Part shown: in pieces, positions 1 to 47,547 of the stretch
How positions within the stretch are numbered: the stretch's first letter is position 1
Layout of the letters: each line of letters opens with the position of its first letter
Assembly (NCBI GenBank): GCA_947652925.1
Contig: CANTEW010000018.1
Location: 1-47,547 of the forward strand
Origin: an uncultured Lachnospiraceae bacterium
Lineage (GTDB): Bacteria; Bacillota; Clostridia; Lachnospirales; Lachnospiraceae
Length of the DNA: 47,547 nucleotides
Reading direction: 5' to 3'
Notes under the pieces: model-generated
The model's input: only the letters and a program-made list of their open reading frames with translations
Told to the model about the DNA's origin: nothing
The model's database searches: none
Position numbers and translations under genes: made by a program

Positions 1-113
1 AGTGCTAGGCAAGATTTCGACAGCGATGCGGTGCATCGGTTAGAAATCTTAACGATGCAATGGTGCTGAACAGGCGGAGCCAAACTATGATTTCTGGCCG
101 GATGACGCACTAG
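1..113 (+). repeat. Terminal 113-bp hairpin-rich repeat, left copy
   Basis: The first 113 bases recur as the reverse complement of the last 113 bases of the window, with mismatches only at positions 56 (T/C) and 105 (A/G). The unit is bounded by short inverted ends (AGTGC at 1-5, GCACT at 107-111). It contains nested hairpins: AAGATTTC (11-18) pairs with GAAATCTT (43-50) around an inner CGATGC-GGT-GCATCG stem. No ORF is convincing inside. It is probably a dispersed MITE/REP-like element at which the assembly broke; the family is not recognised. Confidence 0.85.
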
Positions 114-163
114 AGCGTGTCTCAGACTGTAGACAAAGCACTGTATCGCCTGTACTCATGACC

Positions 164-207
164 GCCTTTCTGATATGACAGGAGATATCAGAAAGGCAGC
201 GTTTTTT
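164..207 (+). terminator. Intrinsic terminator, plus strand
   Basis: A perfect 13-bp stem (164-176 with 185-197, 8-nt loop) is followed by AGCG and six T. It would stop transcription entering from the left edge. On the minus strand it lies downstream of niaR but lacks a T tract there, so its effect on the nad operon is uncertain. Confidence 0.8.
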
Positions 208-287
208 ATGATGACAATAAAAATAGAAAAGATATGCTCCGCAATGACCTATATCTACATCGATATCGTTCGGATCGACACTCCGCC

Positions 288-830
288 TTACAGCCCTTTT
301 TCATAGGGGAGCCATTCCACTATATAGCCTTTTCGCTCAAGCTCATCTGCGATCTCGTCCAGGATCTCTTCGCTCTCAGCGGCTATGTGGTGAAAATGGT
401 ATCCGGATGTGACATTCAGGAGCGGATAGGACTTGCCAGACTGCAGGTCTTCCATGAACATCCGGATATCCCTCTGGTTCTTGATATTCATGGGCGCAGA
501 GAGCTTTCCGTATGTGCGGTGGTTGATGAGGACATCCTGGATGATGCCCCCCATGTTCACGATCGTGGTCAATTCATCTTGCACCTGCTCATTGGTATGA
601 TATACCTTTACCAGCCGGACAGCCTGCCTTGGCTCGTCCAGATAGTATCCCTTGGATGTGGAGATGATCGGATAGCCTTCTGTGCGCAAGAGAGCGATAT
701 CCTGGACGACAACCTGGCGGCTGACCCCTGTCTCTTTTCCCAGCATGGCTCCTGACAAGGGATGGCGGGCCTCCCTCATCAATCCCAAGATCTGTTTTCT
801 CCTGTCCGCACCCGTCTGTTCCTTTACCAC
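288..830 (-). CDS. niaR: NiaR-type repressor of NAD biosynthesis (HTH + 3H domain)
   Basis: A 180-aa transcriptional repressor of the YrxA/NiaR family, which in known members senses nicotinic acid and represses niacin transport and de novo NAD genes. Residues ~8-65 form a winged helix (motif around GVSRQVVVQDIALLR). Residues ~70-175 match the 3H domain, with conserved histidines visible at H78, H104 and the H145/H147/H148 cluster that bind metal in the family. The start is GTG at 830, preceded by an AGGAGG ribosome site. It is the last gene of nadA-nadB-nadC-niaR, 27 bp after nadC, so the operon probably represses itself through the nadA promoter. Confidence 0.92.
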   Translation of the reverse strand: MVKEQTGADRRKQILGLMREARHPLSGAMLGKETGVSRQVVVQDIALLRTEGYPIISTSKGYYLDEPRQAVRLVKVYHTNEQVQDELTTIVNMGGIIQDVLINHRTYGKLSAPMNIKNQRDIRMFMEDLQSGKSYPLLNVTSGYHFHHIAAESEEILDEIADELERKGYIVEWLPYEKGL

Positions 831-857
831 GCCTCCACCTCCTAGTACAACATTGCA

Positions 858-1712
858 TTAATCCAAAACTCTCAGATGTTTCAGGCTGATATCCAGGATG
901 GGGGCCGAATGGGTCAGCGCACCGCTGGATACAAAATCCACACCCAGCTCTGTGATGGTCTGGATATTTTCCTTTGTCATATTGCCGGAGCATTCCGTCT
1001 GCGCCCTGCCGTCGATCAGACGGACCGCGTCTGCCATCTGATCGGCCGTCATATTGTCCAGCATGATGATATCCGCCCCGGCTTCCACTGCCTCCCGTAC
1101 CATGTCAAGGTTTTCCACTTCCACCTCGATCTTCCGTACAAATGGAGCGTAGGCCCGCGCCGCCTCCACTGCCTGTCTGACGCCTCCCGCCGCATCGATA
1201 TGGTTATCTTTGAGCATCACGCCGTCGGAGAGGTTGTATCTGTGGTTATTCCCGCCGCCCATACGGACTGCGTATTTTTCAAAGATCCTCATACATGGAG
1301 TGGTCTTCCGGGTATCCAAAAGTTTTGTCTGCGTGCCTTCCAGCAGCTTTGCCACTGTATGCGTATATGTGGCGATACCGCTGAGACGCTGCAGATAATT
1401 CAGCGCCGTCCGTTCCCCGGAGAGCAGCACACGCACATCCCCGGTCACTTTTGCCAGGAGCTGCCCTTTCTCCACTCGCTGTCCATCCTCTGCGTATCTC
1501 TCCACCTGGGTATGAGGATCCAGCAGTGTGAACACCCTCTCAAACACAGGCATCCCGGCAAGTATCCCGTCTTCTTTGCAGATGAGCTGTACTTCGCCTT
1601 TCTTATAGGAAGGCATCACCGCATTGGTGGACACATCTTCACTGTTAATGTCCTCTTCCAGCGCCATGCGTATATATTTATCAGCAGCAAGCTGCATAGT
1701 GATCAGATCCAT
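858..1712 (-). CDS. nadC: Quinolinate phosphoribosyltransferase
   Basis: A 284-aa nicotinate-nucleotide pyrophosphorylase (carboxylating), which makes nicotinate mononucleotide from quinolinate and PRPP, the third step of de novo NAD synthesis. It is full length for the family. The family motifs are seen: DTRKTTPC around R135-K136, the GGGNNHR loop at 152-158, and LKDNHI with K168 and H171. The start at 1712 has an AGGAGG site 6 nt upstream and overlaps the end of nadB by 32 bp, so translation is probably coupled. Cytoplasmic enzyme. Confidence 0.96.
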   Translation of the reverse strand: MDLITMQLAADKYIRMALEEDINSEDVSTNAVMPSYKKGEVQLICKEDGILAGMPVFERVFTLLDPHTQVERYAEDGQRVEKGQLLAKVTGDVRVLLSGERTALNYLQRLSGIATYTHTVAKLLEGTQTKLLDTRKTTPCMRIFEKYAVRMGGGNNHRYNLSDGVMLKDNHIDAAGGVRQAVEAARAYAPFVRKIEVEVENLDMVREAVEAGADIIMLDNMTADQMADAVRLIDGRAQTECSGNMTKENIQTITELGVDFVSSGALTHSAPILDISLKHLRVLD

Positions 1713-2904
1713 ACGTCTCCTCCTCTTTCCCGTTTTCCATCATATGGAGCGCCGCCCGCCTGGCAAATACCAGGCTTTCCAGCAGGCTGTTGCTGGCAAG
1801 CCGGTTCTTCCCGTGGACACCGTTACAGCTGGTCTCCCCCACAGCATAGAGATGTGCCATCGTGGTGGCCGAATGCCTGTCCACATGGATCCCGCCCATA
1901 AAATAATGCTGGGCCGGGACGATCGGCGCAGGCTCCCGCAGGATATCATAGCCTTCTTCCAGACATTTCTGATAGATATTGGGGAAATGTCCGCGGATCA
2001 CATCCGGAGAGACATGTTCAAAGGAAAGCCACTCGTGTTCCACACCTTCCCGGGCCATCTCCTCCTGGATCGCCTGGGTGACCACGTCCCTGGGCAGCAG
2101 TTCGTCCACGAACCGCTCACCCTTGTGATTTAGTATGACCGCACCTTCTCCCCTGGCTGACTCTGAGATCAGGAAATTCCGTCCTGGCTTTTTGCTGTAC
2201 AAACATGTGGGATGGATCTGGACATAATCCATGTTCTCCAAAGCTATATCATGTTCCCTGGCGATACGGCAGGCGTCCCCCGTCAGGATCGGAAAATTCG
2301 TGGAATGTTCATACAGACCGCCGATACCGCCCGTAGCCAGGACTGTATCCCCAGCATAGATCTTCAGGATCTCTCCTGTGCGCTTCCTGGCCGTGATCCC
2401 CACACACTGCCCTTCTGCTATGAGCATATCCGTCATCTCTGTATATTCCATCATCTTTACATTCGGCAGTTTTTTCACCTGCGCTGCAAGGACTGTGGTG
2501 ATCTCCCTGCCCGTGATATCTTTATGATAGCAGATCCTTGGCTGGGAATGTGCGCCTTCCCGGGTGTATTTGAGACTGCCGTCTGCATTTTTCTCAAAAC
2601 GGACCCCCAGATCCAGCAGGGTATCAATAGCCTGTCTGCTCTCCCGGAGCATGATATCCACACTCTCCCGGCGGTTTTCATAATGCCCCGCCCTCATGGT
2701 ATCTTCAAAATAAGAGTCGTAATCTTCCGGCCCCCGCAGGACGCAGATACCCCCCTGGGCGAGCATGGAATCACAGCTCTCCAGATCCTCTTTCGAGAGC
2801 ATCAGTACCCGCTTGTCTCTGGGGAGATGGAGAGCTGTATAAAGCCCTGCCACTCCGCACCCGGCAATGACTACATCACAGTATAGATCCCGATATAGAT
2901 TCAT
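1681..2904 (-). CDS. nadB: L-aspartate oxidase, short form
   Basis: An FAD-dependent enzyme oxidising L-aspartate to iminoaspartate, which NadA condenses to quinolinate. The N-terminal dinucleotide-binding motif (IAGCGVAGLYTA, ~14-25) and the family signature VGETSCNGVHGKNRLASNSLLESL near residue 360 are clear. The protein has 407 residues and stops shortly after that signature, whereas typical NadB proteins run to about 500-540 with a C-terminal helical domain. There is no sign of a frameshift, since nadC begins within its end. In anaerobes fumarate is the likely electron acceptor. Its ATG overlaps the nadA stop by 4 bp. Confidence 0.94.
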   Translation of the reverse strand: MNLYRDLYCDVVIAGCGVAGLYTALHLPRDKRVLMLSKEDLESCDSMLAQGGICVLRGPEDYDSYFEDTMRAGHYENRRESVDIMLRESRQAIDTLLDLGVRFEKNADGSLKYTREGAHSQPRICYHKDITGREITTVLAAQVKKLPNVKMMEYTEMTDMLIAEGQCVGITARKRTGEILKIYAGDTVLATGGIGGLYEHSTNFPILTGDACRIAREHDIALENMDYVQIHPTCLYSKKPGRNFLISESARGEGAVILNHKGERFVDELLPRDVVTQAIQEEMAREGVEHEWLSFEHVSPDVIRGHFPNIYQKCLEEGYDILREPAPIVPAQHYFMGGIHVDRHSATTMAHLYAVGETSCNGVHGKNRLASNSLLESLVFARRAALHMMENGKEEETYGSDHYAACC

Positions 2905-3821
2905 GACCTCCCCTTTTCCGCTGCAAGTTCCAGCATCCGCTTCAGGGTATCTCCTGCCGGGCCGACGAGAACATCCTCCACATGGACCTCGTTCTCCCCT
3001 GTCCTGAGTACATGCGCGATCCCTTCCAGCGTGATCCGCTTCATCCCTTCACAGACAGGAAGAGTCTCTGCGAAATAAAACGCCGCATCCGGCCGCTCCT
3101 TCTCCAGCTCATAGGATACCCCTGCCTCTGTGGCGATGATGAACTCTTTCTCACTGCTTTGCGCCGCATAGCCGATGATGCCGCTGGTAGATCCTATATA
3201 GTCCGCCAGCTCCAGGATCTTTGGGCCGCACTCAGGATGTGCCAGCACTTTCGCCTCCGGATGGAGTCCTTTCTGCTTTTTGATCTCCTCTGCACTCATC
3301 TGATCATGGATCGGACAATAGCCGTCCGGGATGATGATGTGTTTCCCCGGCACCTGCTCCGCCACATGACGGGCCAGATTCTTGTCCGGGATAAATAAGA
3401 TATGCTCATTCGGCAGATCCTCCACGATCTTCACTGCATTTGAGGACGTTACGCACACATCCGACCAGGATTTGATCTGAGCTGTGGAATTTACATAACA
3501 GACGACTGCCAGATCCTCATACGCACGCCTGGCCGCCTGGATCGTCTCCTCCCTGACCATATGCGCCATTGGGCAGTCCGCCTCGCTGTCCGGCAGCAGT
3601 ACCGTCTTATCCGGGCTCAGGAGCTTACCGCTCTCCCCCATAAAAGACACCCCGCAAAACACAAGGGTCTTGTTGGGCAGACCGGCAGCCAGTTTACTCA
3701 GATAAAAAGAATCCCCCACATAGTCGGCGACCGCCTGTACTTCCGGCGCCGCATAATAATGCGCCAGGATGACCGCGTCTTTCTCCTGCTTTAATTGTTC
3801 GATGATCTCCTCTGTATTCAT
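2901..3821 (-). CDS. nadA: Quinolinate synthase
   Basis: A 306-aa iron-sulfur enzyme that condenses iminoaspartate with dihydroxyacetone phosphate to quinolinate. Three cysteines in the positions expected for the [4Fe-4S] cluster are visible: C83 in ADCPMA, C169 in GYCPIH and C257 in LPVCEGMK. The substrate-binding LAHYYA motif lies at 19-24. It is the first gene of the nad operon, with a strong promoter on the minus strand at 3889-3917. The full-length protein matches the ~300-aa clostridial type. Confidence 0.96.
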   Translation of the reverse strand: MNTEEIIEQLKQEKDAVILAHYYAAPEVQAVADYVGDSFYLSKLAAGLPNKTLVFCGVSFMGESGKLLSPDKTVLLPDSEADCPMAHMVREETIQAARRAYEDLAVVCYVNSTAQIKSWSDVCVTSSNAVKIVEDLPNEHILFIPDKNLARHVAEQVPGKHIIIPDGYCPIHDQMSAEEIKKQKGLHPEAKVLAHPECGPKILELADYIGSTSGIIGYAAQSSEKEFIIATEAGVSYELEKERPDAAFYFAETLPVCEGMKRITLEGIAHVLRTGENEVHVEDVLVGPAGDTLKRMLELAAEKGRS

Positions 3822-3888
3822 TTTTTCCCCATTTCTGCCCTAAAATCATCTGGGCATATATAATACTCGCTCAAAAAAACTATGTAAC

Positions 3889-3917
3889 AGTATAGCATAT
3901 ATCTTTACAGGTGACAA
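3889..3917 (-). promoter_or_regulatory. nad operon promoter with candidate NiaR operator
   Basis: Reading leftwards, TTGTCA (3912-3917) and TATACT (3889-3894) are separated by 17 bp, ~70 bp before the nadA ATG. The -35 is embedded in TTACAGGTGACAAGACAG (3905-3922), whose repeated GACA/TGTC-type half-sites make it a reasonable NiaR operator. The operator call is an inference. Confidence 0.7.
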
Positions 3918-3973
3918 GACAGTTTTTCTGCTATTTATCGGGATATGATAGATGCGGCGATCTGTCATATCAC

Positions 3974-4001
3974 TTGATTTTTTCTAAAGAGCCGGTATAA
4001 T
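3974..4001 (+). promoter_or_regulatory. csoR promoter
   Basis: TTGATT (3974-3979) and TATAAT (3996-4001) with a 16-bp spacer precede the csoR start by 35 bp. It is divergent from the nad promoter. Confidence 0.7.
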
Positions 4002-4036
4002 CATACATATACACTCAGATATATAGGAGAGAAGAT

Positions 4037-4312
4037 ATGAAACAGTGTATGGATGCTGAGAATCTACACCGCAGATTGAAAAAGATCATAGGCCAGGTCC
4101 AGGCGATCGACAGAATGGTCGACGAAGATATCCCCTGCGAAGATGTCTTATCGCAGCTCAATGCAGCAAAATCTGCTCTGCACAAATGTGGACAAATAGT
4201 CCTTGAAGGGCATATCAAGCATTGTGTAAAGGATGGGATCGAACACGGAGACGCAGACAAAACGATCGAATCTTTTACAAAAGCGGTTGAACGGTTTGCG
4301 AATATGGGATAG
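4037..4312 (+). CDS. csoR: CsoR-family copper-sensing repressor
   Basis: A 91-aa all-helical DNA-binding protein of the CsoR/RcnR family. The Cu(I) ligand triad of copper-type CsoR is visible as C34, H59 and C63 (HxxxC). An AGGAGAG site precedes the ATG. In known CsoR proteins Cu(I) binding releases the operator and derepresses an efflux ATPase. That fits the ATPase gene 116 bp downstream, which has its own promoter overlapped by ATACCCC motifs. The base composition is more AT-rich than the flanking operons, so recent acquisition together with the ATPase is possible. Confidence 0.9.
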   Translation: MKQCMDAENLHRRLKKIIGQVQAIDRMVDEDIPCEDVLSQLNAAKSALHKCGQIVLEGHIKHCVKDGIEHGDADKTIESFTKAVERFANMG

Positions 4313-4322
4313 TTCCCAATGG

Positions 4323-4357
4323 TAAGGCAGTCATTTTGGCTGCCTTTTCTTTTTTAT
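4323..4357 (+). terminator. Terminator after csoR
   Basis: A short GGCAG...CTGCC hairpin followed by TTTTCTTTTTT lies just after csoR and before the ATPase promoter, so the ATPase is mainly expressed from its own promoter. Confidence 0.75.
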
Positions 4358-4358
4358 C

Positions 4359-4410
4359 TTGACAACCCATACCCCTATATGTATAATATACTTATACCCC
4401 ATAGAGTATA
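4359..4410 (+). promoter_or_regulatory. Metal-ATPase promoter with CsoR-like operators
   Basis: A consensus TTGACA (4359-4364) and TATAAT (4382-4387) pair with a 17-bp spacer. Two operator-like sequences overlap it: ATACCCC at 4369-4375 inside the spacer, with GTAT at 4381-4384, and the inverted repeat TATACCCCATAGAGTATA at 4393-4410 over the start region. C-tract/G-tract dyads of this sort are typical of CsoR sites. Binding itself is inferred. Confidence 0.72.
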
Positions 4411-4428
4411 AAACCCAAGGAGGAGATC

Positions 4429-6312
4429 ATGGAGAAAACGATAAAAAAGTTAGAAGACATTCTTGCGTTTGGCGGGATAAAGAAAGAGATCATCTTGCTC
4501 ATTGTTTCAGGGACCGCATTGATCTTAAGCCTTACGGATGTGCTACATCTTCCGTTTGACATTGCATGGATAGCGATCATCCTCTGTGGGATCCCTATCA
4601 TCTTGGAAGCGGTGATCGGACTCATAACTGCTTTTGACATTAAAGCGGATGTGCTTGTATCTCTCGCCCTTGTTGCATCTGTTTGTATCGGTGAAGATTT
4701 TGCGGCAGGGGAAGTGGCATTTATCATGCAGTTAGGCTCTTTGCTCGAGGATCTGACTGTTGCGAAGGCTCATGCCGGGATCGAAAAACTTGTGCATTTA
4801 ACGCCCCAGACAGCAAGGCTGATACATGATGGAAAAGAGACAGTCATCTCTGCTGATAAGGTCAATGTCGGGGATATCCTCCGTGTCCTGCCAGGAGAGA
4901 GTATCCCGGTAGATGGAGTGATCACTTCTGGACAAACATCCATCGATCAGGCTGTTATGACAGGAGAGTCTTTACCCGTTGACAAGGGGATCGGCGACGA
5001 GGTGTCCAGCGGTACGGTCAATCAATTTGGCGTTTTTGAAATGCGGGCAGAAAAAGTTGGTGAAGACAGTTCTATCCAAAGGATGATCAGGCTTGTACGA
5101 TCGGCTGATGCAGGAAAAGCAAAGATCGTGGGGATGGCTGACCGATGGGCAACGTGGATAGTCATGATCGCCCTTACAGCTGCCGCATTGACCTGGCTGA
5201 TGAGCGGAGAGATCATCCGTGCAGTGACGATCCTTGTTGTGTTTTGTCCCTGCGCGTTAGTCCTCGCTACCCCAACAGCGATCATGGCGGCTATCGGGAA
5301 TGCGACAAAACACGGATCTCTCATTCGTGAAGGCGATGCTCTAGAACGGCTTGCAAAAGTGCAGAAGATCGCTTTTGATAAAACTGGAACATTGACCAAT
5401 GGGACACCAGAAGTCATTTATCATAAAAGCCTTGTGCCAGATCATAGTGCAAAAGAGATTTATCAACTTGCGGCTTCGGTAGAACGATCTTCTGAACACC
5501 CGATCGGACAAGCGATCGTGAACTCCTATAAAAGCTCAGAGAACGCTCCTCTCATCCACACAGAACATTTCCAGATGCTGCTCGGGCATGGCGTATCGGC
5601 TATTGTGGATGGGAAAAAGATCCTGGCTGGAAACACGGGATTGCTCGATCGATATCACATAGCGTACCATACAACAAGTGAGATCAGAGATTTTTTGTCA
5701 CAGGGTTGTACGGTCATTTATATAGCGACAGATAAAGAATGCATTGGTCATCTTGTGCTGTCAGACACTCTTCGGAAAGAAAGTGTGACAATGATCAAAG
5801 ATCTCACTTCACTTGGCGTCCAGCCTGTACTCCTCACAGGAGATAACAAAAACGCAGCATATAGCATTGCTGATCGACTGGATATTTCGGAAATATATGC
5901 AGAATGTCTGCCCGAAGATAAATTATCATTTATAGATAGCTGCCAACAGAAGGGGAATGCTGTCTGTATGATCGGGGATGGTATCAATGACGCTCCTGCT
6001 TTAAAAAAGGCTGCCGTTGGCATCGCAATGGGAGGCATTGGAAGTGATATCGCAGTAGACGCAGCGGACATCGTACTCGTTGATGATGAGGTAAAAGAAT
6101 TGCCACATTTGGTCGCTCTGTCAAAACGGATGATGACAAAGATCAAATTGAATCTGACATTTTCTATGGCACTTAATTTTCTGGCGATCGCGTTTGCGGT
6201 CACAGGAGTGCTGGATCCTGTGATCGGTGCGCTCATACACAATGCAGGTTCAGTATTTGTGATCATAAATTCAGTGTTTTTATTAAAATGGAAGAAAAAA
6301 AATGATCTTTAA
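4429..6312 (+). CDS. CPC-type heavy-metal P1B ATPase (copper-like, unusual TM8 motif)
   Basis: A 627-residue membrane pump that exports a transition metal using ATP. The catalytic marks are all present: TGE at 178-180, the membrane CPC at 273-275, the DKTGTLT phosphorylation site with D317, the SEHP nucleotide-domain motif and GDGINDAP. The cytosolic N-terminal metal-binding (HMA) domain is absent. In the last two membrane helices N remains in the ALNF motif, but the MxxSS of Cu(I) pumps is replaced by HNAGS (604-608), so metal specificity is uncertain despite the CsoR context. An AGGAGG site precedes the ATG. AT-rich composition resembles csoR. Confidence 0.9.
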   Translation: MEKTIKKLEDILAFGGIKKEIILLIVSGTALILSLTDVLHLPFDIAWIAIILCGIPIILEAVIGLITAFDIKADVLVSLALVASVCIGEDFAAGEVAFIMQLGSLLEDLTVAKAHAGIEKLVHLTPQTARLIHDGKETVISADKVNVGDILRVLPGESIPVDGVITSGQTSIDQAVMTGESLPVDKGIGDEVSSGTVNQFGVFEMRAEKVGEDSSIQRMIRLVRSADAGKAKIVGMADRWATWIVMIALTAAALTWLMSGEIIRAVTILVVFCPCALVLATPTAIMAAIGNATKHGSLIREGDALERLAKVQKIAFDKTGTLTNGTPEVIYHKSLVPDHSAKEIYQLAASVERSSEHPIGQAIVNSYKSSENAPLIHTEHFQMLLGHGVSAIVDGKKILAGNTGLLDRYHIAYHTTSEIRDFLSQGCTVIYIATDKECIGHLVLSDTLRKESVTMIKDLTSLGVQPVLLTGDNKNAAYSIADRLDISEIYAECLPEDKLSFIDSCQQKGNAVCMIGDGINDAPALKKAAVGIAMGGIGSDIAVDAADIVLVDDEVKELPHLVALSKRMMTKIKLNLTFSMALNFLAIAFAVTGVLDPVIGALIHNAGSVFVIINSVFLLKWKKKNDL

Positions 6313-6321
6313 GACATACTC

Positions 6322-6560
6322 TAGAGCGTGTTTGAAAACCCTTTAAATTCTGTAAATAAATCAAATAATACGAACATTTGGTACCATCCATGACCGCTCA
6401 GGTCTTTGGATGTGTACTTTTCTACGAGAAAAGTACCAAAAGCGCCGGGGGATTGCGGATTTCCCCCGGACCCCTTAAAACGCCGTTTTGGAATGTACTC
6501 GTCTATTATCTGTAAATTTTCTGTAATTTAAGGATATTTGAGGTTTTCAAACACACTCTA
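6322..6560. mobile_element. MITE, ~239 bp, with 19-bp terminal inverted repeats
   Basis: The left end TAGAGCGTGTTTGAAAACC (6322-6340) and the right end (6542-6560) are inverted copies with one mismatch. Both ends carry TA, consistent with TA target-site duplication as in IS630/Tc1-type elements. No transposase is encoded. The interior has a 10-bp stem (6414-6423 with 6427-6436) and a CCGGGGG/CCCCCGG stem (6445-6469). It begins 9 bp after the metal-ATPase stop, so it may also serve as a 3' end structure. Related end fragments are found at 113, 17457, 20849 and 44470. Confidence 0.85.
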
Positions 6561-6606
6561 AGCCCCTTGCTCCGCAGCGATCCACACCAGGATATGGACT
6601 GTTTTG

Positions 6607-6635
6607 TTGACATGTTCCAGATACTCCACTATACT
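6607..6635 (+). promoter_or_regulatory. Promoter of the GH5 gene
   Basis: TTGACA (6607-6612) and TATACT (6630-6635), spacer 17 bp, lie 66 bp before the endoglucanase ATG and just right of the MITE. Confidence 0.75.
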
Positions 6636-6700
6636 GTACTCCAAAAGGTGGATATCCGCACTCACAGCGACACCATCACAAAGAAAGGAGCAAAAACATC

Positions 6701-7696
6701 ATGAAAAAGACCCTCGCCTGGAAACTTTTTTTCACATCCTGTCTGCTGCTCATAGCGCTAAAAGGCATGACCTCAAACTGCACCCCTGTCCATGCAGCCA
6801 AGCTCCCGGCATTGAAAGTCGAAGGCACACGATTGGTCAATACCAAAGGAAGACCCGTCCAGCTGAAAGGAGTCAGCACCCACGGCCTATCCTGGTTCCC
6901 CGGATATGTAGACCAGAAAGCTTTCAAGGATATCAAAAAGATCTGGAAAGCGGACGCTGTACGCCTTGCCCTCTACACCAGCGACTACAACGGCTACTGC
7001 TCCGGAGACGCCGCAAACAGGAGCGCATTAGAGCAGCGGATAGACAAAGGGGTACAATACGCTACAAAAGCGGGCTTGTACGTGATCATCGATTGGCACA
7101 TACTCAGCGATGGCAACCCAAGGACATATGAAAAACAGGCAGTCCGGTTTTTCAAAAAAATGGCCTCCAGATATAAAGACCACACCAACGTACTCTACGA
7201 GATATGCAACGAACCAAACGGCGGTACCTCCTGGAACACGATCAAAACATATGCAAAAAAAGTGATCCGCGCGATCCGCGCTCAAGACAAGAACGGGGTC
7301 ATCCTCATCGGGACACCCCAATGGTCACAGGATGTGGATATCGCGGCATCCTCACCCATCAAAGGCTACAAAAACCTCATGTACACCCTGCATTTTTACG
7401 CCGGGACCCACGGGGCATACCTGCGGGACAAAGCCAAGACCGCCCTCGATAAAAAACTGCCCCTATTCGTATCAGAATTTGGCATCTGCGATGCTTCCGG
7501 CACTGGATCTTTAAACAAAAAAGAAGGAGCACAATGGATGCGCTTCCTGAAAAAACACAAGATCAGCTACATAGGCTGGAATCTCTCAAATAAACAGGAA
7601 AGCTCCGCCCTCCTCAGACCATCCTGCCAAAAGACATCCGGCTGGAAAAAAGCGGACCTTTCCCCCTGGGGAAAATGGCTCCTGAAACGATCCTGA
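6701..7696 (+). CDS. Secreted glycoside hydrolase family 5 endoglucanase
   Basis: A 331-aa secreted beta-glucanase of the GH5 cellulase type. Residues ~1-33 form a signal peptide (KK, hydrophobic stretch, VHAA cleavage region). The (beta/alpha)8 barrel follows directly. The catalytic acid/base is E171 in CNEPNG, the nucleophile E259 in VSEFG, with H133 in IDWHI and H231/Y233 lining the site. There is no carbohydrate-binding, dockerin or sorting module, so it is a free minimal enzyme. An AAGGAG site precedes the ATG. It is a single-gene unit convergent with modC, with only 5 bp between their stop codons and no visible terminator. Confidence 0.93.
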   Translation: MKKTLAWKLFFTSCLLLIALKGMTSNCTPVHAAKLPALKVEGTRLVNTKGRPVQLKGVSTHGLSWFPGYVDQKAFKDIKKIWKADAVRLALYTSDYNGYCSGDAANRSALEQRIDKGVQYATKAGLYVIIDWHILSDGNPRTYEKQAVRFFKKMASRYKDHTNVLYEICNEPNGGTSWNTIKTYAKKVIRAIRAQDKNGVILIGTPQWSQDVDIAASSPIKGYKNLMYTLHFYAGTHGAYLRDKAKTALDKKLPLFVSEFGICDASGTGSLNKKEGAQWMRFLKKHKISYIGWNLSNKQESSALLRPSCQKTSGWKKADLSPWGKWLLKRS

Positions 7697-7701
7697 CCAC
7701 A

Positions 7702-8796
7702 TCAGATACTCCCTAATACCATGATATCCCTAGCATCCATATGGATCCACATCTCATCTTTGGTCTTTTCCCGGCAGCGGGACTCCTGCCAGGACTCCTT
7801 TGTCATCTCCACCCGGATACGTGTATCTTCCGTCTCCTCCGTCACCCCTTTTGGCTGGAGGATGACGACGATCGAAAAAACGTCTTCCACCACCCGCATG
7901 ACCTGGCAGCAGAAAGTATTCTCCTGTCCCGCAGCGCTGCCGGATGGCACGGGATGGATATAATGGCTGCGGACACCGATATGGCTGAAGCCTTCTGGAG
8001 CCTCTCCCGTATATCCCAGGACCACGCCCCAGTCTTCTGCATAGACCTTTTTTTCCCCTGCCGGACGGGCACGGGAAAAATTTTTGCAACCGGACAACAC
8101 AGCCGCCGCCTTAGACCGGGGCGCTTCAAAAAGCTGTTTGACCGGTATCACCGGACTTGACTTACCCTTCTCCATCACACAGACCCTGTCGCAGACACGA
8201 TATATCTCTTCCCTGCTGTGGGATACGAAAAGAGTACTGCCCTCGAATCCTTCCAACAGGCTGGCCAGCTCCAGCTCCAGCCTCCACTTCAGAAAATCAT
8301 CCAGTGCTGAAAAAGGTTCATCCAGCAACAAAACCCTGGGCTTTGACAAAAAGATACGCGCCAGCGCCACCCTCTGCTGCTGTCCGCCGGAGAGCTGACT
8401 GGGCTTATGTCCCGCAAGCCCGTCCAGGCAGAATCTCTCCATCACAGTATTTATAGCCGCCGCTGCCCGTTTCTTATCCTTTTCATATGGCTTCAACCCG
8501 GTCATCAGATTCTGCCACACAGTCATATTGGGGAAGAGCGCGTAATTCTGGAATAAAAGTCCCACATGCCGCTGCTGGGGCTTCAGATCGATCTTCTCCC
8601 TGTGATCAAAGAAAACCGTCCCGTCCAGCTCGATCCGTCCCTCGTCCGGCCTCAAGATCCCGGCGATACAGCGCAGCGTCATGCTCTTTCCGCATCCGGA
8701 AGCCCCCAGGATCCCGGTCACACCCCCGTCCGCCTCGAACTTCGTCTCCAGGACAAAATCCCCCAAGTCTTTCTTGATATCTACATACAGTGACAT
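7702..8796 (-). CDS. modC: Molybdate ABC transporter ATP-binding protein
   Basis: A 364-aa ATPase of the molybdate/tungstate importer. Walker A GASGCGKS (~31-38), the Q-loop (LFQNYALFPNMTV), the LSGGQQQR signature and LLLDEPFSALD Walker B are clear. The C-terminal ~120 residues form a TOBE/Mop-like regulatory extension of the ModC type (GVRSHYIHP, later VMRVVEDVFSIVVIL), diverged but of the expected length. Its ATG lies one base after the modB stop, so it is the last gene of modABC. Confidence 0.92.
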   Translation of the reverse strand: MSLYVDIKKDLGDFVLETKFEADGGVTGILGASGCGKSMTLRCIAGILRPDEGRIELDGTVFFDHREKIDLKPQQRHVGLLFQNYALFPNMTVWQNLMTGLKPYEKDKKRAAAAINTVMERFCLDGLAGHKPSQLSGGQQQRVALARIFLSKPRVLLLDEPFSALDDFLKWRLELELASLLEGFEGSTLFVSHSREEIYRVCDRVCVMEKGKSSPVIPVKQLFEAPRSKAAAVLSGCKNFSRARPAGEKKVYAEDWGVVLGYTGEAPEGFSHIGVRSHYIHPVPSGSAAGQENTFCCQVMRVVEDVFSIVVILQPKGVTEETEDTRIRVEMTKESWQESRCREKTKDEMWIHMDARDIMVLGSI

Positions 8797-8797
8797 A

Positions 8798-9469
8798 TCA
8801 GTCCCTCCGGGATCCTCTCTCCCGTTTTTCCAACAGGTTCACAATGAGCAGCACCACCGCCGAGATCACCACATTGACCACGACCCAGCGAAAAGCCAGG
8901 GCATCGTTATCTGTCCTCCACAACTGATAGACCGTCGTGGAGATCGTCGCCGTTTTTCCCGGCGTGTAGCCTGCGATCATGCTGGTCGCCCCGTACTCGC
9001 CCAGCGCCCTGGCAAAAGCCAGCACCCCTCCGGCCAGGATCCCCTGCCGGCAGGCCGGCATACGGATGCGCCAGAAGATATACGTATTGGACAGCCCCAG
9101 CGTCTGCCCGGAAAAAGCCAACGTCTCGTCAAAACTCTCAAAAGCCCCCCGGGCCGTCCGGTACATCAGCGGGAACGCCACCACAGCCGCCGCAAAGATA
9201 CCTGAATACCAGGTCATCACCAGCCGGGTCTGGAAAACGTCCATAAACCAGGAACCCAGGGGCCTGCGCGGCCCCAGCAGCACCAGCAGGAAATATCCCA
9301 CCACCGTGGGCGGCAGGACCAGGGGCAGCGTCAGCACCACATCCAGGACACCTTTTACAGCCGGATGGAGCTTTGCGATATGATATGCCGCAAAAATACC
9401 GCTGAAAAAAACCACCACGCTGGAGATCAGCGCGATCCGCAGCGAATTATAGAGAGGATACCAGTCCAT
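8798..9469 (-). CDS. modB: Molybdate ABC transporter permease
   Basis: A 223-aa inner-membrane permease with about five membrane helices. The cytoplasmic EAA loop that docks on ModC is visible as ARALGEYGATSMIAG near residues 155-170. Length and order (modA-modB-modC) are canonical for the molybdate/tungstate system. Confidence 0.94.
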   Translation of the reverse strand: MDWYPLYNSLRIALISSVVVFFSGIFAAYHIAKLHPAVKGVLDVVLTLPLVLPPTVVGYFLLVLLGPRRPLGSWFMDVFQTRLVMTWYSGIFAAAVVAFPLMYRTARGAFESFDETLAFSGQTLGLSNTYIFWRIRMPACRQGILAGGVLAFARALGEYGATSMIAGYTPGKTATISTTVYQLWRTDNDALAFRWVVVNVVISAVVLLIVNLLEKRERGSRRD

Positions 9470-9497
9470 GATAACGCCCTTTCCTACTGTATCTCAC

Positions 9498-10415
9498 CTA
9501 TTGGGCTTTGATAAAGCCCACTTCCTCGAATACTTTCATACACTCATCTGTCTGGAGATGATCCAAAAACGCCTGTGCTTCTTCCTGATGCTCTGAAGTC
9601 TTCAGCACCGCCGCCGGATAGATAGCCGGCTTACACAAGTCGCTCCCAGCTTCCGCGACCGAAGACAGACCTGCCGAATACGCATCCGTCGCATAGATGA
9701 TCCCCGCATCTGCCGACGCCTCTGAAACCTGCGTGGTCACCTCTTTTACATTCGAACCGTATGTGATCTTATTGTCCGCTTCCAGCCCTTCCAGAAGACC
9801 CAGCGTCGTGAGGATCTCCGTAGAATACTGGCCCACCGGAACGTCCTCATTGCCCAGAGCCAGCAACTTCAGCTTGTCCGTGCCAAGATCCTCGAAGGAA
9901 CTGATCCCCGCCGGATTTCCCTCCGGTACAGCCAGCACGACTTTATTTTCCAGCAGATCGACCCGGCTCTCCTTTAAAACAAAATCCAGTCCCTCTTCAT
10001 TGACTGCGGGGTCCGCCTCGATATCAAGCTGATCCATCTGCTTCTGCGCCGCTGAGATGAACAGATCGCACTCCGCCCCCTCCTGGATCTGGGTCTTCAG
10101 AGTACCTGATGAGTCAAAATTAAAGACCAGTTCCACATTAGGCGCTACCTCCGCGTACATCTCCTGGATCTTTTCAAGCGTCTCCGTCATAGATGCCGCC
10201 GCAAACACATTTAAAGTCACCGCCTCGTCCCCGGTCGTCTCTTCTTCTTCTCCAGCCGGAGTCTCTGTCTCCTCTTCCTCTGCTGCAGGCGTTGACGTCT
10301 CGGTCGTCTCAGTCGTCTCGGCCGGCTCTTCCGTCTTTTCAGTACTACTGCAGCCCGCCAGCAGCGATGCTGTCATCGCAGCGATCAATATACCTGTTAT
10401 CTTCTTCATCTTCAT
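9498..10415 (-). CDS. modA: Molybdate-binding lipoprotein
   Basis: A 305-aa periplasmic-type binding protein tethered to the membrane as a lipoprotein, since the LLAGC lipobox puts the acylated cysteine at C22. A Glu/Thr/Pro-rich acidic linker (~25-65) precedes the ModA fold. The oxyanion-binding serine motifs are in FAAASMTETL and FNFDSSGTLKTQI, followed by DLFISAAQKQMD. Binding of molybdate or tungstate cannot be distinguished from sequence. The gene is driven by a consensus promoter with a palindromic operator immediately downstream. Confidence 0.94.
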   Translation of the reverse strand: MKMKKITGILIAAMTASLLAGCSSTEKTEEPAETTETTETSTPAAEEEETETPAGEEEETTGDEAVTLNVFAAASMTETLEKIQEMYAEVAPNVELVFNFDSSGTLKTQIQEGAECDLFISAAQKQMDQLDIEADPAVNEEGLDFVLKESRVDLLENKVVLAVPEGNPAGISSFEDLGTDKLKLLALGNEDVPVGQYSTEILTTLGLLEGLEADNKITYGSNVKEVTTQVSEASADAGIIYATDAYSAGLSSVAEAGSDLCKPAIYPAAVLKTSEHQEEAQAFLDHLQTDECMKVFEEVGFIKAQ

Positions 10416-10447
10416 TTCTTTTGCACTCTCCTTTTGTACGCATATTC

Positions 10448-10469
10448 GTTATTTTTTGTAAAAAATAAC
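10448..10469. promoter_or_regulatory. Perfect 22-bp palindrome, ModE-type operator candidate
   Basis: Arms GTTATTTTTT (10448-10457) and its exact complement (10460-10469) flank a 2-bp centre. The site lies about +3 to +24 relative to the predicted modA transcription start, a classical repressor position. GTTAT...ATAAC ends resemble characterised ModE boxes. A ModE-type winged helix is encoded at 13870-14772. The protein-site link is inferred. Confidence 0.7.
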
Positions 10470-10478
10470 ACTGACCTC

Positions 10479-10507
10479 ATTATACATTTGATCAAATATA
10501 CTGTCAA
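10479..10507 (-). promoter_or_regulatory. modABC promoter
   Basis: On the minus strand TTGACA (10502-10507) and TATAAT (10479-10484) are separated by 17 bp, a full-consensus promoter, which implies that repression rather than activation controls it. Confidence 0.85.
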
Positions 10508-10575
10508 GCCAAAAAACCTTTTTTTGAAAACCCATCCCCGTGCTACACGCCCCGACCGTTATCCTCATAAAACTA

Positions 10576-10604
10576 TTGCAGATCAAGGCCGCATCGTATA
10601 TGAT
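10576..10604 (+). promoter_or_regulatory. Promoter of the plus-strand Mo-cofactor operon
   Basis: TTGCAG (10576-10581) and TATGAT (10599-10604) with a 17-bp spacer, 49 bp before the MOSC gene. It diverges from the modA promoter about 100 bp away. Confidence 0.65.
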
Positions 10605-10653
10605 AAGATTATCCGATGGGAAGATGATCAAAACACAGAGGAGGAGACAGCCA

Positions 10654-11091
10654 ATGGCACAGATCAGATGTGTCTGCATCAGCACAAAGAGAAAGACAAG
10701 TGCAGTAAATATCCACCAATGCCAGGCCGCCCTGGACGGTCTGGAAGGAGATATCCACAGAGGACACGGCCACCGGCATGTGAGCATACTACCGATGGAT
10801 GCTGTACAGAGTTATTTTACTGAAAAAAGAACGCCCATCCAATACGGCCGTTTCGGGGAAAACCTGGTCGTGGAAGGACTGGATCGGGAACATCTACAGG
10901 AAGGGGATCTCCTGCGCGCAGGGACTGTGCTGCTAAAGATCGTCCGCCTGGGGGCAGGCGGGCCCAAGTCCGATGCCTACAAAGGTGAAAAAGTATGCGC
11001 CCCCATGGAAAAGCATTTTATATTCTGCAAGATCCTTCAGGAGGGACTCCTCCAGGAAGGGATGGATATGGCAAAGGAGGAGAACAGATGA
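10654..11091 (+). CDS. Small MOSC-domain protein, divergent
   Basis: A 145-aa single-domain MOSC protein. The start at 10654 was chosen because a GAGGAGG site sits just upstream. The MOSC framework is recognisable: GLEGDIHRGHGHRHVS, YGRFGENLVVEGLD and a predicted sulfur-carrier region. Compared with the second MOSC copy in this window (IGKECHSHC...GDCIMPREG), the corresponding stretch here reads RLGAGGPK...GEKVCAPMEKH: the first Cys is gone while one Cys in KVC remains. MOSC proteins deliver or accept sulfur around molybdenum cofactor. The 4-bp ATGA overlap with the next gene shows tight coupling. Confidence 0.82.
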   Translation: MAQIRCVCISTKRKTSAVNIHQCQAALDGLEGDIHRGHGHRHVSILPMDAVQSYFTEKRTPIQYGRFGENLVVEGLDREHLQEGDLLRAGTVLLKIVRLGAGGPKSDAYKGEKVCAPMEKHFIFCKILQEGLLQEGMDMAKEENR

Positions 11092-12113
11092 AATGTATTG
11101 ATACGACAGATGCAGTGGGACATGTGCTGTGCCATGACATCACAAGGATCGTCAAAGATGTGGTCAAGGACACAGCTTTCAGGAAAGGGCACGTGGTGAC
11201 GGAAGAAGACATCCCCATGCTCCTCTCCCTGGGAAAAGACCACTTATATGTGTGGGAAAAGGACGAGGACACCCTCCATGAAGATGAAGCCGCCCAAATC
11301 CTATACGACATATGCAAAAATGAACACATGCACCCCACCCCGGTAAAAGAAGGCAAGATCGAACTGATCGCCGACTGCGACGGACTCTTCCGGGTGGACG
11401 TGGAACGGCTGGAAGCCATCAATGGACTGGACGAGATCATGATCGCCACCCGGCATACGAACACAGCTGTTAAAAAAGGCGACCGTCTCTTAGGCACCCG
11501 TGTCATCCCCCTGGTGATCCAAAAAGACAAGATGGAACAGGTGAAAAAAACAGCGGGCGACACACCTCTGGTATCCCTGACACCCTTCAGATCCTTCAGA
11601 GCAGGGATCGTGACCACCGGGAACGAAGTTTATCACGGACGGATCAAAGACACCTTCACTCCAGTCATCATCGACAAACTGGCCTCTTACGGCATAGGCG
11701 TCTCCGGGCACATGGTCTGTGACGACGACCAGGAAAAGATCACAAATGCCATCCTGACCCTGAAACAAGAAGGGGCCGACCTGATCCTCTGCACCGGCGG
11801 CATGAGCGTGGATCCGGACGACCGGACCCCCGGCGCGATCAAAGCTACAGGCGCGCGCATCGTCACCTATGGCGCCCCGGTACTCCCCGGCGCTATGCTC
11901 CTTCTGGGATATTTTGAAGACGGCACCCCGATCCTCGGACTCCCCGGCTGCGTGATGTATGCAAAAGCAACTGCCTTCGACCTGGTACTCCCCAGGATCG
12001 CTGCAGGCGTGGAACTGACCAAAAAAGATCTTGCCCGCATGGGCAACGGCGGATTCTGCCTGGGCTGCGGCACCTGCCATTACCCGGCGTGCGGATTCGG
12101 AAAAGGGGTGTAA
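11088..12113 (+). CDS. Molybdopterin-binding protein with Cys-rich C-terminal tail
   Basis: A 341-aa protein with a MoaB/MogA/MoeA-type molybdopterin-binding domain at ~165-300 (AGIVTTGNEVYHGRI, LILCTGGMSVDPDDRT, PILGLPGCVMY). The N-terminal ~160 residues resemble the extra domain of clostridial MoeA-like proteins that accompany molybdenum hydroxylase maturation. The last 18 residues, CLGCGTCHYPACGFGKGV, contain four cysteines (324, 327, 330, 335) and a histidine, a likely metal or Fe-S site absent from classical MoeA. The start at 11088 has a GGAGG site. It may handle molybdopterin or insert metal; the exact step is not known. Confidence 0.85.
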   Translation: MKCIDTTDAVGHVLCHDITRIVKDVVKDTAFRKGHVVTEEDIPMLLSLGKDHLYVWEKDEDTLHEDEAAQILYDICKNEHMHPTPVKEGKIELIADCDGLFRVDVERLEAINGLDEIMIATRHTNTAVKKGDRLLGTRVIPLVIQKDKMEQVKKTAGDTPLVSLTPFRSFRAGIVTTGNEVYHGRIKDTFTPVIIDKLASYGIGVSGHMVCDDDQEKITNAILTLKQEGADLILCTGGMSVDPDDRTPGAIKATGARIVTYGAPVLPGAMLLLGYFEDGTPILGLPGCVMYAKATAFDLVLPRIAAGVELTKKDLARMGNGGFCLGCGTCHYPACGFGKGV

Positions 12114-12123
12114 GGAGACTCAT

Positions 12124-13344
12124 ATGGAAAAAGCGATCAATGAACAAGTGACCATCGAACAGGCGACCGACCTGATCCTGGAACATACCAGGATCATCAC
12201 CGACACAGAAGAGATCCCCTTATTGCAGGCATCTGGACGTTTCCTGGCCAAGGATATGGCCGCCTCCTTTGACAACCCTCCCTTCGACCGCTCCCCCATC
12301 GACGGATACGCCTGCCGGGCCTCCGATGTGACCAGCGCTTCCAGAAACACCCCGGCCCGGCTCAAAGTCATCCGGGAGATCGACGCGGGACAATACTCTG
12401 CAGAGGAGATCAAGGAGGGGCAGGCCGTGCGCATCATGACAGGCGCCGCCATCCCCCCCGGATGCGACTGCTGCATCCGTCAGGAAGATACAGACTACGG
12501 AGAAGACGAGGTCTGTATCTTCCGTCCTGAAAAAGCCTGGGGCAATTACTGTTTCCGGGGCGAAGATTTTAAGACAGGGGATATACTGCTGCAAAAAGGC
12601 TCCCGTTTGAGCTTTGTGGAAGCCGGGATCTTAGCCGGGATGGGGCAGACGAGCGTCCCCGTCTACCGTCTGCCCCGGGCCGCCGTCTTCACCACAGGGG
12701 ATGAAGTAGTCCTTCCCGGACAGCCCCTGCCGCCTGGCAAGATCTACAACAGCAACCAGACGCTCTTGGCCTCCCGGCTCCTGGACTTCGGCGTGCAGCT
12801 CGTCCACGTCTCCTCCATACCGGATCAGCCCCCGGCTATGGCCGAGGCCCTGCACAAAGCTGCCGGAGACGTAGACGTGATCATCACCACCGGGGCCGTC
12901 TCCGTGGGGAAAAAAGACATCATGCACGAAGCGCTCTCCCTGGCCCAAGCTGAACGGGTCTTCTGGCGCGTACTGGTAAAACCAGGTATGCCCACACTCT
13001 TCTCCACATACAAAGGCATACCCATCCTGAGCCTGTCCGGCAATCCTTTCGGCGTAGCCGTCATCACGGAACTCCTGGCCCGCCCCCTGTTCCAGAAGAT
13101 GAAACAGGACGACACTTTAAGGCTCAAACATGTACAGGGCACCATGGCGGATCCATTCGGCAAAGCCAGCGGCGGACGCAGGTTCGTCCGGGCATTCTGG
13201 GACGGGAGCGACTTCCACCTGCCCAGCGGCCTCCATTCCAACGGGATCCTGGCCTCCATGGCCGGGTGCAACTGCCTGATCGACATACCCGCAGGCTCCC
13301 CGGCACTGCAGCCCGGAGACAGGGCAGAAGCCGTCTTATTATGA
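12124..13344 (+). CDS. moeA: Molybdopterin molybdenumtransferase
   Basis: A 406-aa MoeA family enzyme that inserts molybdate into adenylylated molybdopterin. The N-terminal signature ASFDNPPFDRSPIDGYA, the binding-domain motifs TTGDEVVLPG and TTGAVSVGKKD (usually TTGGVSVG), and the LSGNPFGVAV motif are present, with the C-terminal barrel domain after ~330. The start at 12124 follows an AAGGAGA site and lies 10 bp after the previous stop. It overlaps mobB by 4 bp. Together with the preceding paralogous binding protein, the operon contains two MoeA-like partners. Confidence 0.94.
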   Translation: MEKAINEQVTIEQATDLILEHTRIITDTEEIPLLQASGRFLAKDMAASFDNPPFDRSPIDGYACRASDVTSASRNTPARLKVIREIDAGQYSAEEIKEGQAVRIMTGAAIPPGCDCCIRQEDTDYGEDEVCIFRPEKAWGNYCFRGEDFKTGDILLQKGSRLSFVEAGILAGMGQTSVPVYRLPRAAVFTTGDEVVLPGQPLPPGKIYNSNQTLLASRLLDFGVQLVHVSSIPDQPPAMAEALHKAAGDVDVIITTGAVSVGKKDIMHEALSLAQAERVFWRVLVKPGMPTLFSTYKGIPILSLSGNPFGVAVITELLARPLFQKMKQDDTLRLKHVQGTMADPFGKASGGRRFVRAFWDGSDFHLPSGLHSNGILASMAGCNCLIDIPAGSPALQPGDRAEAVLL

Positions 13345-13850
13345 AAACAGATACGAAGATCTTCGCCATCAGCGGAGTCAAAAACTCCGGCAAGACCACC
13401 CTGATCACCCGTCTCCTCCCGCTCCTGGCCGGACAGGGGCTGAAGATCGCCACCATCAAACACGACGGGCATGATTTCAATGCTGATGTACCCGGGACCG
13501 ATACCTACCGCCATTTTCAGGCGGGCGCCTACGGCACGGCTATCTTCTCTGACTCAAAATATATGGTGGTCAAACAACAGCCTCATTTAACGGAAGAACA
13601 GCTCATGGGATCTTTCCCGGAAGCTGACCTGATCTTGCTGGAAGGCTTCAAAACCTGCCCATACCAGAAGATCGAACTGATCCGCAAAGGCAATTCTGTA
13701 AAAAGCGTATGCGAAGGATATAACCTGGCCGCCATCGCCACCGACCTCCCGCCTGGAGAAGTGGAGCGCACCGACCCGGCCATCCCCCTTCTGGACCTGA
13801 ACGATCCACACATGATCGTGTCCTATATCCTGGAATGTGTCGAGATCTGA
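13341..13850 (+). CDS. mobB: Molybdopterin-guanine dinucleotide biosynthesis adapter MobB
   Basis: A 169-aa P-loop GTP-binding protein with Walker A GVKNSGKTT at 12-20, then KIATIKHDGHDFNADVPGTDTYR and LILLEGFK, all MobB hallmarks. In known systems it assists MobA in forming the dinucleotide form of the cofactor. No intact MobA is encoded here; the next gene carries a MobA-like domain that appears catalytically degenerate. ATG overlaps the moeA stop (ATGA). Confidence 0.93.
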   Translation: MKTDTKIFAISGVKNSGKTTLITRLLPLLAGQGLKIATIKHDGHDFNADVPGTDTYRHFQAGAYGTAIFSDSKYMVVKQQPHLTEEQLMGSFPEADLILLEGFKTCPYQKIELIRKGNSVKSVCEGYNLAAIATDLPPGEVERTDPAIPLLDLNDPHMIVSYILECVEI

Positions 13851-13869
13851 AAAAAAGGAGTAAAAAGAG

Positions 13870-14772
13870 ATGAAAACAGGTGCTTTGATCCTGGCCTCTT
13901 TACCGCCTGAGGAAAAAGACCGGGGAAACGAAGAGATATCCCTCTTCCTGCCCATGTATCCGCTGGACGGCACCACCGCGATCAAACGGGAGATCGCCGC
14001 CCTGCGGAAAGCTTCCCTCTCCCCCATCGTCGTCCTGACAGGCTACCAAAAAGAGATCCTGAAAAACCACTTGAGCCATAACAACGTGATCCTGGCGGAC
14101 CACGATACATACCGTGAAAACAACAGTGGAGAAACCCTGCAGATCGGCCTGGACGCCGCCCGCCAACAGATGGAGCGGGCAGTGGTCGTCCCGGTGGGCT
14201 CTCCCGCTTTCTCCCCACAGACATTGGAACAGCTCCTGGAATGCAAGAAGAGCGCCGCCCCCCTCTGCAATGGCCAGATGGGCTGGCCCAGGACCTATGT
14301 ATTCCAGGAAGATGGAACATCCGCAGACCTGGAGACGATCCCGGTAGATGATAACGGCATCCTGCTCTCCCTCTCAGACCCTGGGGGAGCTGAAAGGATC
14401 CAACAGTATTTCAGAGCACAGCGCAGCACCAACGAACTGCGCTGCAAGACCAAAGTGGTCCTCACGAAAGAAGAAGACTTCTTCGGACCAGGCATCTGCC
14501 GCCTTCTGGATTATATCGACGAGACCGGCTCCATCCAGGCAGCCGCCGCCAAGATGCATATGTCCTATTCCAAAAGCTGGAAGATGGTGAACAAAGTAGA
14601 AAAAGAAATGGGCTTCCCCTTTCTGGACCGCTGTAACGGCGGAAAAAAGGGCGGGAGTTCCACACTCACTGAAGAAGGCAGGCTGTTCATAGAACGCTAT
14701 CAGGCCATGACCCGGGATATGCGGCGCATCAGCCAAAACTTTTTTGACGTTTATTTCAAAGATTTCCAATAA
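13870..14772 (+). CDS. Fusion: degenerate MobA-like nucleotidyltransferase + ModE-type winged helix
   Basis: A 300-aa two-domain protein. Residues 1-~190 keep the order of a MobA/MocA Rossmann fold (GALILAS, IVVLTGY, VVVPVGSP) but lack the LAAGxSxRMGxxK nucleotide loop, and VGSP replaces the metal-binding CDMP motif. Residues ~205-285 match the ModE DNA-binding domain closely (GSIQAAAAKMHMSYSKSWKMV, then GG-KKGGSS-LTEEG). The C-terminal molybdate-binding MOP domain of classical ModE is absent. The inferred role is a regulator of the mod/moe genes, using the palindrome in the modA leader, with the dead transferase domain as sensor. The family may alternatively retain weak transferase activity. 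Confidence 0.85.
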   Translation: MKTGALILASLPPEEKDRGNEEISLFLPMYPLDGTTAIKREIAALRKASLSPIVVLTGYQKEILKNHLSHNNVILADHDTYRENNSGETLQIGLDAARQQMERAVVVPVGSPAFSPQTLEQLLECKKSAAPLCNGQMGWPRTYVFQEDGTSADLETIPVDDNGILLSLSDPGGAERIQQYFRAQRSTNELRCKTKVVLTKEEDFFGPGICRLLDYIDETGSIQAAAAKMHMSYSKSWKMVNKVEKEMGFPFLDRCNGGKKGGSSTLTEEGRLFIERYQAMTRDMRRISQNFFDVYFKDFQ

Positions 14773-14865
14773 ATGAAAGGAATGCCAGATGCTCCATGTC
14801 TCCGGCACTCCCAAAACTGCCATGCGACCCGATCCGGCTTATCAGACTATCCGCTCATACACATT

Positions 14866-14910
14866 AAGCCAGTCAGGACAGATAAACGATCTTCCTGACT
14901 GGCTTTTTTA
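14866..14910 (+). terminator. Strong terminator of the Mo-cofactor operon
   Basis: A 13-bp perfect stem (14866-14878 with 14893-14905) runs into a T tract. It separates the plus-strand Mo operon from the convergent CHR genes and may also end their transcript. Confidence 0.88.
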
Positions 14911-14913
14911 TGT

Positions 14914-15477
14914 TTATATACTATAGACGACCATTCCCAGGACAGCTGAGATCAAAATGAGCCATATAGGAGATACATCCTTCTTTGCCCCTTTCTCCAC
15001 CGCTAAGACCACCGCCAGCAGAAAAACCGTTATAAGAGTTCCTTGTCCATCAGATCTAAACGCCGGGAGGAACGTTGCTATATTGCTGACGATCATATAG
15101 ATGCCCGTCGCAAGGATCATCCCTACGATACAGGGCTTCACTCCATCTAGCGCTGCCTGGACAGCCTTATACCGCAACAGCTTTCTAAAAGCCGCCATGA
15201 CCAGCAGGATGATCGCGAACGCAGGGAAGATAACGGCCAATGTGGCTATGGCAGCTCCTATAAACCCTGCCTGGCTGCTGCCGATATAGGTGGCGAGGTT
15301 GACCATGATCGGTCCCGGCGTACTCTCACTGACAGCGATAAAATAGACCAATGTCTCTTCATCCAGCCATCCATAAGACATCACCACATCCCTGATGAGG
15401 GGGATCGCTCCATAGGCCCCGCCAAAAGAAAAACATCCCACCCGGAGGAACCCCAGGAACAGATCCAGCAAGATCAT
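14914..15477 (-). CDS. Chromate-type (CHR) transporter subunit, C-terminal partner
   Basis: A 187-aa integral membrane protein carrying one CHR domain (FLRVGCFSFGGAYGAIPLI, then ESTPGPIMVNLATYIG). Short single-domain CHR proteins occur in pairs that together equal one long ChrA. The gene overlaps its partner by 4 bp. Known CHR proteins move chromate or related oxyanions, but here the operon begins with a MOSC-MogA gene, so a molybdate/tungstate or sulfur-oxyanion substrate is possible. Confidence 0.85.
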   Translation of the reverse strand: MILLDLFLGFLRVGCFSFGGAYGAIPLIRDVVMSYGWLDEETLVYFIAVSESTPGPIMVNLATYIGSSQAGFIGAAIATLAVIFPAFAIILLVMAAFRKLLRYKAVQAALDGVKPCIVGMILATGIYMIVSNIATFLPAFRSDGQGTLITVFLLAVVLAVEKGAKKDVSPIWLILISAVLGMVVYSI

Positions 15478-16100
15478 TTCGCCGCACCTCCCTTCCGTGA
15501 CACAAGCCCCTTTATCCCAAAAGCAACAAGCCCCGCCACAGCCGCTGCCAGCAGCAGGCTGATGGACGAAAGATCCCAGGCAAAAATATCGATCAGCAGC
15601 ATGGCCCCGCAGGAAGCGACCATGATACCACGTGACAACAGACCCTTTTCCATCTTCCTGATCATCTTGAGCGCCGCCCTGAAGATCAGAAGACCCACGC
15701 CTATCTTGATGCCTTTGAACGCATACGCCACCAGCGGGATATCCAAAAAACTGTCAAAATAAGCCGCGATCAGCAGGATGATGCTAAAAGATGGGACAAC
15801 GATCCCCAGCGTCGCTGTCACCGCCCCCAGGAGCCCCGCCTGCCTGAACCCCACAAACGTGGCACAGTTGATCGCTATAGGCCCCGGCGTGGCTTCCGCC
15901 ACGACCACCACATCCATCATCTCCTCATGGGTGATCCAGCCCTTCTTCGCCACACATGCGTCCTCGATCAAAGAGATCATGGCATAACCGCCGCCGAATG
16001 TGAACAGCCCTATCTTAAAGAATGTGAAAAACAGATCGATCAAGATCCCCACTTTGCTCTCCTGTATCCCTAAAATAAACGCCTCTAACGACTCCCGCAT
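15474..16100 (-). CDS. Chromate-type (CHR) transporter subunit, N-terminal partner
   Basis: A 208-aa membrane protein with the second CHR domain (FFKIGLFTFGGGYAMISLI; EATPGPIAINCATFVGF). It overlaps the upstream MOSC-MogA gene by 16 bp and the downstream CHR gene by 4 bp, so the three are translated as a unit. The two CHR proteins are dissimilar enough to be a heterodimer with opposite topology, as known for short-chain pairs. Substrate unresolved. Confidence 0.85.
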   Translation of the reverse strand: MRESLEAFILGIQESKVGILIDLFFTFFKIGLFTFGGGYAMISLIEDACVAKKGWITHEEMMDVVVVAEATPGPIAINCATFVGFRQAGLLGAVTATLGIVVPSFSIILLIAAYFDSFLDIPLVAYAFKGIKIGVGLLIFRAALKMIRKMEKGLLSRGIMVASCGAMLLIDIFAWDLSSISLLLAAAVAGLVAFGIKGLVSRKGGAAK

Positions 16101-17020
16101 TCCCCCGCTGTCCCTCTGAGGATACCCAGGCCATGTTCCAACTGGGGCAGTACATACTCCAGACTTTCTCTGACCGCTTTCGGGCTCCCCGGGAGATTGA
16201 TGATCAATGTTTTTTTGCGGATGCCGGAGACAGCGCGGCTGAGCATAGCTCGTCCTGTTATCGTCAGAGAGTATTGACGGATCGCATCCGCGATGCCATT
16301 GGCCATGCGGTCGCAGACCCCGATCGTCGCCTCCGGCGTCAGATCGCGCTCAGAAAATCCCGTCCCGCCCGTTGTAAAGATCACATTCACCTGCCGCTGA
16401 TCTGCCAGTCGGCAGAGCTGTGTGGATAAAGGCTCTTTTCCATCCGGAAGGAGCAGCGTCTCCACTACACGGTAACCCTCTTTTTCCAACATCTCCTGGA
16501 TGACGGGCCCGCTCTTGTCTTCCCGCTCTCCCTTCGCGCCTTTATCGCTCAATGTGACCACCGCCGCCGTGAATGGACGGTCGTCCGGGAGCGGTAACAT
16601 CTCGATGGTATCCCCCGTCTTGATCTTGCCCCCTTTGATCACCTGGGTGAACACCCCTTCCCTGGGCATGATGCAGTCGCCCACCGCGTGGAAGATCGCA
16701 CAGTGACTGTGACATTCCTTACCGATCTGCGTGAGTTCCAATATCGCTTCTCCGATCTGGAACCTGGTCCCCACCGGCACCTGCCGCAGATCGAACCCCT
16801 CCACCACAAGGTTCTCACCAAAATCCCCAAAATCAACCTCCGCTCCTTTCGCGCGGAATCCTTCTATCTTTTCAAAAGACAGAAGGCTCACCTGGCGGTG
16901 CCACTTGCCTCCATGGGCATCCTTCTCGATCCCCCAATCCTCGATCAGCGTCGCCTCGTCCACAGGTTCCTTCTGCACACCTTTTTTCTCACTGATGCAT
17001 ATCGCCAATATCTTTCCCAT
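16085..17020 (-). CDS. MOSC-MogA fusion protein
   Basis: A 311-aa fusion. Residues 1-~145 are a complete MOSC domain with the conserved IGKECHSHC and GDCIMPREGVF motifs. Residues ~150-311 are a MogA/MoaB molybdopterin adenylyltransferase domain (VTLSDKGAKGEREDKSG, FTTGGTGFSERDLTPEAT, LPGSPKAVRE). MogA adenylylates molybdopterin before MoeA adds molybdenum, and so complements the moeA gene on the opposite strand. The start at 17020 follows a TAGGAGGA site. It is the first gene of the operon with the two CHR transporters and is preceded by a structured leader. Confidence 0.93.
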   Translation of the reverse strand: MGKILAICISEKKGVQKEPVDEATLIEDWGIEKDAHGGKWHRQVSLLSFEKIEGFRAKGAEVDFGDFGENLVVEGFDLRQVPVGTRFQIGEAILELTQIGKECHSHCAIFHAVGDCIMPREGVFTQVIKGGKIKTGDTIEMLPLPDDRPFTAAVVTLSDKGAKGEREDKSGPVIQEMLEKEGYRVVETLLLPDGKEPLSTQLCRLADQRQVNVIFTTGGTGFSERDLTPEATIGVCDRMANGIADAIRQYSLTITGRAMLSRAVSGIRKKTLIINLPGSPKAVRESLEYVLPQLEHGLGILRGTAGECGSR

Positions 17021-17046
17021 AAGACCATCCTCCTATACTCATATCC

Positions 17047-17106
17047 CTCTAGCCGTCCGCCATCTGCTCCGTGCCCTTGGCACTTCCACATGGCCGCTGC
17101 CCGGAG
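17047..17106 (-). promoter_or_regulatory. Structured leader upstream of the MOSC-MogA gene
   Basis: On the minus strand CTCCG (17106-17102) pairs with CGGAG (17071-17067), enclosing a GTGCC/GGCAC hairpin (17083-17079 with 17075-17071; the shared base needs one shift). GCCAT in the enclosed loop (17094-17090) can pair with ATGGC downstream (17063-17059), giving a pseudoknot. The structure ends ~27 nt before the start codon. Position in a Moco-gene leader suggests a cofactor- or metal-sensing RNA. It does not clearly match the Moco riboswitch consensus I know. Confidence 0.5.
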
Positions 17107-17311
17107 TTTCCATAGTAAGTTTTCAGATAATATGTTATCATAAAGATGACCGATCGTAAACTATACAAGTATCTTTGTTTTACGCCGAATGGGCAGACCT
17201 GTATCTTAAAACATATTGATAAACTGTAAAATACATGGTATGGTATGGTATAGACATCCACAAGAAGATCGTACGTCCACCATACACGCAATAAAGGAGG
17301 GATCGTTCTAT

Positions 17312-17458
17312 ATGTCTGATAAACAAATGAAAGGAATGATCGAATTTATGGACGAAAAAGGATCGAGCGATAAAGAGATCCTCGACTGTTTCCGCAGGAT
17401 GTGCGGAGCAGATCCCAGTCCAAATGACCAGATCCAGGATAAAGAAAATGAGTCTTAG
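17312..17458 (+). CDS. Small ORF, 48 aa, unknown
   Basis: A 48-residue charged protein (starts MSDKQMKGMIEFMDEKG, two Cys, acidic tail) with an AAAGGAGG ribosome site 11 nt before the ATG, which supports expression. The longer in-frame extension upstream has no ribosome site. The TAG stop lies in TAGAGTGCGTTTTAA, a diverged copy of the MITE end seen at 6322. Function unrecognised; it could be a helical regulatory peptide. Confidence 0.55.
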   Translation: MSDKQMKGMIEFMDEKGSSDKEILDCFRRMCGADPSPNDQIQDKENES

Positions 17459-17472
17459 AGTGCGTTTTAAGG
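17456..17472 (+). repeat. Diverged MITE end
   Basis: TTAGAGTGCGTTTTAAG resembles the MITE terminus TAGAGTGTGTTTGAAAA with a few substitutions. It contains the stop codon of the 48-aa ORF. The matching opposite end is not seen nearby. Confidence 0.5.
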
Positions 17473-17538
17473 GATCCGGGTAAGATCCGTGATCTGAGCG
17501 GCTGCGGATCGTACGAAATGTTAGAACACCATATCCTG

Positions 17539-17572
17539 AAAAGACCGCCGCCCAGCTGGACAGCGGTCTTTT
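17539..17572. terminator. Bidirectional terminator
   Basis: AAAAGACCGC (17539-17548) and its exact complement (17563-17572) form a stem with A/T-rich outer ends, so it gives U runs on both strands. It separates the 48-aa ORF from the convergent ABC permease gene. Confidence 0.85.
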
Positions 17573-17598
17573 GCCCTATACCTGTCAGACCGACGCAT

Positions 17599-20064
17599 TT
17601 AATCTGAAAACCGGATCCGCTCGATCATGCTCTGCCGCCGGAATATACGCATGACCAGATAGGTGAGCGCTAACTGTATGACAAAGACTACCGCTGTCAG
17701 AAAAGCCGCCTGCCAGACCGGATAGTGATAGCCGACGATCCCCAGTATCCCATTTTCTCTGGCATACAAAAATACAAGATATCCAGCCAGTGATCCTATG
17801 CTCAAGGACAAGCCCAGCGTCCCGGCTGTATAAAACATCCCTTCCAGCTGGAGCATACGCACCATCTGTTTTTCAGACAGGCCGATGGCCTGCAGGATAC
17901 CCAGTTCCCTGCGCCTCACATAGATACTGTTGATCATGGTGTTGACCAGGTTCATGATGCCGATGCCTCCAAGGACCGCCATGAATACATAACAGATCTG
18001 GGATGTGAATCCGGAATTTTTCTCATTGTATGCAACTCTTTCCTCATACGTCTCCAGTCCCAGAAATTCCTGCCCTTCCAAGATAGCCCGAAGGCTCTGT
18101 TCCGCATTTTCTGTCTGATCCTTCTCTGTATCCACCGACCAATAATAATCCATGGGACGGCCGCATAGTGTATCCACCACTTCTTTCGGGAGCAGGAAAC
18201 CTGCATAATGGCGTAGTCCCTCCGGCATATCCGCCACCGCTGCGATCTCAAAGGATCTCTCTGTCTGTCCGTCCCCGGTCTCCAAGATCATGTCCACTGT
18301 GTCCCCCACTTTCCAGTCCGGCGCCCAGTGCAGCATATTCTTATCCATGAGGATCTTATCCCCCTGGTACAGCTCCTCATACGTCACATCCCCCTGGACG
18401 ATACTGTCTTCCATCCTGGCGGCATACTCTTTTGGTATGCCGATGATACTGTCCCTCCAGAACTGATCCCCGTCCATCAGATCTTTCAGATATACATGCA
18501 GCTCACTGGATCTTGTGATCTTCTTTACACCGGGGATGCTGCCGATCTCTTTTTCCAGATCCTCATTTAACGGATCATCTTTACAGATGGCTGTCCATTC
18601 CCGTTCCGGGTGCATCTTGTCGCCTGAACGGCTCTCCACCGAGATCAGCAGGTCATCAAACATCTCCGCCCTCGCGATCTCTCTTGGATCCGCACAGGAT
18701 AATACCGTGGACAGCACCATGAAAAGGATCCCTGTCAGACTCAGTGTGACCACTGTCAGCAATGTGCGCTTCTTATTCCGGGAAAGGTTCGCGCCTGTGA
18801 GAGCCGTCAGGCTCATCTCCCTGTGTCCTTTCCTCTTCTCCTGCCGGATCTTCATGTCCCCATTGTAGCGCATCGCCTCCACCGGTGTGATCTTGGAAGC
18901 GATCTGCATAGGCCGTATCAGAGACACGGCCACTGTCACCAATGTGACCGCAACAGCCATGATATAGATCCACGGCTTCCATAGGGGGATCCGGCCCTGG
19001 CTGATGATCTGCGCCATGACTTTACCCTGGGCATTGTCACCGAAAGACATCCAGAGATATCGGAGTCCCATCTTTGACAAGACAGTACCCAGCGCCAGCC
19101 CTACAGGGATCGCGATCCCCGCCACCAGCATCCCTTCTCTGAAGACCATCTGGCGCACCTGCCGTTTTGTAGCGCCCAGAGCTTTAATCTTTCCATATTC
19201 CTGCACTTTGTATATCATAGAGATATAATAGATACTGCAGATCGTCATGATCCCTGCCAGTACCACGATGAGGAGGACACACACAACACCTGTGTAAAAA
19301 GCAGGATCCACATAATTCGCCCACAACAGATCCCCATTCGACACCACATCTCCTTCCGGGACTCCTAAATCCGCCGCCATATCCTCCATGATCTCTTCAA
19401 TGGCATCTTTCGTCATATCATCCGCCCCGGCGACCCGGAACATGGCCCGGTATCTCCGGCTCTCTCTTGGCTGTCTTGCCTCCATAAGATCCCTCGACAC
19501 CAGTGCAAAATACGCATTTGTCTCTTTCTGCTCTTTCGTCGTGGGGAGTATCCCGGTGATCACAAGATCCTCACTCTGCTCAAGCCCGAGACCATCCGGC
19601 TCTATGACCTGAAAAGGCACCCGTATCGTGTCGCCGACCCCCGCCGCGATCCCCAGCTGTTCCAGGATCCCTTCTGACACACAGATCTCATTTCCCCGCT
19701 CTGGCAGATATCCTTCTTCCAGTCCTATCTTGCCTAGACCCTGTGCCGTTTCATCCACATAGATCATCAACACCGTCCCGTCTTCTATAGGGATCTGCGC
19801 CACGTCCTGACGGAGTCCCATGACCTCCACCTCTGCCCGGTGCCGCAGTTCTGCCGCTGTATCCTCATCCACATCCCGGTACATCCCATGGAACGTCGGA
19901 TACATCTCATTGACAGCCGCTTTCTGGGCGTCTATCTCCCCGAAGCCGATCGTCGGTATGACAAAAAGGAGCAGTGTGGTCAGGATGACCGCTATGCCTG
20001 TCAGCGCATTTTTCCCCTTATTCTGTTTAAAATTCGCCCATGCTGTCTGGCTCACCGTATTCAT
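17599..20064 (-). CDS. ABC transporter permease with two FtsX domains
   Basis: An 821-aa membrane permease of the MacB/FtsX superfamily. A first membrane helix lies at ~17-40. The first FtsX core (three helices) is at ~250-390 and the second at ~690-815 (LGIMNLVNTMINSIYVRRRELGILQAIGLSEKQM is the second copy's motif). Two large extracytoplasmic regions lie between. Such proteins work with a LolD/MacB-type ATPase to export lipids, peptides or antibiotics. The ATPase gene overlaps by 4 bp. An OmpR-type two-component system lies 1.7 kb away. Substrate unknown. Confidence 0.9.
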   Translation of the reverse strand: MNTVSQTAWANFKQNKGKNALTGIAVILTTLLLFVIPTIGFGEIDAQKAAVNEMYPTFHGMYRDVDEDTAAELRHRAEVEVMGLRQDVAQIPIEDGTVLMIYVDETAQGLGKIGLEEGYLPERGNEICVSEGILEQLGIAAGVGDTIRVPFQVIEPDGLGLEQSEDLVITGILPTTKEQKETNAYFALVSRDLMEARQPRESRRYRAMFRVAGADDMTKDAIEEIMEDMAADLGVPEGDVVSNGDLLWANYVDPAFYTGVVCVLLIVVLAGIMTICSIYYISMIYKVQEYGKIKALGATKRQVRQMVFREGMLVAGIAIPVGLALGTVLSKMGLRYLWMSFGDNAQGKVMAQIISQGRIPLWKPWIYIMAVAVTLVTVAVSLIRPMQIASKITPVEAMRYNGDMKIRQEKRKGHREMSLTALTGANLSRNKKRTLLTVVTLSLTGILFMVLSTVLSCADPREIARAEMFDDLLISVESRSGDKMHPEREWTAICKDDPLNEDLEKEIGSIPGVKKITRSSELHVYLKDLMDGDQFWRDSIIGIPKEYAARMEDSIVQGDVTYEELYQGDKILMDKNMLHWAPDWKVGDTVDMILETGDGQTERSFEIAAVADMPEGLRHYAGFLLPKEVVDTLCGRPMDYYWSVDTEKDQTENAEQSLRAILEGQEFLGLETYEERVAYNEKNSGFTSQICYVFMAVLGGIGIMNLVNTMINSIYVRRRELGILQAIGLSEKQMVRMLQLEGMFYTAGTLGLSLSIGSLAGYLVFLYARENGILGIVGYHYPVWQAAFLTAVVFVIQLALTYLVMRIFRRQSMIERIRFSD

Positions 20065-20735
20065 CTGCTCACCACCTTACCGTCCGCGATCACCAGCGCC
20101 CTGTCTGCCATCTGGGATATGGTCTCATCGTGGGTGATCATCACCAGAGTCTGCCCATATTCATTTACACAGGCTTTCATCAGAGAAATGACTTCAAGCT
20201 CCGTGCTGGAATCCAGGCTGCCCGTAGGCTCATCCGCCAAAATGATCGCCGGCCTGGACGCCAGGGCGCGCGCGATGGCCACTCGCTGCTGCTGACCCCC
20301 GGACAGGGTATTCGGCAGGGAGGACAGCTTATCCCGGATCCCTATCTTGTCCGCCAGATCCAGGATAAAGCCCCTGTCCGCCTTCTTCTTATCCAGCCCT
20401 ATGGGGAGGACGATATTTTCCCATACATTCAGAGAAGGGATCAGATTGAAGTCCTGGAATATGAATCCGATCTTACGCCGCCTGAAGACCGCCAGCTGCT
20501 CGTCTTTCAGACTGAACACATCCTTCCCCTCGATCAGGACCTTGCCGCTGTCCGGCCGGTCCAAAGCCCCCAGCATATGGAGCAGGGTACTCTTTCCTGA
20601 ACCGGAACGCCCCACGATAGCTGTAAATCCGCCCCGCTGGATATGCATCGTCGTATGATCGATGGCCTTGACGATGTTCTCCCCGCTTCCATAATATTTA
20701 CACAGATCTACTGTCTCCAGTATCCACTCACTCAT
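20061..20735 (-). CDS. ABC transporter ATP-binding protein, MacB/LolD type
   Basis: A 224-aa ATPase with Walker A GRSGSGKST (~39-47), Q-loop FIFQDFNLIPSLNVWENI, signature LSGGQQQRVAIARAL and Walker B IILADEPTGSLDS, typical of the MacB/LolD/BceA group. It is translationally coupled to the FtsX permease that follows. First gene of its operon. Confidence 0.94.
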   Translation of the reverse strand: MSEWILETVDLCKYYGSGENIVKAIDHTTMHIQRGGFTAIVGRSGSGKSTLLHMLGALDRPDSGKVLIEGKDVFSLKDEQLAVFRRRKIGFIFQDFNLIPSLNVWENIVLPIGLDKKKADRGFILDLADKIGIRDKLSSLPNTLSGGQQQRVAIARALASRPAIILADEPTGSLDSSTELEVISLMKACVNEYGQTLVMITHDETISQMADRALVIADGKVVSR

Positions 20736-20848
20736 ACTGATACCCCTTTCACGTTTGGTCTTCTAACATCTTACACCCGGATCCTTACAAAAAAGACGCA
20801 GAAAAGATAACAGATCTGTAAGAAGATCCGCCGGCTGCAGGAATGGGT

Positions 20849-20868
20849 TTTAAACACGCTTTAGAGTA
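20849..20868 (-). repeat. Diverged solo MITE end
   Basis: Read on the minus strand, TAAAGCGTGTTTAAAACCC matches the 19-bp MITE end at 6322 at most positions. It lies between the divergent ABC operon and the DUF2284-like gene. No second end is visible. Confidence 0.5.
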
Positions 20869-20907
20869 ATGGCCGGTAATCTACTCTGGGCATATCTTTC
20901 AATGGTA

Positions 20908-20936
20908 TTGAAAGGAAGATCTGCATGTGATAAAAT
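20908..20936 (+). promoter_or_regulatory. Promoter of the DUF2284-like gene
   Basis: TTGAAA (20908-20913) and TAAAAT (20931-20936) with a 17-bp spacer. The -35 is part of the inverted repeat CTTTCAATGGTATTGAAAG. The leader to the gene is ~150 nt. Otherwise the 356-bp gap 20736-21091 shows only the solo MITE end. Confidence 0.6.
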
Positions 20937-21091
20937 GAAAACGATCTATGTCAACCATATGTCACGATCTGCACCCAATGCTATATATAGAAGATCTGTC
21001 CAGGATACGGGATACATATCCCACAGAATGGGACGTATAAACGGCATGGATAGACAGACATGTCAATTTAGAAAGGATGTATAAAACACAT

Positions 21092-21637
21092 ATGAACGGA
21101 AAAGAACTTGTCAAACTAGCATTAGATCTGGGGTTCTCAGATGCCGCTCTGATGGATACGGAGGATCTGGTATTCCTCCCCAATTTCCGGACCCTGTGCG
21201 AGGAAAATATGTGCGGAAAATACGGTGTCAATTACGCCTGTCCGCCTGACTGCGGGACCGTGGAAGAGATGCGCAGGAAAGTCCTGCACTGGAGACAGGC
21301 ACTGGTGATGCAGACCATGTGGGATATCGCCGATCCTCTGGATAATGGAGAGATCAAGCCAGCCAAGGCGCAGCATAACAAGATGACCCGTCAGCTGATC
21401 GATCGAGCGGGAGGACAGGGGCTGATGATCGGTGTGAGCGGCTGCAGTCTCTGCGATCCCTGTGCCATCACAACAGGGGAACCCTGTCGTTTTCCCGAGC
21501 TGCAATACTCCTGCATGTCCGCTTACTGTATTTTTGTCAACAAGATGGCGGAACACTGCCATATGGATCATAAATGTGTTCCCGGGATCACCACTTTTTT
21601 CAGCATGTACTGTTTTGATGAGAGGGAGGACGGATGA
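21092..21637 (+). CDS. DUF2284-like Cys-rich putative metal-binding protein
   Basis: A 181-aa cytoplasmic protein. Conserved cysteine clusters are visible: CEENMCGKYGVNYACPPDCG near the N-terminus and SGCSLCDPC...EPCRFPELQYSC...YC later, as in the predicted metal-binding DUF2284 family of anaerobes. Fe-S or zinc binding is likely; the function is unknown. The ATG at 21092 was preferred because the upstream in-frame ATG at 21077 overlaps the AAAGGA ribosome site. The gene is convergent with the sensor kinase gene and separates it from the ABC operon. Confidence 0.8.
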   Translation: MNGKELVKLALDLGFSDAALMDTEDLVFLPNFRTLCEENMCGKYGVNYACPPDCGTVEEMRRKVLHWRQALVMQTMWDIADPLDNGEIKPAKAQHNKMTRQLIDRAGGQGLMIGVSGCSLCDPCAITTGEPCRFPELQYSCMSAYCIFVNKMAEHCHMDHKCVPGITTFFSMYCFDEREDG

Positions 21638-21720
21638 CCCGTCCCCCTCTCTCCACATGAGCCATGTCGGCCCCTTAGAAAAACGGGTCAGGGATCTGCT
21701 GTATGATCTTTACACAACGG

Positions 21721-22863
21721 TCAGGAAGCCACAGGGACCGTGACCACGAACACACTCCCTTTCCGTCCCTTCTTCACGCAGATCGTCCCGCCCTGTGCCT
21801 CCAGTATCCTCCGTGACAGATAGAGTCCCACTCCGGATCCTTCTGTTTCCTGTACTCTCCGGGCGCGCCCTCTGTAAAAGCGCCGGAATATACGGTTCAT
21901 CTCCCCTTTGTCTATGCCCATACCCTCGTCTTCGATCTCGAGCAGGTAATGGCTGACCATGCGCTTCACCCGGATCTCTATGGAAGTCCCGCTTTCTGAA
22001 TATTTCACGCCGTTGTCCAGGATATTGATAAGGGCTTCCTGTGTCCAATGAGGATCCAGATACACTTCCCTGTCCTCAAACTCATTGACCGACAGCGAGA
22101 TGCCTTTATCATAAGCTTTCATATAGACACTGTTCACCGCACCCTGCAAGATGCTCCGCAGGTCCACCCATACTCTATCGATCTGGATCATATTGGCTTC
22201 CAGCCTGGACACCTGTACAAGGGAACTGATCAGCTCTTCCAGCTTATCCACTTCCCGGCGCCCCTGCAGCAGGAATCCTTTCTGTTCTTCTCTCGTAAAG
22301 CTGTCCACATCTGCGATCTCATAACACATTTTCAGCGAGGCCAGGGGGGTCTTGAGCTGATGGGACACATCTGTGACCAACGCTTTCGTCTTCTCCTCCT
22401 CCTGCTCCATCTTGTCCTTTAAGATCTTATTCGACTCCTCCGCCTGCAGCAGCTTGTCACTGAGTGCAAATATCTCCAGCTCCAATCTCTCCTGTCTTTT
22501 CTTCTGAAATAAGATCAGTATCCCCAACAACAAGGCCAGAAGAGCCGTCACAGAAAGCTGCACCGGAAAAAATGCGGCGACTGAGGGGGAACGGGATGCA
22601 TAGACGCCCACATATCCATACCTCTCATCCGCCCTCCGGCCTTCCATCACCGCTCTCTCCCGGTCAGCAGCCAGTTTTCCCCTCATGACGCTCACGTATT
22701 CTCTCTCTGTCTCCGGCTCCATGAGGATCAGCTGGCCCAGCATCTCTTCATCCTGGACGCGCACTGTCTCCCTCCACGCCAGCACAGACACCACGCTCCC
22801 GACCGCCAAACAAAAAAGCAGCCCTCCGAAAAGGACTACTCTTTTAACACTTCCTTTGTCCAT
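21721..22863 (-). CDS. Sensor histidine kinase
   Basis: A 380-aa membrane sensor. Membrane helices lie at ~9-29 and ~100-120, enclosing an extracytoplasmic domain of ~70 residues. The phosphoacceptor is H168 in DVSHQLKTPLASL. The N box (INILDNGVKYSE), G1 (DEGMGID) and G2 (GSGVGLYLSRRI) motifs of the ATPase domain are intact. It overlaps the response-regulator gene by 28 bp. The stimulus is unknown, but a cell-envelope signal is likely given the nearby MacB-type exporter. Confidence 0.93.
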   Translation of the reverse strand: MDKGSVKRVVLFGGLLFCLAVGSVVSVLAWRETVRVQDEEMLGQLILMEPETEREYVSVMRGKLAADRERAVMEGRRADERYGYVGVYASRSPSVAAFFPVQLSVTALLALLLGILILFQKKRQERLELEIFALSDKLLQAEESNKILKDKMEQEEEKTKALVTDVSHQLKTPLASLKMCYEIADVDSFTREEQKGFLLQGRREVDKLEELISSLVQVSRLEANMIQIDRVWVDLRSILQGAVNSVYMKAYDKGISLSVNEFEDREVYLDPHWTQEALINILDNGVKYSESGTSIEIRVKRMVSHYLLEIEDEGMGIDKGEMNRIFRRFYRGRARRVQETEGSGVGLYLSRRILEAQGGTICVKKGRKGSVFVVTVPVAS

Positions 22864-23513
22864 ATATACCCAATACCCCTCACGTTCTGTATCCCGTCGT
22901 TATCCAGTTTCTTCCTCAAACGGCTGATGTTCACCGGGACCGTGTTGTCATCCATAAACTGTCCGTCCATGTCCCACACGGCATCCGCGATCTGCTCTTT
23001 AGAGAAGATCTGTCTGGGATTTTCCAGAAAGAAGATCAGGAGCTGCATCTCTTTCTTGCTGAGAGAGAGCGGCTCCTGCCCTTTCCAGACTTTCATCTCC
23101 CGCAGCGAGATCCGTATATCCCCACACACAAGATAAGCAGCATCCGCCACCTCCACCCGTTTCATCAGTGCATGGACTTTGGACACCAGCACCATCAGGC
23201 TAAAGGGCTTTGTGATGTAATCATCCGCCCCCAGATCATAGCCATTCACGATATCGATCTCCTGGTCCAACGCTGTGAGGAATATGAGATACACACTGCT
23301 GTGTTCCCGCACCCGGCGGCAGAATTCTATCCCATCCCCATCCTCCAGCGTGATATCTGTGATGACCAGGTGTACCTCATGCCGTTCCATCAGCTCCTCT
23401 GCCTGGGACATGCCAAACGCCTGGAGGACGTGATACCCTTCTCTTTCCAGGCGCATGGCGATCCCCCGGTTCAGATTCTCATCATCTTCCAACAAAAGGA
23501 TCGTTTTCTGCAC
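22836..23513 (-). CDS. OmpR/PhoB-type response regulator
   Basis: A 225-aa regulator. The receiver domain (1-~118) has the acidic pair ED/D at 9-11, phosphoacceptor D53 in VITDITLED, and YITKPFS. The C-terminal winged helix (~128-222) has the typical VNISRLRKKL and RGIGYIW motifs. It starts with GTG only 10 bp after the ilvE stop, so it may be partly cotranscribed with ilvE. Cognate kinase follows directly. Confidence 0.93.
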   Translation of the reverse strand: MQKTILLLEDDENLNRGIAMRLEREGYHVLQAFGMSQAEELMERHEVHLVITDITLEDGDGIEFCRRVREHSSVYLIFLTALDQEIDIVNGYDLGADDYITKPFSLMVLVSKVHALMKRVEVADAAYLVCGDIRISLREMKVWKGQEPLSLSKKEMQLLIFFLENPRQIFSKEQIADAVWDMDGQFMDDNTVPVNISRLRKKLDNDGIQNVRGIGYIWTKEVLKE

Positions 23514-23523
23514 AGCCTCTGTC

Positions 23524-24594
23524 CTACTCCACTTCCACCGTCCATCCGTGGGTATCCTGGATCTTACCCAGCTGGATGCCAGTCACTGTATCGTATAGCC
23601 TCTGGCTCAGCTCTCCGATGCCTCCGTCCCGGATCTGGAACACCTCCTGTTCATAGCGCAGATGGCCCACCGGAGAGATGACTGCCGCCGTCCCGGTCCC
23701 CCATACTTCTTCCAGGGTACCATCCTTTGCAGCTTTCTCCAATTCTTCCACAGAGACTTTTCTCTCTTCCACTGTGTATCCCCATTCTTTACAGAGAGCG
23801 ATACATGTATCCCTGGTCACACCGGGCAGGATGCTGCCATTTAATACAGGGGTCACGACCTTTCCATCGATCTTGAAGAAGATATTCATAGCCCCCACTT
23901 CTTCAATATATCTCCTCTCCACTCCGTCCAGCCACAAGACCTGGGAATACCCTTCCTCATGGGCTTTGATCTGCGCAGCCATGGAAGCCACATAATTGCC
24001 GCCTGTCTTCGTCTCTCCGATACCGCCCCGCACTGCGCGCACATATTCATCCTCGATCCAGATCTTCACTGGATCCAGCCCTTCCGGATAGTATGGGCCT
24101 ACCGGAGAGAGGATGACCATGAATTTATAGGTGTGGGAAGGCCGCACGCCCAGAAACGGATCTGTAGCGATGACAAACGGGCGGATGTAAAGGGATGTTC
24201 CCGGTCTTGTGGGGATCCACCGTTCATCCATCCGCACCACTTTTTTGATACCCTCCAGGAAGATATCATCCGGGATCTCCGGGATCATCAATCGGCGGTT
24301 GGAATTGTTGGCACGCTCCAGGTTCTTATCCGGGCGGAATAATAAAATCTTGCCTTCCTCTGTCTTATAGGCTTTCAGACCCTCGAACATCTCCTGCCCG
24401 TAATGGAACACCATAGCCGCCGGATCCAGCTCCAGATCATGATACGGCACGATCCGCGCGTCATGCCAGCCTTTCCCCTCTGTATAGTCCACTTCCAGCA
24501 TGTGATCTGTAAATATCGTCCCAAATACCAACGGATCGTCCGGGGTGGGTAAAGTCTTCGGTGCTTTTGTCTGTTCCAGTCGGATCTCTGTCAT
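23524..24594 (-). CDS. ilvE: Branched-chain amino acid aminotransferase (type II)
   Basis: A 356-aa PLP enzyme that transaminates the final step of Leu, Ile and Val synthesis. The PLP lysine lies in ETKTGGNYVASM and the substrate region in GVERRYIEEVGAMN. Length and motifs match the longer eukaryote/Firmicute BCAT type. The ATG at 24594 is favoured over the one 12 nt upstream, because the AAAGGG site directly abuts the first ATG. The promoter lies at 24631-24659. Confidence 0.93.
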   Translation of the reverse strand: MTEIRLEQTKAPKTLPTPDDPLVFGTIFTDHMLEVDYTEGKGWHDARIVPYHDLELDPAAMVFHYGQEMFEGLKAYKTEEGKILLFRPDKNLERANNSNRRLMIPEIPDDIFLEGIKKVVRMDERWIPTRPGTSLYIRPFVIATDPFLGVRPSHTYKFMVILSPVGPYYPEGLDPVKIWIEDEYVRAVRGGIGETKTGGNYVASMAAQIKAHEEGYSQVLWLDGVERRYIEEVGAMNIFFKIDGKVVTPVLNGSILPGVTRDTCIALCKEWGYTVEERKVSVEELEKAAKDGTLEEVWGTGTAAVISPVGHLRYEQEVFQIRDGGIGELSQRLYDTVTGIQLGKIQDTHGWTVEVE

Positions 24595-24630
24595 AGTTCT
24601 CTTCATCCCTTTCGTTTTTTCTTATCTTTA

Positions 24631-24659
24631 ACTATAGCACATTTGGGAAAAAGATACAA
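24631..24659 (-). promoter_or_regulatory. ilvE promoter
   Basis: Minus-strand TTGTAT (24654-24659) and TATAGT (24631-24636), spacer 17 bp. The short leader shows no T-box or attenuator. Confidence 0.7.
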
Positions 24660-24666
24660 TTATCTG

Positions 24667-25158
24667 CTACATTTTCCTTTCATATCTCACAAAAGCATAT
24701 TCCAGATCAAAGTAAGTCTGCTCCTCACTGGACGCCGCGATCTCCCACTCCTCCATCTGATCCAGATCAGGAAAAAAGGAATCCGCCTCATAAGCAAAAT
24801 CTATCTTGGTCACATACGCCGTATCACAGAAAGGGAGCATCATCTTATACACACTGTCCCCGCCGATCACATAGATATCCCGGGACGGATACCTCTCCAG
24901 CTCTTCCAGCAGCTGCTGCCGGCTGTGTACGATCTGAGCGCCTTTTACCCGGTACTCCTCATTCCTGGTAAGGACGATGTTCGTCCGCCCGGCCAGGGGC
25001 ATCCCTCCCGGGAAACTCTCCAGGGTCTTTCTCCCCATGACCACCACTTTCCCTATCGTCTCCTGTCGGAAAAATTTCATATCCGCCGGGATGCTCACCA
25101 GGAGTTTATTGTCCTTCCCGATGCCCCAGTTCCTGTCGACCGCAACGATCGTATTCAT
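24667..25158 (-). CDS. folA: Dihydrofolate reductase
   Basis: A 163-aa NADPH-dependent enzyme regenerating tetrahydrofolate. The motifs IVAVDRNWGIGKDNKLLVSIPADMKFFRQ (N-terminal loop), VVMGRKTLESFPGGMPL and YVIGGDSVYKMML are clear. It follows thyA by 15 bp, which is logical because ThyA oxidises methylene-tetrahydrofolate to dihydrofolate. Confidence 0.95.
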   Translation of the reverse strand: MNTIVAVDRNWGIGKDNKLLVSIPADMKFFRQETIGKVVVMGRKTLESFPGGMPLAGRTNIVLTRNEEYRVKGAQIVHSRQQLLEELERYPSRDIYVIGGDSVYKMMLPFCDTAYVTKIDFAYEADSFFPDLDQMEEWEIAASSEEQTYFDLEYAFVRYERKM

Positions 25159-25173
25159 ACGCCTCCCCCTTTC

Positions 25174-26025
25174 CTACACAGCTACCGGGATATCCTTGAC
25201 CTGCGGCCCGGCCTGGTAATCTTTGATCTGCAGACTGTCCACCGTAAAATCATAAAAATCCCGCACTTCCGGATCCAGGGTCACTTTCGGCGCATCATAC
25301 ACCGGCCTCTGGATCAGTTCTCTCACGATCGGGACGTGACGGTCGTATATATGGGCGTCCGCGATCACATGGACCAGTTCCCCCACCCGCATGTCCGAAA
25401 CGATGGCAAACATGTGGACCAGCAATGCATATTGACAGACATTCCAATTATTAGCCACCAGCACGTCCTGGGAGCGCTGGTTCAGTATGGCATTCAATGT
25501 CAGCTCCTCCTCCCCGGGCCGCTGAGTCACATTGAACGTCATAGAATAAGCACAGGGATACAGAGCCATCTCATGGAGATCCTGATGCACGAACAGATTG
25601 GTGAGTATCCGGCGGCTGTACGGATTATGGCGCAGGTCATAGAGGACCCGGTCCACCTGATCCATCATCCCTTCCTTATAAGAATGTTCCACCCCCAGCT
25701 GATACCCATAGGCTTTGCCGATGGAACCTGTCTCATCCGCCCAGCTGTCCCAGATATGGCTGTTCAGGTCGTGGATGTTATTTGACTTTTTCTGCCAGAT
25801 CCACAGTAATTCATCAAATGCGTTGCGGATACCTGTTTTCCGCAGGGTCATAGCAGGAAATTCCTTGCGCAGGTCATAGCGGTTCACCACGGCAAACCTC
25901 TTGATCGTATAGGCCGGCTCTCTGGTATCCTGCCAGATGGGACGCACTTTCTCCCCACGGGTGTCCACTCCGTTCTCCAGGATATCCTGGCACATATTTA
26001 TGAAAATGTTATCTGCGATACTCAT
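25174..26025 (-). CDS. thyA: Thymidylate synthase, divergent
   Basis: A 283-aa enzyme methylating dUMP to dTMP. The nucleophile is C158 in ALYPCAYSMTF, where most ThyA proteins have PCH. QRSQD (183-187) and the IADAHIYDRH motif (~221-230) match the dUMP-binding residues. The usual FLGVPFNI reads LVANNWNV. It is therefore ThyA-like but noticeably diverged. The folA partner downstream supports a thymidylate role. A consensus promoter lies at 26051-26079. Confidence 0.88.
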   Translation of the reverse strand: MSIADNIFINMCQDILENGVDTRGEKVRPIWQDTREPAYTIKRFAVVNRYDLRKEFPAMTLRKTGIRNAFDELLWIWQKKSNNIHDLNSHIWDSWADETGSIGKAYGYQLGVEHSYKEGMMDQVDRVLYDLRHNPYSRRILTNLFVHQDLHEMALYPCAYSMTFNVTQRPGEEELTLNAILNQRSQDVLVANNWNVCQYALLVHMFAIVSDMRVGELVHVIADAHIYDRHVPIVRELIQRPVYDAPKVTLDPEVRDFYDFTVDSLQIKDYQAGPQVKDIPVAV

Positions 26026-26050
26026 CGTTTCTCCCTTTCACTTTTTTTAC

Positions 26051-26079
26051 AAGATAACATCTCTTATCAGATGTGTCAA
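26051..26079 (-). promoter_or_regulatory. thyA-folA promoter
   Basis: Minus-strand TTGACA (26074-26079) and TATCTT (26051-26056), spacer 17 bp, just upstream of the thyA start. Confidence 0.75.
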
Positions 26080-26136
26080 TCTTTTCTATCGCTTTAGTAC
26101 TCCATCCAGACAGTAAAAATATAGAACAAAAAATAC

Positions 26137-26165
26137 TTGGTAATATAAACTGATCAGTTTATGAT
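26137..26165 (+). promoter_or_regulatory. Promoter with 18-bp palindromic operator before the 108-aa gene
   Basis: TTGGTA (26137-26142) and TATGAT (26160-26165) have a 17-bp spacer almost filled by the perfect palindrome ATAAACTGATCAGTTTAT (26145-26162). Such placement fits a TetR/MarR-type repressor site. No such regulator is encoded in the window. Confidence 0.6.
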
Positions 26166-26244
26166 AACAGTATCATCAATGATCTGTAAAAGGCTCCAAG
26201 CCTCCGATGATCGAACAAAGACTTGAAAGGCAGGTAGAAAACAT

Positions 26245-26571
26245 ATGGACTACGAAAACATCGACCAACTCATGGATAGGTATGCTCTGTTACTGAAGAT
26301 CAGATTTAATAACAACGATCATGATAATCTTTTCCTTGAAGATGAGATATTCAACACAAAACAGCGACTCCAGGCCCAGCAAGTTTCTACAGAAACACTT
26401 CAGGCTCTAGTGTACTGTACCGCTCATATTCAGCAAAACTCCTTGCCCAATCTTTCATCAGACTGTGTTGGCTTCGATCAACGATGCCACCGCATCGCCT
26501 CACTCAGCCGCCTTGCTGCTGAAAGATCGTCCGGCAGATCTTTGCTAAACATGAACGGTACAGTACACTAG
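26245..26571 (+). CDS. Hypothetical protein, 108 aa
   Basis: A soluble, mostly helical 108-aa protein (starts MDYENIDQLMDRYALLL) with no signal or membrane segment. AAAGGCAGG upstream and the palindromic promoter at 26137 support expression. It lies alone between divergent thyA and the convergent sensor kinase. I recognise no family. The more AT-rich first half and the composition of the C-terminal Ser/Arg part differ, so the 3' half may be recently added. Confidence 0.55.
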   Translation: MDYENIDQLMDRYALLLKIRFNNNDHDNLFLEDEIFNTKQRLQAQQVSTETLQALVYCTAHIQQNSLPNLSSDCVGFDQRCHRIASLSRLAAERSSGRSLLNMNGTVH

Positions 26572-26600
26572 AAGAACGTTATAGCGTCCGGTGAGCCAGA

Positions 26601-27572
26601 TCACAAAAGCGGGACAAAGCTGATCGACACCTTTGTCCCGCTCCCCACCCGGGATGTCACTGTGACCGTGTGGGACAGCTCCCCCAACACTCTCTTACAG
26701 AGATACATCCCGATACCTGTAGCCCGTTTATCTTCCCTTCCATTGTATCCGGTAAATCCTTTCTCCCAGATCCGGGGCAGATCCTCCGGCGCGATCCCAA
26801 TGCCTGTATCCTGGATCACCAGGACTCCTTCCCCCTCCTGATAAATGGATATACAGCCTTTGTTGGTATATTTAAGGGCGTTGGACAGGATCTGCCCGAT
26901 GACAAACACCAGCCATTTTTCGTCTGTGACCACCTGGCCTTCAAGGGGTTCCAGATCCAGCCGGATCTTCTTCTGGATAAATATAGACGCATATTTACGC
27001 ACCGCCTGCCTGACCAGATCCTCCAGGGGATATCTCCGGAAGACATAATCCGTTGAACTGCTCCCCAGACGTATGTAAGAAAGAGCCATCTCCACATACT
27101 GCTCGATCTTAAAAAGCTCCGCCTGCAGATCCCGCCCCATCTGCGTATCCTCTCCCTGACAGATCAGACGCATGGCCGCGATCGGTGTCTTCACTTGATG
27201 CGTCCAGAGCATATAATAATCCAGTGCCTCCTGCTGCTCCCGTCTGCCCATGGCAAGGCAGTCCTCCTTCTCTTCCCACAGCATCTTCAGCAGACAGAGA
27301 TACTCTTCTTCCAGGAGATCTTTTGGTGCGGGAAGATCTGGGAAACCCTGGGCCACTTCCGCCTGCATACGGACCAGGTATCCATACCTGCACCAATACC
27401 CATAGAGATCCGCCGCCGCTGCCACCAGCCCTACAGCCAGGCACATAGTCAGTCCATAGAGCAGGGGTTCCCACGGAAGATCATACAGTTGATATACCAG
27501 ACTCAATAGCAGGCTGCACACCACCGATACGATCCACACCCTTCTCCTGTCCCTTATATAAGACAACACCAC
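26601..27572 (-). CDS. Intramembrane-sensing histidine kinase, BceS-like
   Basis: A kinase of ~323 aa with two membrane helices near residues 10-55 separated by only a few extracellular residues, the BceS pattern in which the signal comes through a transporter. The phosphoacceptor is in WTHQVKTPIAAM; ILSNALKYT (N box), DTGIGI and GIGMYLCKRVL (G boxes) are present. The start is one of two adjacent GTG codons (27572 or 27569), since the upstream extension would run into the regulator gene. No BceAB transporter lies alongside. A terminator hairpin overlaps the last codons. Confidence 0.9.
   Translation of the reverse strand: MVLSYIRDRRRVWIVSVVCSLLLSLVYQLYDLPWEPLLYGLTMCLAVGLVAAAADLYGYWCRYGYLVRMQAEVAQGFPDLPAPKDLLEEEYLCLLKMLWEEKEDCLAMGRREQQEALDYYMLWTHQVKTPIAAMRLICQGEDTQMGRDLQAELFKIEQYVEMALSYIRLGSSSTDYVFRRYPLEDLVRQAVRKYASIFIQKKIRLDLEPLEGQVVTDEKWLVFVIGQILSNALKYTNKGCISIYQEGEGVLVIQDTGIGIAPEDLPRIWEKGFTGYNGREDKRATGIGMYLCKRVLGELSHTVTVTSRVGSGTKVSISFVPLL
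26604..26642 (-). terminator. Terminator embedded in the kinase 3' coding end
   Basis: AGCGGGACAAAG (26608-26619) and its exact complement (26631-26642) form a 12-bp stem whose short U run on the minus strand overlaps the final codons, a few bases before the stop. Confidence 0.7.
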
Positions 27573-27591
27573 ATTTTTTCCCCGCTCTTTA

Positions 27592-28290
27592 CTACTCAAT
27601 GATATACCCCATCCCTTTCTTGGTCCGTATAAGATCCGAGATCCCCAGGGAAGAGAGCTTCCGGCGCAGGCGTGCCACATTTACGGTCAATGTATTCTCA
27701 TCTATATAACTGTCTGTCTCCCACAGTCGGGTCATCAGCACATCACGGCTGACCACCCTCCCTTTATTTTCCATCAGAGTCTGCAGGATGCGGTGATCGT
27801 TCTTCGTCAGGTCGATCCTCTTCCCCTGGTAACTCAAAGACATATCTTCCGTATTAAGGACCGCCCCCTTATGTTCCAGCCAGTGGAGCTGATCGCCGAA
27901 ATCATATGCTCTGCGCATGACCGCCCGGATCTTCGCCATCAGCACCTGCAGGTCGAAAGGCTTAGAGATAAAATCATCCGCCCCCATGTTCACCGCCATC
28001 ACAACATTCATATTATCCGCAGCCGACGACAAAAAGATCACCGGGACCTTCGACACTTCCCGGATCTTCCGGCACCAGTAGAACCCATCGTAAAATGGGA
28101 GCGAGATATCCAGCAATACCAGCTGAGGCTTCCACTCCAGGAACCTGCCCATGACATCCCGAAGATCCTCCACAGCCTCCCCCACATAGCCCCAGGAAGC
28201 CACATGGCCGCACACCGCCTCCGCGATCGCCGGGTCATCCTCCACGATCAATATCTTATACCGCCTGCCCTCATCTGCCGTTATACTCAT
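27592..28290 (-). CDS. OmpR-type response regulator, BceR-like
   Basis: A 232-aa regulator. The receiver domain carries VEDD, the phosphoacceptor Asp in LVLLDISLPFYDG, and FISKPFDLQ. The C-terminal winged helix has VNVARLRRKL and RTKKGMGYIIE, typical of BceR/GraR-type regulators of peptide-antibiotic resistance. The next gene is its kinase, ~20 bp after the stop. Promoter at 28343-28371. Confidence 0.92.
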   Translation of the reverse strand: MSITADEGRRYKILIVEDDPAIAEAVCGHVASWGYVGEAVEDLRDVMGRFLEWKPQLVLLDISLPFYDGFYWCRKIREVSKVPVIFLSSAADNMNVVMAVNMGADDFISKPFDLQVLMAKIRAVMRRAYDFGDQLHWLEHKGAVLNTEDMSLSYQGKRIDLTKNDHRILQTLMENKGRVVSRDVLMTRLWETDSYIDENTLTVNVARLRRKLSSLGISDLIRTKKGMGYIIE

Positions 28291-28342
28291 GATATGCTAC
28301 CGTCCCCTATCCTTTTATAGTATGATCTGTCCTTATACATCT

Positions 28343-28371
28343 ATTATAGATCCAAACACCGTAAAATGCAA
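28343..28371 (-). promoter_or_regulatory. Promoter of the BceRS-like operon
   Basis: Minus-strand TTGCAT (28366-28371) and TATAAT (28343-28348), 17-bp spacer. Confidence 0.75.
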
Positions 28372-28475
28372 AAAACTATTGCATCCCATCCCTGTGGAGT
28401 ATAGAATATAGATAAAGCATCACCGTCCACAAACTGGTCAGTGACAATAATAAATATCAGGAGGTCCGCAAAGAT

Positions 28476-28880
28476 ATGACTTACCAATTTACGAAAGATC
28501 TTGAAACTGGAAATGCCACCATTGACTCTGAACACCGCCAGCTGATCCAAGCGATCAACGATCTCCTCAGCGCCTGTTCTTCCGGGAAAGGCAGAGCCGA
28601 GCTGGAAAAGACGACCCGCTTCCTCTCCGATTACACAGCCAAACATTTCTCACACGAAGAGATGCTCCAAAAGCAGAGCCGCTACCCAGACTATACCAAC
28701 CATCACAGATATCATGAAGAGTTCAAAAAAGTAGTGGCCGACATCTCACGCCGCCTGGCTCAAGAAGGCCCCACCATCACACTGGTCGGCCAGGTGAACA
28801 CTGCGATCGGCGGATGGCTGCTCAATCACATCAAACAAGAAGACAAAAAACTGGCCGCACACATCAAAGCCAATAGTTAG
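28476..28880 (+). CDS. Bacteriohemerythrin
   Basis: A 134-aa non-haem diiron four-helix protein that binds O2 (or NO) in the cytoplasm. The ligand pattern is visible: DSEHRQLI (first His), H..HEEMLQ (His and Glu on helix 2), then HHRYHEEF and the C-terminal NHIKQEDKKL. It is a stand-alone domain without a signalling fusion. In an anaerobe it probably scavenges oxygen or protects iron enzymes. AGGAGG precedes the ATG. It is divergent from the BceRS-like operon. Confidence 0.93.
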   Translation: MTYQFTKDLETGNATIDSEHRQLIQAINDLLSACSSGKGRAELEKTTRFLSDYTAKHFSHEEMLQKQSRYPDYTNHHRYHEEFKKVVADISRRLAQEGPTITLVGQVNTAIGGWLLNHIKQEDKKLAAHIKANS

Positions 28881-28897
28881 GTACATAAAAATGATCG

Positions 28898-28917
28898 GGG
28901 GCGTGTCCGCACGCCCC
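28898..28917. terminator. GC-rich hairpin between convergent genes
   Basis: GGGGCGTG and CACGCCCC pair around a TCCG tetraloop. On the minus strand it is followed by CGATCATTTTTA, so it best serves as a terminator for the ABC permease gene; on the plus strand it follows hemerythrin. Confidence 0.65.
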
Positions 28918-28922
28918 TGCTG

Positions 28923-31004
28923 TCATTTCAGATCTGGCATCTGCCCTTTAAGGACCTGACAATATTCCGTAACACTGTATCCTTTATCATTAAATTCCAC
29001 TACAGCACCTAAACTGTCCTCAAACTCTATATATCCGTTATCACATTCCTCACTGACCAGGCAGGGGAGCAGCTCTGCTATCTGTGCCCTATCCTGTATC
29101 TTCTCCTCCTTACTGTCCTCCCCATCCCGGGTCTGATAGTCATACAAAGTGATACTCTCCACTTCTTTGGGATCAAAAGCCTCCACTAATCCCGCTTTCT
29201 GTTTTTCCAGCACAGCCAGCGTCCTGGTAAAAGAAGGATAGATGAAATAATCATCGTTCTCGATCATACCCGCCCGTTCCTGGTCTACATCCTGCCCGTT
29301 TATCTTGGAACCCCAATGGGCAGTCAGTTTCATACGCCCTATCGGTATCTCATCTTTCAGCGTATGCTCATCTATCTGCATCAATTCTGCCCGATAGGTC
29401 TTCAGAAACTCCGCTCTCTCCTGTGCATTCCCCTCAAAGACCGACGTACGGCCGCCTTTGCTGGAAATGATCGTTGCCTGCTCGATGCAGCTCTCCAGTT
29501 CCTCTTCCGTCATGGTCGTCAGCGGATAGGTCGTCTTCTTATAAGCCTCACTATTAAACAGCGATAAAAGCTGCTGTTTGTACTGGCTATGATCCACATA
29601 GTACCCTCTGAAGGCGACCCGATCTTTGCCAAGCCCGTATACCACCTTTACATAGCGGATCTCATCTGCTCTTGTGCCATCTTTCTTTCTATATTCCGTA
29701 CCATCCTGGAGCTTTACCTTCTCCAGACTATTTTCCATGATCTCCTGCAGTATCTCATACACTTGAGGATCCCTGGCCTGTTTTTCCATGGCTTCCTTCT
29801 GTTCCTGTCCACGATCTTTATACATGTTCCTAAAACTGCTGTAGTCTGTGTCACCCACCTGGATATCCACCCACTGCAGACTGTCCTGTTCCGGGAAAAA
29901 ACGATCATATCCGAACACATCTCCATAATAAATCCCGATCACCAGCAGAGAAGTGACGATCGACGCCCCCATCATCCACGTATGCGCCATCACCCGCCGG
30001 ACATCGCCCTCGTAGATGACTTCCATGATGCCATGGATCAGTACGCCGCCCAAGAGTACGCCGAAGAGCATCCATCCAAGGTACCCGCGCACCGCCACGC
30101 TGTAAAACAAGATCCCAGAACACAAGATGACCAGCACCTCGATCATATATTGGATCACTTTCCCCAGCCGGAAGAACGCCATCGTACGACCCGCTGCCTC
30201 AGAAGGGCGTTTCTTATACAGACAGAAACATAAAACAAACAACACCACCACCGCCAGGCCGCCCATGATCCAGACCTTACTCTCCACCACAAAAGGATCG
30301 CCGGACTGACAGGTAAGGTAAGAGACTACTGGGGAAAGCCTTTCAAAAAACTTTTGGACCCTTGTCTCCCCAGAGAAAAATGTATCAAAAAAAGTTGACG
30401 CCAATCCCTGCAAGATCCCACTCATGAGGGGACTGTAGAAAGTCAGCACAAAGGCTCCCAGCACACCCGTCAGCACTTTTCCCGTGAGCATCATGGCCAG
30501 GACCACCACCAGATACATCAGTACATAAAACATACATTGGTAGAGAAAACTCAGCAGCGAGATCCTGACCACATCCCCCTGGAAGATCCCATGGATGATA
30601 CCCACCACATAGACCAACAGCAGATTGACCAGGTAAGGGACAGCATAATATAAAACCCCCAGGACAACCCTGCCAAAAAATATCTTTTCCCTGCGCACCG
30701 GCAGGCTATGGTAAAAATCCGTCTTGACCCTGGAATGCAGCCACGAAAAGCTGCTGACCCCTGTCAGGAGAGCGCTGCCCATGGTCATCATCGCCAAAAA
30801 TGGGAATCGGGTGCCCGCAATCAGCCGTATATAAGCTTCTATAGCCTCCGCCTGCGTCAGATCCCTCGACTGGATGATCTCCAGATATAACATACCCATG
30901 ACCGGCAGGCTCAGGAAAAATCCCAAAAAGATCAAAGCCGGGATCCATACCTGTTTTTTCATCGTCTCCTTTAAGATATTAAAAGATAAGATCTTTGACT
31001 TCAT
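28923..31004 (-). CDS. Large ABC-2-type permease, YtrC/D-like
   Basis: A 693-aa membrane protein. The N-terminal ~390 residues carry about eight or more hydrophobic helices (near 17-40, 65-85, 110-140, 155-210, 240-262, 290-330, 345-370). The C-terminal ~300 residues are a soluble extracytoplasmic domain rich in charged residues. This architecture recurs beside YtrB-like ATPases and GntR regulators in Firmicutes and is linked to cell-wall-antibiotic responses. It overlaps the ATPase gene by 26 bp. Exact substrate unknown. Confidence 0.82.
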   Translation of the reverse strand: MKSKILSFNILKETMKKQVWIPALIFLGFFLSLPVMGMLYLEIIQSRDLTQAEAIEAYIRLIAGTRFPFLAMMTMGSALLTGVSSFSWLHSRVKTDFYHSLPVRREKIFFGRVVLGVLYYAVPYLVNLLLVYVVGIIHGIFQGDVVRISLLSFLYQCMFYVLMYLVVVLAMMLTGKVLTGVLGAFVLTFYSPLMSGILQGLASTFFDTFFSGETRVQKFFERLSPVVSYLTCQSGDPFVVESKVWIMGGLAVVVLFVLCFCLYKKRPSEAAGRTMAFFRLGKVIQYMIEVLVILCSGILFYSVAVRGYLGWMLFGVLLGGVLIHGIMEVIYEGDVRRVMAHTWMMGASIVTSLLVIGIYYGDVFGYDRFFPEQDSLQWVDIQVGDTDYSSFRNMYKDRGQEQKEAMEKQARDPQVYEILQEIMENSLEKVKLQDGTEYRKKDGTRADEIRYVKVVYGLGKDRVAFRGYYVDHSQYKQQLLSLFNSEAYKKTTYPLTTMTEEELESCIEQATIISSKGGRTSVFEGNAQERAEFLKTYRAELMQIDEHTLKDEIPIGRMKLTAHWGSKINGQDVDQERAGMIENDDYFIYPSFTRTLAVLEKQKAGLVEAFDPKEVESITLYDYQTRDGEDSKEEKIQDRAQIAELLPCLVSEECDNGYIEFEDSLGAVVEFNDKGYSVTEYCQVLKGQMPDLK

Positions 31005-31881
31005 AGCCAGCCACCTCCGTTTCGCTGATAAAGATCTCCTCCAATGTCAGCGGGATGATCTCGCAGAACAAAGGATCTTTTTCCTGTATACGTCTCATGA
31101 TCTCTGAACGGGTCCCCCGCGCCGTCACCATCAAAAGAGAACCCTGATGGGCACAGCGGATCACATCCAACTCCTGCAGGAGCTTCTTCTCCTGCTCATC
31201 TTCCGGTATCACACACTGTACTTTATGCAGATGGAGCTTCATATCTTCCAGGTTCTCCGACAGGAGGATCCCTCCTTTGTGCAAAAGCCCCACGTTCTCG
31301 CAGATATCTTCCAGCTCCCTCAGGTTATGGGACGCGATCACCGGCGTGAACTCCCTCTCCATGATCTCTGTGGCGAACATCCCTTTCACCGCCTGGCGCA
31401 TCACCGGATCCAGACCGTCAAAAGTCTCGTCGCACAACAGATACTTTGTATTGGCGCTTATGCCCAAGACCGCACTCAGCTGCTTCTTCATGCCTTTGGA
31501 GAATGTGCGGATCCTCCGTCCTTTTTCCAGGCCAAACTGCGTGAGCAGTCTATAAAACCGTCCCGTGTCAAATTTCGGATAAAACTGTCTGTAATACCGT
31601 TCCATGTCGATCGGCGTGCCATTGGAAAAGAAATAACTGTCATCTGAGATATAGAAGATCTCACATTTCGTCTCCTCATCCTCAAAAACGGGCCGTCCGT
31701 CCACGGTGATCGTCCCTTCGTCCTGCTTTAAGATACCGCAGAGCATGCGCAGCAAAGTACTCTTTCCGGCCCCGTTCGTCCCCACCAGGCCGAACACTTC
31801 CCCTTGGCGGATCTCCAGGGACAGGCTGTTGACCGCCTGCACATCATCGAACTTTTTACTGACACCTATCGTCTGTATCAT
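30979..31881 (-). CDS. ABC transporter ATP-binding protein, YtrB-like
   Basis: A 300-aa ATPase with Walker A GTNGAGKST (~34-42), signature TFSKGMKKQLS, Walker B YLLCDETFDGLDP and the H-loop VIASHNLRELE. The ~80-residue C-terminal extension is typical of ABC-2 exporter ATPases. It overlaps the GntR gene by 4 bp and the permease gene by 26 bp, so the three are one operon. Confidence 0.92.
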   Translation of the reverse strand: MIQTIGVSKKFDDVQAVNSLSLEIRQGEVFGLVGTNGAGKSTLLRMLCGILKQDEGTITVDGRPVFEDEETKCEIFYISDDSYFFSNGTPIDMERYYRQFYPKFDTGRFYRLLTQFGLEKGRRIRTFSKGMKKQLSAVLGISANTKYLLCDETFDGLDPVMRQAVKGMFATEIMEREFTPVIASHNLRELEDICENVGLLHKGGILLSENLEDMKLHLHKVQCVIPEDEQEKKLLQELDVIRCAHQGSLLMVTARGTRSEIMRRIQEKDPLFCEIIPLTLEEIFISETEVAGYEVKDLIF

Positions 31882-32255
31882 ATGGCTCCCTCCCTATAAT
31901 GATCATCGGCAAATCTCAAGAACTCCTCCCTGGAAACCCCATAAGTCCTGCCCTTCTTTATCAGATCCAGGAGTTCCTGAAAGAACATCTCCCGTTTCCT
32001 GGAGGCTGCCTCCATATCGTGGGAGACAAAATTCCCCCGCCCTTTCACTGGGTAGACAAAACCCTCCTGCTCCAACTGAGCATACGCCCTCTGGATCGTG
32101 TTCGGATTGATGGACAGATCCATCGCCAGCCTGCGCACCGATGGGAGCTGGCTGTCCGGCGGGAGCGCCCCGTTCAAGATCAATGCCTGGAACTTCTCCA
32201 CGATCTGCTCATAAATGGGCCGTCGGTCTTGATAATCAAGAATGATCATACACAT
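31878..32255 (-). CDS. GntR/YtrA-family repressor
   Basis: A 125-aa regulator. The N-terminal GntR winged helix (DYQDRRPIYEQIVEKFQALI, LPSVRRLAMDLSINPNTIQRAYAQLEQEGFV) is followed by a short YtrA-type helical tail for dimerisation rather than a full effector domain. It probably represses its own operon until cell-wall-active compounds appear, as known for YtrA. First gene of the operon, with a consensus promoter. Confidence 0.92.
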   Translation of the reverse strand: MCMIILDYQDRRPIYEQIVEKFQALILNGALPPDSQLPSVRRLAMDLSINPNTIQRAYAQLEQEGFVYPVKGRGNFVSHDMEAASRKREMFFQELLDLIKKGRTYGVSREEFLRFADDHYREGAI

Positions 32256-32343
32256 CCCTTCTTTCTGATCACTGTATTAACTGTACCAACTGTATTATAA
32301 GTATTGATACACTTATTATAAAAAAAAGATCCACCTTTGTCAA
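32256..32343 (-). promoter_or_regulatory. YtrA-type operon promoter and operator region
   Basis: Minus-strand TTGACA (32338-32343) and TATAAT (32315-32320) with a 17-bp spacer. Between the -10 and the gene there are repeated AACTGTA/CTGTATTA units and a GTGTATCAATAC segment, likely the self-repression operator. Operator boundaries are inferred. Confidence 0.7.
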
Positions 32344-32389
32344 GGCTTTTTCTCCACAGTCTTATCTCTCAATGACGCGGACGGACTCA

Positions 32390-32416
32390 GAGTCTCTGCG
32401 ATGAACGCGGAGACTC
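32390..32416 (-). other. 11-bp-stem hairpin downstream of dusB
   Basis: GAGTCTCTGCG (32390-32400) pairs with CGCGGAGACTC (32406-32416; one G-T pair) around an ATGAA loop. It lies in the dusB 3' region and upstream of the next promoter. There is no T tract on either strand, so it may be an RNA-stabilising or processing structure rather than a terminator. Confidence 0.6.
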
Positions 32417-32461
32417 CGCTGCAGCTCCCGCCCTTCAGATGATCCCTGTCACAGACCACCA

Positions 32462-33418
32462 TCACATCCTTTCCATGAGCCGCTCCAACTGGCCGTATGT
32501 CTCCAATGTATTGACTTCCCGGCGCAGCCTGGCGCTGTGGGGCATCCCGGCCGTATACCAGGCCACATGTTTCCTCATTTCCCGCATACCCGTATATTCC
32601 CCTTTATACTCCACCGATAGACGGCCATGGCGCAGGATCATCCGGCGGATCTCCTCTTTATCCGGGAGGGGTCTGTATCGCCCTTCCATGATATATGCCC
32701 GGGTCCTGGAGAATATCCAGGGGTTGCCCCGGGCCGCCCGCCCGATCATCACCGCGTCACAGCCTGTCTGGCGGAACATTTCCTGGGCTTTTTCCGGAGA
32801 GTCCACATCCCCGTTCCCGATCACCGGGATGGACACGGCTTCTTTTACCCGGCGGATGGCGTCCCAGTCTGCCCGCCCGGAATAATACTGCTCCCGGGTC
32901 CGCCCATGGACGGCGATCGCCGCCCCGCCGCTGTCTTCGATGATCCGGGCGATCTGTACGATATCTATATCTTCTCCTTCAAACCCTTTTCTTATCTTCA
33001 CCGTCACCGGCTTATGGATCGCCCTGGCCGTCTTCTCCACGATCCTCCCGATCAGCGCAGGGTCTCGCAGGAGAGCCGAACCTTCCCGGTTATTGACCAC
33101 TTTCGGCACAGGACAGCCCATGTTCAGATCCAGGATGTCAAAAGGCTTCTCCTCGATCTTCTTTGCCATCTCGCTGATGATATCCGGATCATTGCCGAAG
33201 AGCTGGAGGGATACGGGATGCTCTTTGGGGTGTATCTCCATCAGTTTCTCTGTATTTTTGTTGCCGAAGAAGATCGCCTTGGCGCTGACCATCTCCATGC
33301 ATACGAGCCCCGCCTGCTGTTCCCCGCAGAGCAGACGAAATGGCAGGTCGGTAACGCCTGCCATGGGTGCCAACACGATAGGGGTTTCAAGTTCTACATT
33401 TTTGATCTTCACTCCCAT
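32462..33418 (-). CDS. dusB: tRNA-dihydrouridine synthase
   Basis: A 318-aa FMN enzyme reducing uridines in tRNA D-loops. It has VLAPMAGVTDLPFR, SLQLFGNDP, the catalytic cysteine in LNMGCPVPKV, AIAVHGRTREQYY and IGNGDV, with a helical C-terminal domain. The start at 33418 was chosen for its AGAGG site; a longer in-frame start would overlap coaX by 17 bp. Linkage coaX-dusB is common in Firmicutes. Confidence 0.94.
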   Translation of the reverse strand: MGVKIKNVELETPIVLAPMAGVTDLPFRLLCGEQQAGLVCMEMVSAKAIFFGNKNTEKLMEIHPKEHPVSLQLFGNDPDIISEMAKKIEEKPFDILDLNMGCPVPKVVNNREGSALLRDPALIGRIVEKTARAIHKPVTVKIRKGFEGEDIDIVQIARIIEDSGGAAIAVHGRTREQYYSGRADWDAIRRVKEAVSIPVIGNGDVDSPEKAQEMFRQTGCDAVMIGRAARGNPWIFSRTRAYIMEGRYRPLPDKEEIRRMILRHGRLSVEYKGEYTGMREMRKHVAWYTAGMPHSARLRREVNTLETYGQLERLMERM

Positions 33419-33437
33419 ATGGACCTCTGTCATACAT

Positions 33438-34205
33438 TCAACGATTTTTTTCATAGATGAGCCGCAGACCCTTTAACGTGAGCATATTGTCGTAGACCTG
33501 GATCGAATCTGTCTCATCGGCGATGATCTTCCCCAGGCCTCCTGTGGCGACCACGCGCAGGTCTTTGATGCCTGATTCTTCTTTCACCTTTTGGATGATG
33601 TATTCTGTCTGGCCTATGTATCCGTAGACCAGGCCTGCCTGCATACTGGTGATCGTGTCTTTTGCCAATATGGATCTGGGCTTTCGGATCTCGATCTTCG
33701 GCAGTTTGGCCGTATCCTCCCACAGAGCTTTGGCGCTGATGCGGATCCCCGGCGAAGTGATACCCGCCGCAAAACTCCCGTCCGCCAAGATCAGATCGTA
33801 TGTGGTAGCCGTGCCGAAGTCCACCACCAGCACAGGCCCTCCATACAGGGAATATGCAGCCACCGCATCTACGATCCTGTCCGCCCCGATCTCTTTTGGA
33901 TTGCCCGTCACCAGCTTGATCCCTGTCCTGATGCCAGGCCCCACCGTGATCGGCCGCACTTTGAAATATTTGATCACCGCACTGTTCAGCGAATACATCA
34001 CATCCGGGACCACCGAACTGATCACCACATTCTCGATACACCCCGGGTCCGTCCCCCGGTGTTCCAACAGGCTGCACAGGTAGATCCCATATTCATCCGA
34101 AGTCCGCACCAGACTGCTGGTCATGCGGAAGACCCCCTTCAGTTCCTCCTCCTGGAACACACCGATGGTGATATTTGTATTTCCTACGTCAATCGCTAAG
34201 ATCAT
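33438..34205 (-). CDS. coaX: Type III pantothenate kinase
   Basis: A 255-aa ASKHA-fold kinase that starts coenzyme A synthesis. [16 protein letters not shown] (phosphate loop), [25 protein letters not shown] and [10 protein letters not shown] are present. The ATG at 34205 has a GGAGG site and lies within the end of the upstream small gene (17-bp overlap). Type III enzymes are not feedback-inhibited by CoA in known cases. Confidence 0.95.
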
Positions 34206-34545
34206 GATCCATATCCTCCAGTCCTTCACCCAGACAAAAAACCCGATAATACATTTCCAAAGACCGCAGCAGTCCTTCTTTCTCTCTGCGGATCTGTTTG
34301 ATCTTCAGCACGCTCCCGATCTCATCAAACCGTGCGTCTGCATCCATCGCCTCTACTTTAAACTGCAGGTTCCCCTCCACGTCAAATTCAAGGAGTAGGA
34401 CCCCGCCCACATCCTCCGTGTACAGCACGCACATGATCTGCAGCTCGTCCTGGACGGAGGGGGGCAGCGCGGAAAAATCCGGGTTCAGATAATATTTCTG
34501 TTCATAGGCATTCGCCCCGCAGAGTACCACATTTTCCTGATACAT
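34189..34545 (-). CDS. Conserved hypothetical protein, ~118 aa
   Basis: A small acidic alpha/beta protein (starts [19 protein letters not shown]; contains [17 protein letters not shown]). I believe it belongs to an uncharacterised family often found beside coaX in Lachnospiraceae (possibly DUF6145), but cannot confirm it. ATG 34545 was chosen because a GGAGG site lies 11 nt upstream. Overlap with coaX implies coupled translation. Confidence 0.75.
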
Positions 34546-34631
34546 CACAGATATAACCTCCAGATGAAAGACAGCGGACATCTATCCCTGCAGTGCAGCA
34601 GGCAGATATCCGTCCGACCGTCTCTCATCGA

Positions 34632-34659
34632 TCTATATTTATTTATACATAGCCGTCAA
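34632..34659 (-). promoter_or_regulatory. Candidate promoter inside the birA 3' end
   Basis: Minus-strand TTGACG (34654-34659, overlapping birA codons) and TATAGA (34632-34637), spacer 16 bp, could drive the small gene-coaX-dusB. Confidence 0.5.
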
Positions 34660-35470
34660 GCCCCCGGACAGAGACTTCCCCGGCATTGACCTCCACCACC
34701 GTCCGGTCTTCTCTCTCCACCAGCAGCTCACCCCGGTCATTGATGCCCAACGCTACGCCTGAGAGATCCCCTCTGTCCAGCCCGGCGCCCCGTACGACCA
34801 CCGGCTGTTCCCTGTGGACCAGCATCCGGTCATATCCCTCCCGGAACGCTGACAGATCCGCAGACTGGCAGAATATCTCATAGTTTTTCTCAAACGCGCC
34901 CAGCACCGCCGCCGTCAGGGGCGCACGGAGGATCCGCTCCCCCAGCTCCTGCTGCAGACTGGTGGCTTTGCCCTTAAGCTCCTCTGGGAACTCTGTCAGA
35001 TTCCCGTTGATGCCCACCCCGATCACCACGGAACGGATCCGCTCCGGACCCGCATCCATCTCAGTCAGGATACCGCAGACCTTTTTCCGGGAGAGTACGA
35101 TATCATTGGGCCATTTGATCCCCGCGTCCAGATGGTACAGATCCCGGCACGCCTGCGCCACGCTCAGCCCCATCAGCAATGTGAGCATAGAAGCCTTCTG
35201 GGGCATGAAGTCCGGGCGCAGGATACAGGTCATGGCCACAGAACTGCCTTTGGGCGTGACCCATCCCCTTCCTCTGCGTCCTTTTCCGCTGAGCTGCTCT
35301 TCCGCCAGCACCACAGTCCCGTGGGCTGCCCCCTTCTCGGCCAGGGTCCTGGCCCAGGTGTTGGTGGAGTCCACCGTTTCTCTATAATACGATACCCGGC
35401 CCAGCCATTTTGTCCGCAGGTATCTCCCAGTCTCCTCCGGCTTGAGAGTATCCCCATCCATAGATATCAT
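34643..35470 (-). CDS. birA: Biotin-[acetyl-CoA-carboxylase] ligase without DNA-binding domain
   Basis: A 275-aa biotin protein ligase. The catalytic [15 protein letters not shown] loop, [15 protein letters not shown] and IGVGINGN motifs are present, with a C-terminal SH3-like domain. The N-terminal winged helix of bifunctional BirA is missing: only ~25 residues precede the catalytic domain, so it is a ligase only. It overlaps argF by 4 bp. Confidence 0.93.
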
Positions 35471-36462
35471 GGACCGACCTTTAAGGTGGCTTCCATCACC
35501 GCTTTGATCGTATGCATCCGGTTCTCCGCCTCGTCAAATACTTTGGACTGGGCAGACTCGAATACCTCGTCCGCCACCTCCATCTCTTTCAGGCCGAACC
35601 TCTCTCCCATCTCTTTTCCGATGGTGGTCTTCAGATCATGGAACGCGGGCAGGCAATGGAGGAAGATGGCATTTTCCGCCGCCTGGGCCATCACCTCTTT
35701 CGTCACTTTGTAAGGAGTCAGTTCCCGGATGCGCTCTTCCCACACTCCTTCCGGCTCGCCCATGGACACCCACACATCCGTGTAGATCACGTCCGCGTCT
35801 TTCACACCTTCCTGGACACTTTCTGTCAGGGTGATGGTGGCTCCGCTCTCCTGGGCATAGCCTTTGCAGATATGGACCAGCTCTTCGCTGGGGAAATATT
35901 TTTTCGTGGTGCAGGCGACAAAGTGCATCCCCATCTTGGCACATGCGATCATCAGGGAATTGCCCATGTTAAACCGGGCGTCGCCCATGTATACCAGCTT
36001 GATCCCTTTTAACCTGCCGAAATTCTCCCGGATCGTGAGAAGATCCGCCAGCATCTGCGTGGGATGATATTCATCAGTCAGGCCGTTCCAGACCGGCACC
36101 CCTGCATGTTCTGCCAGCTCCTCCACGATCGCCTGTCCAAATCCCCTGTATTCGATCCCATCGTACATCCGCCCCAGGACACGGGCTGTATCGGCGATGC
36201 TCTCTTTCTTCCCTATCTGTGAACCGGAGGGATCCAGATAGGTCGTCCCCATCCCCAGATCGTGGGCGGCAACTTCAAAAGCGCATCTGGTCCGTGTGCT
36301 CGTCTTCTCAAAGATCAGCGCGATGTTCTTGCCTTTGTGATGATCCACGGGGATCCCTTTTTTCTTCTTTTCTTTCAGGTCGGCAGACAGATCCAGGAGA
36401 TATCCGATCTCCTCCGCCGTAAAATCCTTGAGTGTCAAAAAATCGCGTCCTTTCAGATCCAT
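35467..36462 (-). CDS. argF: Ornithine carbamoyltransferase
   Basis: A 331-aa enzyme forming citrulline from ornithine and carbamoyl phosphate. [16 protein letters not shown] (carbamoyl-phosphate site), [19 protein letters not shown] and HCLPAFHD (ornithine-site Cys) are clear. ATG 36462 follows a GAGGAGG site; the longer frame upstream lacks one. It could be anabolic or the catabolic arginine-deiminase form; no arc or other arg genes are adjacent to decide. Confidence 0.94.
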
Positions 36463-36499
36463 TTCTATCGTTCCTCCTCTATCGTCTCTTATCTTACTT

Positions 36500-37618
36500 T
36501 TACTGCTGTATAAATAACGCTGCAAACTGGGGGATCTTTTTATTTTCTGTCAGCCCCTCTTTCCTGTCCTCTATGGCCGCTTCCAGTTCCTGCAGCGTAT
36601 AGATCTTATATTTGCGCAGCCGTAAAAGACGGGCCGCCGCTTCCAGGATAGCCAGATATAATCCCTGGTATGTCCAGTTGGAAGAGAGCTTCAGTTCGTG
36701 GGCCACCTGGCCCAGACGGACTTCTATGAACCGCCGCAGATCCCCGTCCGGGTCTCTCGCTGCCAGCCGCTCCAGATAAAACGCCTCGTCATCCGGAGCG
36801 TCTATATAATAGATCGAACCTTTCAGCCCGTAGATCATGCGCATGGCGTCATAGTATCCGACGGTCATGTTCCGTCTGCTCTTTTGCGGGTTGAAATCAA
36901 TGATATTCCCCAGCGGGATCCGGGGCTCCACGGAATGGATATGGACATGCTCCAGATTTTTCACCTTTTTTTCCCGGCCCGGCCCGTATATGCGGATCAT
37001 GATGATATCCTCATACCCCCGGTTTACCAGGGAACCCAGCGGCACGTTATTGATCACGCCGCCGTCTATAAATGTCTTCCCCTGGAGTTTTTCATTTTTG
37101 AACAGGGGGAAGATATACGCGCTGGCCAGGAGCAGGTCCGGCAGTTCCTCTTTTGAGAGGGTGTGTACGTCCACATCCAGCTCTTTTAACTCGTCCACAC
37201 AGAACGTGAGTATATAGAATTCTATGGGGGACGCCTCTACCTTTTCGGCGTCCACATACTGCCGGATCAAGTTCCGGAGAGGCGTGATATCCACGCCGCC
37301 CTCTTTCATGGTCTGGAACAGGACCTCGAACGCCTCGCCCGGCGGGATCGTCCCCTGGAAGAGCTGGGACATCAGATCATCGTCCACATCCATGACTTTG
37401 GAATAAGAGATATCCTTCCAGACGTTCTCGGCATTCTCATAGTCATCCATGCACATGAGGGCGCCGTTTAAAGCGCCCACACTCGTCCCCGCGATGCCTT
37501 TGATCTTCACGCCCGCTCCCCTCAGCGCTCTCCAGGCTCCGATCTGATAGGCGCCCCTTGCTCCGCCGCCTTCCAGCACGATCCCATATTCTCTTGTAAG
37601 ATCCAGTACAGCTTCCAT
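36500..37618 (-). CDS. Patatin-like phospholipase
   Basis: A 372-aa hydrolase of the patatin/RssA type. The oxyanion hole GGGARG (~18-23), the nucleophile elbow GTSVG (Ser at ~46) and the catalytic Asp in [10 protein letters not shown] are visible. There is no signal peptide, so it acts in the cytoplasm or on the inner membrane face. A ~100-residue C-terminal helical extension follows the core. It lies 3 bp after the SPFH gene, suggesting a membrane-lipid role with it. Confidence 0.92.
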
Positions 37619-37621
37619 CTC

Positions 37622-38563
37622 CTACTCCCTGGGACTGTCCGTTAAGACTTCTTTGAGTGAAGCGGCCAGTCCTGCCAGCCCCTGTATCTCGGAAGGGATG
37701 ATGATCTTCGTGGACTGCCCGTCAGCCGCCTTGGCAAATGCTTCCAGACTCTTCAGCGTCAGCACCGCCTGATCGGCCCCGGCCTCTTTGACCGAACGGA
37801 TACCGTCGGCATTGGCCTGCTGCACCTTCATGATCGCCTCCGCCTGGCCTTCCGCCTCCCGGATCATACGCTCTTTCTGGGCCTCTGCCCGCAGGATGGC
37901 CGCCTGCTTCTCCGCCTCCGCTTCCAGGATCGCGGATTCTTTCTTACCCTCGGCCACCAGGATCGTGGAGCGCTTTTCCCCTTCCGCGATCAGGATGGAT
38001 TCTCTCCGCTCCCGCTCCGCCTTCATCTGTTTTTCCATGGCGTCCTGGATGGCTTCCGGCGGGATGATGTTCTTTAATTCCACCCGGTTCACTTTGATGC
38101 CCCAGGGATCCGTGGCTTCATCCAGAGAAGCCCGCATCTTCGTGTTGATCACCTCTCTGGAGGTGAGCGTCTCATCCAGTTCCATGTCGCCGATGATATT
38201 ACGCAGCGTGGTGGCTGACAGATTCTCGATCGCCATGATCGGACTCTCCACCCCGTATGCATAGAGCTTCGGGTCTGTGATCTGGAAAAAGACCACCGTA
38301 TCGATCCGCATGGTGACGTTATCTTTGGTGATCACCGGCTGGGGCGGGAAATCCACCACCTGCTCTTTTAAGTTCACCCGCTTTGCCACCCGTTCGATGA
38401 ACGGTACTTTAAAATGGATGCCCACACCCCAGGTCGCTTTGTATGCGCCCAGCCGTTCCAGGATCAGAGCCGACGCCTGGGGCACGATCTTGATGCAGGA
38501 TGCCAGCACCAGCAAGACTATGATCAGAAAAATTATCATCACGATGATACCTGCCATTTTCAA
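37622..38563 (-). CDS. SPFH/band 7 (stomatin-like, QmcA) membrane protein
   Basis: A 313-aa protein with an N-terminal membrane helix (~5-24), the SPFH domain (~25-180; KDNVTMRIDTVVFFQITDP, NIIGDMELDETLTSREVIN) and a long Ala/Glu-rich coiled coil (AEGEKRSTILVAEGKKESAILEAEAEKQA). Such proteins form large membrane-microdomain cages. It overlaps the NfeD gene by 4 bp, the standard SPFH-NfeD pairing. Confidence 0.94.
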   Translation of the reverse strand: MKMAGIIVMIIFLIIVLLVLASCIKIVPQASALILERLGAYKATWGVGIHFKVPFIERVAKRVNLKEQVVDFPPQPVITKDNVTMRIDTVVFFQITDPKLYAYGVESPIMAIENLSATTLRNIIGDMELDETLTSREVINTKMRASLDEATDPWGIKVNRVELKNIIPPEAIQDAMEKQMKAERERRESILIAEGEKRSTILVAEGKKESAILEAEAEKQAAILRAEAQKERMIREAEGQAEAIMKVQQANADGIRSVKEAGADQAVLTLKSLEAFAKAADGQSTKIIIPSEIQGLAGLAASLKEVLTDSPRE

Positions 38564-39018
38564 CCCTCCATTTTCTCATCTATAAAACAGTCTACGATCA
38601 GTTTCACGCCCTGTACTTCCAGCACGGTCACCACTGTGTCCGGGGCGATGGTCTTCCCGTCCTCTCTCGTCCGGGCCGTCCAGTCCACCCCCTTGATCTT
38701 CACCCTCCCGGTACCTTTCAGATTCTCGATCTTCTCCGTCACCAGGGCTTTCTTGCCCAACAGACTGTCCACATTCGTCTTCTCCGTCTTCTGGTCCATG
38801 AACCGGACAGCCATAGGCCGGGTAAAGATCAGCAAGACCAGTGAGACGGCAAAGAACAGTCCGATCTGCACGGGCAGCGGCGCATGGAAGAACACAGCCA
38901 GAAAAGCCGCCAGCGCGCCACCTGCAAACCAGATCGTCGTCAGACCCAGTGTCGCCGCTTCGATCGCCAACAGGATGACCAGCAACCCAAGCCATAAGAC
39001 CGCAGGATTCAACTCCAT
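38560..39018 (-). CDS. NfeD-family membrane protein
   Basis: A 152-aa protein with two to three N-terminal helices (~8-75) and a C-terminal OB-fold (~85-148; LLGKKALVTEKIENLKGTGRVKIKGVDWTARTREDG). It is the short NfeD1b type without the ClpP-like protease. First gene of the NfeD-SPFH-patatin unit; a TATAAT -10 is visible upstream on the minus strand, divergent from the tRNA promoter. Confidence 0.92.
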   Translation of the reverse strand: MELNPAVLWLGLLVILLAIEAATLGLTTIWFAGGALAAFLAVFFHAPLPVQIGLFFAVSLVLLIFTRPMAVRFMDQKTEKTNVDSLLGKKALVTEKIENLKGTGRVKIKGVDWTARTREDGKTIAPDTVVTVLEVQGVKLIVDCFIDEKMEG

Positions 39019-39121
39019 ATAATATCCCCCTTTCCGGCAACAGCATGTATCCTATAGATGATTATAACATCAAATCTCCCCCAGGAAAACCTCTTTCTCT
39101 TCGATCAGTCAAAAAAAGGGG

Positions 39122-39149
39122 TTGATTTTTAAGATCATTGTGTTATAAT
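39122..39149 (+). promoter_or_regulatory. tRNA-Gly promoter
   Basis: TTGATT (39122-39127) and TATAAT (39144-39149), spacer 16 bp, start site a few bases before the tRNA. Confidence 0.8.
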
Positions 39150-39162
39150 AGTCCCATCGGAT

Positions 39163-39233
39163 GCAGATATAGTTCATCGGTAGAATGCCAGCTTCCCAAG
39201 CTGGAGAGGGGGGTTCGATTCCCCTTATCTGCT
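39163..39233 (+). tRNA. tRNA-Gly (anticodon CCC)
   Basis: A full cloverleaf: 7-bp acceptor stem GCAGATA/TATCTGC, anticodon stem CCAGC/GCTGG with loop TTCCCAA (anticodon CCC, reading GGG) and a T arm with GGTTCGATTCC. Discriminator T. The 3' CCA is not encoded. A short T run follows. Confidence 0.95.
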
Positions 39234-39256
39234 TTTTGTCATAATCTTAAGATAAG

Positions 39257-39363
39257 ATCTTCAGGGCAGGGTGCAATTCCCTACCGGTGGTATAGCCCAC
39301 GAACCGCAAGGTATGATCCGGTGCGATCCCGGAGCCGACAGTATAGTCTGGATGAGAGAAGAT
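39257..39363 (+). promoter_or_regulatory. FMN riboswitch (RFN element)
   Basis: The FMN aptamer is complete: P1 closes ATCTTC (39257-39262) with GAAGAT (39358-39363). Conserved segments AGGGCAGGGTG, CCGGTGGTATAGCCCACGA, CCGGTGCGATCCCGGAGCCGAC and GTCTGGATGAGAGAAG are in order. It controls the ribDEBAH operon through the downstream terminator. It starts 24 nt after the tRNA, so readthrough from the tRNA promoter may supply transcription. Confidence 0.96.
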
Positions 39364-39437
39364 ATTGATATATGATATTTGCTCTGGGATATTTTTATAT
39401 CCTGGATTTTTTTCGTAAAGTCATATGATCATTTTAC

Positions 39438-39474
39438 CCTGGACACTTTATCTTGTCCAGGTTTTTCTTTTTTT
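39438..39474 (+). terminator. Riboswitch expression-platform terminator
   Basis: CCTGGACA (39438-39445) pairs with TGTCCAGG (39454-39461), followed by TTTTTCTTTTTTT. Another CCTGGA at 39401-39406 can compete for TCCAGG, giving an alternative pairing. The U tract abuts the GGGAGG ribosome site of ribD. Confidence 0.9.
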
Positions 39475-39488
39475 GGGAGGTAAAGATA

Positions 39489-40595
39489 GTGAACGATCAT
39501 CAATATATGGAGATGGCTCTTTGCTTAGCTGAAAAAGGCGCCGGATGGGTATCCCCCAATCCGATGGTGGGCGCCGTGATCGTCAAAGAGGGGCGCATCA
39601 TCGGGCAGGGATACCACGAGCGCTACGGACAGCCCCACGCGGAGCGCAATGCCCTCGCATCCTGTACGGAAGACCCACGAGGTGCGGATATGTATGTGAC
39701 CCTGGAACCATGCTGCCACCATGGAAAGCAGCCGCCCTGTGTGGACGCAGTCCTGGAAGCGGGGATACGCCGGGTGGTGGTGGGCTCCGCCGATCCCAAT
39801 CCGCTGGTCAGCGGAAAAGGCATCCAGATCCTGCAAAGCCATGGCGTCCTTGTGGAGGAAAACGTCCTTCGGGAAGACTGCGACAGGCTGAACCAGGTAT
39901 TTTTCCATTATATCCAGACTAAACGCCCCTATGTGACCATGAAATACGCCATGACCATGGACGGAAAGATCGCCGCATACACAGGCGCTTCCCGCTGGGT
40001 CACCGGAGAGACGGCGCGGATGCACGTCCAGGGACAGCGGCACCGGAATCGGGGGATCATGGTGGGGATCGGGACTGTGCGGGCAGACGATCCGCTCCTG
40101 ACCTGCCGGATGGAAGGCGGCCGAGATCCGATCCGCATTGTCTGCGACTCACGCCTCTCCACCCCCCTTACTTCCCAGCTCGTGCAGACAGCCGGCCATA
40201 CCCCCACGATCATCGCCACCTGCTGCGCCGATCCAGCAGCACATGCCCCGTATCTGGATGCCGGATGCCAGATCCTGGTCACAGGGGAGAAAGACGGCCA
40301 TGTGGATCTGCCCGCTCTCATGGAAGAGCTGGGCAAGGAACAGATCGACAGCATCTTATTAGAGGGAGGCGGTACGCTGAACTGGTCCGCACTGGAGAGC
40401 GGGATCGTCCAAAAAGTCCAGGCTTACATCGCGCCAAAGCTATTTGGCGGCCAGTCGGCGAAAACCCCTGTGGAAGGGACCGGATTCCCCTCCCCCGCAG
40501 ACTCCGTACTCCTAAAAAACAGCCAGATCACCCCTCTGGGAGAAGATCTCCTTATAGAAAGCGAGGTAGACAGCTATGTTCACAGGGATCATTGA
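39489..40595 (+). CDS. ribD: Bifunctional diaminohydroxyphosphoribosylaminopyrimidine deaminase/reductase
   Basis: A 368-aa enzyme for steps two and three of riboflavin synthesis. The N-terminal deaminase has the zinc motif HAERNAL and PCCHHGKQPPC. The C-terminal reductase has KRPYVTMKYAMTMDGKIA, GIGTVRADDPLLTCR and LLEGGGTLNWS. The start is GTG at 39489 with GGGAGG 8 nt upstream; an earlier in-frame extension would start inside the terminator. It overlaps ribE by 20 bp. Confidence 0.95.
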   Translation: MNDHQYMEMALCLAEKGAGWVSPNPMVGAVIVKEGRIIGQGYHERYGQPHAERNALASCTEDPRGADMYVTLEPCCHHGKQPPCVDAVLEAGIRRVVVGSADPNPLVSGKGIQILQSHGVLVEENVLREDCDRLNQVFFHYIQTKRPYVTMKYAMTMDGKIAAYTGASRWVTGETARMHVQGQRHRNRGIMVGIGTVRADDPLLTCRMEGGRDPIRIVCDSRLSTPLTSQLVQTAGHTPTIIATCCADPAAHAPYLDAGCQILVTGEKDGHVDLPALMEELGKEQIDSILLEGGGTLNWSALESGIVQKVQAYIAPKLFGGQSAKTPVEGTGFPSPADSVLLKNSQITPLGEDLLIESEVDSYVHRDH

Positions 40596-41232
40596 AGAGA
40601 TAGGGACGATCCAAGGGATCCAGAAAGGCAGGCACTCTGCCGTACTCTCCATCCAGGCCGTATCGATCCTGGAAGACCTGAAGATCGGGGACAGCGTGGC
40701 GGTAAACGGTGTCTGCCTGACGGCCACGTCACTCAACCCCCATGGATTTACGGCAGATGTGATGCACGAAACGCTGGACCGCTCTTCCCTGGCACAGCTA
40801 AAGAGCGGCAGCCATGTGAACCTTGAACGGGCCATGCCTGCGAACGGCCGCTTCGGAGGCCATATCGTCGCCGGCCATGTGGACGGTATGGGGACGATCA
40901 CACAGATCCGCCGGGACGACACAGCCATCTGGTATACCATACAGGCGGATCCGTCCATCTTACGGTATATCGTGGAAAAAGGTTCGGTGACCATAGACGG
41001 CATCAGCCTGACCGTGGCCCAGGTATCCACAGACAGCTTCTCTATCTCAGCCATCCCCCACACAGTCCAGATCACAGTCCTGGGCGAACGCCGGGAGGGC
41101 GACCTGGTGAACCTGGAAAATGATATCATCGGAAAATATGTGGAGCGCCTGCTCGCCCCTTCCGATACACAGCCGCCCAAAAGCCGCCTAACAAAAGAAT
41201 TTTTACTCCAATGCGGGTATGATATAGAATAG
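40576..41232 (+). CDS. ribE: Riboflavin synthase alpha chain
   Basis: A 218-aa trimeric enzyme dismutating two lumazines to riboflavin. It begins with the diagnostic MFTGIIEE and has two lumazine-binding barrels, each with a (V)NG(V/I)(C/S)LT-type motif (VNGVCLTA and IDGISLTV). GHVDG marks the repeat. Translation probably couples to ribD. Confidence 0.95.
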   Translation: MFTGIIEEIGTIQGIQKGRHSAVLSIQAVSILEDLKIGDSVAVNGVCLTATSLNPHGFTADVMHETLDRSSLAQLKSGSHVNLERAMPANGRFGGHIVAGHVDGMGTITQIRRDDTAIWYTIQADPSILRYIVEKGSVTIDGISLTVAQVSTDSFSISAIPHTVQITVLGERREGDLVNLENDIIGKYVERLLAPSDTQPPKSRLTKEFLLQCGYDIE

Positions 41233-41255
41233 ATAAATGAAAGGAGAGGACAGCC

Positions 41256-42458
41256 ATGTTCAAATTTAATACGATAGAAGAGGCGCTGGATGAACTGCGA
41301 AAAGGAAAGATCATCCTGGTGACCGACGACCCGGAACGGGAAAATGAAGGCGATTTCATCTGTGCGGCTGAATTTGCCACCACAGCCAATATCAACTTTA
41401 TGGCCACCCATGGGAAAGGGCTGATCTGTATGCCCATGTCCAAAGAATATGTGGGAAGACTGGGACTCCCCCAGATGGTCGCGCAGAACACAGATAACCA
41501 CGAGACCGCATTTACCGTATCCATCGACTCCGCCGAGACGACCACAGGGATCTCAGCGGCAGAGCGTTCTATGACCGCCCTAAAATGCGTGGATGAACAG
41601 GCAAAGCCAAAGGATTTCCGCCGTCCGGGACACATGTTCCCGCTCCTGGCCAAAGACAACGGCGTCCTGGAGAGAAACGGACACACAGAAGCTACCGTGG
41701 ATCTGTGCCGACTGGCCGGACTGAAAGAATGCGGACTCTGCTGCGAGATCATGCGGGAAGACGGCACCATGATGCGCACACCGGAGCTGACCGAGCTGGC
41801 AAAGCGCTGGGATATGACCTTTATCACGATCAAAGACCTCCAGAACTACCGCAAACACCACGACAAACTGGTCGACCGGGTCACGACCACCAAAATGCCC
41901 ACCCGATACGGGGATTTCACAGCCTATGGCTTCGTAAACCGTTTAAACGGGGAACACCATGTGGCGCTGGTCAAAGGCGAGATCGGGGACGGAAAAGAGG
42001 TCCTGTGCCGGGTGCATTCCGAATGTCTCACCGGTGACGCCTTCGGATCTTTGCGCTGTGACTGCGGACAGCAGCTGGCCGCCGCCATGACCCAGATCGA
42101 GAAGGAAGGACGGGGCATCCTGCTCTATATGCGCCAGGAAGGACGGGGCATCGGCCTGATCAACAAACTGCGGGCTTACGAACTCCAGGAACAGGGGATG
42201 GACACCCTAGAGGCCAATCTCGCCCTGGGCTTCGCCGGGGACCAGCGGGAATATTATATCGGATCCCAGATCCTCAAGGACCTGGGTGTCAAGAGTATGC
42301 GCCTGCTGACCAATAACCCGGATAAAGTCTACCAGCTCTCAGAATTCGGGATGGAGATCACGAAAAGGGAACCGCTCCAGATGCTCCCCACGAAATACGA
42401 CCTGTTTTATCTCCAGACCAAACAAAAACGGATGGGACACATCCTGAACTATCATTAA
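41256..42458 (+). CDS. ribBA: Bifunctional 3,4-dihydroxy-2-butanone-4-phosphate synthase/GTP cyclohydrolase II
   Basis: A 400-aa two-domain enzyme supplying both riboflavin precursors. The RibB half (1-~200) has [23 protein letters not shown] and RRPGHMFPL. The RibA half (~205-400) has [21 protein letters not shown] (zinc cysteines), [17 protein letters not shown] and NNPDKV. Both active sites look intact. An AAAGGAGAGG site precedes the ATG. Confidence 0.96.
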
Positions 42459-42473
42459 TAAAGAAAGGACACA

Positions 42474-42947
42474 ATGACCATGAAGACATTTGAAGGAAAA
42501 CTGATATCCCAGGACATCAAGATCGGCATCGTAGCCGCCCGTTTCAACGAATTTATCACATCAAGATTGTTGAGCGGCACACTAGACGGACTGACCCGCC
42601 ACGGCGTGAAAGACGAAGATATCCATGTAGCCTGGGTCCCCGGCGCTTTTGAGATCCCGTTGATCGCATCGAAAATGGTAAAGAGCAAAAAATACGATGC
42701 AGTCATCTGCCTGGGTGCAGTCATCCGGGGCAGCACCACCCACTATGACTATGTGTGCAACGAAGTCTCCAAAGGGATCGCCGCCATATCCCTCTCCAGC
42801 GACATCCCCGTCCTGTTCGGCGTGCTGACCACTGAAAACATCGAGCAGGCCATCGAACGCGCCGGCACGAAGGCAGGAAACAAAGGGTATGACTGCGCGC
42901 TGAGCGCCATCGAGATGGTCAATCTGATCCGGGAGATCGACGGATAA
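42474..42947 (+). CDS. ribH: 6,7-dimethyl-8-ribityllumazine synthase
   Basis: A 157-aa lumazine synthase. [49 protein letters not shown] (catalytic His) and [15 protein letters not shown] are clear. It begins ATGACCATGAAG; the second ATG (42480) is a possible alternative start. Last rib gene. Confidence 0.96.
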
Positions 42948-42991
42948 GAAGGTCCCAACTCTACTGACATTGTTAAAGAAAGGCTGGATAT

Positions 42992-44482
42992 ATGGAAATA
43001 TCATACAAAAGCACAAGGGGAGATGGAGAGACATATACTGCTTCACAGGCGATCCTGCAGGGACTTTCCCCCGACGGCGGGCTGTTTGTCCCCACCCAGA
43101 TCCCAAAACTCAAAAAAAGCCTGAAAGAACTCTCCCAGTTAAGTTACCAGGACCTGGCCTATGAGGTGATGAGCAGTTTCCTGACAGACTTCACCCCTGA
43201 TGAGCTAAAAGGGTGCATCGAGAGAGCATACGACAGCAAATTTGACACAGAGAAGATCGCACCTCTGGTGGAAAAGGGCGGCGTCCACTATCTGGAACTG
43301 TTCCATGGGGCGACCATCGCCTTCAAAGATATGGCGCTGTCCATCCTGCCCCACCTGATGACCACCGCCGCCAAAAAGAACCGGGAAGACCGGGAGATCG
43401 TGATCTTGACGGCGACCTCCGGCGATACGGGAAAAGCAGCGATGGCAGGTTTTGCAGACGTTCCCGGGACCAAGATCATTGTTTTCTACCCCAAGCACGG
43501 CGTCAGCCCCATCCAGGAAAAACAGATGGTGACCCAGAAGGGCGAGAACACCCACGTGGTGGGGATCACAGGGAATTTTGACGACGCACAGACAGCTGTC
43601 AAGAAGATGTTCCATGACCAGGATCTGGCCGCAGAGCTGGCCCGGGCAGGCTATCTGGTCTCCTCTGCCAATTCTATCAATATCGGACGGCTGGTCCCCC
43701 AGATCGTCTACTATGTATATGCCTACGCCACATTAGCAAGAGACGGGAAGATCCAGGACGGGGAGAAGATCAATGTTGTGGTACCCACCGGGAACTTCGG
43801 CAATATCCTGGCTGCCTATTATGGAAAACAGATGGGCCTGCCGCTCGATCGGCTGATCTGCGCTTCCAATGACAACAAGGTCCTCTATGATTTCTTCTCT
43901 ACAGGCATCTACGACAAGAACAGGGATTTCATCCTCACCACTTCGCCGTCCATGGATATACTGATCTCCAGCAACCTGGAACGTCTGATCTACAAGATCG
44001 CAGGGGATGATGCTGAAAGATGCAGGGGACTGATGGAGTCACTCTCCGCACAGGGCAAGTATGGGATCACCCCTGCCATGAGAGAACAGCTGGAAGACTT
44101 CTATGGCGGCTTTGCCACAGAAAAAGAGACCGCACAGACCATCGCCCAGGTATCCAAAGACACCGGATATATACTGGATCCCCATACAGCCGTGGCCGCT
44201 GCCGTATATGAAAAATATAAGGCGCAGACAGGAGATACCCGCACCACCGTCATCGCCTCCACAGCCAGCCCCTATAAATTTACCCGCAGCGTCCTGTGTG
44301 CGCTGGATCCAAAATACGACAGCATGACAGATCTTGAGCTGGTGGATGAGCTGCACAGGCTCACAGGCCTCCCCATCCCCAAAGCCATCGAAGAGATCCG
44401 CACGGCCCCTGTCCTCCATGACCGGGTGGTGGATGCAGAAGATATGCCTGCGGCAGTCAGGGACATCTTAGGGTGTGTTTGA
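42992..44482 (+). CDS. thrC: Threonine synthase
   Basis: A 496-aa PLP enzyme converting phosphohomoserine to threonine. The N-terminal YKSTRGDGETYTASQAIL, the PLP lysine in ATIAFKDMALSIL, ATSGDTGKAAM and VVPTGNFGNILAAYYGKQMG match the fold-type II long ThrC class. It lies 44 bp after ribH without a terminator, so rib-operon readthrough is likely. The final codons and TGA stop lie in TAGGGTGTGTTTGAA, which matches the MITE end. Confidence 0.96.
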   Translation: MEISYKSTRGDGETYTASQAILQGLSPDGGLFVPTQIPKLKKSLKELSQLSYQDLAYEVMSSFLTDFTPDELKGCIERAYDSKFDTEKIAPLVEKGGVHYLELFHGATIAFKDMALSILPHLMTTAAKKNREDREIVILTATSGDTGKAAMAGFADVPGTKIIVFYPKHGVSPIQEKQMVTQKGENTHVVGITGNFDDAQTAVKKMFHDQDLAAELARAGYLVSSANSINIGRLVPQIVYYVYAYATLARDGKIQDGEKINVVVPTGNFGNILAAYYGKQMGLPLDRLICASNDNKVLYDFFSTGIYDKNRDFILTTSPSMDILISSNLERLIYKIAGDDAERCRGLMESLSAQGKYGITPAMREQLEDFYGGFATEKETAQTIAQVSKDTGYILDPHTAVAAAVYEKYKAQTGDTRTTVIASTASPYKFTRSVLCALDPKYDSMTDLELVDELHRLTGLPIPKAIEEIRTAPVLHDRVVDAEDMPAAVRDILGCV

Positions 44483-44484
44483 AG
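44470..44484 (+). repeat. Solo MITE end overlapping the thrC stop
   Basis: TAGGGTGTGTTTGAA differs by one base from the right-end MITE consensus TAGAGTGTGTTTGAA. It contains the last codons and stop of thrC. No second end is found before deoC, though RC-like traces of the MITE interior (GGTACTCTTCTCGTAAAAG, 44550-44568) follow. Confidence 0.6.
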
Positions 44485-44550
44485 ATCTCAAATACCTTGA
44501 GATCACAGAAGGGATCCGTGGGAGATCTGTGATCCCCCGGATCCCTTCTG
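44484..44550. terminator. Tandem hairpins between thrC and deoC
   Basis: A GATCTCAA/TTGAGATC stem (44484-44504) is followed by a perfect 13-bp stem (44506-44518 with 44538-44550). They separate convergent genes and probably end both transcripts, although T tracts are weak. Confidence 0.65.
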
Positions 44551-44569
44551 GTACTCTTCTCGTAAAAGA

Positions 44570-45229
44570 TCACATAGGTGACCGTTCCTTGGCGATCTTG
44601 ACCAGACGGCTGGTCCCCAGCCTGTCTGCGCCCAGGCGGATGAATCTTTCTGCATCTTCGAATGAAGAGATCCCTCCGGCCGCTTTTATCTTCACCTGAC
44701 CGCCGCAATGTTCTCTCATGAGCTCCACGTCATCAAATGTGGCCCCCGCCGAGGAAAAGCCTGTGGACGTCTTGATGAAGTCCGCTCCCGAATCTGTAAC
44801 GATCCCACACATCCTTATCTTCTCTTCCTGGGTGAGCAGGCATGTCTCGATGATGACTTTTAATATCCTGCCTCTGCACGCCTCCCGGACCGCCCTGATC
44901 TCCTCCCCCACGTCCGCATACCTCTGGTCTTTCAGATATCCGATCTGTATGACCATGTCGATCTCTGACGCGCCCTTTCTGACCGCATCCTCCGCCTCAT
45001 ATACTTTTGCCTCTTTCGTGCTGTAGCCATTGGGAAAACCGATCACTGTACATATGGGGAGTTTCCCGTCTACATATCTTGCCGCCCGCTCCACATAAGA
45101 CGCCGGGATACATGCGGATGCTGTCCCGTATCTCATCCCATCATCCAGGATCCCTTTGATCTCATCCCAGGTGGCTGTCTGGGACAGCAGTGTATGATCC
45201 ACATATCTCAATATCTCTTTCTCTGTCAT
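44570..45229 (-). CDS. deoC: Deoxyribose-phosphate aldolase
   Basis: A 219-aa class I aldolase splitting deoxyribose-5-phosphate to acetaldehyde and glyceraldehyde-3-phosphate. [36 protein letters not shown] and the Schiff-base lysine in [15 protein letters not shown] are seen. It lies 12 bp after deoB as the second gene of a nucleoside-catabolism operon. Confidence 0.95.
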
Positions 45230-45241
45230 CTTCTACCCCTT

Positions 45242-46432
45242 CTATATCAGATACTTTAACAGCGACTCCCCGATCGTACCCAGGGGCATGGCTGTGCCAA
45301 AATTCTCCGCGACTGTTGCGCCCACCACCGCAAAAGACTCCTGCTCCGGCAGTCGTCCACTTGACTCCATACCCTTTGCGTATGCAAGGAAGGGCACCTT
45401 TTCCCTGGTATGGTCCGTCCCCGTATAAGTAGGATCGTTCCCATGATCCGCTGTGATGATCAGCAAGTCCTCCTCTCTGAGCTTCTCCAGGAGTATGCCC
45501 AGCCTCTCGTCGAACCTCTCCAGTTCATCCCGGTATCCCCGGGGATCCCTCCTATGCCCCCATTTGGCATCAAAATCCACCAGATTTACAAAGCACAGCC
45601 CTTCAAACTCTTCTCCCGCCAGTCCGATCGTCTGTTCCATACCATGGACAGAGGACTCTGACTTATACGCCTGGGTGATCCCCTCTCCGTCAAAGATATC
45701 CCTGATCTTACCCACAGAGATCACATCGTACCCATCCTCTTTCAATGCGTCCAGCACAGTCTTGCCCGGTGGTTTTAAAGCGTAATCGTGACGGTTGCTG
45801 GTGCGCTCAAATCCCCCTCTCCTTTTTCCGATATAAGGCCTGGCGATCACGCGCCCCACTTTCCACTCCTCTTTCAAGGTCAGCTCCCGTGCGATCTCAC
45901 AGCAGCGATACAGCTCCTGCAGGTCAAAAGTCTCCTCATTCCCGCAGATCTGCAGGACAGAATCCGCCGATGTGTACACGATCATATTGCCTGTGGCGAT
46001 CTCTTCCTCACCCAATTCCTCAATGATCTGGGTGCCGCTGGCGCTCCTGTTCCCGATCACTTTATGCCCGGTACGTTTTTCAAGTTCCCTGATCAGCTCC
46101 TGGGGAAAACCATCCTCTGTAAAAGTCTTGAACGGCGTCCTTGTCTCAATGCCCATCATCTCCCAATGGCCTGTCATCGTATCTTTGCCGTTGCTCTTTT
46201 CCCGCAAGATCCCCTGGTAGCCAAGAGGATCTCCCACCGCCGCCACTTGTCTGAGGGGCGTCAGATCCGCAAGTCCCAGGCTCTGCATATGAGGGATGCG
46301 GAAAGTATCCACCGCTCCCGAGATATGCCCCAGGGTATTGACTCCTATATCACCAAATCTCTCTGCATCCGGCATGGCCCCGATCCCCAGGGAATCGATC
46401 ACGACTACAAAGATCCGTTTATATTTTTTCAT
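45242..46432 (-). CDS. deoB: Phosphopentomutase
   Basis: A 396-aa alkaline-phosphatase-superfamily enzyme interconverting (deoxy)ribose-1- and -5-phosphate. [14 protein letters not shown] (metal Asp), [13 protein letters not shown] (catalytic Thr), [13 protein letters not shown] and TADHGNDPT (metal ligands) are intact. It feeds DeoC. No phosphorylase is in the operon. Confidence 0.96.
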
Positions 46433-46471
46433 ATCTTTACCTGCCTGCTCATGTTTTCTCCATTGTACAAC

Positions 46472-46523
46472 AGCAAAAAAAACTATTCAAGCTCTATCCA
46501 AAAATAACGAAAGCCTATATAAT
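46472..46523. promoter_or_regulatory. Divergent deoBC and LysR-gene promoters sharing a -35 box
   Basis: Minus strand: TTGAAT (46495-46500) and TACAAT (46472-46477), spacer 17, for deoB. Plus strand: TATAAT (46518-46523) with the same 46495-46500 hexamer in the -35 position, spacer 17, for the LysR gene. The predicted plus-strand start site falls on the LysR ATG. Confidence 0.65.
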
Positions 46524-46529
46524 GATCCT

Positions 46530-47438
46530 ATGACGATCAATCAATTAGAATATTTCCTGGTCTGCGCTAAACACGTGTCCCTGACAAAAGCAGCTGAAGA
46601 ATTATATACGACCCAACCCCATGTGAGCATGGTGATCAAATCCCTGGAAAAGGAGCTGGGGGTGACACTGTTTGACAGAAATGCCCGCGGGGTAGGTTTG
46701 ACAGAAGAAGGAAGGCGCATCCACCCCTATGCTGTCAACGCGTTAAAAAACACGGCCCTGATCTTCTCCGCCTGCCAGGAGCATGTCCGTCCCAGCCTGC
46801 GGATTGCCACCAACTCCAGCAGCCACATGACCGCTCTACTAGCTGGATATTATCAACGATACCAAGCTGAAGATCCATTCTTCCAGTATACGGAATGTAA
46901 GATCGAAGACATGCTGGCGCTGCTCTCGGAACAGGGATACGACCTGGGCTTTTCCTTTGTCCCAGAACATAAAAAACCCGCTCTTTTCCAGATGCTCAAA
47001 CGCAGGCATCTGGCATTTACCCCTTTGTATACGGCAGACCTCGTCCTTTATGTAGGCAGAAAACATCCTCTGTACGGGACAGCCGTCCTCAGACCGGAAA
47101 AGCTGTCTGATCTGCGTTTTATCCAACTGGAAGATGATTTTTTTGCCGTGGAAGACCTTCTGTATGATATAAGCCTAAAACAGATCATCAAGACAAACAG
47201 CAGCCATATGATGATCCATATGTTCGAACACACGGATCTGTGCAATCTGGGGAGTTTCTGGCTCAAAGACATGTTCCGCCAATATGATTTCGGGAGGATC
47301 GTTGTCGATGGTTTTCAGGGACAAGTGTCCTTTGGATATGTAAGGCATTGTTCCCGCCCTCTGAGTATACAGGAGAGATCGTTCCTTGCATTTCTCCAGG
47401 CATCTATCCGCAAGGACAGCCGCCCCTCTCCCCCCTAG
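46530..47438 (+). CDS. LysR-family transcriptional regulator
   Basis: A 302-aa regulator. The N-terminal winged helix is clear (MTINQLEYFLVCAKHVSLTKAAEEL, TQPHVSMVIKSLEKELGVTLFDRN). A LysR substrate-binding domain follows (~88-290), shorter on motifs, so the ligand is unknown. The ATG at 46530 lies about 7 nt after a TATAAT and has no ribosome site, so the mRNA may be leaderless. It diverges from deoBC and may control it. The TAG stop is the first inner base triplet of the terminal repeat, so the C-terminus may be altered by insertion. Confidence 0.9.
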   Translation: MTINQLEYFLVCAKHVSLTKAAEELYTTQPHVSMVIKSLEKELGVTLFDRNARGVGLTEEGRRIHPYAVNALKNTALIFSACQEHVRPSLRIATNSSSHMTALLAGYYQRYQAEDPFFQYTECKIEDMLALLSEQGYDLGFSFVPEHKKPALFQMLKRRHLAFTPLYTADLVLYVGRKHPLYGTAVLRPEKLSDLRFIQLEDDFFAVEDLLYDISLKQIIKTNSSHMMIHMFEHTDLCNLGSFWLKDMFRQYDFGRIVVDGFQGQVSFGYVRHCSRPLSIQERSFLAFLQASIRKDSRPSPP

Positions 47439-47547
47439 TGCGCCATCCGGCCAGAAATCATAGTTTGGCTCCGCCTGTTCAGCACCATTGCGTCGTTAAG
47501 ATTTCTAACCGATGCACCGCATCGCTGTCGAAATCTTGCCTAGCACT
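47435..47547 (-). repeat. Terminal 113-bp hairpin-rich repeat, right copy
   Basis: Inverted copy of positions 1-113 with two mismatches. Its inner end CTAGTGCG supplies the TAG stop of the LysR gene. Similarity stops exactly at 47435, where flanking sequences diverge. Confidence 0.85.

Follow-up and report, generated by a model that had tools for sequence, protein, structure and literature searches.

The DNA analysed here (the window) is a stretch of 47,547 nucleotides from an uncultured Lachnospiraceae bacterium. It carries a cluster of molybdenum genes, at the end of which lies a gene whose product combines two domains. The features are as follows:

7702..8796, minus strand: modC-like ATPase (TIGR02142 match below the cut-off; Pfam)
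8798..9469, minus strand: modB, permease (named by position and by eye)
9498..10415, minus strand: modA, molybdate-binding protein (TIGR01256, 143 bits, over the cut-off)
10448..10469, no strand assigned: candidate ModE-box operator GTTATTTTTTGTAAAAAATAAC, a GTTAT-N12-ATAAC palindrome
10479..10507, minus strand: predicted modA promoter TTGACA-N17-TATAAT (12 of 12 consensus positions), with the operator at about +4 to +25
10654..11091, plus strand: MOSC-domain-like protein (NF011069 match below the cut-off)
11088..12113, plus strand: MoeA/MogA-like protein with a Cys-rich C-terminus (TIGR00177 match below the cut-off)
12124..13344, plus strand: MoeA (TIGR00177 over the cut-off; MoeA model NF007960, 283 bits, below the cut-off)
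13341..13850, plus strand: MobB (TIGR00176, 132 bits, over the cut-off)
13870..14772, plus strand: fusion regulator gene (300 amino acids)
13870..14436, plus strand: N-terminal domain, predicted MocA-like pseudo-nucleotidyltransferase (residues 1-189)
13894..13953, plus strand: degenerate nucleotide loop (residues 9-28, in place of AAGxSxRMxxxKP in the alignment)
14194..14205, plus strand: VGSP (residues 109-112, at the position of VDxP)
14476..14754, plus strand: ModE-type winged helix with long C-terminal helix (residues 203-295)

The Cys-rich C-terminus of the MoeA/MogA-like protein reads CLGCGTCHYPACGFGKG, and relatives of this protein lie near many of the fusions described below.

The predicted structure of the fusion protein (pLDDT 90.5) consists of two domains. 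In a Foldseek search the N-terminal domain matched nucleotidyltransferases of the MocA/IspD/GlmU type, and the helix matched ModE (1b9m, 24% identity over 107 columns); the query was the whole model, so that the absence of a family from its matches is not informative. These results agree with the first-pass annotation, which had proposed a MobA/MocA-like N-terminus and a ModE-type helix at the C-terminus, and they speak against an N-terminal fold unrelated to nucleotidyltransferases. The helix (residues 203-295) matches the ModE model TIGR00637 with 65.4 bits (E 3.8e-18), which is below the curated cut-off of 98.5. Delimited more narrowly, the winged helix occupies residues 206-291. No other protein of the genome matches this model below E 0.01, the next one having E 0.011 and 17 bits. 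A molybdate-binding MOP/TOBE domain was found neither in the window's fusion nor among the families listed for 38 members, as had been claimed from the letters alone. The possibility that the two parts are not really fused was rejected, because a full-length copy, 70% identical, occurs in a same-genus genome, and further relatives exist. Judged from the model, the architecture is a nucleotidyltransferase-fold domain followed by a ModE-type winged helix.

Over residues 1-188 the N-terminal domain has the fold of the MocA/YgfJ cytidylyltransferases (TIGR03310, COG2068; structures 2we9 and 3d5n), which it also resembles at the profile level. It differs from them in its junction to a DNA-binding domain, in its score (25 bits against a cut-off of 186) and in the loss of the catalytic R, K, D and of DxDTPE. 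Its best NCBIfam match is the DVU_1551 family NTP transferase (NF045665), with 46.9 bits against a cut-off of 315 and covering only positions 17-135 of the 359-position model. In the alignment, E and L stand where the AAGxSxRMxxxK loop has its Arg and Lys, and G and S where VDxP and DxDTPE, respectively, have their Asp. Model confidence is lowest at residues 11-30, which overlap the degenerate loop. All four residues are absent from every one of the seven rows of the window's clade (the window, L032, L033, L034, L035, L036 and L049; branch starred 100/99), which bears out the earlier claim that the loop is lost and that VGSP replaces CDMP. The Asp corresponding to D161 of the window is kept in 43 of 44 fusions. 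Of the 37 fusions that do not belong to the clade, 31 have the GHP motif. None of the seven clade members has it, the position reading GWP, GYP or GKL there; thus the old substrate site was presumably altered too.

The 44 fusions comprise the window, 37 full-length relatives (together the 38 rows of alignment A1) and six from a phylum sample of 398 genomes; L090 (at a contig end), L077 (in two frames) and L084 (helix only) were left out. To be called intact, a fusion had to have both loop residues (Arg and Lys) and the VDxP Asp, together with Asp or Asn in the C-terminal motif. By this measure, and in one alignment, eight of the 44 are intact (L051, L052, L054, L071, L079, L088, L089 and L091) and 36 are degenerate. 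R, K and D are kept in all 21 stand-alone nucleotidyltransferase relatives compared, of which 15 came from a phylum set of 21 (L095, L099, L109, L110, L111 and L113 being left out) and six were added (L036, L060, L062, L069, L070 and L076), cut to the first 235 residues.

The presence of intact copies bears on two readings. The suggestion that the protein is an ordinary active MobA fused to a regulator applies to the eight intact fusions but not to the window's seven-member clade and 29 others, and was rejected as a sufficient account since 36 of the 44, including the whole clade, are degenerate. It is also conceivable that the fusions are trigger enzymes, that is, bifunctional MocA-like enzymes and regulators, and that the window's copy is weakly active. 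Enzymes that also regulate are known, BirA and NadR among them, and this reading gains from the intact fusions, which include three from outside the family (L088, L089 and L091), as well as from L092 and L093, where an unfused nucleotidyltransferase lies beside a separate ModE-type helix. It is nevertheless quite improbable for the window's protein, given that all seven rows of the clade have lost the four catalytic residues (R, K and both D). Moreover, the same genome encodes a MobA-like protein (L070, 8218-8814) and a MocA-like protein (L069, 8113-8766), both with intact loops and with the MobA and MocA families, respectively, as best NCBIfam match below the curated cut-off, so that the fusion is not needed as an enzyme.

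To judge the constraint on the two parts, dN/dS was computed between related sequences; because dS is high the values are rough. They were 0.10-0.21 for the N-terminal domain (computable in five of seven pairs) and 0.02-0.06 for the helix (six of seven pairs). The N-terminal domain thus changes faster than the helix, and its reading frame stays open in seven related sequences. The faster change could mean that the domain is decaying baggage, the helix regulating constitutively or through a separate molybdate-binding protein. Such a reading would also fit the stand-alone helix proteins of about 110-140 amino acids found in the family and the repeat-bearing insert of L035. It is improbable, however, as the domain is open and constrained in the seven sequences and is predicted to fold well, and the only TOBE match in the genome is in an ABC ATPase that looks by eye to be of the sugar type. 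The window's own modC-like ATPase (7702..8796) yielded no TOBE domain. The N-terminal domain of the window's protein is, from its sequence, most likely a pseudo-enzyme, folded and conserved, that serves as a sensor. The insert in the L035 fusion (8001-9092) consists of repeated units of the VTLPGGFVSGREPK type and follows the position of GHP; this tandem expansion lies in the decayed part of the protein.

Of 299 same-family genomes, 66 gave a match at E 1e-10, in many cases covering only the helix. As mentioned above, L092 and L093 carry the same two parts as adjoining separate genes, which suggests that the fusion originated from such neighbours. On the tree the catalytic label requires at least three changes and the fusion label five, three of which are forced by starred branches. 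The label changes alone give no direction; the intact state was taken as ancestral because the stand-alone rows are intact. The three intact fusions from outside the family fall within a starred group made up mostly of stand-alone enzymes, and from this placement fusion may have occurred more than once, with several forks open and the L091 branch being long. Genes for mod or molybdenum cofactor (Moco) functions lie in the stretch around 22 of the 38 A1 fusions, and genes for xanthine dehydrogenase (XDH), XdhC or MocA around 11 more; XDH, XdhC and other neighbours were first recognised by eye, XDH and XdhC being then supported by further results. No molybdenum gene was in view for the remaining five (L049, L055, L058, L059 and L064), of which two, L058 and L064, lie at the end of a contig. 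A degenerate fusion directly precedes an intact MocA-like gene and genes of the xanthine dehydrogenase type in L060 and L062. Single genomes can hold several matches to the fusion or the helix (six in G024, five in G271), a hint of paralogues for different molybdenum enzymes. Two neighbours of another kind were also seen: a histidine phosphatase-HD protein (Pfam; L054, 8818-9861) beside an intact fusion, and a nucleotidyltransferase joined to a phosphatase-like part (by eye; L036, 2365-3618).

The palindrome at 10448..10469 has the core of the E. coli ModE box, which occurs exactly once in the 4,501-base modF-modC stretch of E. coli K-12, upstream of modA. Over 42 loci (666,555 bases) 11 exact boxes were found; ten were near modA or MoeA-like starts according to the rule of the script, and the 11th (L032) was upstream of a formate dehydrogenase (fdh) gene. 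The same loci yielded 16 matches to six control palindromes, none of them near modA or MoeA-like starts. An exact box is present in 9 of 22 modA regions, six of the nine being from the window's clade and hence not independent; among random segments the count was 3 of 3232, and among shuffles 0 of 1100. Not every modA region has the box, as 12 of the 22 differ from it by two or more mismatches. Two of 19 MoeA-like regions contain it. An exact box is lacking from all 37 regions that precede a fusion or helix gene (a count taking in neither the window's fusion gene nor L056), and the whole window has none other than that at 10448, so that there is no sign of autoregulation through the box.

When a stricter form of the box, here called the strict pattern, was searched in all 299 genomes, 16 sites were found in 14 genomes, as compared with 10 for the reversed control. 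As this is only modestly more, most such sites are likely to be chance occurrences; the pattern alone is weak, and it is position that carries the argument. By our own reading of the surroundings, 6 of 15 sites (G175 C73 being left out) are at molybdenum-related genes and 9 are not. The six lie in genomes that have the fusion or a ModE-type helix (G000, G195, G117 and G205). The genome of the window has the strict pattern at two sites only, one at modA and one (L139, 6014-6035) before an fdh gene (TIGR01591, 837 bits, over the cut-off), and the reversed control nowhere. The same-genus genome G195 likewise has two sites, one at modA and one between fdh and moaA.

The location of the boxes relative to predicted promoters, with transcription starts estimated from the hexamers, differs between the two kinds of target. 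In the window, L032, L033, L140, L035 and L036 the modA box starts at +3 to +5 of a promoter matching 11 or 12 of 12 consensus positions. In L077 it starts at +1 of a promoter with 10 of 12, and in L050 it occupies -66 to -45. Both in L032 and in the genome of the window, the fdh box is at about -85 to -64 of the best-scoring predicted promoter; weaker candidate promoters further off were also predicted and would change this geometry. In L140 the promoter scan gave no fdh promoter next to the box; on direct counting, the sequence shows a TTGATT whose spacing is the same to within one base. Relative to the best predicted promoter of the divergently oriented moaA (12 of 12), the box is at -76 to -55; two further, weaker promoters would overlap it. 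A site on the start suggests repression and a site upstream suggests activation, and this double logic, inferred from box geometry, matches the annotation of E. coli ModE as a 'dual regulator'.

It might be argued that the palindromes have no connection with the fusion and represent AT-rich hairpins or chance occurrences, as their arms are rich in A and T, the genome-wide excess over the reversed control is small and 9 of 15 surroundings have no molybdenum gene. This is very improbable in view of the nearly constant distance from strong modA promoters in the six window-clade loci tested, the same core before E. coli modA, and the frequency of exact boxes in modA regions against random segments.

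Taking these observations together, we propose, with a probability of roughly 0.7 and on sequence evidence, that the fusion is a ModE-type dual regulator in which the molybdate sensor has been replaced by a pseudo-nucleotidyltransferase, the signal being most probably a molybdopterin-type cofactor or precursor. The winged helix would take the place of ModE in binding GTTAT-N12-ATAAC palindromes. At modABC, bound just downstream of the predicted transcription start, it would repress uptake, and at the formate dehydrogenase operon, bound upstream of the predicted promoter, it would activate. The signal would reach the protein through the pseudo-nucleotidyltransferase in place of the molybdate site, so that with ample signal uptake would be off and the cofactor-using enzyme would be made. 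The binding of these operators by the fusion, the sign of control and the ligand are what we infer here. A molybdopterin-type signal is thought the likeliest because the enzyme family of the N-terminal domain binds it, because the neighbouring genes make the cofactor, and because the regulon would stop metal supply and start a cofactor user. The idea of a transferase fold converted into a sensor is partly upheld, namely as regards the fold, the catalytic loss under constraint and the ModE-type operators at mod and fdh. CTP or GTP as the signal is disfavoured in the window's branch, as the nucleotide-loop residues are precisely those lost. The full version of the proposal, in which a protein sensor of the finished molybdopterin-type cofactor or its precursor turns mod off and fdh on, and in which catalysis was lost after fusion more than once in the family, is tentative, and we consider its chances to be somewhat short of even.

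The main rival to cofactor sensing is docking: the MobA/MocA-like surface could bind MobB, MoeA or another Moco protein, whose occupancy would control DNA binding. In four clade loci mobB is directly upstream of the fusion gene (with a 19-base gap in the window, a 4-base overlap in L032 and L033, and abutting in L035), both the nucleotide loop and GHP are changed in the clade, and the N-terminal domain is less constrained than the helix, all of which would suit a docking surface. On the other hand, when the fetched relatives were searched with the window's MobB, a MobB next to the fusion turned up in L032, L033 and L035 only. L034 has a MoeA-like gene directly upstream of the fusion, L036 has no MobB, and none was recognised by eye in the mod cluster of G195. 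We regard docking as rather unlikely and cofactor sensing as the preferred reading.

ModE-type regulation is already known; what would be new is the swapped, ex-enzyme sensor. Like E. coli ModE (TIGR00637, COG2005), the fusion has a predicted winged helix with the long helix, GTTAT-N12-ATAAC before modA, a predicted dual action and modABC nearby. It differs in that no MOP domain was found, in that the sensor is N-terminal and the helix C-terminal, in the nucleotidyltransferase fold of the putative sensor and in its score below the TIGR00637 cut-off. BirA, NadR and the ROK repressors also combine an enzyme or ex-enzyme fold with a helix-turn-helix, but belong to unrelated enzyme families and have other ligands. 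In Enterococcus faecalis, according to PMC2432076, ModE and a MobA-related protein are encoded by separate genes near selD. Known molybdenum control reads either molybdate, through ModE, or Moco, through an RNA; the latter, as described in PMC2408646, is the Moco riboswitch, which likewise reads Moco status at mod, moa and molybdenum-enzyme genes but, unlike the fusion, is RNA. No Moco riboswitch was found at the gathering score in the window, L032, L036, L139 or L140. No report of a MobA/MocA-ModE fusion was found among the literature matches listed, which were open-access only and make this a weak absence.

If the proposal is true, a dead cofactor-making enzyme in place of the molybdate sensor would be a third way of molybdenum control, and the intact and dead versions within one family would form a series for studying the conversion of an enzyme into a regulator. 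Such a regulator appears to govern both molybdenum uptake and a molybdenum enzyme in a gut-type bacterium, and the signal that it reads may be the finished cofactor rather than the metal. The candidate regulon in Lachnospiraceae-like bacteria consists of mod and fdh, with moaA added in the same-genus genome.

Further molybdenum-related genes were noticed in the window's genome. A second protein of the formate dehydrogenase type (L142, about 7589-10432; G000 C26) has a Moco domain read through TGA, and it adjoins selA- and selB-like genes (by eye) and is therefore likely to be a selenocysteine enzyme; no exact ModE box is present in 16 kb at this locus. A cofactor domain of the xanthine dehydrogenase type (L141, 8681-9922; G000 C1) lies in a short frame of 413 amino acids with no partner recognised nearby, and may be a remnant. 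In the window itself, just after the fusion gene (14914-17020, minus strand), a MOSC-MogA-like fusion protein adjoins a pair resembling chromate-transporter halves (by eye), and further on a tRNA (39163-39233) and an FMN riboswitch (39253-39367) precede riboflavin-like genes (by eye).
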